Shown piece after piece: positions 1 to 49,012 of a stretch of 49,012 bases of DNA. The notes under the pieces are model-generated. The model worked only from the letters and a program-made list of their open reading frames with translations. It ran no database searches and had not been told where the DNA came from. This DNA is from Anaerolineae bacterium (GTDB lineage Bacteria; Chloroflexota; Anaerolineae; Aggregatilineales; Phototrophicaceae): positions 1 through 49,012 of the forward strand of contig JACSRP010000061.1 of the NCBI GenBank assembly GCA_014879665.1. The letters run 5' to 3'. The stretch's first letter is position 1. Each line of letters starts with the position of its first letter. The position numbers and the translations under genes were made by a program.

Positions 1-126
1 CTCGCGCTGTGCAAAGTTAATGAAGATTGCTGCCATAGAGACCGCGATGATCCCGATAATGAGCGCGCCGTAAACACGGGGTGGCATTACGACCTTAGGC
101 GTGATTAAGTTGCTTGAAGTTGTCAT
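1..126 (-). CDS. EamA/DMT-family transporter, N-terminal fragment
   Basis: The first 42 codons of a gene that runs off the left edge. The reading begins MTTSSNLITPKV, followed by a hydrophobic stretch (residues about 18-35, ALIIGIIAVSMAAIFINFA) and then a short polar segment. That pattern resembles the first transmembrane helix of EamA (drug/metabolite transporter) proteins, which often start with a similar AILIGILAVS-type helix. The start is supported by an AGGAGT Shine-Dalgarno sequence at 138-143, about 11 bases upstream. The gene is divergent from sodA. Only one helix is visible, so the family is a moderate guess and the substrate cannot be told. Confidence 0.55.
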   Translation of the reverse strand, partial: MTTSSNLITPKVVMPPRVYGALIIGIIAVSMAAIFINFAQRE

Positions 127-221
127 CTGAATGGGGGACTCCTGAACACGACCAATGGTAGCATTTGCTGTGCTTAAAAGCGATTTAGGCCAGTTGGTCG
201 GTGAAAAACGAAAGCCTGTCA

Positions 222-230
222 TGTTAGAAT
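222..230 (+). promoter_or_regulatory. Probable extended -10 promoter of sodA
   Basis: TG-T-TAGAAT at 222-230 matches an extended -10 element (TGnTATAAT) and lies about 40 bases before the sodA start. No good -35 hexamer is seen at 17 bases spacing, which is usual for extended -10 promoters. By eye only. Confidence 0.35.
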
Positions 231-272
231 GCGTCTAGCTTATAGATATAGCCAAATTCTGGAGGATGAATC

Positions 273-881
273 ATGACTTTTGAACTCCCGGCGCTTCCTT
301 ATGCATCCAACGCGCTGGAACCATACATTGACCAGCAAACGATGGAAATTCACCACGGGAAGCACCATCAGGCCTATGTGACCAATCTCAATAAGGCACT
401 CGAAAACCACCCCGACCTGCAAAGCAAGTCAATTGAAGAATTGTTGACTTCTCTAGATAGCCTGCCGGATGCCATTCGGAACGCTGTCCGCAACAACGGT
501 GGCGGTCACTTTAATCACACCATGTTCTGGCAGATTATGGGGCCAAATGCTGGCGGTGCTCCAACCGGTGAGCTGGCCGATGCAATTAACGCCGCGTTTG
601 GCAGCTTTGATGAATTCAAAGCGCAGTTCAAGGCCGCCGCCGGCGGTCGTTTTGGTTCAGGCTGGGCGTGGCTGCTGGCTGCGCCGGATGGCACATTGAG
701 CATTTCCTCAACCCCGAATCAAGATAACCCGATTAGTGAAGGCAAAACTGCAATTCTCGGCGTGGATGTTTGGGAACACGCTTACTATCTGAAGTACCAG
801 AACCGCCGCCCCGACTATGTAGATGCGTGGTGGAATGTCGTCAACTGGGAAGAAGTGGCACGTCGTTACGCGGCGCGCTAA
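273..881 (+). CDS. sodA: Superoxide dismutase, Mn type
   Basis: Converts superoxide to oxygen and hydrogen peroxide; expected cytoplasmic because no signal peptide is seen. The 202-residue length is typical of the Fe/Mn family. The metal ligands are all present: His27 (in MEIHHGKHH), His82 (in [10 protein letters not shown]), and Asp165 and His169 (in DVWEHAYY). The GGHFNH motif together with Gln150 in the C-terminal domain (NQDNP) is the pattern of Mn enzymes rather than Fe enzymes, although cambialistic use cannot be excluded. GGAGG at 261-265 lies seven bases from the ATG. The gene is followed by hairpins, so it is probably transcribed alone. Confidence 0.97.
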
Positions 882-912
882 TAGATTTCTCGCTCAGAGA
901 AAATGAACGTTA

Positions 913-938
913 GTGATGAAAGTCATAACTTTCGTCAC
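913..938 (+). repeat. Hairpin downstream of sodA
   Basis: Inverted repeat of 10 bp with one G-U pair (913-922 with 929-938), loop TCATAA. It lacks a T-tract, so it may be an mRNA 3'-end stabilising or processing hairpin. A proper terminator follows at 955-990. Confidence 0.45.
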
Positions 939-954
939 CCATCATTCTCACGAC

Positions 955-990
955 ACAAGACAGGCGCTACAATCGTAGCGCTTGTTTTGT
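955..990 (+). terminator. Terminator after sodA, just before fumC
   Basis: A 16-bp stem with two G-U wobbles (955-970 pairs with 975-990) and a four-base loop AATC. The 3' arm ends in a T-rich run (TTGTTTTGT). It sits only 21 bases before the fumC start, so it separates the sodA and fumC transcripts or attenuates read-through into fumC. Confidence 0.75.
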
Positions 991-1011
991 GTACATTTGG
1001 GAGAAATTTTC

Positions 1012-2427
1012 ATGTCGGAATTTCGTATCGAGAAAGACTCTCTTGGCGAAGTGAATGTGCCATCTGGCGCACTATGGGGCGCGCAAACCCAGCGCGCGGT
1101 AGATAATTTCCCGATCAGCGGGTTGAAACCGTGGCCGGCATTCGTCTGGTCACAGGTGCTGGTCAAGCGCGCGGCTGCTGAAGTGAATCGCGATCTGGGG
1201 CTGCTGCCAGCGGATGTAGCCAATGCCATCATCAAGGCATCAGATGAAATTTTAGCGGGTCAGTGGCAGGATCAATTTGTAGTTGATCCGTTTCAGGCCG
1301 GCGCTGGCACCAGCCACAACATGAACACCAATGAGGTCATCGCCAACCGCGCCAATCAGATTCTAGGCTACAAAATTGATGATGCTAGGAAACCCGTAAA
1401 CCCCAACGACCATGTTAACATGGCGCAAAGTACCAACGACACTATTCCGACGGCTATTCGCTTAGGCGTTCTCTGGCGCGTTGCCGAAATGGTGCAGTCG
1501 CTGACCGCGCTCGCGGATACTTTTGACGTCAAGGCCGCTGAATGGGACGATATTGTAAAAAGTGGCCGCACCCATTTGCAAGACGCGGTGCCGATCCGTC
1601 TCGGACAGGAAGTAAAAGCATGGGCTACGGCGCTGCGCCGCGGGGTTGAGAAGATTAATTTTGCCGCCGATAGTATGCGCCGCCTGGGCATTGGTGGAAC
1701 AGCCAACGGTACTGGTCTGAACGCGCACACGGAATATCATGCACGTATGGTTCAGGTGCTAAGCAAATTGTCAGGGCTGGAATTGCACACTTCAGATGAC
1801 CTGTTTGAGTCAATGCAGTCTCACGCAGATTCTGTATTCTTTTCTGGCGCAGTGCGCGCGGTAGCGCAGGATTTAATCCGCATTGCCAATGATGTTCGTT
1901 TGCTTTCTAGTGGGCCAACCACCGGTCTTGCAGAAATTACCTGCCCACCTGTACAGCCCGGCTCCTCGATCATGCCCGGCAAGGTGAATCCCGTGCTGGC
2001 TGAGATGCTGGATATGGCGATGTTCCATGTTATCGGCTGCGATACGACCGTACTGCTGGCGGGGCAGGCCGGTCAGCTTGAATTGAACGTGATGATGCCA
2101 ATTATCGGCCATAATCTGTTTGAGATGATGCAGGTGATGATCGGTTCGGTTGATGCCTTTAATGAACGCTGTGCAAAGGGGCTGGTTGCTAATAAGGAAC
2201 GTGCCGAAGGCTGGTTGGCGCGCAACCCGATTCTGGTGACCGCGCTTAATCCGATCATCGGCTATCAGAACGGGGCAGCTGTTGCCAAGCAGTCGCTGGC
2301 AGAAAACCGCAGCATCAAGGAAATTGTTGTCGAAAAAGGCCTGATGCAGCCTGATGAAGCTGAACAGGCGCTGAACGCCCGTAAGATGACCGAAGGTGGT
2401 ATTCAGGGCATCGCGGCAGCCGGTTAA
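1012..2427 (+). CDS. fumC: Class II fumarate hydratase (fumarase/aspartase superfamily)
   Basis: Probably interconverts fumarate and malate in the TCA cycle. It is 471 residues long, usual for the family. The signature loop GSSIMPGKVNP lies at 317-327 with catalytic Ser318/319; GRTHLQDAVP (185-194) carries His188; AGAGTSHNMNTNEV (96-109) is the substrate-binding region. Some motifs are closer to aspartate ammonia-lyase (STNDT at 140-144, VIGCDTTV and GQLELNVM near 340-361), while LWGAQTQRAVDNFPIS and LVTALN fit fumarase. The substrate is therefore likely but not certain. I chose the ATG at 1012, preceded by GGGAGAA, over an upstream in-frame TTG at 982 that falls inside the terminator hairpin. 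Confidence 0.85.
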   Translation: MSEFRIEKDSLGEVNVPSGALWGAQTQRAVDNFPISGLKPWPAFVWSQVLVKRAAAEVNRDLGLLPADVANAIIKASDEILAGQWQDQFVVDPFQAGAGTSHNMNTNEVIANRANQILGYKIDDARKPVNPNDHVNMAQSTNDTIPTAIRLGVLWRVAEMVQSLTALADTFDVKAAEWDDIVKSGRTHLQDAVPIRLGQEVKAWATALRRGVEKINFAADSMRRLGIGGTANGTGLNAHTEYHARMVQVLSKLSGLELHTSDDLFESMQSHADSVFFSGAVRAVAQDLIRIANDVRLLSSGPTTGLAEITCPPVQPGSSIMPGKVNPVLAEMLDMAMFHVIGCDTTVLLAGQAGQLELNVMMPIIGHNLFEMMQVMIGSVDAFNERCAKGLVANKERAEGWLARNPILVTALNPIIGYQNGAAVAKQSLAENRSIKEIVVEKGLMQPDEAEQALNARKMTEGGIQGIAAAG

Positions 2428-2450
2428 TTTGAAGGTATAGCGATGAAGTC

Positions 2451-2479
2451 AACAGGGCGCCTTTAGGGGCGTCCTGTTT
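2451..2479 (+). terminator. Terminator after fumC
   Basis: An 11-bp stem with one G-U pair (2451-2461 with 2468-2478), loop TTTAGG, and only a short T tail. It lies 24 bases after the fumC stop. Confidence 0.65.
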
Positions 2480-2532
2480 GAAGCTGCATAATCAGTTTGA
2501 GCAATCGCGTTGGTACGACTGCCAATATGCGT

Positions 2533-2547
2533 CTATATTGAATATAG
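2533..2547. promoter_or_regulatory. AT-rich palindrome upstream of the kinase gene
   Basis: CTATATT-G-AATATAG is a perfect 7-bp inverted repeat around one base. It lies about 40 bases before the -35 element of the putative kinase promoter, a plausible operator position. No known regulator is recognised. Confidence 0.3.
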
Positions 2548-2584
2548 GGCATAACCTATCACTATACGCCCGTCACTGAATAGT

Positions 2585-2612
2585 TTGAGAAATCTAACGT
2601 TCTAGGTATACT
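2585..2612 (+). promoter_or_regulatory. Sigma70-type promoter of the Ser/Thr kinase gene
   Basis: TTGAGA (2585-2590), a 16-base spacer, then TATACT (2607-2612). Transcription would start near 2619, giving a leader of about 35 bases to the GTG at 2654. Confidence 0.55.
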
Positions 2613-2653
2613 CCGGCTCATTTGCCTGTACGCGGCAAGGCGATATTACGACG

Positions 2654-4483
2654 GTGGGAACTCGACGTTTAGGCAAATATGAAATTGTGGCACGTCTCGG
2701 CAGGGGTGGAATGGCGGAGGTTTACCGCGCATATCAGCCAAGTCTTGAGCGTTTTGTTGCCATTAAAGCTCTCCATGCTTTCCTCGCAGACGATCCTGAG
2801 TTCAAGAGCCGTTTCGAAAAAGAAGCCCGTAATATTGCACGATTGAAACACAATCATATCGTGCAAGTCTATGACTTCGAGATGGATTCCGACAGCGAAA
2901 CCTATTATATGGTGATGGAGTTGGTCGAAGGCCCAACCCTCAAAGATCTGATGTCCGATCTGGTTGAAAATGGCGAATTACTGCCTGTGCGTGAGTCTCT
3001 GCGTATCACCCGTGAGGCAGCCGGCGCATTAGCCTACGCACATTCACAGGGCATGATTCATCGTGATGTGAAGCCCGCGAACCTCATGTTGGATCATGGC
3101 GATCGCGTCGTATTGACCGACTTTGGCATCGCCAAAATTGTCAAAGGGGTTCAGTTTACCGCCAGCGGGGGCATGGTGGGCACGCCGGCCTATATGGCAC
3201 CCGAACAGGGCTTGGGCGATGCTGGTGACGAACGCTCAGACTTGTATTCGCTCGGCGTGATTCTGTTTCAAATGACCACCGGGAGACTGCCATATGACGG
3301 CGAAACTCCGCTTTCGGTTATCCTTAAACACCTGAACGAGCCAATCCCTTCCGCGCGAAACTACAGCCCCGATCTGCCCGAAGAGGTTGAAGCGATCATC
3401 AACCGCCTGATGGCGAAAGAGCCTGATGATCGCTACCAGACGGCGGAAGAACTCATTTTCGATCTTTCGCACACGGAAGAGGGGCAGCCAATCGGCGAAT
3501 CTCGTCCGATGACGGCAAGGCCGCCGCGCTCGAATGTGTCCGAAGAAGGCGATACCCGCGAACTTAAACCGATTGAAGACCCACCGACTAACCGGATAAT
3601 CGGGGGGGGCGTGCATCGCAAAGCAGCTGCAACTGTGCCAAAACACCGGTTTCTGTGGTTTCTGCTATTTACGCTGTTCGTCATTCTGATGGGTGGGGGG
3701 CTGGTGTTGTTAGGTGCCCAGGGTGCAGGCCCGTTTAGCGCATTCTTCGCCACGGCTTCGCCTACGCCAAGCCCGACACTGACGGAATCACCATCCTTGA
3801 CGCTTCAGCCTTCAGAGACACCGACTGAGACTCCCTCCCCGACGGAAACTTTTACGCCAACGGCGACTGACACACTGACTGAAACGCCAACACTGACACC
3901 AACGTTAACACCGTCAGAGACATTTACCGCAACAGACACGCCAATGCCCACAGAAACACCGGTGCCAACAGATACGCCCACCCTCACGTTTACGCCGTCA
4001 GAGACTCCAACGCCAACCGAAACTTATACCCCGACGGAGACGCCGACCATTACCCTGACGCCTACGCTGGATATCACGCTCACGCTGCTGCAATCCACGC
4101 TGTTTTTCAATTTTCAAACCGCGACGGTGGCAGCATGTGATTATGATTACCGCATCATCTCGCAATCTCCCGCCGATGGTGAATATGCCGTAGCGAACAC
4201 TCCCTATGAACGCGAAATTATCTTGCAGAATACGGGAACGTGCCCATGGGAGCGTAACACTTCACTGGTATTCGTCAGCGGCGAAAGCCTGAACGCTACC
4301 CCGCCATACTTCTATATTCGCCAGCGTGTGAACGTAGGTGAAGAAGTGACCATCCTGTTCCGCGGGCGCACGCCCACCCGCAGCGGCATCGCTTCAGGTG
4401 AATGGGAACTGCTCACGCCCGGCTTGATTCCCATTGGTGAACCGCTGATGATTAGTGTTAATGTCTTTCAATCAGGCGGGTGA
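2654..4483 (+). CDS. Membrane Ser/Thr protein kinase with extracytoplasmic NBR1-type Ig domain
   Basis: A Hanks-type (PknB-like) kinase of 609 residues. The kinase domain spans about 8-270: Gly-rich loop GRGGMAEV (16-23), Lys38, catalytic loop HRDVKPAN (136-143) with Asp138, DFG at 156-158, APE at 182-184. All key residues are present, so it should be active. A juxtamembrane segment leads to one transmembrane helix (about 333-355). Then comes a Thr/Pro/Ser/Glu-rich linker (about 368-475) and a C-terminal domain whose NTGTCPWERNTSL motif and spacing match the NBR1 Ig-like domain. Most bacterial relatives carry PASTA repeats or a propeller instead, so the ligand is unknown. It starts with GTG; the Shine-Dalgarno sequence is weak (AAGG at 2637-2640). 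It lies nine bases or so upstream of the HD-domain gene region and may be co-transcribed with it. Confidence 0.92.
   Translation: MGTRRLGKYEIVARLGRGGMAEVYRAYQPSLERFVAIKALHAFLADDPEFKSRFEKEARNIARLKHNHIVQVYDFEMDSDSETYYMVMELVEGPTLKDLMSDLVENGELLPVRESLRITREAAGALAYAHSQGMIHRDVKPANLMLDHGDRVVLTDFGIAKIVKGVQFTASGGMVGTPAYMAPEQGLGDAGDERSDLYSLGVILFQMTTGRLPYDGETPLSVILKHLNEPIPSARNYSPDLPEEVEAIINRLMAKEPDDRYQTAEELIFDLSHTEEGQPIGESRPMTARPPRSNVSEEGDTRELKPIEDPPTNRIIGGGVHRKAAATVPKHRFLWFLLFTLFVILMGGGLVLLGAQGAGPFSAFFATASPTPSPTLTESPSLTLQPSETPTETPSPTETFTPTATDTLTETPTLTPTLTPSETFTATDTPMPTETPVPTDTPTLTFTPSETPTPTETYTPTETPTITLTPTLDITLTLLQSTLFFNFQTATVAACDYDYRIISQSPADGEYAVANTPYEREIILQNTGTCPWERNTSLVFVSGESLNATPPYFYIRQRVNVGEEVTILFRGRTPTRSGIASGEWELLTPGLIPIGEPLMISVNVFQSGG
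3758..4070 (+). repeat. Low-complexity Thr/Pro/Glu-coding repeat in the kinase gene
   Basis: Degenerate tandem units encoding variations of TPTxTET/TDTP. They form the extracytoplasmic linker between the membrane helix and the Ig-like domain. Such tracts can change in length by slippage. Confidence 0.8.
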
Positions 4484-4515
4484 AGTAGGCTTTGCTCTTA
4501 AAAAAGGTCATGAAA

Positions 4516-5088
4516 ATGGATCGCCAGCAGGCATGGGAAATTGTTTGTGAATTTGTACAGGCAGACAGTCTGCGGAAGCATATGCTATCGGTAGAGTTTG
4601 CTATGCGCGCATATGCAGAATATTATGGCGAAGACTCGGAGGGCTGGGGATTGGTGGGGCTGCTTCATGATTTTGACTGGGAGATTCACCCTACGCTTGA
4701 ACAGCACCCGATGGCTGGCGCTCCGATCTTACGTGAACGCGGATTGTCTGAAGAAGACATCCTCACAATTTTAAGTCACGGCCCATTGGCGGCTGATGAG
4801 CGCGTTACATTGCGTGATAAGACATTATTTGCAGTGGATGAACTCACCGGCCTGATCACCGCGGCGGCACTGGTACGCCCCTCTAAAGATGTTCGTGATG
4901 TTGAGGTATCTTCTATTCGTAAAAAATGGAAGGATAAAGCCTTTGCTCGCGGCGTAAGTCGTGAAGATGTGGAAGTTGGCGCAAACTCGTTGGGGGTAGA
5001 CCTGTGGGAGTTTCACGTGCCGCTGGTATTGAAGGCCATGCAAGCACACGCTGTTGATTTGGGGCTGGATGGCTCGCTTACACAATAA
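4516..5088 (+). CDS. HD-domain phosphohydrolase-like protein
   Basis: A small (190-residue) cytoplasmic HD-superfamily protein. The metal-binding pattern is visible: His22 (LRKHML), His51-Asp52 (LLHDFDWE), His64 (EQHPMAG) and SHGP at about 87-90. This subgroup (HDIG-like) is usually annotated only as HD-domain hydrolase; the substrate is unknown. I chose the ATG at 4516 because AAAAAGG at 4501-4507 is eight bases away and homologous proteins typically begin MxRxEAW; an in-frame TTG at 4492 and ATG at 4510 also exist. It lies 32 bases after the kinase stop, so it probably shares the transcript, and a very strong terminator overlaps its stop codon. Confidence 0.85.
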   Translation: MDRQQAWEIVCEFVQADSLRKHMLSVEFAMRAYAEYYGEDSEGWGLVGLLHDFDWEIHPTLEQHPMAGAPILRERGLSEEDILTILSHGPLAADERVTLRDKTLFAVDELTGLITAAALVRPSKDVRDVEVSSIRKKWKDKAFARGVSREDVEVGANSLGVDLWEFHVPLVLKAMQAHAVDLGLDGSLTQ

Positions 5089-5129
5089 ACAGAAAGGACG
5101 CTCATTTCCGAGCGTCCTTTCTGTTTATT
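5084..5129. terminator. Bidirectional terminator with perfect 20-bp stem
   Basis: Positions 5084-5103 pair perfectly with 5110-5129 around the loop ATTTCC. The arms are A-rich at the 5' end and T-rich at the 3' end, so it can work for both converging genes (HD protein and L,D-transpeptidase). It includes the HD gene stop codon. Confidence 0.93.
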
Positions 5130-5135
5130 TAAGCT

Positions 5136-6215
5136 CTATATTTGAACATGCACCGGGGTGCCATAGTCCGCCCAGTTATAGAACCATTCGGCCTCTGGCG
5201 TCGGCAGGTTCACACATCCATGGCTCATCGGTGTGCCAAAGTTGCTGTGCCAGTAGGTGCCGTGAATTGCATAGCCTTGAAAAAAGTACATCGTATAGGG
5301 CACATCCGGCAGATAATAGCCGGGGCCTGCCATCGTTTCGGCAACAATCTTACGCTGAACCGTGTAATCACCCAGTACGGTTGGTGTTGCCGGCAAGCCA
5401 GTAGAAACCAGCACATTGCGCACCAGCACGCCATTTTCATAGGCGTAAATACGCTGATCCGACAAATCTACCAGAATAGATCGCCCGGAGGAGACCGCAG
5501 CAGGCGGCGCAGCGGGTGGAATTTCGAACGCTGCGTAGGTAGCCCCACCGCTGCTGCCGGGGATGATCAATTCCATGCCCGCAAATACTGTATTCGGATC
5601 ATAGATGCCATTTGCCTGAGCAATTGTGAGCCAGCTTACGCCATATTGGGCGGCAATCTGCGAGAGGTATTCGCCCCGGCGAACAACATGCCGTGTTTCC
5701 GTGGTTATAGCCGGCTGAGCGATCTCAATCGGGGCTGCTGCCGGGATAATTTCGGCTGCTGCAACCGGTTGTGCGCCGCCAGAAACAATCAGTTCTTGCC
5801 CTGCATAAATCAAATTCGGGTTAGTGATTCCGTTCATTGATGCGAGTTGTTCCGGTGAAATACCGTACTGGCGGGCGATAGATGCCAGATATTCGCCACG
5901 CCGCACGATGTGCGTTTGTGTAACAACTGGTATTTCAACTGCTGCCGACACAATTTCAATCGGTGCCGCTGTCGTTTGGCCGGGCAGGGGAATAATTAGC
6001 GTTTGCCCGGAATAGATTTGCCAGGTATTCGTAATGCCATTCAACTGCGCCAGCGTGTTTACATCGGTGCTGTAGTAACCCGCGATCCGAAACAGATTTT
6101 CCCCTGGCTGGACGAGATGGATTTGTGCGGGATTGTCTTGCGCAGCTGTGGGCGTGGTTGCAAAACATACGGCAGCAATCAGCAGTGTTGTAATGAGCGT
6201 GAGCAATTTACGCAT
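5136..6215 (-). CDS. L,D-transpeptidase with three LysM domains
   Basis: Secreted peptidoglycan enzyme of 359 residues. A signal peptide (MRKLLTLITTLLIAAVCF, ending at about residue 26) is followed by three LysM peptidoglycan-binding modules (about 32-76, 101-144 and 176-219). A YkuD L,D-transpeptidase domain occupies about 245-359. The active-site motif HG...SHGCVNLP is intact, with His318 in HGT and catalytic Cys334. It would form 3-3 cross-links or anchor proteins to the wall. I chose the ATG at 6215, with GAGGA about 10 bases upstream, over the ATG at 6233 that would add six residues before the signal peptide. It is divergent from the beta-propeller gene. Confidence 0.93.
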   Translation of the reverse strand: MRKLLTLITTLLIAAVCFATTPTAAQDNPAQIHLVQPGENLFRIAGYYSTDVNTLAQLNGITNTWQIYSGQTLIIPLPGQTTAAPIEIVSAAVEIPVVTQTHIVRRGEYLASIARQYGISPEQLASMNGITNPNLIYAGQELIVSGGAQPVAAAEIIPAAAPIEIAQPAITTETRHVVRRGEYLSQIAAQYGVSWLTIAQANGIYDPNTVFAGMELIIPGSSGGATYAAFEIPPAAPPAAVSSGRSILVDLSDQRIYAYENGVLVRNVLVSTGLPATPTVLGDYTVQRKIVAETMAGPGYYLPDVPYTMYFFQGYAIHGTYWHSNFGTPMSHGCVNLPTPEAEWFYNWADYGTPVHVQI

Positions 6216-6327
6216 GGACACGTTCCTCGTCATAAGTTACAAAAATGAAATGATCCCAATGATAGCGTATGTCAATCTCAGTTTCTCGTCAATCGGGGAA
6301 ACAGACTAGGTTGCATCACGAAGATAA

Positions 6328-6356
6328 TTGCCGCCCAACCAGTTCGCGTTTACAAT
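6328..6356 (+). promoter_or_regulatory. Sigma70-type promoter of the beta-propeller membrane gene
   Basis: TTGCCG (6328-6333), a 17-base spacer, and TACAAT (6351-6356). Predicted start near 6363, giving a leader of about 29 bases before the ATG at 6392, which has no clear Shine-Dalgarno sequence. Confidence 0.5.
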
Positions 6357-6391
6357 TCAGCTCGAATCCGATTTATTCATAGACTCAGCCT

Positions 6392-8590
6392 ATGCTCGTA
6401 AGGGCTTACCGCCTCACTGATCGTCTTAGCGTCACCATCTTAAAGTCTGCTGGCCTCGTCATTGATGAGACTCTGGCAGGGATTTCTGTTGTCTGGCAGA
6501 TGGTTTGGCGCATGCTGCGTCCGGTTTTCCGGCTGCTGGCGCTGGTGCTGCTTGCAATCGTAAACTTGTTCCGCCGGGCTTTTGGGCAGGGCAGCGTTGC
6601 CATGACTAACACCATGGCGCGCCGTGCCGCCCGTGCCGAAATTGACGCGACCATTGTTGAAGACCCGCTGAAGCGCCAAAACCGGATGCTCAGTCTGTTG
6701 ACCGTTGGCCTTCTCGCAGCGTTGATCGCGGTTGTTTTATGGGCAACCAGCCCGTCACGAGGTGGTACGCCGCTGCAAGTTGCTGGCGCAGGCAATGCCG
6801 CAAATCAACTGTTTGTTCCTACTTCTGAACAACCCGTTCAAAATCAGAATACGCCGGCTCCAGCGGTTCTGGCAACTCCAGTGCCTACCGCTACACCCTT
6901 ACCCGAAGTACTGGATATCCTTGGTGCGTTAGCTTATACGCAGCATGAAAAAGGACAGACTGACATCTGGGTTGTGCCGGTGGGCAGCCGCGCACCTATC
7001 CGATTTACCAATGACCCCGCCGACGAACGTGATCCTGCATGGTCGCCCGCGCCCAATGATCGCCGGTTGGCCTATGCTTCAAATCAGGATGGCAATTGGG
7101 AGCTGTACGTTCACGATCTTAACGGTGGTGTTCAAACCCGCCTGACCTATGATCTCTCATTTCAGGCCGGCCCCGCATGGTCACCGGACGGCCTTTACCT
7201 TGTATATGAGAGCTATCAAGGCAGCAACCTTGATATTTATATCATGCGTTCTGATGGTTCAGAACCGCCCATTCGCCTTCCCGGTAATTCTGCTCTACCA
7301 GATTTCTCGCCTGCATGGTCACCCGATGGCCGTCGTATCGCGTTTGTCTCGTGGAGGGACGGCAATCAAGATATTTACGTCTTTAATCTGGATGATCAAG
7401 TGGTCAGTAACGTCACCAATACACCAAATCGGCAGGAAGATCACCCTTCGTGGTATCCCGGCACAGACGGTGATTTGTTGGCCTACAGCGCATTTGATGA
7501 AGGTTTTGAAAAAATATTTGTCAAGCCGGTGGATGACCCCGGCGCTGTGGCTCAGGTACTTTCCTTCGGCCACGCCCCTTCATGGTCTCCGAATGGTTCC
7601 AGCCTGATCTATACCGTCAGCGCGTCAGATGGCGATCAGATTATCGCTAGCCCATTCAGTGGCGCAGGCGCGATGACGTCGGTCATTTCGGTGCCATCCG
7701 GTGCATCTGGCGTGGTTTGGACGGCGACACCGCTTCCCGCTGCGGTGATCAACGCTGGTAGCCTACCCTCCGCTGTCACCGGGCAGTTGTATGTTGAACA
7801 GGTGAGTGAATTGAATCAGGATCCGCCGTTTGCCCTCAGCAATATCGGCGTGAATGTCGAACAAGCAGTGCTCAGTGACCGTGTGAATGACTCGTTCATT
7901 GCGCTGCGCGAAGCCACGTTAGGGCGCGCCGGATGGGATTACCTAGGACGCTTGGACGATGCCTTCTGGCCGTTGGAGCGCCCACTTGAGCCGGGTATTG
8001 ATCGGCGTAATTGGCATATGACCGGGCGTGCTTTCAGCACCACCCGTAATTCGATTGTTGGTTTTCCGCCGCCAGTAGAAGTGGTGCGCGAAGATCGCGG
8101 CGTAGAAACTTTATGGCGACAGTTTGTTCGTGTGGCTGATGACGCGCAGGACGGGCAGCTTGGTGAGCCGCTTCGCAATATGCCGTGGGACTTTGCCAGT
8201 CGCACAGGTGGCGACGTTCAGGCTCATGATCAGGGTGGTCGCTTGAAAACCGCTTTTCCTGAAGGCTATTACGTAGACTTCACGCAGCTTGCTGAAGATT
8301 TTAGCTGGCAGCCCATGTCTGCCGGGGATGATTGGCGTGCTAACAGTAATTCAATCAACTTCTGGGTATTTTACCGCTCGGATGGGCTTGACTGGTATAC
8401 AGCCATGCGGGAAATTTACGCTGAAGGCCCGTTGATTAATTTTGCTCCTACAGCCACCGCTGCTCCGGTAACGTCTGGGCAGGAAGCCCCACCAACGGCG
8501 ATTATTCAGCCTACTGAAGCGCCGCCAACGCCAGCGTCTCTAGACTCCACTCCTGAAGGTGATTCTCAGCCAGCATCAGACGGAGGTTAG
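6392..8590 (+). CDS. Membrane-anchored TolB/WD40-like beta-propeller protein
   Basis: 732 residues of unknown function. Two hydrophobic segments lie near the N-terminus (about 42-60 and 99-118), followed by a Thr/Pro-rich linker (about 150-170). A propeller follows at about 175-430 with repeated TolB/PD40 motifs: DPAWSPAPNDRRLAYAS, GPAWSPDGLYLVYES, SPAWSPDGRRIAFVS, HPSWYPGTDGDLLAYS, APSWSPNGSSLIYT, each followed by a D-I/L-Y-V/I strand. The segment from about 460 to 680 is a separate domain that I do not recognise; it is rich in Trp and Arg. The tail is Pro/Thr-rich. It is the first gene of an envelope cluster and lies 13 bases before the M23 peptidase gene, so the two are probably co-transcribed. 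Confidence 0.8.
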   Translation: MLVRAYRLTDRLSVTILKSAGLVIDETLAGISVVWQMVWRMLRPVFRLLALVLLAIVNLFRRAFGQGSVAMTNTMARRAARAEIDATIVEDPLKRQNRMLSLLTVGLLAALIAVVLWATSPSRGGTPLQVAGAGNAANQLFVPTSEQPVQNQNTPAPAVLATPVPTATPLPEVLDILGALAYTQHEKGQTDIWVVPVGSRAPIRFTNDPADERDPAWSPAPNDRRLAYASNQDGNWELYVHDLNGGVQTRLTYDLSFQAGPAWSPDGLYLVYESYQGSNLDIYIMRSDGSEPPIRLPGNSALPDFSPAWSPDGRRIAFVSWRDGNQDIYVFNLDDQVVSNVTNTPNRQEDHPSWYPGTDGDLLAYSAFDEGFEKIFVKPVDDPGAVAQVLSFGHAPSWSPNGSSLIYTVSASDGDQIIASPFSGAGAMTSVISVPSGASGVVWTATPLPAAVINAGSLPSAVTGQLYVEQVSELNQDPPFALSNIGVNVEQAVLSDRVNDSFIALREATLGRAGWDYLGRLDDAFWPLERPLEPGIDRRNWHMTGRAFSTTRNSIVGFPPPVEVVREDRGVETLWRQFVRVADDAQDGQLGEPLRNMPWDFASRTGGDVQAHDQGGRLKTAFPEGYYVDFTQLAEDFSWQPMSAGDDWRANSNSINFWVFYRSDGLDWYTAMREIYAEGPLINFAPTATAAPVTSGQEAPPTAIIQPTEAPPTPASLDSTPEGDSQPASDGG

Positions 8591-8603
8591 TCAAAAGTAT
8601 TCT

Positions 8604-9884
8604 ATGCGTCAGGGCGGAAACGGAATACCAGCAGTTACGCTGGTCATTATTGGCACACTCATTTTTGGGTTCATTATCTGGCAGAATACACGCCCGGAAG
8701 CACCGACGCGCGTGATTGTGCCCACCGAGATACAACCAGCCACTGAAGTGAATGCATGGCAGGTGATTCTGGAACAGGGCTTCGGCAGTGACAGCACGCC
8801 TCTGCCGACGATTGGTATTCCGACGGCGCCATTCGTGCCGCCAACGCTGCCCATCGAAACAGAATCGGCATTGCTGCCCGCGCAAACGCTGAGCGCTTTT
8901 GATGCCGCGCAGGTGACACCGTTCATTGGCGCTACGCCAACTCCGCCGCTGCCGACAGCGCCAGTCATTGAAACGGTGATCCCCCTCACCCAGATTTACG
9001 TCACGCAGCCACCGCAAAGCTGGCAGCCACCGCCGCTTATTCCGCCGTTATCCCGCGATCTGTTGGGGCGGGATCATTACTGGATGCAGCGGCCAATAGA
9101 TTCAAACGCTAATAATCGCGGCTTATTCTATTACCCCTACGGTTCAGATGGGCCTGAAGGCGAGAATTACCGTATCCATGCTGGTATTGATATGCCCAAT
9201 CAAATTGGCGAGCCTGTGCGCGCTGCTGGCAGTGGCACGGTCGTTTGGGCGGCAGATGGCCTGCGAACCAGCGGCGGCGCGTTTCAAGATACCTATAGTT
9301 ACGGCAATGTGGTCGTGATCCAACATGACTTTGGCTATAGGGGGCGCTCCGTCTTCACGCTTTATGCCCATCTTGCGTTGGTCAATGTGGTGCCCGGCCA
9401 GCGGGTTGAGACGGGCGATGTTGTCGGTCTGGTGGGCAACACCGGGCGCGTAACTGGCCCTCACGTCCATTTCGAGGTTCGGTTGGGCGATGCAGGCAGC
9501 AGCAGCGTACCCCATTACGCTAATACCTATAATCCCGCGCTCTGGATGGTGCCCTACGTTGGTACCGGCGTAATTGCGGGTCGTGTCACCAATGCCAGTG
9601 GCCAGTTGGTTATGGATGCCGATGTTACCGTGCGCAGCCGTGCTACCGGGCAGGTCGTTAGCACGACGACAACGTACATCTATCAGAACAGCGGCGTGGA
9701 CGTGAATGCAGATCCCGAATGGCAGGAAAACTTCGTGATTGGCGATGTGCCTGTAGGTCGTCATGAAGTGGTTGCCGATATTGGCGGCCAGCGGGTTTCC
9801 GTTATTGTCAATGTTGTTGAGGGTACAACCACTTTCGTTGAATTAAGCCCTTCAACAACCCCAACCAATGACGGCGGCTCTTAG
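8604..9884 (+). CDS. M23-family metallopeptidase, membrane-anchored
   Basis: 426 residues. A single N-terminal transmembrane segment (about 8-26) is followed by a long Pro/Thr-rich linker and a LytM/M23 domain (about 185-300). Zinc site: His192 and Asp196 (HAGID) and His289 in the HVH motif, with His287 as the likely catalytic histidine and His256 (YAHL) also conserved. An intact site predicts an active peptidoglycan endopeptidase. The C-terminal 100 residues (about 322-415, GVIAGRVTNASGQ...) look like a carboxypeptidase-regulatory-like beta-sandwich. The ATG at 8604 follows GGAGG at 8582-8586 with unusually long spacing (17 bases); an in-frame GTG at 8559 would overlap the upstream gene. Confidence 0.9.
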   Translation: MRQGGNGIPAVTLVIIGTLIFGFIIWQNTRPEAPTRVIVPTEIQPATEVNAWQVILEQGFGSDSTPLPTIGIPTAPFVPPTLPIETESALLPAQTLSAFDAAQVTPFIGATPTPPLPTAPVIETVIPLTQIYVTQPPQSWQPPPLIPPLSRDLLGRDHYWMQRPIDSNANNRGLFYYPYGSDGPEGENYRIHAGIDMPNQIGEPVRAAGSGTVVWAADGLRTSGGAFQDTYSYGNVVVIQHDFGYRGRSVFTLYAHLALVNVVPGQRVETGDVVGLVGNTGRVTGPHVHFEVRLGDAGSSSVPHYANTYNPALWMVPYVGTGVIAGRVTNASGQLVMDADVTVRSRATGQVVSTTTTYIYQNSGVDVNADPEWQENFVIGDVPVGRHEVVADIGGQRVSVIVNVVEGTTTFVELSPSTTPTNDGGS

Positions 9885-10018
9885 CTGCTGTGTAACCTGC
9901 TGCCCGTGGGTCAACCGTCGGGTTTCCCGATAGCGGTAAAATGACCTTTCAGATAAACTAACCTCAGTAAAATTGAAAGTTACACTAGGTTCGTCGCAAG
10001 TCAGGAGGCGCTATCTCC

Positions 10019-12148
10019 ATGAAGTCGAGACAGCAATCGTTATGGTTGTTGATGGTTTTGATCTGTTTGGCCGTATTTGCTAGCGTTGCGTTTGGGCAAC
10101 CCTCGCGCGCGCTCATTGCCGGTACGCCGCGAACTGATTCCCTAAACCTCACCAGCGTGACGCAGATATATACCTTCGATGCTGCCGGGCCCGAAACCAT
10201 AGCCATTTCTACCGTCAACGCGCTTGGCGTGCCACTGATAGTCACGGTATCCGATGCATCCGCGCAGCTTGTGGCTCAAGCTGTTGATACTGGTGTGAGC
10301 GGTGAACTGGTTTTGAGCAATGTAGCATTACCTGCTGCCGGAACCTATTACATCACCGTCCTCAAGGCTGGCAACTCCAGTTCCGCCGTTGATGTTGAAT
10401 TTACTATCGTTGTTGATGTCCTCACGGATGGCACAGAGGTCGCGGTAGAGTCCACTGAACTGCCTGAGGCCACCACTGCCCCGGAATCGACGACTGCTGC
10501 CAATGGAACCACAGATACAACGCTGCAGCCGGTCACGCAAGTTTTAACCACATCCGGCGTTCAGGTGAAGCTGGACTGGAATACCACTGATGATCTTGAT
10601 CTGGAAGTCCGTGATCCCGTTGGCGGATCGCTGTACTGGCGTACCCCGCAAGTAGCCAGCGGCGGCACGCTTAGCCCGAATATCAATCAGGGCTGCGCGG
10701 TGGCAACGACGCCCGCTAGTGAAACTGCAAGCTGGCCTCCGGGTGGGGTGAACACTGGAAGCTATGAAGTGATTGTGTACTTCCAGCAGTCGTGCAATAA
10801 CAATACTGCCGCGCCATTTACGCTCACCATCACCGTTGATGGAAATGTACTTGGCCCGATTGAAGCGACGCTCAATCCCGGCGAAATTTATGTCGTTGGA
10901 TTTAGCATCGAGGCTGATGGTTCTGCTAGTTTGAATAACGATGGCGGCGTGGTGCAATCAGGGATTCTGCCGGCATCAGCCGGCGAACTGCTGGCGGCTG
11001 CCCGCCCAATTGCGGTGAATGATGTGATCGTTGGCGCGATCACCAATGATCTGCCATATCAGGTTTTCAGCTTCGAAGCTGCATCCGACATTCTTTACGG
11101 CATTGATGTCGCTGCTATCTCAGGCAGCCTTGATACTTACCTCGCGCTCATAGACGGCAGCGGCAGTATTGATCGTGAAAATGACGATCTGGCTGTAGGT
11201 ATCACCAATTCTGGCTTGAGTAATGTGCTGCTGCCGAATGCTGGCACCTACTATCTGGTCGTATCGCGTTACGCCAAGACGATTGGCGCAACGGAAGGTG
11301 AATTCCAGATTGCATTGACCGCAGCCGACATCGATCTACCCGATACTTTCACCGAGAGTATCACGCCCGGCTCGCTGCAAGTACTGCTCGTTTGGAATAC
11401 CAATGCTGACTTACAGCTTCTTGTGCGCGATCCTGCCGGCGATGCCGTTTATGACGACTCACCCTCCATCCCCAGCGGTGGTGAACTACTGGCATTTGGC
11501 AACGTGAATTGTACGCAGTCCGAAGGCGCGCCTTATTCCTATATTGTATGGCCGCTTACAGTGGCGCCGCGTGCCGGCTCGTACGAAGTCGAAGTTTGGT
11601 ATCAGAATGATTGTGATGATCTGACGCCTGTAACTTTTAACCTGTACGTCCTCAAGGATGGACAGACGATTTACACGGCGACAGGCCAGCCGCTTGAAGG
11701 TGAGCGTTTCCTGACCAGCTTCAGCATTGCTGTTGATGGCAGCGCAACACCGGGGCCGGGTGGTATCATTCGCGGCTTAGAAGATATCAATTTCCAACCA
11801 GAGGTGGCCACGGCTCCCGAGATTGTGCCGAACGTGCCGGTGACGGGGACGATCACGTTAGATAATCGTTTTGATGTATTCGTCTTTAACGGGACGGCGC
11901 TCGATGTCGTCAATATCGCTATGAACAACACGTCGGGCACATTGGATCCATCGCTGATTCTGGTAGGGCCAACTGGCGTAGCGCTTGCCAGTAATGACGA
12001 TGCAGTGAGCGGAGAAAATATTAACTCCCTCATCGCTAATTTCACCTTGCCAGCCGATGGACAGTATATTATCATTGCGACGCATTACGGGGGGCCATAC
12101 GGCGGCACAACCGGAACGTATCAGCTTACCCTCTCGCAACTTAACTAG
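10019..12148 (+). CDS. Secreted protein with alternating PPC-like and YfaP-like beta-sandwich repeats
   Basis: 709 residues with a clear signal peptide (cleavage after about residue 26, VAFG). Five domains alternate. PPC-like (pre-peptidase C-terminal) domains lie at about 30-135, 330-435 and 610-709, recognised by LPAAGTYYITV, LPNAGTYYLVV and LPADGQYIIIA. YfaP-like domains lie at about 176-310 and 445-585, recognised by LDWNTTDDLDLEVRDP / LVWNTNADLQLLVRDP and the SYEVxVxxQxxC strand. Each YfaP-like domain holds a Cys pair that could form a disulfide. A Thr-rich linker separates the first two domains. No catalytic domain is seen, so it may be an adhesion or matrix protein. AGGAGG at 10003-10008 supports the start. 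Confidence 0.75.
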   Translation: MKSRQQSLWLLMVLICLAVFASVAFGQPSRALIAGTPRTDSLNLTSVTQIYTFDAAGPETIAISTVNALGVPLIVTVSDASAQLVAQAVDTGVSGELVLSNVALPAAGTYYITVLKAGNSSSAVDVEFTIVVDVLTDGTEVAVESTELPEATTAPESTTAANGTTDTTLQPVTQVLTTSGVQVKLDWNTTDDLDLEVRDPVGGSLYWRTPQVASGGTLSPNINQGCAVATTPASETASWPPGGVNTGSYEVIVYFQQSCNNNTAAPFTLTITVDGNVLGPIEATLNPGEIYVVGFSIEADGSASLNNDGGVVQSGILPASAGELLAAARPIAVNDVIVGAITNDLPYQVFSFEAASDILYGIDVAAISGSLDTYLALIDGSGSIDRENDDLAVGITNSGLSNVLLPNAGTYYLVVSRYAKTIGATEGEFQIALTAADIDLPDTFTESITPGSLQVLLVWNTNADLQLLVRDPAGDAVYDDSPSIPSGGELLAFGNVNCTQSEGAPYSYIVWPLTVAPRAGSYEVEVWYQNDCDDLTPVTFNLYVLKDGQTIYTATGQPLEGERFLTSFSIAVDGSATPGPGGIIRGLEDINFQPEVATAPEIVPNVPVTGTITLDNRFDVFVFNGTALDVVNIAMNNTSGTLDPSLILVGPTGVALASNDDAVSGENINSLIANFTLPADGQYIIIATHYGGPYGGTTGTYQLTLSQLN

Positions 12149-12159
12149 TCATTTCTAAG

Positions 12160-12190
12160 GGGCAGCGGTTAAACACGCTGCCCTTCTTGT
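12160..12190 (+). terminator. Terminator after the PPC/YfaP gene
   Basis: GGGCAGCG (12160-12167) pairs with CGCTGCCC (12176-12183); loop GTTAAACA, tail TTCTTGT. Confidence 0.75.
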
Positions 12191-12226
12191 CCATCAATGT
12201 GTTCAGTCGTGAAAGCAAATTTGCGT

Positions 12227-12907
12227 ATGAAATATCGGTTGCTTCTTTTGGGGCTTTTAGCCCTGCTGTTAACTGCTGCATGTTCCGCACCTCCACCGCT
12301 GCGCGATGATAACCTTCTTCATGATGACAGCTTAATTACCAATCAGCCATGCGGTGCTCCTTGCTGGAATAACATTACCCCCGGCGAAACTACGTGGAAT
12401 AATGCCGTCACAATCCTTGAAGACGATACCGCGCTTGAAAATGTGCAAACACAGCAGGATGAAGAAACCAGCGCCGTGGTTGCTGAATTTCAGGGTGTGG
12501 GCGGAAGCCCCTGCTGCCAGATGTTCTCGGAAACCGGGGAAACGGTCAGCCTGATTTTCCTACGCCTTGCGCCGGATACGACTGTAGGCGAAATCATAGA
12601 GACACACGGTGAGCCAGCCTATGCCATCGGTAGTGAATTTGCCGAAGATCAAGCCATCGTGAATCTGTTGTATCCAGATATACAAACGGTGGTGTATGCG
12701 TTTACAGCAGGCACAAGTGTTGATCTGACTGAGGACAGTGAAATCGTTGGCGTGCTTTACATGCAGCCTCATGACATGGAACTGCTCATTCAAACCAGTA
12801 ATTTACATGCGTGGGAAGGCTTTGGGCCTTACCAGGCATATGCGGTAACCAATGAAGAATTTGAAGTGACCCCTGAGGTCACATTAACGCCGACGCCCGA
12901 AGGCTAA
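12227..12907 (+). CDS. Predicted lipoprotein of unknown function
   Basis: 226 residues beginning with a lipoprotein signal peptide: MKYRLLLLG..., lipobox LTAAC with the acylated Cys at 19. The mature part has a conserved-looking CGAPCWNNITPGETTW motif (about 42-57), as in other Chloroflexota lipoproteins, and a second Cys pair (SPCCQMF, about 97-103). The tail is rich in Thr/Pro. I do not recognise a functional family. The ATG at 12227 gives the canonical signal; an in-frame ATG at 12197 would add ten residues and is less likely. It precedes the S1-domain gene by 28 bases. Confidence 0.7.
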   Translation: MKYRLLLLGLLALLLTAACSAPPPLRDDNLLHDDSLITNQPCGAPCWNNITPGETTWNNAVTILEDDTALENVQTQQDEETSAVVAEFQGVGGSPCCQMFSETGETVSLIFLRLAPDTTVGEIIETHGEPAYAIGSEFAEDQAIVNLLYPDIQTVVYAFTAGTSVDLTEDSEIVGVLYMQPHDMELLIQTSNLHAWEGFGPYQAYAVTNEEFEVTPEVTLTPTPEG

Positions 12908-12935
12908 TAGGTAAAGGGCGATAAGGGAGCTAAGA

Positions 12936-13688
12936 ATGAGCGAAGAAACGAAACGGCCAACCTCGATTGATGATCTTACTCCCGGCGTTGAGCTTGCCGG
13001 GACAGTGAAGCGAATTGAATTGTATGGCGCATTTGTGGATGTTGGGGTAGGCACTGACGGATTACTCCATATCTCCCAGTTGGGGAAGCCCAATGTACGT
13101 AATGTGGAAGATGTGGTGAAGGTCGGTCAGCAGATCAGCGCTTTTGTGCTGCGCGTAGATCAAGCTGCCCGTAAGATTGCGCTGTCACTTGAAAAACCAG
13201 CATCACTCGGGTGGGACGCAATAACAGTAGGCAGCGTCATTAAGGGCAAGGTCACCAAAATTGAAAACTTTGGCGCTTTTGTAGACATCGGTGCGGAACG
13301 TCTTGCCATGATCCATGTTTCTGAATTGGCCTCAGGTTTTGTCAAGTCGCCATCAGATGTAGTGAAGGTGGGCGACGAAGTAACCGCTGAGGTGATCAAG
13401 GTTGATCCGCGCAAAAGGCGTATTGATCTTAGCATCAAGGCTCTGGAGCAGCAGGAAGAGAAAGTTCGCGTCAAGGAAGCCCGCCAGAGCGTCAAGGAAG
13501 ATGCTGAAGAGAACAATGAACCTGTGCCTTCAGCTATGGCGCTGGCGTTGCAGCGTGCGATGGCTGAAAGCGGTATGCCGATGCCCGAAAAGCGAAGCAA
13601 GAAGAATAACCGTAAACATGATCGCCATGAACGTAAAAAACAGGACATGGAAGATATTTACGAGCGTACGCTGCGCGGAAACCGTTAA
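12936..13688 (+). CDS. RNA-binding protein with two S1 domains
   Basis: 250 residues, cytoplasmic. Two S1 OB-fold domains lie at about 16-86 (GTVKRIELYGAFVDVG...GLLHISQL) and 97-167 (GKVTKIENFGAFVDIG...MIHVSEL), each with the aromatic RNA-binding residues. The tail is highly charged and Lys/Arg-rich (KKNNRKHDRHERKK), which would also bind RNA. It resembles general S1 proteins (YugI/RpsA-like), shorter than ribosomal protein S1. The ATG is preceded by GGGAG, and a strong terminator follows. Confidence 0.88.
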   Translation: MSEETKRPTSIDDLTPGVELAGTVKRIELYGAFVDVGVGTDGLLHISQLGKPNVRNVEDVVKVGQQISAFVLRVDQAARKIALSLEKPASLGWDAITVGSVIKGKVTKIENFGAFVDIGAERLAMIHVSELASGFVKSPSDVVKVGDEVTAEVIKVDPRKRRIDLSIKALEQQEEKVRVKEARQSVKEDAEENNEPVPSAMALALQRAMAESGMPMPEKRSKKNNRKHDRHERKKQDMEDIYERTLRGNR

Positions 13689-13721
13689 ATTCCGCCCATC
13701 AGTTGTACAACAGTAGATCAT

Positions 13722-13750
13722 AAAAGGCGACTCCTCAGAGTCGCCTTTTT
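13722..13750. terminator. Bidirectional terminator between S1 gene and VKOR gene
   Basis: A 12-bp perfect stem (13722-13733 with 13738-13749), tetraloop CTCA, A-run on the left and T-run on the right. It serves the S1 gene on + and the moeA-VKOR operon on -. Confidence 0.93.
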
Positions 13751-13809
13751 GATTTGTGAATATCAAGATTCTAAACGGCTTGTTTTTCAGCGATTCGTCT
13801 GTTTGTAGA

Positions 13810-14325
13810 TTACACCGTTTGAACTTCCGCTGATGGCTCGGCGCTCAAATGCTTCCAAAACCTGATTGTGGTGACAATGAGCGTGAGGAAAGCCATTAAG
13901 TGTGTTGCTAAACACCAGATACAGGCTTTTTGCAGCACGAATAGTGAGTTATAGGTCAGGTAGCTGTGAAACATGAAGTCAAACATGATTAACCCGAAGA
14001 TGAGATACAACCCGTACTGCTTGAAAAACCCGACCTTCTTTTCCAGTATCAACAGCACGAGCAGCGTGGTGTAGGAAATGAACCCCAGATAGGCGACATC
14101 AATTCCGTTATTCTGCGGAAACTTAGACCATACGCTGGATGTAACTGCATTACAGTCGAAGGTGGAATTCTCCACACAGATAACGGATTCGTTGAACAGT
14201 TTTGTGTAGCTAAGGTAGCCGCTGGTCAGCATCGCGACAACCACGAAAATAACGCTTAGTAACCAGAGAATATCTACTCTGGCACGGGGCGTGTCTAACT
14301 CGGGAATTTGTGCTGCGGTGGTCAT
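13810..14325 (-). CDS. Vitamin K epoxide reductase (VKOR) family protein
   Basis: 171-residue polytopic membrane protein with about four or five helices. It carries the four VKOR cysteines: loop pair Cys50 and Cys58, and the redox CxxC at Cys135-Cys138 (ACIWCLATH), plus the Ser near 63-65. VKOR homologues reoxidise a thioredoxin-like partner and pass electrons to quinone, so they drive disulfide formation outside the membrane. No thioredoxin domain is fused here, so a separate partner is needed. The start codon overlaps the moeA stop by four bases (ATGA type), showing translational coupling to a cytoplasmic cofactor gene of unrelated function. Confidence 0.88.
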   Translation of the reverse strand: MTTAAQIPELDTPRARVDILWLLSVIFVVVAMLTSGYLSYTKLFNESVICVENSTFDCNAVTSSVWSKFPQNNGIDVAYLGFISYTTLLVLLILEKKVGFFKQYGLYLIFGLIMFDFMFHSYLTYNSLFVLQKACIWCLATHLMAFLTLIVTTIRFWKHLSAEPSAEVQTV

Positions 14326-15575
14326 GGTAAACCTTGAACTATTGGACGCAATAAACGAACTGAGTATAACGTTTCAAGAGAGGTTTCAACGAGTCCTTCG
14401 GGAATCGTCAGCAAACCGTCAGCCAGCACCATAGAACTGAGCGCGCCTGAGCTTTGAGTGCCGGTTTCGCTGGCGATCCATCTGCCATGTTCTGTGTCGC
14501 GTCGCAGCTTAACGCGCACGAAAGTGCGCCGCCCATCAGAGCGAATCGGTCTTTCAAGCGCAGCTTCAACGATGAGCGCGTCGTCGCCCCGCCCGCCAAG
14601 GTTCAATAGCGCCGGGCGTACAAAGACATCAAATGTGACCATTGCCGAAACCGGATTGCCGGGCAGCCCGAAGAACGGAACGCCGCGCACCTGACCGAAG
14701 GCCAGCGGTTTTCCGGGGCGGATATTGATGCGCCACAGGTCAATATGCCCGATCTCTGCAATTACCGTACGTACCACATCAAATACACCTACCGAAACCC
14801 CCGCTGAACTCAGGATTACATCGGGTTGTTCAGCGAGCGCCTCTTCAAAGCGTATGCGCACAGCGTCAATGCTATCTGCTGCGGGCGCAAAGCGGATCGG
14901 AATTCCCCCATACTGCCGCACCAATGTCGCCAGTGAATAGCTGTTCGCATCGCGGATTTTTCCGGGCGTAAGCGGCTGATCCGGGGATAGCAGCTCATCC
15001 CCTGTGCTGAGTATGGCGACTCGCGGTTGGCGAATAACCGGTACACGGCTGATTCCCAGCGCCGCCATCAGCCCGATTTCGGCGGCGCCGAGCAGCGTAC
15101 CCTTGGCCAGCACCCGCTGTCCTGCTTGCACATCCTCGCCGCGTGGGCGAATGTAATCGCCTGATTTTACGGGTTGGTTTATTTGGACGAAATCCGGCAA
15201 ATCTAGTTCGCCTGTTTGCCTGAAATTCTGATCCGTTACTTCTACTGGCACGACGGCATCCGCGCCTTCAGGCATCTCCGCGCCGGTCATGATCCGGGCG
15301 GCTTCACCGGCCTGAACGGAGAATTGCGGCGCTTTTCCTGCCGGAATATCGCCAATGACCCGCAGTCGTATTGGGGCGGCGTGCAGGTCAGCGGCGCGTA
15401 CTGCAAATCCGTCCATGCTGGAATTGGGGAATGGTGGCAGCGAATCTGCTGCAAATTGGGCTTCAGCAAGCACGCGATTGAACGCATCATCAAGCGACAC
15501 GTCCTCAATATCCAACAGCCGAAAGCTAGTCAGAATCTGGTTTAACGCAGCGTCTACAGAGATAAGAGAGTTCAC
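14322..15575 (-). CDS. moeA: Molybdopterin molybdenumtransferase MoeA
   Basis: Inserts molybdate into adenylylated molybdopterin, the last step of molybdenum cofactor synthesis. 417 residues, usual length. Motifs: NSSMDGFAVR (about 51-60), MTGAEMPEGADAVVP (about 95-109), LSTGDEL, SSAGVSVGVFDVV and the nucleotide-binding GLPGNPVSAMVTF. It begins with GTG at 15575, preceded by AAGG nine bases away. moaC and moaDE lie 17 kb away in this window. It is divergent from the rel gene and is followed by VKOR. Confidence 0.95.
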   Translation of the reverse strand: MNSLISVDAALNQILTSFRLLDIEDVSLDDAFNRVLAEAQFAADSLPPFPNSSMDGFAVRAADLHAAPIRLRVIGDIPAGKAPQFSVQAGEAARIMTGAEMPEGADAVVPVEVTDQNFRQTGELDLPDFVQINQPVKSGDYIRPRGEDVQAGQRVLAKGTLLGAAEIGLMAALGISRVPVIRQPRVAILSTGDELLSPDQPLTPGKIRDANSYSLATLVRQYGGIPIRFAPAADSIDAVRIRFEEALAEQPDVILSSAGVSVGVFDVVRTVIAEIGHIDLWRINIRPGKPLAFGQVRGVPFFGLPGNPVSAMVTFDVFVRPALLNLGGRGDDALIVEAALERPIRSDGRRTFVRVKLRRDTEHGRWIASETGTQSSGALSSMVLADGLLTIPEGLVETSLETLYSVRLLRPIVQGLP

Positions 15576-15602
15576 TAATCTTGACCTTTTGTTGCCGCAG
15601 AA

Positions 15603-15611
15603 ATTATACCA
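15603..15611 (-). promoter_or_regulatory. Extended -10 promoter of moeA-VKOR
   Basis: On the minus strand TG-G-TATAAT is a perfect extended -10 element, about 28 bases upstream of the moeA GTG. No -35 match is seen. Confidence 0.5.
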
Positions 15612-15677
15612 ACTTCGCTGCGTTTACCCCCCGATCTGATGTAGAATGTCATTAAGCGTTGAACTGGAAGGTTCTTC

Positions 15678-17885
15678 ATGGTTGTAAGTACCGCTATTCC
15701 TGCATCTGCACCGGCATTGAGTTTGCAATCCTTGTTGGATTCGCTTCCTGACTTAACGCCAAATGATCGCGCTGTTGTTGAGAGCGCCTATATCAAAGCT
15801 GAAAAAGAACACGCGGGGCAAATGCGTAAGTCGGGGGAACCCTTTTTTACACATTGCGTTGCTGTCGCTCATATTTTAGCGGAAATGCGGCTGGATGCGG
15901 AAGCAATTGCCGCTGCCTTACTGCATGATATGCTTGAAGATACCGATGTCACACGTGATGAACTCCGTGCCGAATTTGGCCCGACAATTACCAATATTGT
16001 TGAAGGTGTGACGAAGCTCAAAAATTTGCCGCGTCAGGAATCGACGGATCGTAAAAGCCGTAATACTGACCGTGATTTCGAATATCAGCGCAAAGTTTTC
16101 ATGACGATGGGCGATGATGTTCGGGTGGCGCTGGTGAAGCTGGCAGATCGTCTACATAACATGCGAACTCTCGGCTATATGACGCCGGAAAAGCAGCGAG
16201 CTATCGCACAGGAGACGCTGGATATTTACGCGCCGCTGGCGAACCGATTGGGTATCTGGCAGATTAAGTGGCAGCTTGAAGACCTTAGTTTTCGTTATCT
16301 GAAACCGGACGATTACAAAAATATTGCGCGGCGCATTGACGAACATCAGAGTGACCGCGAAAAATATATGAATGAGGTCATTGAGAAGCTGCGCGGGGAA
16401 CTGGTGACGCATGGCGTGCCGAATCCAACTATTTCGGGTCGGCCAAAGCATATTTTCAGCATTTACAAAAAGATGGATCGCAAATCACTACCATTTAGCG
16501 AAATTTATGATGTGCGTGCGGTACGTATCGTTGTGAGCACAATACCGGAATGCTATCTGGCGCTGGGTGTAGTTCATAATATGTGGCACCCGGTACCCGG
16601 CGAATTTGACGATTATATTGCATCACCGAAGGATAACTTCTATCGCAGTCTACATACGGCTGTACGCGATGATCGTGGCAAGACCGTTGAGGTGCAGATT
16701 CGCACGTGGGATATGCACGAACATGCTGAATACGGTGTTGCCGCACATTGGCGTTATAAAGAGGGCAACAAGAAGGACCGCGACGAAGCTTTTGAGAAGC
16801 GTATTGCCTATTTGCGTCGCCTGATGGAGTTTGGCGATCCTGATGATCCGCATTCATTCGTGGATCACATGAAGTCGGAAGTGTTTCGGGATCGGGTGTA
16901 TGTATTCACCCCGAAAGGCGATGTGATTGATTTGCCTGCCGGGGCGACGCCGATAGATTATGCGTATCACATTCATACTGAAATCGGCCATCAATGTCGC
17001 GGTGCGAAGGTTAGCGGTAAATTGGTCAGCCTCGATTACGAATTGAAGACGGGCGATCAGGTGGAGATCATCACCTCGAAGCGCGGCGGCCCCAGTATGG
17101 ACTGGCTAAACCCGAATCTTGGCTACGTTAAAACTGGGCGTGCGCGCGACAAAATACGCCACTGGTTCAGACGGCAGGATCGTGATAAGCACATTCAGGG
17201 TGGGCGAGATGTTCTTGAGCGCGAACTAAAGCGGCTTGGCCTGCTAGATAATATGCCTTTTGACACCGTATCCGGATATTTTGGCTACGAAAGCCTTGAA
17301 GATTTCTTCGCAGCTGTCGGCGCTGGCGATATCAACGGCGGGCAAATTGCCTCCAAAATCCTTGAAGTAGAACGCCGCGAACAGCTTGCGCGCGAGAAAG
17401 AAACCCTGAAGGCGAGACAGTCTCCCGCCAATCTGAGCGTTGATTCTACATCGAACGTTGCAATTCTGGGGACCGGTGGTTATCTGGTGAATCTGGCGCG
17501 CTGCTGTCGCCCGGTGCCGCCTGAAGATATCACCGGTTATGTAACGCGTGGGCGGGGCGTTACGGTGCATCGTGCAGATTGCCCGAATATCAATGCTGAA
17601 CAAGAGCGCCTGATTCCCGTTTCATGGGGTAAGACCACGCAGGAACAGCGTTTCTCGGTACCGATTGAACTCATTGCCTATGATCGCGAGGCATTGATGA
17701 AAGATATCAGTACGATGATTGCCGATGAGAAGGTGAATATGTCAACAGTGAACGTGAATGTGCTGCATGGTATAGCAACGGTGCATATCACGCTTGAAAT
17801 CACCGATATGACCCATCTAACGCGCATCCTGACCCGGCTAAGCAATATCCACAACGTTGTTGAGGCGCGTAGACGTACCCACTAA
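15678..17885 (+). CDS. rel: Bifunctional (p)ppGpp synthetase/hydrolase
   Basis: 735-residue RelA/SpoT homologue controlling the stringent response. Domains in order: HD hydrolase (about 45-190, with His59, His83-Asp84 in LLHDMLEDT, LADRLHNMRTL), synthetase (about 240-360, GRPKHIFSIYKKM, YDVRAVRIVV, YRSLHTAV), TGS (about 405-465), a Cys-rich zinc-finger-like segment (NLARCCRPVPPEDITGYVTR...HRADC, about 610-645) and a C-terminal ACT domain (about 660-733). The intact HD residues argue for hydrolase activity as well as synthesis. GGAAGG lies about 10 bases before the ATG. It is monocistronic and ends at a shared terminator. Confidence 0.96.
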   Translation: MVVSTAIPASAPALSLQSLLDSLPDLTPNDRAVVESAYIKAEKEHAGQMRKSGEPFFTHCVAVAHILAEMRLDAEAIAAALLHDMLEDTDVTRDELRAEFGPTITNIVEGVTKLKNLPRQESTDRKSRNTDRDFEYQRKVFMTMGDDVRVALVKLADRLHNMRTLGYMTPEKQRAIAQETLDIYAPLANRLGIWQIKWQLEDLSFRYLKPDDYKNIARRIDEHQSDREKYMNEVIEKLRGELVTHGVPNPTISGRPKHIFSIYKKMDRKSLPFSEIYDVRAVRIVVSTIPECYLALGVVHNMWHPVPGEFDDYIASPKDNFYRSLHTAVRDDRGKTVEVQIRTWDMHEHAEYGVAAHWRYKEGNKKDRDEAFEKRIAYLRRLMEFGDPDDPHSFVDHMKSEVFRDRVYVFTPKGDVIDLPAGATPIDYAYHIHTEIGHQCRGAKVSGKLVSLDYELKTGDQVEIITSKRGGPSMDWLNPNLGYVKTGRARDKIRHWFRRQDRDKHIQGGRDVLERELKRLGLLDNMPFDTVSGYFGYESLEDFFAAVGAGDINGGQIASKILEVERREQLAREKETLKARQSPANLSVDSTSNVAILGTGGYLVNLARCCRPVPPEDITGYVTRGRGVTVHRADCPNINAEQERLIPVSWGKTTQEQRFSVPIELIAYDREALMKDISTMIADEKVNMSTVNVNVLHGIATVHITLEITDMTHLTRILTRLSNIHNVVEARRRTH

Positions 17886-17912
17886 ATGCGCATTCAGAAA
17901 ATTCTAGAAAAG

Positions 17913-17947
17913 ATACAGACGAGCCAATCAGCCCGTCTGTATTTTTA
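17913..17947. terminator. Bidirectional terminator between rel and gyrA
   Basis: ATACAGACG (17913-17921) pairs with CGTCTGTAT (17934-17942), and an inner GC pair extends the stem; the tail is TTTTT. Confidence 0.85.
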
Positions 17948-17957
17948 TGACTGTTGA

Positions 17958-20447
17958 TCACGCGCTGTCTGGCGCTTCAACAAGCGTACTTTTCCCGGAT
18001 TCCGCAATGATGGGGATATTCTGATAGGTTGTGAGTGTCGCTACGCTCTCTTTCAAACCTAACGCGATCACAATGTCACCTTTACCAGCGCGCTTTGCAG
18101 CCGGCAAAGTTCCTGCTTTGATGGTTTTGGCGCGGTGCTTACTGGTCAGAATGATCACTGGCTCATCCAGTTTTTCAACAATGCAGGCCGATGCCAGACC
18201 CGGGCTGTCCTGCGGCAGTTTCATGGCGATCACCCCGCTGCCGGCGCGTCCTTGAACCGGGTATTCGCTAATCGGCGAAGTTTTGGCGATACCATCACTG
18301 GTGATCGTGATCAGGTGTGACCCTTCAGAAACGAGATTTGCGCCGACGACCCGATCATTTGTATCTGCCAGTTTGATGCCTCGCATACCGCCTGCGCCCA
18401 TGCCGGTTGGGCGAACATCAGATTCTTTGAAGCGAATCGCTGAAACTTGCTGCGTGCTTAATACGACTTCATTTTCGCCGCTGGTAACCATCACCCAACC
18501 GAGTTCATCTCCGTTTTCGATGTCCATTACCTTGAAACTGTGAGCCATCAAACCGGGCAAATCTTCAAGTCGCTGGCGTTTAACTTCGCCTAGCTGCGTG
18601 GCAAAGAACAGGAATCCTTCCGCGCCATTTGGCGGCAAGCTGAGGGCAGCGCAGATTAAGTGTCCATTTTTTAGACTGCTCAAATCCTGAAAAGCCGTCC
18701 CTTCTGATGGCGTGTTGATTTGTGGCAGTTGGTGTACTGGCAGTGTAGCGCAGTTGCCGTCCGTAGAGAAAAGATACAGGATATGATCCGTCACGCTTTG
18801 CAAAATGAAACGCGGCGGATCTTTAACATCACCGGTAATTCTTGGCTGCGCGGAATCGAAGGTGCGCCCAATTTTTCCGCTGGTGGTGAATGTTATCCAC
18901 GTCGATTCTTGGGGCAGCATCAGCACTTCGGCGGGGGTTGCTGTCGCAGTATCATCAATGATGATGCTGCGGCGCGGCTCGCCATATGCCTGTTTAATCA
19001 TTGCTAGTTCTTCGGCAATGACCGCCCGCATTTTTTCAGGGCTGCTCAACACGCCTTCGAGGTAGGCAATTAATTCAGTTTTCTCTTTATGCTCTTGAAC
19101 GATGGTCTGCCGTTCCAAAGCGGCCAACCGCCGAAGCTGCATATCCAGAATCGCCCGTGCCTGAATTTCGGTAATATCGAGCAGTGTCATCAGCGCATCA
19201 CGGGCAGCGTCCACCGTCTTGGATTTACGAATGGTCGCAATCACTTCGTCCATCCGATCCAGCGCCTTAATCAAGCCTTCCAGAATATGCGCGCGATCCC
19301 GTGCTTTTTGCAGGTCATATTCGCTGCGGCGGCGCACAATTTCTAAGCGATGATCCAGATATACCTTCAGACATTGTTTCAACGAGAGCAAGCGCGGTTC
19401 GCCATTGACCAGTGCCAGCATGATGATGCTGAAGGTTTCCTGAAGCGGCGTTAGCTTGAAAAGCTGCGCCAGTACATCCGTGGCAATGGCGCCGCGTTGA
19501 AGCTCAATCATGAGCCGCAGTCCCTGCCTGTCGGACTCATCGCGTAAGTCGGCAAGACCTTCCAAACGGCCTTCACGGGCAAGCATAGCTATGCGTTCGA
19601 TCAGTGTGGATTTATTGGTTTGATAGGGCAGTTCGGTGACGATGATGCGTGATTTGCCGCGCCCCATCTCTTCGATGTGGCAGCGCGCTCGCATCGTAAT
19701 TTTCCCGCGCCCTGTGGCATAGGCGACAGCAAGCGAGCCTTCATCGGTTTCCGCATCATCAATGTGATGGTAAATCAGACCGCCTGTAGGAAAGTCCGGC
19801 CCCTTGATGAACTGCATCAGATCAGGAATACCGATCTCGTCCAACGCAGCCCAGTTTTTGAGCATGTGAATTAACGCATCACAGGTCTCACCGAGATTAT
19901 GCGGCGGAATGTTAGTGGACATACCCACCGCGATGCCCGATGAACCGTTGACTAGTAAATTCGGAAAACTGGAGGGCAGCACCGAGGGTTCGGACAGCGT
20001 ACCATCAAAATTATCTACAAATTCAACGGTATTCTTGTCAATATCGGTGAGCAGTTCATCGCCAATGGCGGCCACTCTCGCTTCGGTGTAGCGCATAGCT
20101 GCTGCGCCATCACCGTCAATGCTGCCGAAATTCCCTTGCCCCTCAACCAGCGGGTTGCGCATCGCAAAATCCTGCGCCATACGCACCAGCGATTCATAAA
20201 CGGCGGCGTCTCCGTGGGGGTGATATTTGCCCAGCACCTCACCGACAATACGGGCGCATTTTTTGAACGGGGTATCTGAACGTATACCCATATCGTACAT
20301 GGCGTACATGATGCGGCGATGTACAGGCTTTAGGCCATCGCGGGCGTCAGGAAGCGCACGGGCGACGATCACGCTCATGGCGTAATCGAGATAGGATTCG
20401 CGCATTTCCTGCCCGATGTTTATTTGACGGATTACTCCATTGGTCAT
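17958..20447 (-). CDS. gyrA: DNA gyrase / topoisomerase IV subunit A
   Basis: Type IIA topoisomerase breakage-reunion subunit. The N-terminal part is standard: IRQINI...[31 protein letters not shown], and the catalytic Tyr in [10 protein letters not shown] (residue 120 from this start). The C-terminal half is a beta-pinwheel, but the canonical GyrA box QRRGGKG is absent; only a degenerate QGRAGSG is seen in a late blade. This leaves gyrase versus topo IV open. The quinolone region reads [11 protein letters not shown], with Ala where E. coli GyrA has Ser83 and Glu for Asp87. I chose the ATG at 20447 ([11 protein letters not shown]) because it matches family N-termini and has GGAG upstream; an in-frame ATG at 20483 would add 12 residues. 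No gyrB is adjacent. Confidence 0.88.
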
Positions 20448-20525
20448 TTTTGTGGCTTGCTCCAGCGGCTGATGCGCAATCATTCTAAGTGAATGAACGG
20501 TATTGTCAATTGAACATAAGTTCTA

Positions 20526-20534
20526 ATTATAACA
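20526..20534 (-). promoter_or_regulatory. Extended -10 promoter of gyrA
   Basis: Minus-strand TG-T-TATAAT is a perfect extended -10, with predicted transcription start near 20519. No clear -35. Confidence 0.45.
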
Positions 20535-20576
20535 TGAAATGACTGCTTGTAGTGGTAAAACGTAGGGTATTTTCTC

Positions 20577-20604
20577 TTGAGAGTACTCATTCTTATGATA
20601 CGAT
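20577..20604 (+). promoter_or_regulatory. Possible promoter of the glycoside hydrolase-like gene
   Basis: TTGAGA (20577-20582), 16 bases, TACGAT (20599-20604). Transcription would begin at about 20611, next to the ATG at 20612, which would make a leaderless mRNA. There is no Shine-Dalgarno sequence. Confidence 0.35.
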
Positions 20605-20611
20605 ACCACGC

Positions 20612-22252
20612 ATGGACATAATTTCTCAGCTTTTACGCTTGCTCGGCCTGCTTTTTCTTGGGCTTTCCAGTGCATGCGCGCCGCAAACACCGGTGCCGGT
20701 TTACTGGACGGCAACACCTGAAGTAACAACAACCGCAGTCATGGCCACAGAGGCAGTAGTTGTGCCGACGGAAATTCCGGCGACAATTCTTCCGACAGTT
20801 CCCGCAGCTGCCACATCAGAGCCGATCCTTGCGACGAACACGGCAGCGATCCCCACCAATACTCAGGCGGCGGTGGCCGTTGCGCCAACGCTGACGCCTG
20901 TGCCACCAACGGCAACCGTTGTTTCGGCTGAAAGCTCGATCCTCACTGCCGGGGCGACGTGGCAAGGCCCTGTCGTTTCGGGCGAGGTTTCGCCACCGCC
21001 CACTTTCCCGGTGGCAGCGCCGACAACATCGCCAATTTCTGGCTCGCCAACGATAACGCCGACCGTTCCGGACTTGCCACTGCGTCCATATTTGCCGGAT
21101 CTTAATCCCAATGATATCGGGGTGCAGCTAGACATAAACCTATCGCTTCAAGATTGGCAAGCCGCGATGGGCGACATTGAGCGTCTGGGGATCAAATGGG
21201 TGAAAGTACAGCTCTCATGGCGCGATATGCAGCCAGATGGGCCTAACCAGAAGAATGATGAATTCTTCCTACGGGTTGAGCAGTATCTAGAAGATGCCGC
21301 TAATCGTGGCTTGAACGTGCTGATCAGCGTGGCAAAAGCGCCGCAGTGGGCGCGCTCGGTGCATCTCGAAGATGGCCCGCCAGATAACCCGCAGGATTTA
21401 GCTAATTTTATCACGCTGATATTTCAGGAAATTAATGCAGATCTCTTCCGTCCGGTCATTGGCGATTACATTGATGCAGTCGAAATTTGGAATGAGCCCA
21501 ACCTGCTGCGTGAATGGCAGGGGACGCTGCCCTTTAGCGGTTCAGGCTATATGCAGTTGTTCGGGCCGGCCTATCAGGCGGTGCGGGCTTATTCGCCAAC
21601 TATCCCGGTGTTGACTGCTGGGCTTGCCCCAACCACCACCAGCAGCTTCTCAATTGATGACGGGGAGTTTCTGCGGCAGATATACGGCGCAGGATTGATG
21701 AACTATCCCGATGCAATTCTGGGGGTACATCCGTATCCATGGGGCAACCCGCCAGATGCGCGCTGCTGCGACAATGTGGAAGGGCAGGGTTGGGATGATA
21801 ATCCACATTTCTTCTTTGCTGATACGCTGGATACCTATCGCCAGATTATGCGTGAGCATAACGACAGCCGGCAGATGTGGATTACCGAATTTGGTTATGC
21901 CAGTTGGGATGGCTATCCAACAGCTCCGCCAGCGAGTGATGATTGGATTTTGTACACAGATCGGCTTGAACAGGGCGTAAATACGATACGTGCGCTGCAA
22001 ATTGCCCAGAACAGTCCAGACATTGGCGTTACGATTCTCTGGAATTTGAACTTTGCGACGCTGGCAGGCATGGTGCAAAACAGCGATGAACGCGCTGCCT
22101 ATAGTATGCTCATTCCCGGCGATGGCTGCGTGCTAGACTTGAACAGTACGAACCGTACCGAACGCCCGGTTTACTGGATGGTATACGATGCGGTGCGCCC
22201 AGAAGTTTCGCTGTCAGATTACTGTGGGGTTATTCCTGCGCCCATGCAGTAG
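20612..22252 (+). CDS. Lipoprotein with glycoside hydrolase-like TIM barrel
   Basis: 546 residues. The N-terminus looks like a lipoprotein signal (lipobox LSSAC, Cys22), followed by a long Thr/Pro/Ala-rich linker to about residue 160. The rest is a TIM-barrel domain of GH39/GH5-like (clan GH-A) type. The acid/base glutamate lies in AVEIWNEPNLL (about Glu295) and the nucleophile in MWITEFGYASW (about Glu426), the two-glutamate arrangement of retaining enzymes; the WGNPP/HPYPW segment (about 372-380) also fits. The substrate is unknown. The ATG at 20612 is chosen over a GTG at 20552 because it places the hydrophobic signal at the N-terminus. Signal II lacks the usual early Lys/Arg pair. Confidence 0.8.
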   Translation: MDIISQLLRLLGLLFLGLSSACAPQTPVPVYWTATPEVTTTAVMATEAVVVPTEIPATILPTVPAAATSEPILATNTAAIPTNTQAAVAVAPTLTPVPPTATVVSAESSILTAGATWQGPVVSGEVSPPPTFPVAAPTTSPISGSPTITPTVPDLPLRPYLPDLNPNDIGVQLDINLSLQDWQAAMGDIERLGIKWVKVQLSWRDMQPDGPNQKNDEFFLRVEQYLEDAANRGLNVLISVAKAPQWARSVHLEDGPPDNPQDLANFITLIFQEINADLFRPVIGDYIDAVEIWNEPNLLREWQGTLPFSGSGYMQLFGPAYQAVRAYSPTIPVLTAGLAPTTTSSFSIDDGEFLRQIYGAGLMNYPDAILGVHPYPWGNPPDARCCDNVEGQGWDDNPHFFFADTLDTYRQIMREHNDSRQMWITEFGYASWDGYPTAPPASDDWILYTDRLEQGVNTIRALQIAQNSPDIGVTILWNLNFATLAGMVQNSDERAAYSMLIPGDGCVLDLNSTNRTERPVYWMVYDAVRPEVSLSDYCGVIPAPMQ

Positions 22253-22268
22253 ACACTAAATCGCAAAT

Positions 22269-22301
22269 ACAAAACACCCTCCGTGAAAGAGGGTGTTTTG
22301 T
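22269..22301. terminator. Bidirectional terminator
   Basis: A 13-bp perfect stem (22269-22281 with 22289-22301), loop of seven bases, A-run and T-run on opposite arms. It lies between the converging glycoside hydrolase-like and propeller-like genes. Confidence 0.92.
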
Positions 22302-22303
22302 AA

Positions 22304-23443
22304 TTAGCTCGATGGCTGCACTAAATATAAGCGCAGGCGACTATAATCAAGGAAACAGAGTCGGCCTCCGCCTACAGCATCGCCACCATAGCTATTGGTG
22401 GTATAAAAGCCAGAGCTATCAGGCAGCCAGATCAGGCTGGTGATCGGCAAATCCCCTTCAACCGTGAAATCAACATCGGCAAGGCTGCGCCCATCGTTCA
22501 TACACGCAACAGCATGGCGGGCTGGTTCATTGGTGGGCAGCGGTTGGCTAACATTCCCTGTGGCTAGATTCACGACGATCAACAGACTATCGCCGCTGTC
22601 ATCTCCGGATGGATCAGGGATGGTGCCAGCGATCCATTGATTATCAGGGCTAGGCCAGAAGAAGGCTGTAGGTACGTCATAAGTGGCTGTAACCGCACCG
22701 TCATGCAGGCTATAAACGCTCAAACTGGCAGAATTATCGGTCATGTCGTCAAAATTTAGCAGGCGGGGAACATACAATGATTGACCATCTGGCGCAAATA
22801 TCGGGAAATATCCTTCTGAGCCGTCTGGGGTATCAATGACGAATAATTCATCACCCGTTTGCAGATCGAAAATGTGAATGCTAGCAACATCACTTACAGC
22901 AGCAATGGTGTGATCGGCATTGTAAATTGTGCTTTCTGGATAACCCGCATAGCCGGGAATTAAACTTTCGAGCGTCTCAAGATCAAGCAGAATAGTGAGT
23001 GATTCGGCTGCTTCTTCACCGGACGCGGGAATAACTATCCGGTTTGTATCATAGTTTTGCGCGCTGTCTGCATAAATTAATTCGAGTGTGTCGTTCGTAG
23101 TATAAGCAAATGGTGAAGTGAAACTGCTGACCCATTGTTCGTAAGTGAGTGATTCAAAGAACGGCATAAAGTTGTCATCACGAACGCTGATGAATGTATT
23201 CGTTGTCAGATCAAAAACTAAGATTGAATAATTCCTGTTTCCACAAGTATCCATTAAAATCCACATCTGCGCTTGATCGGGAGAGAGAGCCGAGGCTACA
23301 GGGCAGTTAAAGCCAATATCAAGTTCAGCCTGTAAGTTGAGCGTTGGGGCAGTTTGAGCAGTGATGTGGGGAATTCCTGAGAAAGAAAGCAAACTCATCA
23401 TGAGAATGGCGATGATGTTCATCCGGCGACTGGCGACCTTCAT
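22304..23443 (-). CDS. Secreted beta-propeller-like protein of unknown function
   Basis: 379 residues with an N-terminal signal peptide (hydrophobic 9-24, cleavage near ITAQ). The mature part shows degenerate WD40/YVTN-type repeats: ALSPDQAQMWILM, STIYNADHTIAAVSD followed by IHIFDLQTGDEL, PIFAPDGQSLYVP, FFWPSPDNQWIAG, SLIWLPDSSGFYTT. Four Cys residues could form disulfides. No enzyme motif is seen. AAAGGTGAA lies about nine bases before the ATG at 23443. It stands alone between two terminators. Confidence 0.72.
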   Translation of the reverse strand: MKVASRRMNIIAILMMSLLSFSGIPHITAQTAPTLNLQAELDIGFNCPVASALSPDQAQMWILMDTCGNRNYSILVFDLTTNTFISVRDDNFMPFFESLTYEQWVSSFTSPFAYTTNDTLELIYADSAQNYDTNRIVIPASGEEAAESLTILLDLETLESLIPGYAGYPESTIYNADHTIAAVSDVASIHIFDLQTGDELFVIDTPDGSEGYFPIFAPDGQSLYVPRLLNFDDMTDNSASLSVYSLHDGAVTATYDVPTAFFWPSPDNQWIAGTIPDPSGDDSGDSLLIVVNLATGNVSQPLPTNEPARHAVACMNDGRSLADVDFTVEGDLPITSLIWLPDSSGFYTTNSYGGDAVGGGRLCFLDYSRLRLYLVQPSS

Positions 23444-23533
23444 CAGTGCTTCACCTTTCAGAAATTTAGAGATACCAGAGTATTTCTGTGACTATTTGTA
23501 TTCTATCTATTTCAAATTATTCTGCTTGCGAGA

Positions 23534-23573
23534 AAACAAAAAAGGCGATCCAACTGGATCGCCTTTTTTGTTT
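23534..23573 (-). terminator. Strong terminator after rpoC
   Basis: An 18-bp perfect stem (23534-23551 with 23556-23573), loop AACT, and T-rich arm; immediately follows the rpoC stop. Confidence 0.95.
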
Positions 23574-23584
23574 GGAAATTAAGC

Positions 23585-26500
23585 CTAGTCTTCTTCGCCC
23601 CGCGAGTGTTCTTCGGCGTCGCTTTCATCGTCGTATATGTCAGCGCCGGCATCAAGCGCGCCTTGCGCCGCAAGCGTTACGCTTGGCGCGATCAATTCGC
23701 GATCCTGATAGGTGTGGAAACCGGTACCGGCAGGGATAAGCTTGCCGATGATCACATTTTCCTTTAGACCATATAGTTTATCGGTCTTGCCTTCGATGGC
23801 TGCGCCCGCCAGCACCTTGATCGTATGCTGGAAGCTGGAGGCAGATAGGAAGCTGTCCGTGGTTAGCGCTGCCTTGGTGACGCCCAACAAGATCGGGACG
23901 CCTGCGGCAGGTTCTAACCCTTGCTCTATGAGCTGTTCATTGATCTTCAGCAGTTGAAGCTTTTCGATCAACTCGCCGGGCAGCAGGTCACTATCGCCGC
24001 TGCGGGTAAGTTGTACCCGCGACAGCATCTTACGGATGATGATCTCGAAGTGTTTATCACTGATGTTCACGCCCTGAGCGCGATATACCTTCTGAATTTC
24101 AGTCAGCAGGTACAGCTCAGTCTTTTCTTCACCTAGAATACGCAGTACGTGGTGTGGATTCAGCGCGCCTTCGGTTAACTGTTGCCCGGCAACAATTTCT
24201 GCGCCGTCATATGCCTCTGGTAGCAGACGTGAGCTGGAGGGAATGTCATATTCCATTTCATCACGTTTTTCAAAGCGCAGGTAAATGGCGTTTTCTTCAA
24301 CGTGGACAGTGCCTTCCATGGTGGCGAGCAGCGTTTCGCCGCTGTCCTCATCTTGAGCGAGAATGAAGCCCGATGACACCTTCTGGTCTTCAGCGACGTT
24401 TAGCGTCCAGCCTGCGGGCACTGTATAAGTCTCCGCGATGACCTCGCTGTTGATGACGGTGGCGATACGCACGCCGTCGCGTTTGGATAGACGCAGCGTT
24501 CCTCCGATGTCGGTGACAACCGCCTCGCCTTTCGGTTTCTTACGCCCCTCGAACAGCTCTTCAACACGCGGCAGACCGCTGGTGATGTCGCCCGATGCCT
24601 GCGCCGTACCACCGGTATGGAAGGTACGCAGCGTAAGCTGAGTACCCGGTTCACCGATGGATTGCGCGGCGATAACGCCCACAGCTGTGCCGATTTCTGC
24701 CATGTCACCACGACCCAGATCGCGGCCATAGCACAGGGCGCAAATGCCGTGAATGAGATTGCAGGTCAGCGGACTGCGAACATACACTTCAGGGATATCA
24801 GTATTTCGGTTAATGGCCTCGGCAATTTCTTCGTCAATCATCCCGTTACGCGAGACTATGAGTTCGCCAGTGTTGGGATCATACAGGTCTTTCGCAGCAC
24901 AGCGTCCGACGGTGCGTTCAAACATACTCTGTTTGGCGATGTCATCGGAACGGCGGATCCAGATGCCTTCTTGCGTACCACAGTCAGTACGGTTGATGAT
25001 CATTTCCTGCGCAACGTCTACCAGACGGCGGGTTAAATAACCGGCGTCGGCAGTACGCAGCGCGGTATCTGCTAGACCTTTGCGCGCGCCGTGTGTAGAG
25101 ATGAAGTATTCCAGCGCGGTCAAACCCTCGCGGAAGTGACTGCGAATGGGCAGGTCAATGATACGGCCTGACGGGTCGGCCATCAGCCCGCGCATACCGG
25201 CCAGCTGGGTAATAGGGCCAAAGCCACCTTTTGTCGAGCCAGAAAGCGCCATAATTGCAATCGGCCCGTAGGGGTTCAGTGAGCCGCGAATCACGTTTTG
25301 CAGATTTTCTTTGGCGTTATTCCATGTGTCTACGGTGTTCTGGTAGCGCTCTTCCTCGGTCATCAGACCGCGGCGGAAGTCACGTTCATTGCGATCTACA
25401 ATTTCTTCTGCTTCGCGCAAGATATCGGCGCGCTGATCAGGCACTGTAATGTCGGCAACGGCGACGGTTGTGCCGGATACTGTAGCGTAATGGAAACCTA
25501 GGTCCTTAATCGAGTCTACGATATTGGTGGTCACTTCAGGGCCAACGCGGCGATAGGCCTTGTCTACCAGTTCCTGCAATTCCTTTTTGCCCTGCGTTTT
25601 CTGAACGAAGCGCATTTCATCGGGCAGGATGCGATTGAAAATTGCGCGCCCAACCGTAGTCTCTTCAGGTTCCGACAGCGGTTCGCGGGTTTCCAGATAG
25701 GTGCCCAGCAGAATGGGTGTATGTAGGCCAACAAGACCGATATTGTAGAGATATTCTACTTCATCCATATCTACAACATGACGGCGCTCGTGCAGGTTCG
25801 CCGGAACCAACTGCCCCGTCAGCCCCTGCTTCTTCAAATGCTGGCCGAAATCGTAGGCGTTGGCGAGCATAGCATCCACCTCGCCGTTTAGGACGGCCTG
25901 GGTGGTCAGGTTGATGGCCTCATTCAGGCGTTCACTATCTTTGCTGACTTCCGGCGCATCAAACATGACGATGCCGGGAACGTCACGATCCTGTGCCCAG
26001 TAGTAGCCATTGGTACGGAAGCCCACGCCGATCTTCATGGCGGGGTCTTTCAGCGATTCAATAGAGCGGAATTCATCGGCACGCTCAGGTCGGGTGAAGA
26101 TTTCCACCGACGGATCCATGGTGAGGTAATAAATACCCAGAACCATGTCTTTCGCGGGAGCAACGATTGGTTGGCCGTCAGCAGGCTTGAGCAAATTCTT
26201 AGTGCTCAGCATCAGCTCACGCGCTTCCTGAACGGCTTTGTCGCTCAGTGGGACGTGAACGGCCATCTGGTCGCCGTCAAAGTCGGCATTGAATGCCGAG
26301 CAAACCAGCGGGTGAATTTGAATAGCTTTTCCCTCTACCAGCTGCGGCTCGAATGCCTGAATACCAAGACGGTGCAGGGTAGGTGCGCGATTCAGCAGGA
26401 CAGGACGATCCTTGATGACCTCTTCCAGAACTTCCCAAACTTCCGGCTTTTCGCGTTCGATAATGCGCTTCGCGCCCTTCACGTTGCTGGCATAACCATG

Positions 26501-28159
26501 AAATACCAGACGGCTGATGACGAAGGGGCGATAAAGCTCCAGCGCCATCGTCTTTGGTAAGCCGCACTGGTGCAGCTTCAACCGCGGGCCAATAACAATG
26601 ACTGAACGGCCAGAATAGTCAACACGTTTACCGAGTAGGTTGCGACGGAAGCGACCCTTCTTGCCTTTGAGCATATCGCTCAAAGACTTCAGTTCGCGGC
26701 GTCCACGGCGGCTCATAGCTTTGTTGCGCTGGTTGTTGTCTACTAGGCTGTCAACCGCTTCCTGAAGCATACGCTTTTCGTTGCGCACGATAACATCTGG
26801 CGCGCCAAGCTCCAGCAGATGCTTAAGGCGGTTATTACGGTTGATCACGCGGCGATATAGGTCATTCAGGTCGCTCGTTGCAAAGCGGCCACCGTCTAGT
26901 TGAACCATCGGGCGCAAATCCGGAGGAATGACCGGCAGCACCTTCAGAATCATCCATTCAGGGCGGTTGCTGCTCTTGCGCAGGTTTTCCACCACACGCA
27001 GGCGCTTGGTCGCCTTCTTTTTACGCTGCTTAGAACGGGTGGTGCGAACTTCGATCCACAACTCTTTAGCCATCTGTTCGAGATCCATCACCTTTAGAAT
27101 CTCGTAGAAAGCTTCAGCGCCCATGTCTGCCTGAAATACTTGTCCGTAACGCTGCTTCAGTTCGCGGTAGCGGTTCTCTGGCAGAAATTGCAGAATATGC
27201 AGGTCTTGTAGCTCGCTGCGGGCTTTTTCAGCATTTTGCCGCAGCAACTTCAGACGGTCTGTAATTTCGACATCTGCTCCCGTGGCCAGTGCCGACAATT
27301 CCGTCTGGGAGGCAGCTTCGCCAGCTAGATCGTTAATCTGACCGCGGCGCATGACATCCACTTCGTTCTGAAGTTCGTTCAGGCGAGCATTGACGATATT
27401 TTGCACGCGGCTGATGTGCGAGTTATCAACTATTTCGCCCTTCGCCACAATCACGGTATTGGCGCCGGGGAAGTCAATATCGGTCGGCGCGGCCTGCCCC
27501 ATATATGCTTCGATGCGGCTGTTCACGCTCTGTGCTTCACGCATCACTTCGTCGCTCAAGCGTGAAAGTTCATCCTCAAAGTGACGGTTCACTTCGCGGG
27601 TTGTCGTTTCTAACTCGCTGGCGACAGCATCTTGCTGGGTGCGGCGGGCAGTTTCCTGTGACTCAAGATCGCCGAGCAGCGCGCTTTCCTTTTGTCGAAG
27701 TTCTTTCTCGATGCGGGACATGGCACGTAGGCGGGCATCTTCATCAATATTGGTGACCACGTACTGCGCAAAATACAGCACGCGATCCAGATTGCGGCGG
27801 CTGACATCAAGCAGCATACCCAGATAGCTGGGAACGCGGCGGGTATACCAGACATGCGCAACCGGCGCGGCAAGTTCAATATGCCCCATCCGTTCACGGC
27901 GAACGCTGGAACGGGTGACTTCAACTCCGCACTTATCGCAGATGATGCCCTTATAACGAATATTTTTGTACTTACCGCAGTAACACTGGTAGTCGCGGGT
28001 GGGACCGAAGATAGCTTCGCAGAATAACCCATCTTTTTCCGGACGCAGGCGGCGGTAATTGATGGTCTCCGGCTTTAGCACTTCACCATAAGACCAGTTC
28101 TTAATGTCTTCGGGCGATGCTAAACTAACGCGTAGCGCGCTAAAATCCTTCGCCTCCAA
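23585..28159 (-). CDS. rpoC: DNA-directed RNA polymerase subunit beta'
   Basis: 1524 residues. The N-terminal zinc ribbon has Cys59, Cys61, Cys74 and Cys77. The catalytic [12 protein letters not shown] motif is at 624-635, with Asp626, Asp628 and Asp630 holding the active-site Mg. The second zinc site (CGTQEG...CAAKD...[11 protein letters not shown]) and the trigger loop/bridge helix region ([25 protein letters not shown]) are intact. Residues about 137-345 include a lineage-specific charged, coiled-coil-like insertion of roughly 150 residues relative to E. coli. The start is a TTG chosen because AGGAGG lies eight bases upstream; no ATG fits. Unusually, rpoB is not next to it: the upstream neighbour is a CHAT protein gene, and rpoC has its own promoter. 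Confidence 0.98.
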
Positions 28160-28529
28160 GGCGGTTCCTCCTCTGCGCTAAAACAGTAACAAGATATTGA
28201 TTATGACGTGGTGGAATTCGCGGTTATGACCGCTGATAATAGAGCGAAATTCTTCCGGCTCACATCGGTAATAAACGACAAAACAGCGCATGGAATTCCG
28301 ATTCCAGCGCTGCGTTCACAGTGAGGGAGCGCAGAAGTGATCATTGGTACCGGGAATTATATAGAAAAGCGGGGGGAGAGTCAAGATTGGGAAAGCCGTG
28401 CGCGAAGTTCTGTACAGCGCCGTTTCCTGCTTAAATTCCTGTCCGCGGCTGATGCTTTGAGCATAACCTGAGTTCCGCGACAAAGACAAAGTTATCGCCG
28501 AAGGCTGCCCACTGAATTCGCAGTTTTTG
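28160..28529 (-). other. Gene-free 370-base region upstream of rpoC
   Basis: No ORF or RNA gene is recognised. It holds the rpoC promoter (28356-28384) and, downstream of it, a transcribed leader of about 190 bases with several short inverted repeats (GCGGT-CATA-ACCGC near 28230; CTGCG/CGCAG arms near 28310-28335). The part from 28385 to 28529 lies behind the CHAT gene; no strong terminator is visible there, only a weak 5-bp hairpin. Confidence 0.6.
28356..28384 (-). promoter_or_regulatory. Near-consensus sigma70 promoter of rpoC
   Basis: On the minus strand: TTGACT (28379-28384), a 17-base spacer, then TATAAT (28356-28361). This is the best promoter match in the window, as expected for a highly expressed gene. 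Transcription should start near 28349. Confidence 0.85.
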
Positions 28530-30647
28530 TTAAGTTGGCGGATAGAGTATCATGCGGCTTAAGCGTACCCGACCGGATGAAACTTCAATATCAATTCGCG
28601 CAACAGCTTGAGGCACATTTTCGCTCAAAGCAAAGGCCACGAGTTCGCCCTGTTCAACGGGTATATCTCGCTGTTCGCTGATCAGGGTTTCGCCTGTAAT
28701 ATCCGCAAAATATCGGATTGTTGCCGTGCCATCAGCGTCAATCAGTAATTCGAGGTCAGCGCCAGAAACCGGCGCCCGCAAAATTTGTACACTAAGCGGA
28801 ATTGAGACGCATTCCCCATTGGCAACTGGCTCAAGGACAATATCTCCAGCGGCATCTGAAAGTTGTAAGCGTACATCTTCGCAGCCGGGCAGGGCGTCCG
28901 TGAGTCCACCCACGATAAAATTCCACAGCGCAAAGGTTTCATCTGTGACCGGAATTGGCGGATTAACGAATTCGTTATTCGGAAGCAGCGTGAAATCTAT
29001 GTCAAATGGCTCATTACGCAGCGTAATGTTGAATGGTCGAACATTGTTGGGTTCATTGCTTTCCGGTATTTCGGAAAGCAGGTCAACCCGTACTTGCGAT
29101 GTATATGTTCCCCACCAGCCATAACTGTAAGGAAACGTGATGTTTTTGGACGCGCCGGGGGGAATATCTTCGACGGTATCGGTGAATGAATTGAGCAATA
29201 CAGGATCGGAAAGACTGGCATCCCACCCATAACTAAATGCGCCAGTGCCAGCATTTCCAGCATTGGTAATTGTGACGCTTACCCGGAATGTTTGCCCCGG
29301 CGCAGGCTCTCGCGGGGAGATTCGGATTGTGCCGATCTGCAAATCAGGTAGGGCAGGCGGGCCGGACGGCGTTGCACTTGCGGGAATGACGGTTGGCGTT
29401 GGGTTAATAAGGGGAAACAACGACGATGCCAGAATAAAGGTGATCAGAAGTCCAATAAGAACAGCCGCGCCAGCCGCGCCAACAAGCCATTTGCGATTGG
29501 CACGTTCTTCCTTCGCGGATTCATTCTCCGGGGCCGTGCTTTCTGATTTTGCGCGGGCGAATAATATGCCATCTTCAGAGCGCATATAAAGCACAGGTGT
29601 GGCCCATTCAGCGCCAACGGTATTGTTGGCAAGCGCCCGTCTGGCTTCGCTCATAGCGAGATCAATTGGCAGTTCATCTGCTAATGCGCGGTAAAATTCC
29701 TCCGCAAACAACTGTGCTGATGCATCTGTAATTTCAAACTGCATGGCTACGACGGCACTGATCCCGCGTGCCACCAACCCGCTGGCAATGCCCGCAAGCG
29801 CATCATCTTCCGGGCGGCGGGTGCTGTGACACGAGTTCATCACGACCAGCCGTACAGTACCCTCTTCACCAATTTCACGACCTAATGCTTCGCCGGTGAC
29901 AATTTGCGGCTGCTTATTCCCGGATTCATTTTCAAAGACCAGCAGCCCGCGCCCTCGCTGGCTGTCAAAGTCGCTATGCCCAATGAAATGGATGACGTGA
30001 TAGTCTGCCGTCCGCAGTTTGCGTTGCAGCGCAATGAGGGAAGGTTGTTCTAATCGCTCAAGAGTAAGGCGATTGTTTTCTCGTAATTCCGTGGTCGCCC
30101 GCTGAAGCCGCTGCCATTCGGCCTCAACATCCAGTTTAGGGAAACCTTCGGGTGAAGCGAGCACGACCAGAATACGTGGTGTAACTGCTAATGCTGGCAA
30201 CCGCCGCAAAGTAACCAGCGATGAATGGCGCATGACTGGCGTGAGGCGTGAGAGCGCCAAAAAGTCCCGATTGGGATCACGAATTGTCTCCCATGGCAGC
30301 GGCGCGAGCAGCCCCGCGCGGTCTACCGAAAGCCGAATCCGCAGTCCATCAGTTCCGGCACGTTCAAGGCTGGCGATATATGCCGATTGAAGGTCGCGGT
30401 GAGATTGGATAAGAAAACTAAACAGACGTTCGCCTAATTCACGGGCAGCATTGGCCTGTGCTGCCCGTGATGATGGGCGAACTTCATTGAATGCCTGAAA
30501 ATAGGCATCAATTTCTTGTTCGGTGAGGGGTGAAGCGACATCTACAGAAACTTCGCCGACAGGGGACGCGACCTTGACGCGATAAGTAGGGGGTAATTCC
30601 CCACCGGGCAGGGCAGCAATTTCGACGGCGAAGTTAAGTGCGGGCAT
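28530..30647 (-). CDS. Membrane-anchored CHAT-domain protease-like protein with CARDB domain
   Basis: 705 residues. The CHAT domain (caspase-like, about 80-365) has the catalytic His224 (HFIGHSDFD) and Cys273 (VVMNSCHST), both in the right context, so it may be an active cysteine peptidase. A transmembrane helix follows at about 387-409 and a Thr/Pro linker (415-430). A CARDB-type domain (about 433-545; LPDLQIGTIRISPREPAPGQTF) and a C-terminal beta-rich region of about 160 residues complete the protein. With no signal peptide, the peptidase part should be cytoplasmic and the CARDB part outside. AAGG is eight bases before the ATG. It starts nine bases after prfB, hence the same operon (ftsY-prfB-CHAT). 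Natural substrate unknown. Confidence 0.85.
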   Translation of the reverse strand: MPALNFAVEIAALPGGELPPTYRVKVASPVGEVSVDVASPLTEQEIDAYFQAFNEVRPSSRAAQANAARELGERLFSFLIQSHRDLQSAYIASLERAGTDGLRIRLSVDRAGLLAPLPWETIRDPNRDFLALSRLTPVMRHSSLVTLRRLPALAVTPRILVVLASPEGFPKLDVEAEWQRLQRATTELRENNRLTLERLEQPSLIALQRKLRTADYHVIHFIGHSDFDSQRGRGLLVFENESGNKQPQIVTGEALGREIGEEGTVRLVVMNSCHSTRRPEDDALAGIASGLVARGISAVVAMQFEITDASAQLFAEEFYRALADELPIDLAMSEARRALANNTVGAEWATPVLYMRSEDGILFARAKSESTAPENESAKEERANRKWLVGAAGAAVLIGLLITFILASSLFPLINPTPTVIPASATPSGPPALPDLQIGTIRISPREPAPGQTFRVSVTITNAGNAGTGAFSYGWDASLSDPVLLNSFTDTVEDIPPGASKNITFPYSYGWWGTYTSQVRVDLLSEIPESNEPNNVRPFNITLRNEPFDIDFTLLPNNEFVNPPIPVTDETFALWNFIVGGLTDALPGCEDVRLQLSDAAGDIVLEPVANGECVSIPLSVQILRAPVSGADLELLIDADGTATIRYFADITGETLISEQRDIPVEQGELVAFALSENVPQAVARIDIEVSSGRVRLSRMILYPPT

Positions 30648-30656
30648 CAGGTCGCC

Positions 30657-31781
30657 TTATGTCTCCAGATCGAGCGCGGTATCAGGCTGGGCGAGTGTTT
30701 GGTTCACCTTCGCCCGTAAATACGCTTCCATAAATCCATTCAGGCGGCCATCCAATACCGCATCAGTGTTTGATTCTTCGTATCCAGTCCGATGGTCTTT
30801 TACAATCCGGTAGGGATGCAGCACATAAGACCGTATCTGATTGCCCCATTCTGCGCTCACAATATCACCTTTTAACGCGGCAATTTGCTGATCGCGCTTT
30901 TTACGCTCAGTTTCAAAAAGACGTGCCTTCAAAATTTGCATTGCCCGTTCACGATTTTGCATCTGACTGCGCTGATTCTGGCAGCTTACGACGATGCCTG
31001 TAGGAATATGGGTGAGGCGAACCGCAGTATCGTTTTTCTGGACGTTCTGCCCGCCCGCACCGCTGGAACGGTATGTTTCAATTTTGAGATCTTTTTCGTT
31101 GACTTCGATCTCAAGGTTGCCCTCAATATCCGGCCAGAGTTCAACTTTGCTGAACGAGGTGTGGCGACGCTTAGCAGCATCAAACGGGCTGATACGCACC
31201 AGGCGATGTACTCCCTGTTCGCTTTGTAGATATCCATAAGCATACTCTCCCTTAATGCTCATGGTCACACTTTTCAGACCGGCTTCTTCGCCTTCGCTGC
31301 GATCTAGAATTTCAACTTTATAGCCATTGTCTTCAAGCCAGCGAAGATACATGCGTTCCAGCATCTGCGCCCAATCCTGCGAATCAGTTCCACCAGCGCC
31401 GGCGTGGATTGCGAAAATGGCGTTGTGATCATCATATTGGCCGTTTAGCAGCGTTTGTAAAGAGAGCCGCTCAACCGCTTCCTGAAGCTGCCGCGTTTCT
31501 CCTGACAAATCTTCATGAAGCGTCTCATCGTCAAGCTGTGCTAGCTCTAGTGTATCTTTAATTCGCGCCAGAACTGTATTCCAGTGATCAACCTCGCCTT
31601 TGAGGCGCGAAATTTCCTGCATCACCCGCTGCGCCTGTTCGGGATTGGACCAGAAATCGGGCGCTGATGCCTCTAGCTCTAATTCAGCGGCGCGGTCTGC
31701 TTTGCTGTCAAGGTCTACACGCTGAATGAGTTGATGAACTTGTGCCTGCATCGCCTGTAGCGATGCGGTAAGATTTTCCAT
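30657..31781 (-). CDS. prfB: Peptide chain release factor 2
   Basis: 374 residues; recognises UGA and UAA stop codons and releases the finished protein. The codon-recognition tripeptide SPF is at 198-200, the RF2 type (RF1 has a PxT motif). The catalytic GGQ is at 243-245 (SSGAGGQNVQ). The gene is read in one frame from its ATG, with no internal UGA frameshift site of the kind used for autoregulation in E. coli and many other bacteria. It lies 14 bases after ftsY; the Shine-Dalgarno sequence is weak. Confidence 0.96.
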   Translation of the reverse strand: MENLTASLQAMQAQVHQLIQRVDLDSKADRAAELELEASAPDFWSNPEQAQRVMQEISRLKGEVDHWNTVLARIKDTLELAQLDDETLHEDLSGETRQLQEAVERLSLQTLLNGQYDDHNAIFAIHAGAGGTDSQDWAQMLERMYLRWLEDNGYKVEILDRSEGEEAGLKSVTMSIKGEYAYGYLQSEQGVHRLVRISPFDAAKRRHTSFSKVELWPDIEGNLEIEVNEKDLKIETYRSSGAGGQNVQKNDTAVRLTHIPTGIVVSCQNQRSQMQNRERAMQILKARLFETERKKRDQQIAALKGDIVSAEWGNQIRSYVLHPYRIVKDHRTGYEESNTDAVLDGRLNGFMEAYLRAKVNQTLAQPDTALDLET

Positions 31782-31795
31782 GCTTTGGCTTTCTG

Positions 31796-32707
31796 CTAAC
31801 CTTCTTCGTCGAAAAGGCTGTCAACGAAATATTCAGGGTTGAAGAAGACTAGATCGGTCATCTTCTCGCCCAACCCAACATAATGAATCGGCAGCCCTAA
31901 ATCGTGATTGATAGCGAAGATCATCCCGCCTTTGGCAGTGCTGTCCAGTTTGGTCACGATCACGCCAGTGACATCCACCATCTCGCGGAACTTTTGAGCC
32001 TGCTGAAGCGCATTCTGGCCGGTCGTTCCGTCCAGTACGAGCAGCACTTCGTGCGGTGCATCAGCGATAACTTTCTGCGAAACCGCCTTGATTTTCGCGA
32101 GTTCTTCCATCAAATTGTGATTGGTATGTAGCCGGCCTGCTGTATCTACGATCAGCACGTCGCGCCCACGCGCATTGGCGGCAGCACTCGCATCAAAGAC
32201 GACGGCTGCGGGATCGCTGCCCGGCTTATTGGCGATGACCGGCACACCAACCCGTTCGCCCCACATTTGTAATTGTTCAATCGCAGCGGCGCGGAAGGTG
32301 TCTCCAGCGGCCAGCATTACTTTACGCTGGTTGATATTGTTCAAACGGTGCGCCAATTTGCCGATGGTCGTCGTTTTGCCAGAGCCGTTAACGCCGACGA
32401 TCAGCATTATGGACAGTGGGCGCCCGCTGATATTCAACGTGGGCGGGTCTTTCAGCAGGGCGCGAAGGGACTGTTTGAGCAAAGGTTGCACATCTTCAGC
32501 GTTGCGAACCCCCTGTTTACGCACCCGGTTTTGTAGATCATCTAATACGGCACGGGTGGTATCAACGCCCATGTCAGCCTGAATGAGCAGGGCTTCAATA
32601 TCATCCCATGTATCATCATCAATCTCCGCGCTCCCGGTCAACATCTGCGAAATGCGACCAAAAAAAGACTGACGTGTTTTGCTCATTCCGGAGCGGAAAA
32701 TACTCAA
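31796..32707 (-). CDS. ftsY: Signal recognition particle receptor FtsY
   Basis: 303 residues; GTPase that docks the SRP-ribosome complex at the membrane. NG domain motifs: GVNGSGKTT (105-113), [12 protein letters not shown] (135-146), DTAGR (188-192), TKLD (252-255). There is no long acidic A domain, as is usual outside proteobacteria. The start is TTG at 32707, supported by GGAG eight bases upstream; an ATG seven codons in is an alternative. First gene of the ftsY-prfB-CHAT operon, divergent from moaC. Confidence 0.96.
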
Positions 32708-32762
32708 AAGTGGTTCTCCAAATGGAAAATTAACGAGGCAGTCAACTGTTTTATAAGGCGGA

Positions 32763-32792
32763 AGTATACACGTTACGACGAACTGTGTTCAA
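32763..32792 (-). promoter_or_regulatory. Sigma70-type promoter of ftsY-prfB-CHAT
   Basis: Minus strand TTGAAC (32787-32792), 18-base spacer, TATACT (32763-32768). Leader of about 50 bases to the TTG start of ftsY. Confidence 0.6.
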
Positions 32793-32816
32793 GACGGCAT
32801 TAACATGCGTCACGGC

Positions 32817-32822
32817 TATAAT
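32817..32822 (+). promoter_or_regulatory. Possible -10 element of moaC
   Basis: TATAAT lies 20 bases before the moaC ATG and just upstream of its GGAGG. No -35 match at 17 bases, so this is tentative. Confidence 0.3.
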
Positions 32823-32842
32823 AGGATATAACGGGAGGAATA

Positions 32843-33334
32843 ATGGAAAATAAGAAGCTGACACATGTAGACGAGAAGGGCGCTGCGCGTATGGTGGATG
32901 TTGGTGATAAGCCAGAATCAACGCGCACCGCAGTTGCAGCAGGTAAGGTGTTGATGAAACCGGAAACACTGCGCTTGATCCGCGAAAACGCGCTGAAAAA
33001 AGGTGATGCGCTCACGACGGCGCGAATTGCCGGTTTAATGGCCGCAAAGCGTACTTCTGAATTGATTCCGCTGTGCCACCCGATTTCGCTCACTCATGTT
33101 GACATTGACTTCAGTTTCGATGATGCTGAAAGCGCCGTTCTGATAGAGGCCAGCGCACGCACCACCGGTAAAACGGGGGTAGAAATGGAAGCTTTGACCG
33201 CAGTCAGTATCGCCGCGCTAACCATCTACGATATGGCTAAGGCTGTAGATCGCAGTATGTGCCTGAGCGAAATACGCCTGCTGGAAAAACACGGCGGCGT
33301 ACACGGTGATTATATGGCAGATGAACGGCTATGA
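32843..33334 (+). CDS. moaC: Cyclic pyranopterin monophosphate synthase MoaC
   Basis: 163 residues; makes cyclic pyranopterin monophosphate, the first stable intermediate of molybdopterin synthesis, after MoaA. Motifs: LCHPISLT (77-84, His79), [12 protein letters not shown] (111-122) and YDMAKAVD (129-136) with the catalytic Lys133 and Asp130. GGAGG precedes the ATG. Its stop overlaps the moaDE start (ATGA), so the two are translationally coupled. No moaA or moaB is in the window. Confidence 0.96.
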
Positions 33335-34047
33335 TGAAATTGTCAATTTTGTTGTTTGCGACGCTGAAAGAAATAGTAGGGCAGGGCGAATACGTTATTG
33401 AACTACCTAATTCTGCAACGGTGGCCGATGCTAAAAGTGAACTTGCTAGAAGATTTCCGGCAGTTCAGCCGCATTTAGGCACTGCAATCACGGCCATCAA
33501 CCGCGAATTTGCGTTTCCTGAAGATAGCTTAAAGGACGGCGATGAACTGGCGCTATTTCCGCCGGTCAGCGGCGGCGCGCCATATGCCGAAATTGTATGG
33601 CTGCCAGACGCGCCCTTCAGCACCGATGACCTGATCCGTAGGATTACCACGCCGGATACTGGCGCCGTATGTGTATTTAGCGGCATGGTTCGCGGCGAAA
33701 CGGTGGCTAAAGAGGGCATAATACACACCGCCTCGCTCAACTACGAGGCTTATGAGGAAATGGCGCTGGAAAAGATGCGTCAGGTGATAACCGAAATTAG
33801 AAAACAATGGCCGTTGGTTCAAGGCGTGGCAGTAGCGCAGCGCGTTGGCCATTTACAAGTTGGCGAGAATACAATTTTAATTGCCATCGCATCTGGACAC
33901 CGCGATCAGGGTTGTTTTGAAGCAGCGCGTTATGGCATTGACCGCCTGAAGCAGATTGTGCCGGTCTGGAAGCAGGAAATAAGGACAGAAGGTGATGTTT
34001 GGGTTGAGGGAGGGTATCAACCGACAGAACAGGATCGGCTGCCATAA
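33331..34047 (+). CDS. MoaD-MoaE fusion, molybdopterin synthase
   Basis: 238 residues combining both molybdopterin synthase subunits. Residues 1-82 are MoaD, a ubiquitin-like sulfur carrier ending PPVSGG (81-82). MoaE begins directly after and runs to the end, with SGMVRG (117-122), [11 protein letters not shown] (188-198) and VPVWKQE (210-216, Lys214 catalytic). In separate MoaD proteins the GG end must be free for adenylation and thiolation, so this fusion would need cleavage after Gly82, as known for mycobacterial MoaX. The start ATG at 33331 overlaps the moaC stop; an adjacent ATG at 33334 is equally possible. Confidence 0.93.
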
Positions 34048-34120
34048 GCTGGCACAGCTTAGATCAGTGTGTTACGCTGAACCAAAATGAATCGATTGTG
34101 CGAATAGTTTGAGGTGAAGC

Positions 34121-35359
34121 ATGACTCGTCGTGTCGTGATTACCGGCATGGGTATTGTCTCTGCGGTGGGACTCACCGTTGAGGAAAGCTGGAACAATAT
34201 AAAGGAAGGCCGTACCGGAATCGGCCCGATAACACATTTCGATGTGAGTAATTTTTCCGTCAAACTGGCTGGCGAAATCAAAAATTTTCAGCCAGAGCTG
34301 TACATGCCGACCAAAGAAGTGCGCCGCCGTGATCCTTACCAGCGTTTCGTTGTCGCCGCTTCCAAGGAAGCGCTTGCTGGTGGGTTCACAGTCAAGGAAA
34401 GCGAACGCGGGCGCACCAGCGTGATGATTGGCTCTGGCGTTGGCGGCGTTGGCAGTTACTACGGCGAATGTGAAGTGGTTTATCGTACTGGCGATCCGCG
34501 AAGGATCACCCCGATGGCGATCCCGATGCTGATGGTGAATGGCGGCAGCGATTATGTTGGCATTGATATTGGCGCAGGCGGGCCTTCTTTTGTGCCGGCC
34601 TCTGCCTGTGCCACTGGCGCCGATTGCATCGGTGTTGCCTATCATTACATTCGCAGCGGGCGTCTTGATCAGGCGCTGGCAGGCGCAGGAGACTCGACGA
34701 TATTTAATATCGGGCTGGCGGCATTTGATCGCACCGGCGCTTGTTCGCGTGAGACCGATCCAGCGCGGGCATGCCGCCCGTTCACCAAAAATCGGCCGGG
34801 GATGGTTTTTGGTGAAGGCGCGGGGGTGATTGCGCTGGAAGAATTGGAACAGGCAAAAGCACGTGGCGCGAATATCCTGGCAGAGGTGGTAGGCTATGGC
34901 TCTACTGCCGATTCTTACCATATCACTGCACCCGAGCCAGAAGGCATCGGCGCGTCAGAAGCTTTGAAAGAGGCGCTGGCAGACGCGAAGCTAAACATTG
35001 ATGACATTGACTATATCAACGCGCATGGCACGGGTACTGGCCTGAACGACGCGATGGAAACCAGAGCTGTGAAGCGTGTTTTTGGCGAGCGTGCCTATGA
35101 AATTCCGATGAGTTCAACCAAGAGTATGACCGGTCACGCTATGGGGGGAACAGCCGCATTTGAGGCTATCTTCTGCGTGATGGCGCTGCGCGATCAGGTT
35201 GCGCCGCCGACAATCGCGTTTGATGAAGTGGATCCTGAACTCGATTTGGATTACGTGCCGAATGTGGCGCGTGAAGTTCCCATCAGACATGTGATGAGTA
35301 ATTCCTTCGGCTTTGGCGGGCATAACGTGTCTTTAATTCTTAGTAAATTTGAAGGCTGA
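34121..35359 (+). CDS. fabF: 3-oxoacyl-ACP synthase II (KAS II)
   Basis: 412 residues; condenses malonyl-ACP with acyl-ACP in fatty acid elongation. The Cys-His-His triad is intact: Cys163 (SACATGAD), His302 (NAHGTGT) and His339 (MTGHAMGG). GAGGTG lies a few bases before the ATG. It overlaps or abuts rnc, an arrangement (fab genes next to rnc) seen in many bacteria. No acpP gene is found between fabF and rnc. Confidence 0.96.
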   Translation: MTRRVVITGMGIVSAVGLTVEESWNNIKEGRTGIGPITHFDVSNFSVKLAGEIKNFQPELYMPTKEVRRRDPYQRFVVAASKEALAGGFTVKESERGRTSVMIGSGVGGVGSYYGECEVVYRTGDPRRITPMAIPMLMVNGGSDYVGIDIGAGGPSFVPASACATGADCIGVAYHYIRSGRLDQALAGAGDSTIFNIGLAAFDRTGACSRETDPARACRPFTKNRPGMVFGEGAGVIALEELEQAKARGANILAEVVGYGSTADSYHITAPEPEGIGASEALKEALADAKLNIDDIDYINAHGTGTGLNDAMETRAVKRVFGERAYEIPMSSTKSMTGHAMGGTAAFEAIFCVMALRDQVAPPTIAFDEVDPELDLDYVPNVAREVPIRHVMSNSFGFGGHNVSLILSKFEG

Positions 35360-35363
35360 GTCG

Positions 35364-36068
35364 GTGACCCCTGAACAATTTGCAGCGTTGAATGGGTTAG
35401 AATTTACCGAACCTGAACTGCTGCTGCAAGCGTTAACCCATAGTTCCTTCGTGAATGAAAACCCAGAGTCAATTACTGGAGACAATCAACGACTGGAATT
35501 TCTGGGGGATGCCGTGCTGGGCTATCTGGCGGGCGAATTTGTGTATTTGAATTATCCTGATAAGCCAGAAGGTGATCTGACCAAACTGCGCGCCGCGCTA
35601 GTGAGCGCACAGGCGCTCGCTGCCATCGCCTTTGAATGTCATGTAGGGGAGGCGCTGCGGGTGGGCAAAGGCACCGAGCAGCAGGGCGCGCGTCGCCAGC
35701 TTAATGTGCTGGCGGATACCTTTGAAGCTGTCCTTGGAGGGCTGTATCTCGATCAGGGATTGCAGGCAGTTTCTGATTTTGTCGTTCCCAAATTGCAAGC
35801 CAGGCTCAAAGCTGAGGCTGATAAGATTCCCGCCTATAATGCGCGTGGCTTATTACAGGAACGCGCCAGTATACAACTGGGCTTACAGCCAGAATACCGG
35901 ATCGTCGCTGAAACCGGACCAGAACATGACCGCATCTATTCTGCGGAAGTGTTGCTAGAGGATCAGGTGATTGGCGCCGGGAACGGGCGAACCAAGCAGG
36001 CCGCCAGCGCTGCTGCGGCCAAAGATGCGCTCAGCCAATGGGAGCAGTGGTTTCCGGCGGATAGCTAA
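35364..36068 (+). CDS. rnc: Ribonuclease III
   Basis: 234 residues; cleaves double-stranded RNA, including rRNA precursors. The RNase III signature NQRLEFLGDAVL is at about 41-52, with the second acidic cluster in DTFEAVLGG (about 118-126). The C-terminal dsRNA-binding domain spans about 158-228 (GLLQERASIQLG...AAAAKDAL). I chose the GTG at 35364, with AAGG eight bases upstream inside the end of fabF; an in-frame TTG at 35349 would overlap fabF by 11 bases. Confidence 0.94.
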   Translation: MTPEQFAALNGLEFTEPELLLQALTHSSFVNENPESITGDNQRLEFLGDAVLGYLAGEFVYLNYPDKPEGDLTKLRAALVSAQALAAIAFECHVGEALRVGKGTEQQGARRQLNVLADTFEAVLGGLYLDQGLQAVSDFVVPKLQARLKAEADKIPAYNARGLLQERASIQLGLQPEYRIVAETGPEHDRIYSAEVLLEDQVIGAGNGRTKQAASAAAAKDALSQWEQWFPADS

Positions 36069-36089
36069 TGCCAGTAATTGGCCAAAAAA

Positions 36090-38159
36090 TCACTCGACCA
36101 GTACGCCCACCACCACCATACGATGATCTGAAGCTTGCGTGTCAATCACCCCGACGCCTTCCGCCGGGGTCAGGTTGCGCAGCAGAATATAATCCAGGCG
36201 TGCGCGCGGCACACCGGAACGTACCAGCGTTGCCGAAAGTGTTATCGGGTAGCCAGCAAACGGATCGGTGAAACCCACTGAGGTGAGCTGTTCCAATAAC
36301 GGCGAATCGGGCACATTATTGAACGTCCCGCCGATAATCGTGCGGCCAAGCACATTATTTGGATGCTGATCCGCAATGATCTGGAATATTTGGTTAAGCT
36401 GGCGCTGTTGATCCTGTTCCTGATCGGCTAGCGTCATGTTCCCCGTTGGCTCTGTTAGATAGCCCAGCCACGTATTGTAAACTTCGATCATGCGATCCGG
36501 CTCTGGCAGTATTTGCACCCGCTGAAGTCCGGTCTGTTCGCCAATACCTGAAAGCGGCACGCCATTATGATAGGCAATCGGTATATTGGAGAGTACTGCC
36601 AGCCCGCGTAGGCCTTCTATAGTTGGGAAGAAGCGCCGATCCATCCCTAACCGCCGCGCCAGCCACAGCGGCTGATCAACGCCGAAACTGGTGATTCTTC
36701 CAGCCTCGGCTTCCTGAAGCATGACGACGTTTGCACCGCTTTGAAAGATGGTATTGACGATCTGATTGAGGCTTGGCGTGAAAAATTCATTAGTCCCGCC
36801 GTGGATGTTGTAGGTGCCTACCCGCATCATCCCCAAATTGCCAGCGCCGGTCACTACCGGCGGCCTTGCTAGATAACCGGCGGCGAAGCTGGCCGCGATC
36901 ACGACGATCAATGCAGCCAGAGAAGCAAATGCAGATGTATTGGAGGTGCTCATTCGCCCGCGAATCTGCGTCATAGGCAGGGCGGCGAGGAAGGCGGCAA
37001 AGCCTAGTACCACCAACCCCAATCCCTGAAATCCGCGCATCAGGGGCATAACAATGTCATTCAGGAAAGCTAGATCACCGCTGAGGCCGCGTACATAGGC
37101 ATATTCGTAGGTGAACGTATCGAATGCGATCAGGATGGCGAAGATCGCCATCGCCAGAATCAGCCACAGCCCGTTGAAGCTGCGATCTCGTTCTGTGCGA
37201 CGGCGCAGCAGCCACCACCAGATCATCGTCGCTGTAAATTGGGCAAGGATCAGCGTGACCGCGCCCATAATGCCCTGTAGTCGCGTGCCGAATACTAGCA
37301 GAAGGATCAGCAGCAGCATCCACAGCCAACCCCGCAGCCCCGCGTCGAAGGTATTCAGAAAAGCCATTACCCTTGTTCTAATAACCGGAACCAGCGGCAG
37401 CAGTGTCGCAGCGGCTAGAAATGGGACGATAATGGCGTAGTCATAATCAGCACGCCCGGCAACTGCGTTCGGAATCGCCAGCAGCGCCAGTTGCAGAAAG
37501 AGCAGCCCACCGATGCCCACACCACCCCAAATCGGAAGCAGCCCATATTCCGGGCCGGGAAGCGGTGGCTGCTGGCGGGTTTCGCTCCATACCAGCGCGA
37601 TGAAGGCGATCAATGCTGCTGCAAATGACAGGCCAATTTGTACATTTGCGTAGTTTGCAGACCATGATGGATCAAGGGTGTTGCCAGCGGCGCGAAATAG
37701 TTGGTCAACGCCGATGCCGGCGACAAAGAAGATCGGAAATAAATTGGCGCGCCAGCGCACGAGAAACGCCAGATAGAATAATCCACCGCCTACCACCAGT
37801 GCCGCTGCTGCTGTTGGGGTCAGCATGATTTGCAGATTCATGAGCGCGCGGCCAACCACCACCAGCAGCGTGCCGGCAAAAATTAGGGGGCGCACCTTGC
37901 CCAAAATTAGGGTGAGCAGCGGCAGCCCCAACATCGCAATCGTGAAGCTGATCTCGCTGCGCACCAGCGCCGGATCTGGCCCACCGGGGGGGAGAGGTTC
38001 AATTCCTAGCGATTGAAGCGCCAGCATTGTTGAAGCGCCGGCCGTCTGGGTATATAACATGCCAACCAGAAATCGCAGCGCCTGAATAAAAAATAGCCCG
38101 ATTAGCCCCGCCTCAAGAGCCATCAATATTTGAGGCGAAAGTTTCAGCCGTTTCAACAT
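36090..38159 (-). CDS. Multi-pass membrane protein with C-terminal endonuclease/exonuclease/phosphatase domain
   Basis: 689 residues. About the first 440 form ten or more transmembrane helices. The C-terminal 240 residues are an EEP-fold domain: GTYNIHGG, VVMLQEAEAG (metal-binding Glu), RLDYILLRN and ASDHRMVV are recognisable. The usual GDFN motif reads GGTFNNVPDS, so its catalytic Asp is replaced by Thr. The layout (helices plus EEP) recalls eukaryotic CWH43/PGAP2IP-like lipid-modifying proteins; whether this acts on lipids or nucleic acids is unknown. The ATG at 38159 follows AGGAAG; an in-frame ATG at 38264 would extend into the divergent gene. Converges with rnc with only 21 bases between. 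Confidence 0.82.
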   Translation of the reverse strand: MLKRLKLSPQILMALEAGLIGLFFIQALRFLVGMLYTQTAGASTMLALQSLGIEPLPPGGPDPALVRSEISFTIAMLGLPLLTLILGKVRPLIFAGTLLVVVGRALMNLQIMLTPTAAAALVVGGGLFYLAFLVRWRANLFPIFFVAGIGVDQLFRAAGNTLDPSWSANYANVQIGLSFAAALIAFIALVWSETRQQPPLPGPEYGLLPIWGGVGIGGLLFLQLALLAIPNAVAGRADYDYAIIVPFLAAATLLPLVPVIRTRVMAFLNTFDAGLRGWLWMLLLILLLVFGTRLQGIMGAVTLILAQFTATMIWWWLLRRRTERDRSFNGLWLILAMAIFAILIAFDTFTYEYAYVRGLSGDLAFLNDIVMPLMRGFQGLGLVVLGFAAFLAALPMTQIRGRMSTSNTSAFASLAALIVVIAASFAAGYLARPPVVTGAGNLGMMRVGTYNIHGGTNEFFTPSLNQIVNTIFQSGANVVMLQEAEAGRITSFGVDQPLWLARRLGMDRRFFPTIEGLRGLAVLSNIPIAYHNGVPLSGIGEQTGLQRVQILPEPDRMIEVYNTWLGYLTEPTGNMTLADQEQDQQRQLNQIFQIIADQHPNNVLGRTIIGGTFNNVPDSPLLEQLTSVGFTDPFAGYPITLSATLVRSGVPRARLDYILLRNLTPAEGVGVIDTQASDHRMVVVGVLVE

Positions 38160-38255
38160 GCAATTATCTTCCTGCGGTACACTGGTAGAAGTGTAGCGAA
38201 AGTGTACAGCACCGTTAAGATTCCGCCAATTTAGACCCCGCCATAGGAGGTGTGA

Positions 38256-40235
38256 ATGCAGCACGTTGACTATTTACTCAACGGCGGCATGGTGGTCACC
38301 ATGAATCACCAGTTTGATCTGATTCCGGATGGAGCGGTTGCCATTCAGGGGACAGATATTGTCGCAGTGGGCACAAGAGAGGCGCTAGCAGAGCAGTTCA
38401 CGGCGGATGAAGTTATTGATTGTACGGGTAAATTCGTATTACCAGGGCTGGTGAACGCACATACTCATGTGCCGATGACTCTGCTGCGTGGGCTAGCCGA
38501 TGATCTTAGGCTGGACGTTTGGCTGCTAGGCTATGTGATGCCTGCTGAACGCGCCTTTGTAACGCCTGAATTCTGCCGTTTGGGAACCAGCCTTGCCTGT
38601 GCGGAAATGATTCGCAGTGGCATTACTTCATTTGCCGATATGTATTACTTCGAGGAAGAAATTGCGAAGTCGACCAGCGAAGCCGGGATGCGCGGTGTAC
38701 TCGGACAGAGCATCCTTAAATTTCCATCGCCAGACGCTGAAACGTATGAAGATTCGCTGTCCCGCACGCGCCACTTCATCGAAAATTGGAAAGATCACCC
38801 CTTAATTACGCCGGCAGTTGCCCCCCACGCGCCGTATTCCAATACCGATGAGATTTTGCGGGAATGTGTTGACCTTGCCGTTGAAACCGGAGCACCGCTG
38901 CTTATCCATCTGGCCGAGACGAAACATGAGCTTGAGAACAGCCTCGAAAATATCGGCATGAGCGTCATTCAACACATGCAGTCTGTTGACCTGTTCAGGG
39001 CGAGAGTGCTGGCGGCACATTGCGTCCATATCAATCAAACTGAAATACGCTTACTGTCTCAGGGCGAGGCCACGGTAGCGCATTGCCCGACCAGCAATCT
39101 GAAGCTGGCGAGCGGCATCGCCCCGGTCACACAAATGCTGAAATCTGAACTCACCGTAGGCATCGGCACCGATGGCCCTGCCAGCAATAACGATCTGGAT
39201 ATGTTTGAGGAAATCAGGCTGGCCGCAATTCTTGCCAAAACTGATGCGAATGATCCCACTGCGCTTCCTGCGCGGCAGGCGTTATTAATGGCAACGCGAC
39301 AGGGCGCAGAGGCGCTGTTCATGGGCGACATCACCGGGAGTCTAGAAGTTGGCAAGCGCGCCGATCTGCTGGTCATGGAGGGGCAAACGCTCCACAGCCT
39401 TCCGCATTTTTCACGCGATCCAAGCGCCGTATATTCGCAAATTGTGTATGCTGGTCACTCTGCCGATGTACGGCACGTCTTTTGCAATGGAAAACTGTTG
39501 ATGCGGGATCGGGATTTATTGACCATTGATGAAGACAATCTGCTGCAACAGGCACGGGCGCTGGCACAGGAAATTGACGTTTTCATGAAGCGCCGTGAAG
39601 AAAGCTTGCTCAGTCGCTTGTTGGCTATCGGTGAATTGGAACGTTCAGAGAGTTTTGAGGTGCAGGCGAAGGCGGTTTTTTCAGATGGTGTGAACCTTGA
39701 TGCTTTGCTAAAACACCCCGAAACACAGATTATCAAGACGATACACTACAAGCAGTATGATACCTATTTTGAAATTTCCGATGCTGACGAAGGCAGGGTG
39801 CGTTATCGTGAAGATGCCCTCATCGGCGCAAAAGGGCAGGTTCAATCTGTGCGCGCGCGTCTAACCTTGACCGAAACTGATAGAGAGCGTGAGTTTCACT
39901 CAACAATCTTACTTTCGCGCTCGCGCTTCATTGCCGAAGCAACCCAATCGCTGCGCTTCTATCGAGAGTATTTCCGTCCGCAAAGTGAACGCGAGCTTGA
40001 AAAAGACCGGCTACGCTGGCATATCCATTTCCGTGGAGAGCTGTTTTATATCAACGTGGATCGGGTCATTCACCCCGCGCTTCCGGGGCAGTATATCGAG
40101 ATCAAGAGCCGAACGTGGTCAGCCAGTGACGCCGAATACAAAGCAGACCTAATCCATGAAATGTTGGGGATTCTCGGCATTCAGCCGCAGGACATGATTA
40201 CTGAAGGCTATTTGGAGATGCAGCCGGCCAACTGA
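38256..40235 (+). CDS. MtaD-like amidohydrolase fused to a CYTH-like domain
   Basis: 659 residues. Residues 1-440 are an amidohydrolase of the 5-methylthioadenosine/S-adenosylhomocysteine deaminase (chlorohydrolase) group: metal ligands His69 and His71 (NAHTH), His218 (LIHLAET), His255 (AAHCVH) and Asp306 (GTDGPASNNDLDM). After a helical linker (about 425-465) comes a second domain (about 465-659) resembling the CYTH fold (class IV adenylate cyclase / thiamine triphosphatase): EVQAK (468-472) in place of ExExK, QYDTYF (500-505), RVRYRED (514-520), RARLTL (533-538), then DRVIHPALPGQYIEIKSR (602-619) and a C-terminal LIHEMLGILGI helix. I know of no common form with this fusion. AGGAGG precedes the ATG. 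A terminator follows. Confidence 0.8.
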   Translation: MQHVDYLLNGGMVVTMNHQFDLIPDGAVAIQGTDIVAVGTREALAEQFTADEVIDCTGKFVLPGLVNAHTHVPMTLLRGLADDLRLDVWLLGYVMPAERAFVTPEFCRLGTSLACAEMIRSGITSFADMYYFEEEIAKSTSEAGMRGVLGQSILKFPSPDAETYEDSLSRTRHFIENWKDHPLITPAVAPHAPYSNTDEILRECVDLAVETGAPLLIHLAETKHELENSLENIGMSVIQHMQSVDLFRARVLAAHCVHINQTEIRLLSQGEATVAHCPTSNLKLASGIAPVTQMLKSELTVGIGTDGPASNNDLDMFEEIRLAAILAKTDANDPTALPARQALLMATRQGAEALFMGDITGSLEVGKRADLLVMEGQTLHSLPHFSRDPSAVYSQIVYAGHSADVRHVFCNGKLLMRDRDLLTIDEDNLLQQARALAQEIDVFMKRREESLLSRLLAIGELERSESFEVQAKAVFSDGVNLDALLKHPETQIIKTIHYKQYDTYFEISDADEGRVRYREDALIGAKGQVQSVRARLTLTETDREREFHSTILLSRSRFIAEATQSLRFYREYFRPQSERELEKDRLRWHIHFRGELFYINVDRVIHPALPGQYIEIKSRTWSASDAEYKADLIHEMLGILGIQPQDMITEGYLEMQPAN

Positions 40236-40237
40236 TC

Positions 40238-40264
40238 AAAGACCCCGCGCGCTGCGGGGTCTTT
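40238..40264. terminator. Bidirectional terminator
   Basis: An 11-bp stem (40238-40248 with 40254-40264) of GC core plus A/T flanks, loop GCGCT, tail TTTTG. Serves the amidohydrolase gene on + and glnA on -. Confidence 0.93.
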
Positions 40265-40283
40265 TGTTGAATGTATGTTGTTG

Positions 40284-41702
40284 TTAGAACTTGCTCCACA
40301 GGTACTGGTTATAGACCTCGTGGTGGAATTGAACCTCAGGTTTCTTGACGATGGTGCCTAACTTTGCAGGGCAGCGTTCTGCTGAATGCAGCTTCAGATC
40401 AGCATATTTTTCGTGAATATCTGCGCCCAGCAGTTCTTTCATGTAGCAGCTTGACCGGAAATCGTCCATTGCATCGTAAATATTGTCCGGCAGGGTATTC
40501 GTAGGATCCGGCGGGTTGTCGGGTAGCTCCCCATAGATGCCAGTATTGAGTAGTGTATACAGGGCGAGATACGGGTTAGCGTCAGGCGCAATTGAGCGTA
40601 CTTCAATGCGCGCCGAGCGTTCGTTGGCAATCGGGATACGAATCATCGAGCCTCGATCCACCGGCGAAGCCTTAATTTCATTTGGCGCCTCATAGTGTGG
40701 GTCAAGGCGGCGATAGGCATTGACACTGGGGTTCAGCACAAGGCAGATATCAAGGGCGCTGTTCAGAATCCGATGGACGAAATCCCAACCCAGACTCGAA
40801 ATCTGATTCTTAGCATCATAGAACAGATTTTGCTTGCCTTTGGACAGCGAAAGATTGGTGTGCATACCGCTGCCGTTCACGCCAGTCACCGGCTTGGGCA
40901 GGAAGCAGGCTGTCATATTATGAAGCGCGGCCACCTGTCGGCTCAGCAGCTTGTAGAGCTGAATCTGATCAGCGGCAATAGTGACTTCTGTATAGGAATA
41001 GTTCATCTCAAACTGCGAGGGCGCAACTTCGGGATGATCTTTTTCGTTGCAAAAACCCATCGCACGCTGCACTTCGGCGGCAGAATCAATGAACTGGCGT
41101 AGAGGATCACCGGGCAGCGTGTGATAGTAACCGGTTGTGGAGACGAACTCAAAGCCGCCATTATCAACGTATGACTGCTCGGCGTGTTGCCCCTTAAACA
41201 GGAATCCTTCGATTTCGTTGGCAGCATTTGCCGTAAGCCCTTGTTCTTCATACAGCTTGTTTGCAAACTGCTTCAAACGCACGCGCATATCGGCTGCGTA
41301 GGGTGAACCGTCTTTTTCTTGAACTTCGCCAAAGACGAACACTTTTCCGGGGCCAAAGACATCCGCAGGCAGCCAGTAGAACGCTGACCAGTCAATACCC
41401 AGACACAGATCGGATTCGCTCTGCGCGGTAAAACCACGAATTGAAGAACCATCAAAGGTGAGATTGTCAGCAGACTTGACCAGAAACTTCTTGTCATAAT
41501 CCAACATGTGCAGCCGGCCTTCGAGGTCGGAGAAGCATACGGTGACTGCTTTAATGCCCTTTGTATCCGTCAGGTATTTCAGGCGTTGTTCCTGAATCTG
41601 ATCTGCTGGCATGCGTGCAAGGCGCTGCGCTTTCGCCTCAAGATTCAGCTCTTCAAGTTCTTCATATGAAAGTTCGAGAAATTCACGGAGCAAAGCGGCC
41701 AT
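40284..41702 (-). CDS. glnA: Glutamine synthetase, type I-like
   Basis: 472 residues; makes glutamine from glutamate, ammonia and ATP. Recognised motifs: FDGSSIRGF (beta-grasp domain), NEIEGFLF (metal Glu), CNEKDHPEVAPSQFEMNY, VNGSGMHTNLSL (ATP/metal), and IEVRSIAPDANPYLALY. The usual NRSA..RIP motif reads VDRGSMIRIP, with Asp for Asn and the preceding segment altered (EAPNEIKASP), so this belongs to an atypical GSI subgroup. A Tyr in DNIYDAMDD sits near the adenylylation-site region, but regulation cannot be inferred. AAGG precedes the ATG by about nine bases. TATACT near 41748 could be a -10 element. Confidence 0.88.
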   Translation of the reverse strand: MAALLREFLELSYEELEELNLEAKAQRLARMPADQIQEQRLKYLTDTKGIKAVTVCFSDLEGRLHMLDYDKKFLVKSADNLTFDGSSIRGFTAQSESDLCLGIDWSAFYWLPADVFGPGKVFVFGEVQEKDGSPYAADMRVRLKQFANKLYEEQGLTANAANEIEGFLFKGQHAEQSYVDNGGFEFVSTTGYYHTLPGDPLRQFIDSAAEVQRAMGFCNEKDHPEVAPSQFEMNYSYTEVTIAADQIQLYKLLSRQVAALHNMTACFLPKPVTGVNGSGMHTNLSLSKGKQNLFYDAKNQISSLGWDFVHRILNSALDICLVLNPSVNAYRRLDPHYEAPNEIKASPVDRGSMIRIPIANERSARIEVRSIAPDANPYLALYTLLNTGIYGELPDNPPDPTNTLPDNIYDAMDDFRSSCYMKELLGADIHEKYADLKLHSAERCPAKLGTIVKKPEVQFHHEVYNQYLWSKF

Positions 41703-41852
41703 TGTCTAACCTTACTGTTGTTGAACGAATCGGGTTGATCAATGGCAAGTATAGGAAATTTGGAAAGGCTTGTACTTAGTGGAAGATTCTAATTCTACGC
41801 CAGAAAATATTGGTGAAAAGTGACAAAAGCCGGATGATCTTATATGAAGAAA

Positions 41853-41871
41853 GGCGGCCATTTAAGCCGCC
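41853..41871 (-). terminator. Terminator of the yraN-miaA-FHA operon
   Basis: GGCGGC (41853-41858) pairs with GCCGCC (41866-41871); read on the minus strand it is followed by TTTCTTC. Confidence 0.7.
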
Positions 41872-41903
41872 TGCACAAAGAAATCACTTCTAGGTTGTTT
41901 AAA

Positions 41904-42566
41904 TCAGGCATTCTCTAATCGGAAGCCGTGACCGCGTACCGTGACAATATACTGCCATGTCGGGTCTATTTCTGCGATCCGGTCTCGCAGGCGGCGCACC
42001 AACGCATCAATGGCCTGTTCGCTCACACCTTCACCGAATACATCCGGCCACACCGTTTGAACTACTTCATCCCGTGTGCAAACCCTGCCACTGTTAATAT
42101 ACAGCAGTTCCAACAGCCGATACTGCGGCGGGCTTAGGGGTGGGTTGATTTCGATATTCTGCACAAATACCCGTCGCGCCGCGCGATCCAGCTTTAACTT
42201 GCCATCGGTGATGTTCGCTGGAACCTCGAATGGCAGTGGGGCGGTTGCGCCGGAGCCGACGAATTGTAATTTGGCAACTGTCGCCATTGTGATCACATCA
42301 TTATCGTATAAGCGGCGGGGCGTATCTTTCAACGGCTCATCGTTTACCCAGGTGCCGTTGCGGCTGTTCAGGTCCTCAATATAAAAAGAATCACCCTGCC
42401 GGAATATCCGGATATGCTGGCGTGAGATCTGTCGCTCAGGGACAACTACATCTGATTCTTCCCCACGTCCCACCGTGAGATCATCTTTTTGAAGCGTCCA
42501 CTGCTGGTTATTTCCATTATCGCCTCTAAAAATCAGTATTGGGCGGTCGGCACTCGGTTCTGCCAT
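41904..42566 (-). CDS. FHA-domain winged-helix transcriptional regulator
   Basis: 220 residues. An FHA phosphothreonine-binding domain (about 8-104) has VGRGEESDVVV (32-42), ISRQHIRI (47-54) and LNSRNGTWVN (66-75), the conserved Arg/Ser/Asn set. An OmpR/PhoB-type DNA-binding winged helix occupies about 123-217 (LSPPQYRLLELL, EQAIDALVRRLRDRI, VRGHGFRL). There is no receiver domain, so activity is probably set by binding of a phosphorylated protein, perhaps a substrate of a Ser/Thr kinase. The ATG at 42566 follows GAGGAG nine bases away; an upstream in-frame start at 42599 is less likely. Last gene of its operon. Confidence 0.92.
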   Translation of the reverse strand: MAEPSADRPILIFRGDNGNNQQWTLQKDDLTVGRGEESDVVVPERQISRQHIRIFRQGDSFYIEDLNSRNGTWVNDEPLKDTPRRLYDNDVITMATVAKLQFVGSGATAPLPFEVPANITDGKLKLDRAARRVFVQNIEINPPLSPPQYRLLELLYINSGRVCTRDEVVQTVWPDVFGEGVSEQAIDALVRRLRDRIAEIDPTWQYIVTVRGHGFRLENA

Positions 42567-42620
42567 CAGTGAAACTCCTCTAAAGTCGTCAAAAACCATA
42601 ACTGTATTATAACGTCTTTG

Positions 42621-43316
42621 TTATGCTGCGGGGGGCGGTGCCAGCGGAATGGTCACGTTTGGCGATTCTACGAAGCCCACCCACAAACCCTGATCCCTAA
42701 AAATTGGCGTTGCTATCGTGCCGGGCTGTAAGACTGTTGTGCCTCTAGCATTATTACGGTAGAAAGCGCGCACCTGTCCCTGCCCACCGGTTAACACCGG
42801 GTCTACCAGCACATTCCCTGCTGGAATGCGCACTTCATGCACACAGCGCTGGCGCGGCACCAGCAGGCGAAGCTGGTTATCGGCAAATGATGCCGGATCT
42901 TGCCTGCCGCCGCTGCCCAGCGAATTGGTATTGAAGATCAAGCCGATTCCGCTGCTGCCATTATCACCGATAATAACTTGATTAGGATCAAATACGAACG
43001 GCACCGTGCCTAATGAATTATTGATCACAGTGATATAGATGCTCAAAAACCCATCGGCTGCGGTGGGTAGCGCCGATGCGCGTACCTGCAACTCAATTGG
43101 GCTGAGCACCGCGCGCCCGACGATACTTTGGTGAAAAGCGCGATTATCGGCAGCCCGTAAATTGGCGCAGGGCGTACCCTCATAGATTGCAGGAACAATA
43201 TTGGCGATCACGGTGGTCACTCTGCCCGGAGATATGAGCATCGCAGTAACGAACACGATTGCCGCGATCACGAGGAAATTTACTGGCACACGTTTACCGC
43301 CGCTTCGCTGCGCCAC
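42621..43316 (-). CDS. Hypothetical single-pass membrane protein
   Basis: 231 residues, family not recognised. One N-terminal hydrophobic segment (about 13-38) and the rest beta-rich and probably outside the membrane, with two Cys (CANLRAADN, RQRCVHEV) that could form a disulfide. The pattern IYITVINNSLGTVPFVFDPNQV resembles DUF4352-like Ig-type folds, weakly. The start is GTG at 43316, three bases after the miaA stop, with GGAG eight bases upstream inside miaA. So it is coupled to miaA. Confidence 0.75.
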   Translation of the reverse strand: MAQRSGGKRVPVNFLVIAAIVFVTAMLISPGRVTTVIANIVPAIYEGTPCANLRAADNRAFHQSIVGRAVLSPIELQVRASALPTAADGFLSIYITVINNSLGTVPFVFDPNQVIIGDNGSSGIGLIFNTNSLGSGGRQDPASFADNQLRLLVPRQRCVHEVRIPAGNVLVDPVLTGGQGQVRAFYRNNARGTTVLQPGTIATPIFRDQGLWVGFVESPNVTIPLAPPPAA

Positions 43317-43319
43317 GCA

Positions 43320-44261
43320 TTACTCCACCGAAGAATACCACTGCCGAATTGTAGTCGTTAGTCCGACAATATCTATAGAGTCGCTGTTATACCACATCGT
43401 CTGGTGGTCGTGCTGTCTGAACCACGTTTCCTGACGGCGAATGAATGCGCGCGTTGCTCGTTTGGTTTCAGCAGTTGCAGTTTCTAAATCAAACTCGCCG
43501 TTAAGGTAGCGCGAGATTTGCGCATAACCCAAACCGCTCATAGATGGCAGGGAAGGGGCGTAGCCATGTTCCAGCATCCGGCGCACTTCTTCTACAAATC
43601 CTCGCCGGATCATGTCATCTACACGTTCATCTGCCCGCTTAAAAAGCTGCTCACGCTCCATGCGCAGCCCAATGACCATCGTCTTATAGAGCGGTGGATT
43701 TTTAGTTCGCTGCTGGCTGAACGGGATATTGGTCAGTATTGTCACTTCTAACGCGCGGATCACACGGCGCAAATTCTGCCAATCAATGATTGACGCTGCA
43801 TCCGGGTCCAACTCAGTAAGCCGCTGATACAGCGCTTCTAGCCCGTTTTCATGGGCGAATTGTTCCAACTCTGAACGCAATTCCGGGTTGGGCGGAATGC
43901 GCGGTGCTGACCAGCCTTCTAACAGCGCGGTGATATACTGCCCGGTGCCACCAACCAGCATCGGCAGCCTGCCGCGCTCCTGAATATTCTGAATAGCCCT
44001 TTTTGCCATATCTTGATATTCGGCGGCAGCCACCGTTTGATCGGGATCAACAATATCAATCAAGTGATGCCGGATCTGTCGCCGCTCTTCCGGTGTGGGT
44101 TTGGCGGTGCCAATATCCATCCCTCTGTAAAGATTACGACTGTCCGCGCTGACGATTTCGCCTTTTAATGTCTGCGCCAATTTCAGCGACAGAGTTGTTT
44201 TTCCGACGGCTGTTGCCCCGAGGATGACCAGCAGCGGGGTATCTTGAATCGCACCGCTCAC
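43320..44261 (-). CDS. miaA: tRNA dimethylallyltransferase MiaA
   Basis: 313 residues; adds a dimethylallyl group to A37 of tRNAs that read UNN codons, using DMAPP, a product of the isoprenoid pathway. P-loop GATAVGKT at 15-22, SADSRNLYRGMDIGTAKP (about 39-56), LVGGTGQYITALL (about 102-114), and the RRVIRALEV region are present. The start overlaps the yraN stop by four bases (ATGA type). Confidence 0.96.
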   Translation of the reverse strand: MSGAIQDTPLLVILGATAVGKTTLSLKLAQTLKGEIVSADSRNLYRGMDIGTAKPTPEERRQIRHHLIDIVDPDQTVAAAEYQDMAKRAIQNIQERGRLPMLVGGTGQYITALLEGWSAPRIPPNPELRSELEQFAHENGLEALYQRLTELDPDAASIIDWQNLRRVIRALEVTILTNIPFSQQRTKNPPLYKTMVIGLRMEREQLFKRADERVDDMIRRGFVEEVRRMLEHGYAPSLPSMSGLGYAQISRYLNGEFDLETATAETKRATRAFIRRQETWFRQHDHQTMWYNSDSIDIVGLTTTIRQWYSSVE

Positions 44262-44626
44262 CAGTTCAACGCATCCTGAGCATGCTCAATGATCGGCTTT
44301 CCACTTCGAGGCAGTGCAATTGCAACAACGTCAATGCGCCATGCTGAGTCGGCAGCCTGCGTTTCCATGAATTGATAGGCAATTATTTCCAGCGTAGCCT
44401 GTTTGCGGGGATCAATGCTCATCCACGCCCATTCGGTGGTGTCGCTTCGCCTTGTACGTACCTCAACAATCACAAACGTCTCGCCATCTTTGACAACGAT
44501 ATCAATTTCACCACGGGGGCAGCGCCAGTTACTACAGATGTGCTGGTAGCCAATGGACAAAAGATATTCGCGCGCCAGTTGTTCGCCATGTCTACCCGTT
44601 GCCCGGCGATCTGTATTTTCGCTCAA
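44258..44626 (-). CDS. yraN: YraN family (UPF0102) nuclease-like protein
   Basis: 122 residues of the UPF0102 family, which has a Holliday junction resolvase/restriction endonuclease-like fold. The visible motifs are GRHGEQLAREYLLSIGY (about 11-27), NWRCPRGEIDIVVKDG (33-48, with Glu40, Asp42) and FVIVEVRTRR (51-60, Glu55 and Arg57 in place of the usual Lys). Cellular role unknown. The start is TTG at 44626; no clear Shine-Dalgarno sequence. A TATAAT at 44717-44722 on the minus strand could be its -10. Confidence 0.9.
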   Translation of the reverse strand: MSENTDRRATGRHGEQLAREYLLSIGYQHICSNWRCPRGEIDIVVKDGETFVIVEVRTRRSDTTEWAWMSIDPRKQATLEIIAYQFMETQAADSAWRIDVVAIALPRSGKPIIEHAQDALNW

Positions 44627-44760
44627 GTTTGTTAACCATTTGTCGCGATTGGTCGTCAGTAAAGGTTAAGTGCCTACTGGCCGCAGTCGCGCTTGCCAGA
44701 AAGAAACACCACCCCCATTATAACCGCTGCGCTCAACCCTGTGCCGCTAATATTCGGGGC

Positions 44761-44797
44761 AATAAAAGAAAACCCCCCGTCCATAGGACGAGGAGTT
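44761..44797 (-). terminator. Terminator of the mevalonate gene cluster
   Basis: A 12-bp stem with two G-U pairs (44771-44782 with 44786-44797), three-base loop; on the minus strand it is followed by TTTTCTTTTATT. Confidence 0.9.
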
Positions 44798-44820
44798 GAG
44801 GTTACATATTTTTTTCGTGC

Positions 44821-45135
44821 TTAGCTGTCTTCACGCGGCAGCACTTTACGGAACTTATAGCCATAAATGATCACGCCGCGCTCACCTTCAGCCGTCAGCC
44901 GCCGTGTAACCATTTCCACACGGTCGCCAATGGCGATACCATTTTCATCAATATCGGTGATTTGTGCTGTGACCAACCTGCCTTCGTCTAGCTTCACTAG
45001 CCCCAAAACATAGGGAGACTGATCTTCAAAACCAGCAGGAGGCTCTTGTACTACGGTGAAGCTGTAGATTTCGCCTTTGCCCGAAAAATCAAAACGTTCG
45101 GGCTGAAGTTCAACTTGTTTGCGCGTATTTAGCAT
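44821..45135 (-). CDS. DUF35 OB-fold protein (C-terminal half), possibly part of an interrupted gene
   Basis: 104 residues. GEIYSFTVVQEPPAGFEDQ (about 21-39), SPYVLGLVKLDEG (about 40-52), AQITDIDENGIAIGDRVEM and GVIIYGYKF (about 87-95) are the OB-fold of the DUF35 family, whose archaeal members scaffold the thiolase/HMG-CoA synthase complex. The Zn-ribbon that normally precedes it is missing here and is found in the ORF at 45193-45372, in the same reading frame, separated by one TAA (45193-45195) and 19 sense codons. The ATG at 45135 has no Shine-Dalgarno sequence and lies next to a hairpin, so the start is uncertain. It might be translated by reinitiation, by readthrough, or not at all. Confidence 0.8.
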   Translation of the reverse strand: MLNTRKQVELQPERFDFSGKGEIYSFTVVQEPPAGFEDQSPYVLGLVKLDEGRLVTAQITDIDENGIAIGDRVEMVTRRLTAEGERGVIIYGYKFRKVLPREDS

Positions 45136-45141
45136 AATAGT

Positions 45142-45193
45142 ATATACAGCAGCCGCTGCATCCTTCTTTTGAACAGGCGCGGTTGCTGTATAT
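45142..45193. repeat. Long hairpin between the two DUF35 halves
   Basis: A 15-bp stem with one G-U pair (45142-45156 with 45179-45193) and a 22-base loop. The stem ends exactly at the stop of the upstream half and just before the start of the downstream half. It could be an inserted palindromic element or an RNA structure. Confidence 0.6.
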
Positions 45194-45372
45194 TAGCGGG
45201 CTTCGGCTGTAACAACCGCAAATTGCACCTGTACGGGCTTTGAAACTTCCGCAGGTTGCTGGCGAGCGACCGGGATAACGCGCGCTTGTAGATGCGCTTC
45301 GCCGTTTTCATAACGCACACCTTCGAGACGATAACGTTGTGCGTTCTTTCTCCAATGGCGCGAAATCTGCAT
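45193..45372 (-). CDS. DUF35 zinc-ribbon-like N-terminal half, cysteines lost
   Basis: 59 residues. MQISRHWRKNAQRYRLEGVR matches the start of DUF35 proteins (ISRHWR...RYRLxGxxC..CG...PPR..CP.C). Here the four zinc-binding Cys are all absent: GVRYENGEAHL, QARVIPVARQQ. It ends with TAA at 45193-45195, in frame with the OB-fold half downstream. GGAG followed by TACATG gives an ideal distance to the ATG at 45372 (or 45375), so translation of this half is well supported. Likely a degenerate or split DUF35 gene. A true small gene is an alternative. Confidence 0.65.
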   Translation of the reverse strand: MQISRHWRKNAQRYRLEGVRYENGEAHLQARVIPVARQQPAEVSKPVQVQFAVVTAEAR

Positions 45373-45443
45373 CATGTACTCCTTTTTAGATATTTCTCAT
45401 GCACTGGCTGCGTGCATCTAATCAGAATTCTAGGCATCGGTAG

Positions 45444-45505
45444 CTCTCAAAACCTCTCAAACCGGTCTCAAAGCCTCTCATGCCTGAGCGAGAAAACCTC
45501 TCAAC
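45444..45505. repeat. Helically phased short direct repeats (YTCTCAAA)
   Basis: Copies start at 45444, 45454, 45465, 45475 (partial, CTCTCA) and 45498 (CTCTCAAC), i.e. steps of 10, 11, 10 and 23 bases. On the minus strand they read TTTGAGAG. They fill the gap between the thiolase stop and the DUF35 N-terminal ORF; possible regulator sites. Confidence 0.5.
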
Positions 45506-45508
45506 GGC

Positions 45509-46663
45509 TCAGCTTTTTAGAATATGGGTAATCACCGTACTGCCCAATCCCCCCATATTCTGGATCATCGCAGTGTGAGCATCTGGTACTTGATTGCCCC
45601 CGGCTTCGCCACGTAATTGGAGGGCAGCTTCGACGGCTTGATACACGCCGGTTGCGCCCACCGGGTTGCCCCGGCTTTTCAACCCGCCAAATGTGGAGAG
45701 CGGCAGGGTGGCGGTCAAACTAATTTCTTGATCTGCCGCGGCCCGCCAGCCTTCGCCTCGCACCGCGAATCCGGCAGATTCCAGCGTTAGCGTGGAAATA
45801 ATGGTGAATGCGTCATGCAGCTCAAACAAGTCGAGATCCGTGCGGCTGATACCCGCTTGTGCCAGCGATTTATCTACAGACAGGCGCACGGCCTCAAAAT
45901 CGAGCAGATCTCCTCGATCATGAAGCGTGAGCGTATCTGTGGCGGCGGCGCTGGCGATAATATGCACCGGCTTGACCGGGAAATTACCAGCGCCCTCGCG
46001 GCTGGTCAGGATCACGGCTGCCGCGCCATCTGCATCCGGTGCGCCATCGAACAGGGTTACCGGATCAGCAATCATGGGTGCGCGGGCAAAACCGCCCGGC
46101 TTTAACAAATTGTGGTACATGGCGTTCGGGTTTTTCGCGCCATTAGCATGTGCATTGATGCTGAAATTCTCGAATGCGCTTAACTCAACGCCGTATTCAA
46201 ACATGTAACGTCGCATGAGCAGCGCGGCTAAAGCTGGCAGTGTCGCACCATGCACCGACTCGTAATCGGCGTCAAGGCTGACACTGCGTGCGGCAATGCG
46301 ATCCGCGCCTACCGTATCTGTAGATTTTTCGACGCCTAATACGACCGCCGTATCCACCGCACCCGAGGCCACTGCCAGATACCCTGTACGCAGTGCCGCA
46401 CCGCCAGACGCATCACCCGCTTCAATGGTGAATGATTCAACACCACGAAGTCCGGCATAATCTGCGATCAATGGCCCGATCTGCGATTGACTGCTGACGG
46501 TGGCGCCGTAAGCGCTGCCAATATACAGCGCATCAACCTGTTTGATGCCGCCGTCTTCCATTGCCGCGCGTATAGCGCCAATGCCGAGGCTGCGTAGATC
46601 AGTTTCCCAATGTTCGCCTACGGGCGTTTGCCCGATCCCAATAATGCTAACTTCACGCATCAT
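45509..46663 (-). CDS. Archaeal-type (SCPx-like) thiolase, catalytic residues altered
   Basis: 384 residues of the thiolase family that pairs with archaeal-type HMG-CoA synthase. VSIIGIGQTPVGEHW, VLGVEK, ADGAAAVIL, LFELHDAF (His283) and GGLKSRGNPVGATGVYQ place it. Two key positions differ: the nucleophile motif usually AACASGG reads AGDASGG (Asp84 instead of Cys), and the HP.GATG motif reads GNPVGATG (Asn333 instead of His). Both changes are clear in the DNA. The protein may therefore be inactive as an acetoacetyl-CoA thiolase, or structural. Starts one base after the HMG-CoA synthase stop, with AGGA upstream. Confidence 0.85.
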   Translation of the reverse strand: MMREVSIIGIGQTPVGEHWETDLRSLGIGAIRAAMEDGGIKQVDALYIGSAYGATVSSQSQIGPLIADYAGLRGVESFTIEAGDASGGAALRTGYLAVASGAVDTAVVLGVEKSTDTVGADRIAARSVSLDADYESVHGATLPALAALLMRRYMFEYGVELSAFENFSINAHANGAKNPNAMYHNLLKPGGFARAPMIADPVTLFDGAPDADGAAAVILTSREGAGNFPVKPVHIIASAAATDTLTLHDRGDLLDFEAVRLSVDKSLAQAGISRTDLDLFELHDAFTIISTLTLESAGFAVRGEGWRAAADQEISLTATLPLSTFGGLKSRGNPVGATGVYQAVEAALQLRGEAGGNQVPDAHTAMIQNMGGLGSTVITHILKS

Positions 46664-46664
46664 T

Positions 46665-47756
46665 TCAATTCCTCAGCAGGTTGCGGTAGCGGCAGTAGGT
46701 AGCGTAGTCAATGACTGTGCGGCGATTGATGTAATCCATTGTTCGCGGGGCGCGATCACGGGCTTTTATAAGGCGATCCGTCACGACCAGATCAAATGAG
46801 TCTGAACCTGCGCCGCTGCCGTAGCTGGCCATTAGAATGCGATCGCCGGGATTGGCGATGTCCAGAATTGCGGTCAATCCAAGCATGCATGAGCCAGAAT
46901 ACACGTTGCCAATTTTGTCAGCAAGCAGCCCTGCGCGAATTTGCTCATCTTTGAATCCGAGCATTGAGGCGGCGCGCTGCGGGAATTTCACATTTGGTTG
47001 GTGAAACACGGCAAACTGGTAATCAGCAGCTGTGCTGCCCATCAATTCCATCAGCTTGCTCGCCGCCGAAAGCGTGTGATTGAAATAGGCGGGTTCACCG
47101 GTGAAGCGTTCACCGTGGCTGGGGTAGCTCACATCGGCACGCCGCCAGAAATCGGGCGTATCGGTCACAAAACTATAACTGCCCTGATAGATGGCGACGG
47201 ACTCCTCAGCGGGGCCAATGATGAATCCCGCCCCGCCGCTGGCGGCCGTGTATTCCAGCGCATCGCCAGGGCGGCTTTGCGCAGTGTCCATACCAATACT
47301 CAGCGTATAATTGCCCATGCCGCTGCCAACAATGCCGATAGAGGCTTGAACCGCTTCGGTGCCTGCCTTACACGCAAATTCCCAGTCCGCGGCCTGAATA
47401 TTGGGTGATGCTCCGATGCTTTCAGCCACAATCGTGCTAGTTGGCTTCACAGCGTAGGGATGGCTTTCGCTGCCGATCCACACTGCGCGCAGCAGCTGCG
47501 GATCAATCCCGGCGCGGGCAAGGGCGTTGCGTGCTGCCTCAATAGACATGGTGGTCACATCTTCATCTTGCCCTGCAACGGCTTTTTCGGTAATCGGGCT
47601 GCCGCTTAAGCCATTCGTCCATACCCGCGCCACTTCATGGCCGGGCAGGCGAAATCTGGGGACATAGGCTCCGTAGCCGACGATGCCCACCTGTCGATCC
47701 GGCCTCATCAACAGGTAATTGGTGGCGGGGCTGGTGCTGCCATTGCTGGAAAACAT
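46665..47756 (-). CDS. Hydroxymethylglutaryl-CoA synthase, archaeal type
   Basis: 363 residues; condenses acetyl-CoA and acetoacetyl-CoA to HMG-CoA in the mevalonate pathway. Catalytic Cys129 ([11 protein letters not shown]), His252 ([10 protein letters not shown]) and the [12 protein letters not shown] segment (95-106) are intact. [11 protein letters not shown] and [13 protein letters not shown] are also conserved. It fits the archaeal/bacterial type rather than the eukaryote-like mvaS. The ATG at 47756 has AAGGA nine bases upstream, overlapping the end of the reductase gene; an internal ATG at 47708 is closer to the usual family start but lacks such a site. Confidence 0.93.
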
Positions 47757-47761
47757 AGAGT

Positions 47762-49012
47762 TTATCCTTTGAGCGACTCTATAATTGCTTTTGCCCGTTC
47801 GGGGCGGATATTGTTTTCACGAATCATTTGATCAACCACAACACTCACTTGCTCCGGTGCTGCGCCCGCTGAAAGCGCAATCTGTTTGGCGTGCATTCGC
47901 ATATGCCCGCGCTGAATGCCTTCAGATGCCAGCGCGCGTAGTGCGGCGAAGTTCTGCGCCAACCCTGCTGCTGCACATATCTCTGCCAGTTCTTGAGCAC
48001 TGCTCACGCCGAGAATCTTCAAGGCCACCTGCGCCGCCGGATGTACGCGGGTTGCGCCGCCTACAATGCCAACTGAAAGGGGCATCTCTAGCTCCCCGTG
48101 AAGATTCCCATTCTCATCCTGCCAGTAATGGCTAAGACTGGTATAGTGGCCGCTTCGCGCAGCGTAAGCATGTGCGCCTGCTTCAATGGCGCGCCAGTCG
48201 TTACCCGTGGCGATAATGACCGCATCCACGCCGTTCATAATCCCTTTGTTATGGGTGGCGGCGCGGTAGGGATCAATTTCGGCAAAGATACCAGCCTCGA
48301 CCACGGCGCGGGCAACATCCTCGCCAGCCATACTCTCCGTTGCTAGTGCCGTCGCAGGGATCATCCCTTCAGCCCGGGCTTTACGTTGATCCGTTAGGTT
48401 GCTCAAAATGCGCAGGTTTACCCTGCCACCTGTGATCTCCTCGACCAGCGGGGCAATATGTTCAGCCGCAGTATTGATGGCATTTGCGCCCATGGCATCC
48501 CGTACATCCATCAACAGATGCACAACCAGCATCGGGCCAATCGGTGTTTCGGGAAACGGCCGCGTCTGAATATCCCGCGCGCCGCCGCCGCGTTTAATGA
48601 TACTCCCGCCGATAGAATCTACTTCAGCCAGCAAACGCCCTTTATTTGCGGCAATCTTTTCGGCGGCAGCAAACACATTTTGCAGATCAAGTACCTGTAG
48701 CTGCCCGATCATAATTGGCGCATCGCTGGAGGTTTGAAATCCTCCGCCTTCCCGGAATAGGCGCGCAGCATTACTCATCGCCGCGACTACCGAGGGTTCT
48801 TCGATCACCATGGGGATCAGACGATCCCGCCCATTGATGAGGAAATTGGTGGCGATGCCCAGCGGTAGGCTGTAGATGCCTACCGTGTTTTCGATCATGT
48901 GATCGGCCTGCGTAGCGCTCAGACCCGCACCATGCAGTAAGACATCAATTTCGGTATCGGTAAGTTGTGCCCGATCTTGAAGTATGCTGGCGCGTTCTTC
49001 AATGCTTCGTTT
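47762..49012 (-). CDS. HMG-CoA reductase, class II (partial)
   Basis: Reduces HMG-CoA to mevalonate. 416 codons are visible; the reading frame is open to the right edge, so the N-terminal few dozen residues are missing. The ATG at 48898 is not the start: 38 in-frame codons upstream (ending ATQADH before MIENTVG) match family sequence. Features: [32 protein letters not shown] (catalytic Glu), [36 protein letters not shown] (catalytic Lys and Asp) and [11 protein letters not shown] (His). The [10 protein letters not shown] and GHMRMH forms fit the class II (bacterial) enzymes, which often use NADH. First visible gene of the mevalonate operon. Confidence 0.94.

Follow-up and report, generated by a model that had tools for sequence, protein, structure and literature searches.

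The window analyzed here is a stretch of 49,012 nucleotides from an Anaerolineae bacterium (Aggregatilineales; contig JACSRP010000061.1). On its minus strand lie, in order of transcription, genes for HMG-CoA reductase, an archaeal-type HMG-CoA synthase (HMGS), a thiolase, a micro-ORF and a DUF35 OB-fold protein. The class II HMG-CoA reductase (47762..49012) is probably partial; its frame is open up to the window end, so its true start probably lies outside and its N-terminus is probably cut off. The HMGS (46665..47756) matched TIGR00748 and PRK04262 above cut-off. The thiolase (45509..46663, 384 aa) is of the SCP2/archaeal acetoacetyl-CoA thiolase type, as seen from matches to PF22691 and PF00108, alignment and an AlphaFold2 model. 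With an HMGS that is catalytically intact by its residues and a DUF35 OB fold, the locus belongs to the thiolase/DUF35/HMGS clusters.

The thiolase contains the motifs AGDASGG and GNPVGATG. The initial annotation had reported both of them, with clean codons, and we could confirm this: residue 84 is Asp (GAT, 46412..46414, minus strand) and residue 333 is Asn (AAC, 45665..45667, minus strand). In an alignment to the 6ESQ thiolase and the Pyrococcus thiolase 7YVY, these residues fell at the positions of the nucleophilic Cys (Cys85 of the M. thermolithotrophicus thiolase) and of the GHP/GHA-motif His, respectively, both of which are thus absent. The His of the HDxF motif was retained as His283 of HDAF (codon CAT read from the sequence at 45815..45817, minus strand). 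Judging from these residues, thiolase activity seems to have been lost, and we refer to the protein as a pseudo-thiolase. Its fold is that of a thiolase: the AlphaFold2 model had a pLDDT of 90.3, and its best solved match was 6ESQ chain A (Z 60.3, rmsd 1.3 over 380 residues). The curated NCBIfam cut-offs were missed, both for the best model, PRK06064 (393.6 vs 420), and for AcCoTHIOL_METTL (330.4 vs 600). In our alignment, the Sulfolobus thiolase-like protein ST0096 (PDB 4YZO) apparently has Ser at the nucleophile position.

We searched related genomes and a genome collection; the named matches included Aggregatilineales and other Anaerolineae MAGs, and 66 distinct Cys-less orthologues were obtained. 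Position 84 was Asp in 45, Glu in 19 and Gly in two, so that an acid was present in 64 of the 66. Position 333 was Asn in 61, His in four and Asp in one; position 283 was His in 62, Asn in two and Thr in two. The initial annotation had allowed for a sequencing error, which Cys and His in close orthologues would have indicated; instead, all of the order's same-cluster orthologues lacked the Cys. The congeneric genome G010 carries a one-base deletion in an A run of its pseudo-thiolase gene (L136, near position 5525), which is either a sequencing error or recent damage.

The 66 sequences formed one clade (support 0.999). It was nested within the Cys-type thiolases that other Anaerolineae, and MAGs labelled Myxococcales, have in the same HMGR-HMGS-thiolase-DUF35 cluster. 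In the acid clade, the early branches (L090, L157 and L174) have Asp84 and still have His333, so the Cys was lost before the His. On the sequence tree, the substitutions have a single origin, with that of the Cys coming first. Asp and Glu at position 84 interchanged repeatedly within the clade. A separate clade comprised Cys-type SCP2 thiolases located away from HMGS (L118-L135, L163-L168), with no DUF35 OB-fold match nearby.

The dN/dS of the pseudo-thiolase was about 0.03-0.2 in close pairs, which indicates purifying selection and thus a functional gene. Relative to HMGS, the acid-type thiolases diverged about twice as much as the Cys-type ones: the thiolase/HMGS divergence ratio was about 1.7-2.2 in acid clusters vs 0.7-1.1 in Cys clusters, in the well-sampled HMGS distance bins from 0.1 to 0.4. 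Positions that were invariant in the Cys clade were replaced or relaxed in the acid clade in the active site and its surroundings (51, 114, 123, 126, 127, 129, 142, 143, 146, 285, 286 and 335), and a new residue of the active-site loop, Arg126, was found in 46 of the 66 sequences. A salt bridge between residue 84 and Arg126 was considered as the reason for the acid but found no support, because 15 sequences with Asp84 have Leu126 and both sequences with Gly84 have Arg126. The MRRY block of helix 142-157 was nearly invariant in the acid clade, with Met150, Arg152 and Tyr153 kept. In the Sal-Shy structure, the helix of the thiolase-fold partner that DUF35 wraps with its N-terminal helix and OB domain is alpha4 (PMC12329534). 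Helix 142-157 follows the fourth strand in our model and may on this ground correspond to alpha4.

The DUF35 protein has been remodelled as well. In the window it consists of two ORFs with a stop between them: the micro-ORF of 59 aa (45193..45372, minus strand) and the OB fold of 104 aa (44821..45135, minus strand). The latter is the sole PF01796 match in the genome (E 2.2e-21). The micro-ORF, which begins MQISRHWRKNAQRYRLEG, is unannotated, contains no Cys, has no PF12172 match and is recognized by no Pfam model. It is homologous to the zinc-ribbon half of DUF35 by profile comparison (hhalign 97.5 %, E 6e-12) and by BLASTP (E 2e-11 to L183), and appears to be the N-terminal helix and a zinc-ribbon remnant without the zinc cysteines. 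It is preceded by a Shine-Dalgarno-like aaaggag, its median dN/dS was 0.11 (six pairs only), dozens of relatives have it with the same start motif, and in L224 and L225, where both ORFs lie outside the cluster, it has remained with the OB ORF. Read-through of the single in-frame TAA, conceivable in the window since both ORFs share a frame, was not adopted because a relative such as L009 has the two ORFs in different frames. The DUF35 proteins of known structure as of 2019 all bind zinc (PMC6996347).

The relatives show several stages of this remodelling. All four zinc-binding Cys, none of which remains in the window, are present in L183 and L204. The genomes of L076, L090 and L228 combine a whole zinc DUF35 with an Asp-type thiolase; DUF35 is split with its cysteines in L183, L184 and L227 and fused without them in L157 and L236-L239, and its halves are also separate in, for example, L009 and L010. 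These stages imply that zinc was lost after the thiolase Cys and probably more than once. L174, L204, L207 and L208 have an extra zinc-ribbon half ORF together with a full-length DUF35, which suggests a partial duplication before the split. The split, zinc-less DUF35 is a new finding alongside the pseudo-thiolase; like the retained His283 and the consistent Asp/Glu replacement, it goes beyond what had been noted at this locus before.

The HMGS residues Glu97, Cys129 and His252 were invariant in 61 acid-type and 27 Cys-type clusters. Mevalonate is the likely isoprenoid route, because Dxr was not found in 19 genomes of the order; in the source genome, mevalonate kinase was above cut-off. The initial annotation had suggested that the true acetoacetyl-CoA thiolase may lie elsewhere and proposed to look for a second thiolase. 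We found three classical thiolases (TIGR01930) elsewhere in the source genome, with Cys, NEAF and GHP motifs; that in L158 is similar to biosynthetic acetyl-CoA C-acetyltransferases. A classical thiolase was present in 50 of the 51 genomes searched. Such an enzyme may be the acetoacetyl-CoA source, and the presence of three does not prove which one feeds HMGS. In G020, G028 and G045 we found neither an HMGS of this type nor Dxr, and the mevalonate-kinase-like matches were weak; it is possible that these organisms depend on others for isoprenoids or that the assemblies are incomplete.

We surveyed co-retention in 108 genomes that were at least 90 % complete. HMGS was present in 103 of them, and each of the 103 also had an SCP2-type thiolase of the acid or the Cys type. 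G020 and G028 lacked HMGS, the SCP2-type thiolase and the DUF35 OB fold altogether. A Cys-type paralogue, called in unfetched genomes by identity to the query and not by residue, was found in 8/8 genomes without the acid type vs 18/95 with it (Fisher P = 7e-6, relatedness ignored). On the HMGS tree, the losses of the acid type were scattered over several distinct branches. Because some relatives keep HMGS and DUF35 without it, the acid-type thiolase is replaceable, at least when a Cys paralogue is present. Elsewhere it was kept even on a different contig from HMGS (e.g. G067 and G078).

We consider it likely that the pseudo-thiolase has been retained as an architectural partner of HMGS that helps to form the CoA site. 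The initial annotation had offered a non-catalytic partner as one reading, and this reading gains support from the fold, the purifying selection, the intact HMGS triad, the Cys-type thiolases elsewhere and the co-retention with HMGS, while the inactivity is deduced from the missing residues. All three proteins of 6ESQ contribute residues to the interface where CoA binds (PMC6392133), and the intermediate is described as channelled via this shared site (PMC12329534). By analogy with 6ESQ as described in PMC6392133, the bacterial proteins would also assemble physically and share a CoA site. If so, HMGS could not easily discard the thiolase fold, even without its chemistry, and we propose that the pseudo-thiolase was kept because the CoA site is an interface of thiolase, DUF35 and HMGS. 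Literature searches on a pseudo-thiolase of this kind, or on Aggregatilinea with mevalonate, returned nothing relevant.

The likely history is as follows. An ancestor would have made acetoacetyl-CoA inside an archaeal-type thiolase/DUF35/HMGS complex. When the order arose, the nucleophilic Cys changed to Asp, with Asp/Glu swaps later, and then the GHP His to Asn. Acetoacetyl-CoA synthesis would have moved to a free-standing classical thiolase. HMGS would still have needed the thiolase fold, both to wall its CoA site and for assembly. Alongside these changes, DUF35 gave up its zinc site and was divided in two, a micro-protein with the helix that would face the thiolase and the OB fold as a protein of its own.

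Some of the evidence runs counter to a structural role, including the replaceability of the acid type noted above. The residue at position 84 is almost always an acid, and His283 and Asn333 are mostly kept, so new chemistry is possible. Asp/Glu84 might be catalytic in another acyl-CoA reaction that feeds HMGS, for example as an acidic nucleophile in CoA transfer or thioester hydrolysis, or in malonyl-CoA decarboxylation. The conservation of the acid (64/66), of His283 (62/66) and of Asn333 (61/66) would fit such an enzyme, as would the frequency of new residues in the active-site loop, for instance Arg126 (46/66). However, a positioned nucleophile would not usually swap between Asp and Glu as repeatedly as seen here, Gly84 occurs in two members, His283 is missing in four, and the segment forming the active-site roof of related thiolases has loosened. 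The acid stands just before helix 86-100 of the model and can also be explained by helix capping. Given the Asp/Glu swaps, the two Gly and the four losses of His283, we prefer a structural role such as this for the acid, and we regard a repurposed enzyme as unlikely.

A thiolase that works without cysteine, condensing its substrates directly with Asp/Glu as a base and without an acyl-enzyme, is less likely still. The fold, His283 and the location in a mevalonate cluster are all compatible with it, but the nucleophile and its activating residue are both gone, conservation in the active site is relaxed, and Cys-type thiolases are available in the genome. Retro-aldolases such as Ltp2 and Sal also combine a thiolase fold with a DUF35 partner and no nucleophilic Cys; 6OK1 and 9MYR were among our structure matches, and Sal has Gly at the nucleophile position. 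Their catalytic Tyr in the xDxF motif (YDHF, YDCY), however, is replaced by His, Asn or Thr at position 283 in 66/66 orthologues (HDAF in the window), the third position of the motif is never Cys or His in the 66, and the context is mevalonate synthesis and not side-chain degradation. On these motif residues the protein does not belong with the Ltp2/Sal aldolases, and we think an aldolase reaction very improbable. Sequencing error or a decaying pseudogene, for which the deletion in the congeneric G010 might speak, has a negligible probability: for the window gene it is refuted by the 66 distinct orthologues, which are full-length and have a low dN/dS.

The pseudo-thiolase probably no longer acts as an enzyme but supports, as a structural partner, the one with which isoprenoid synthesis begins. 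The archaeal complex has been interpreted as a means to channel acetoacetyl-CoA from one active site to another, and a whole bacterial order seems to retain this architecture with one site switched off. Such a switched-off site would allow channelling and the structural contribution to CoA binding to be told apart, in a directly testable way. A natural series of intermediates exists on both sides: Cys and His, Asp and His, and Asp/Glu and Asn in the thiolase; zinc, split zinc and split zinc-less forms in DUF35. In the unlikely case that Asp/Glu84 is catalytic, the protein would be a cysteine-free enzyme of the thiolase fold, with new acyl-CoA chemistry in a bacterial HMGS complex.

Among known systems, the thiolase/DUF35/HMGS complex of M. 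thermolithotrophicus (6ESQ/6ET9) shares the same three families, the fold (Z 60.3) and intact HMGS catalytic residues with our cluster, but the window thiolase lacks the Cys and the GHP-type His, and the window DUF35 is split and has no zinc cysteines. The Pyrococcus furiosus thiolase PFC_04095 (7YVY), the closest solved sequence (about 45 % identity), also has an HDAF motif, but its Cys and GHP His are present. The Ltp2-ChsH2 and Sal-Shy aldolases likewise pair a thiolase fold with DUF35 and do not use the thiolase Cys, whereas the window protein lacks their catalytic xDxF Tyr. The Trypanosoma brucei SCP2-thiolase-like protein (TbSLP) has an SCP2-type fold without the thiolase cysteines, but it has no DUF35 partner and its motif is YDCF. 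The Friedel-Crafts acylase PhlABC (5M3K) is a related three-part assembly in which one catalytically dead condensing subunit is kept for assembly. Its HMGS-like PhlA has no catalytic Cys and Glu, and without expression of the whole operon no functional enzyme is formed (PMC6392133). Whereas PhlABC combines a dead HMGS-like subunit with an active thiolase-like PhlC, our cluster seems to be the mirror image.
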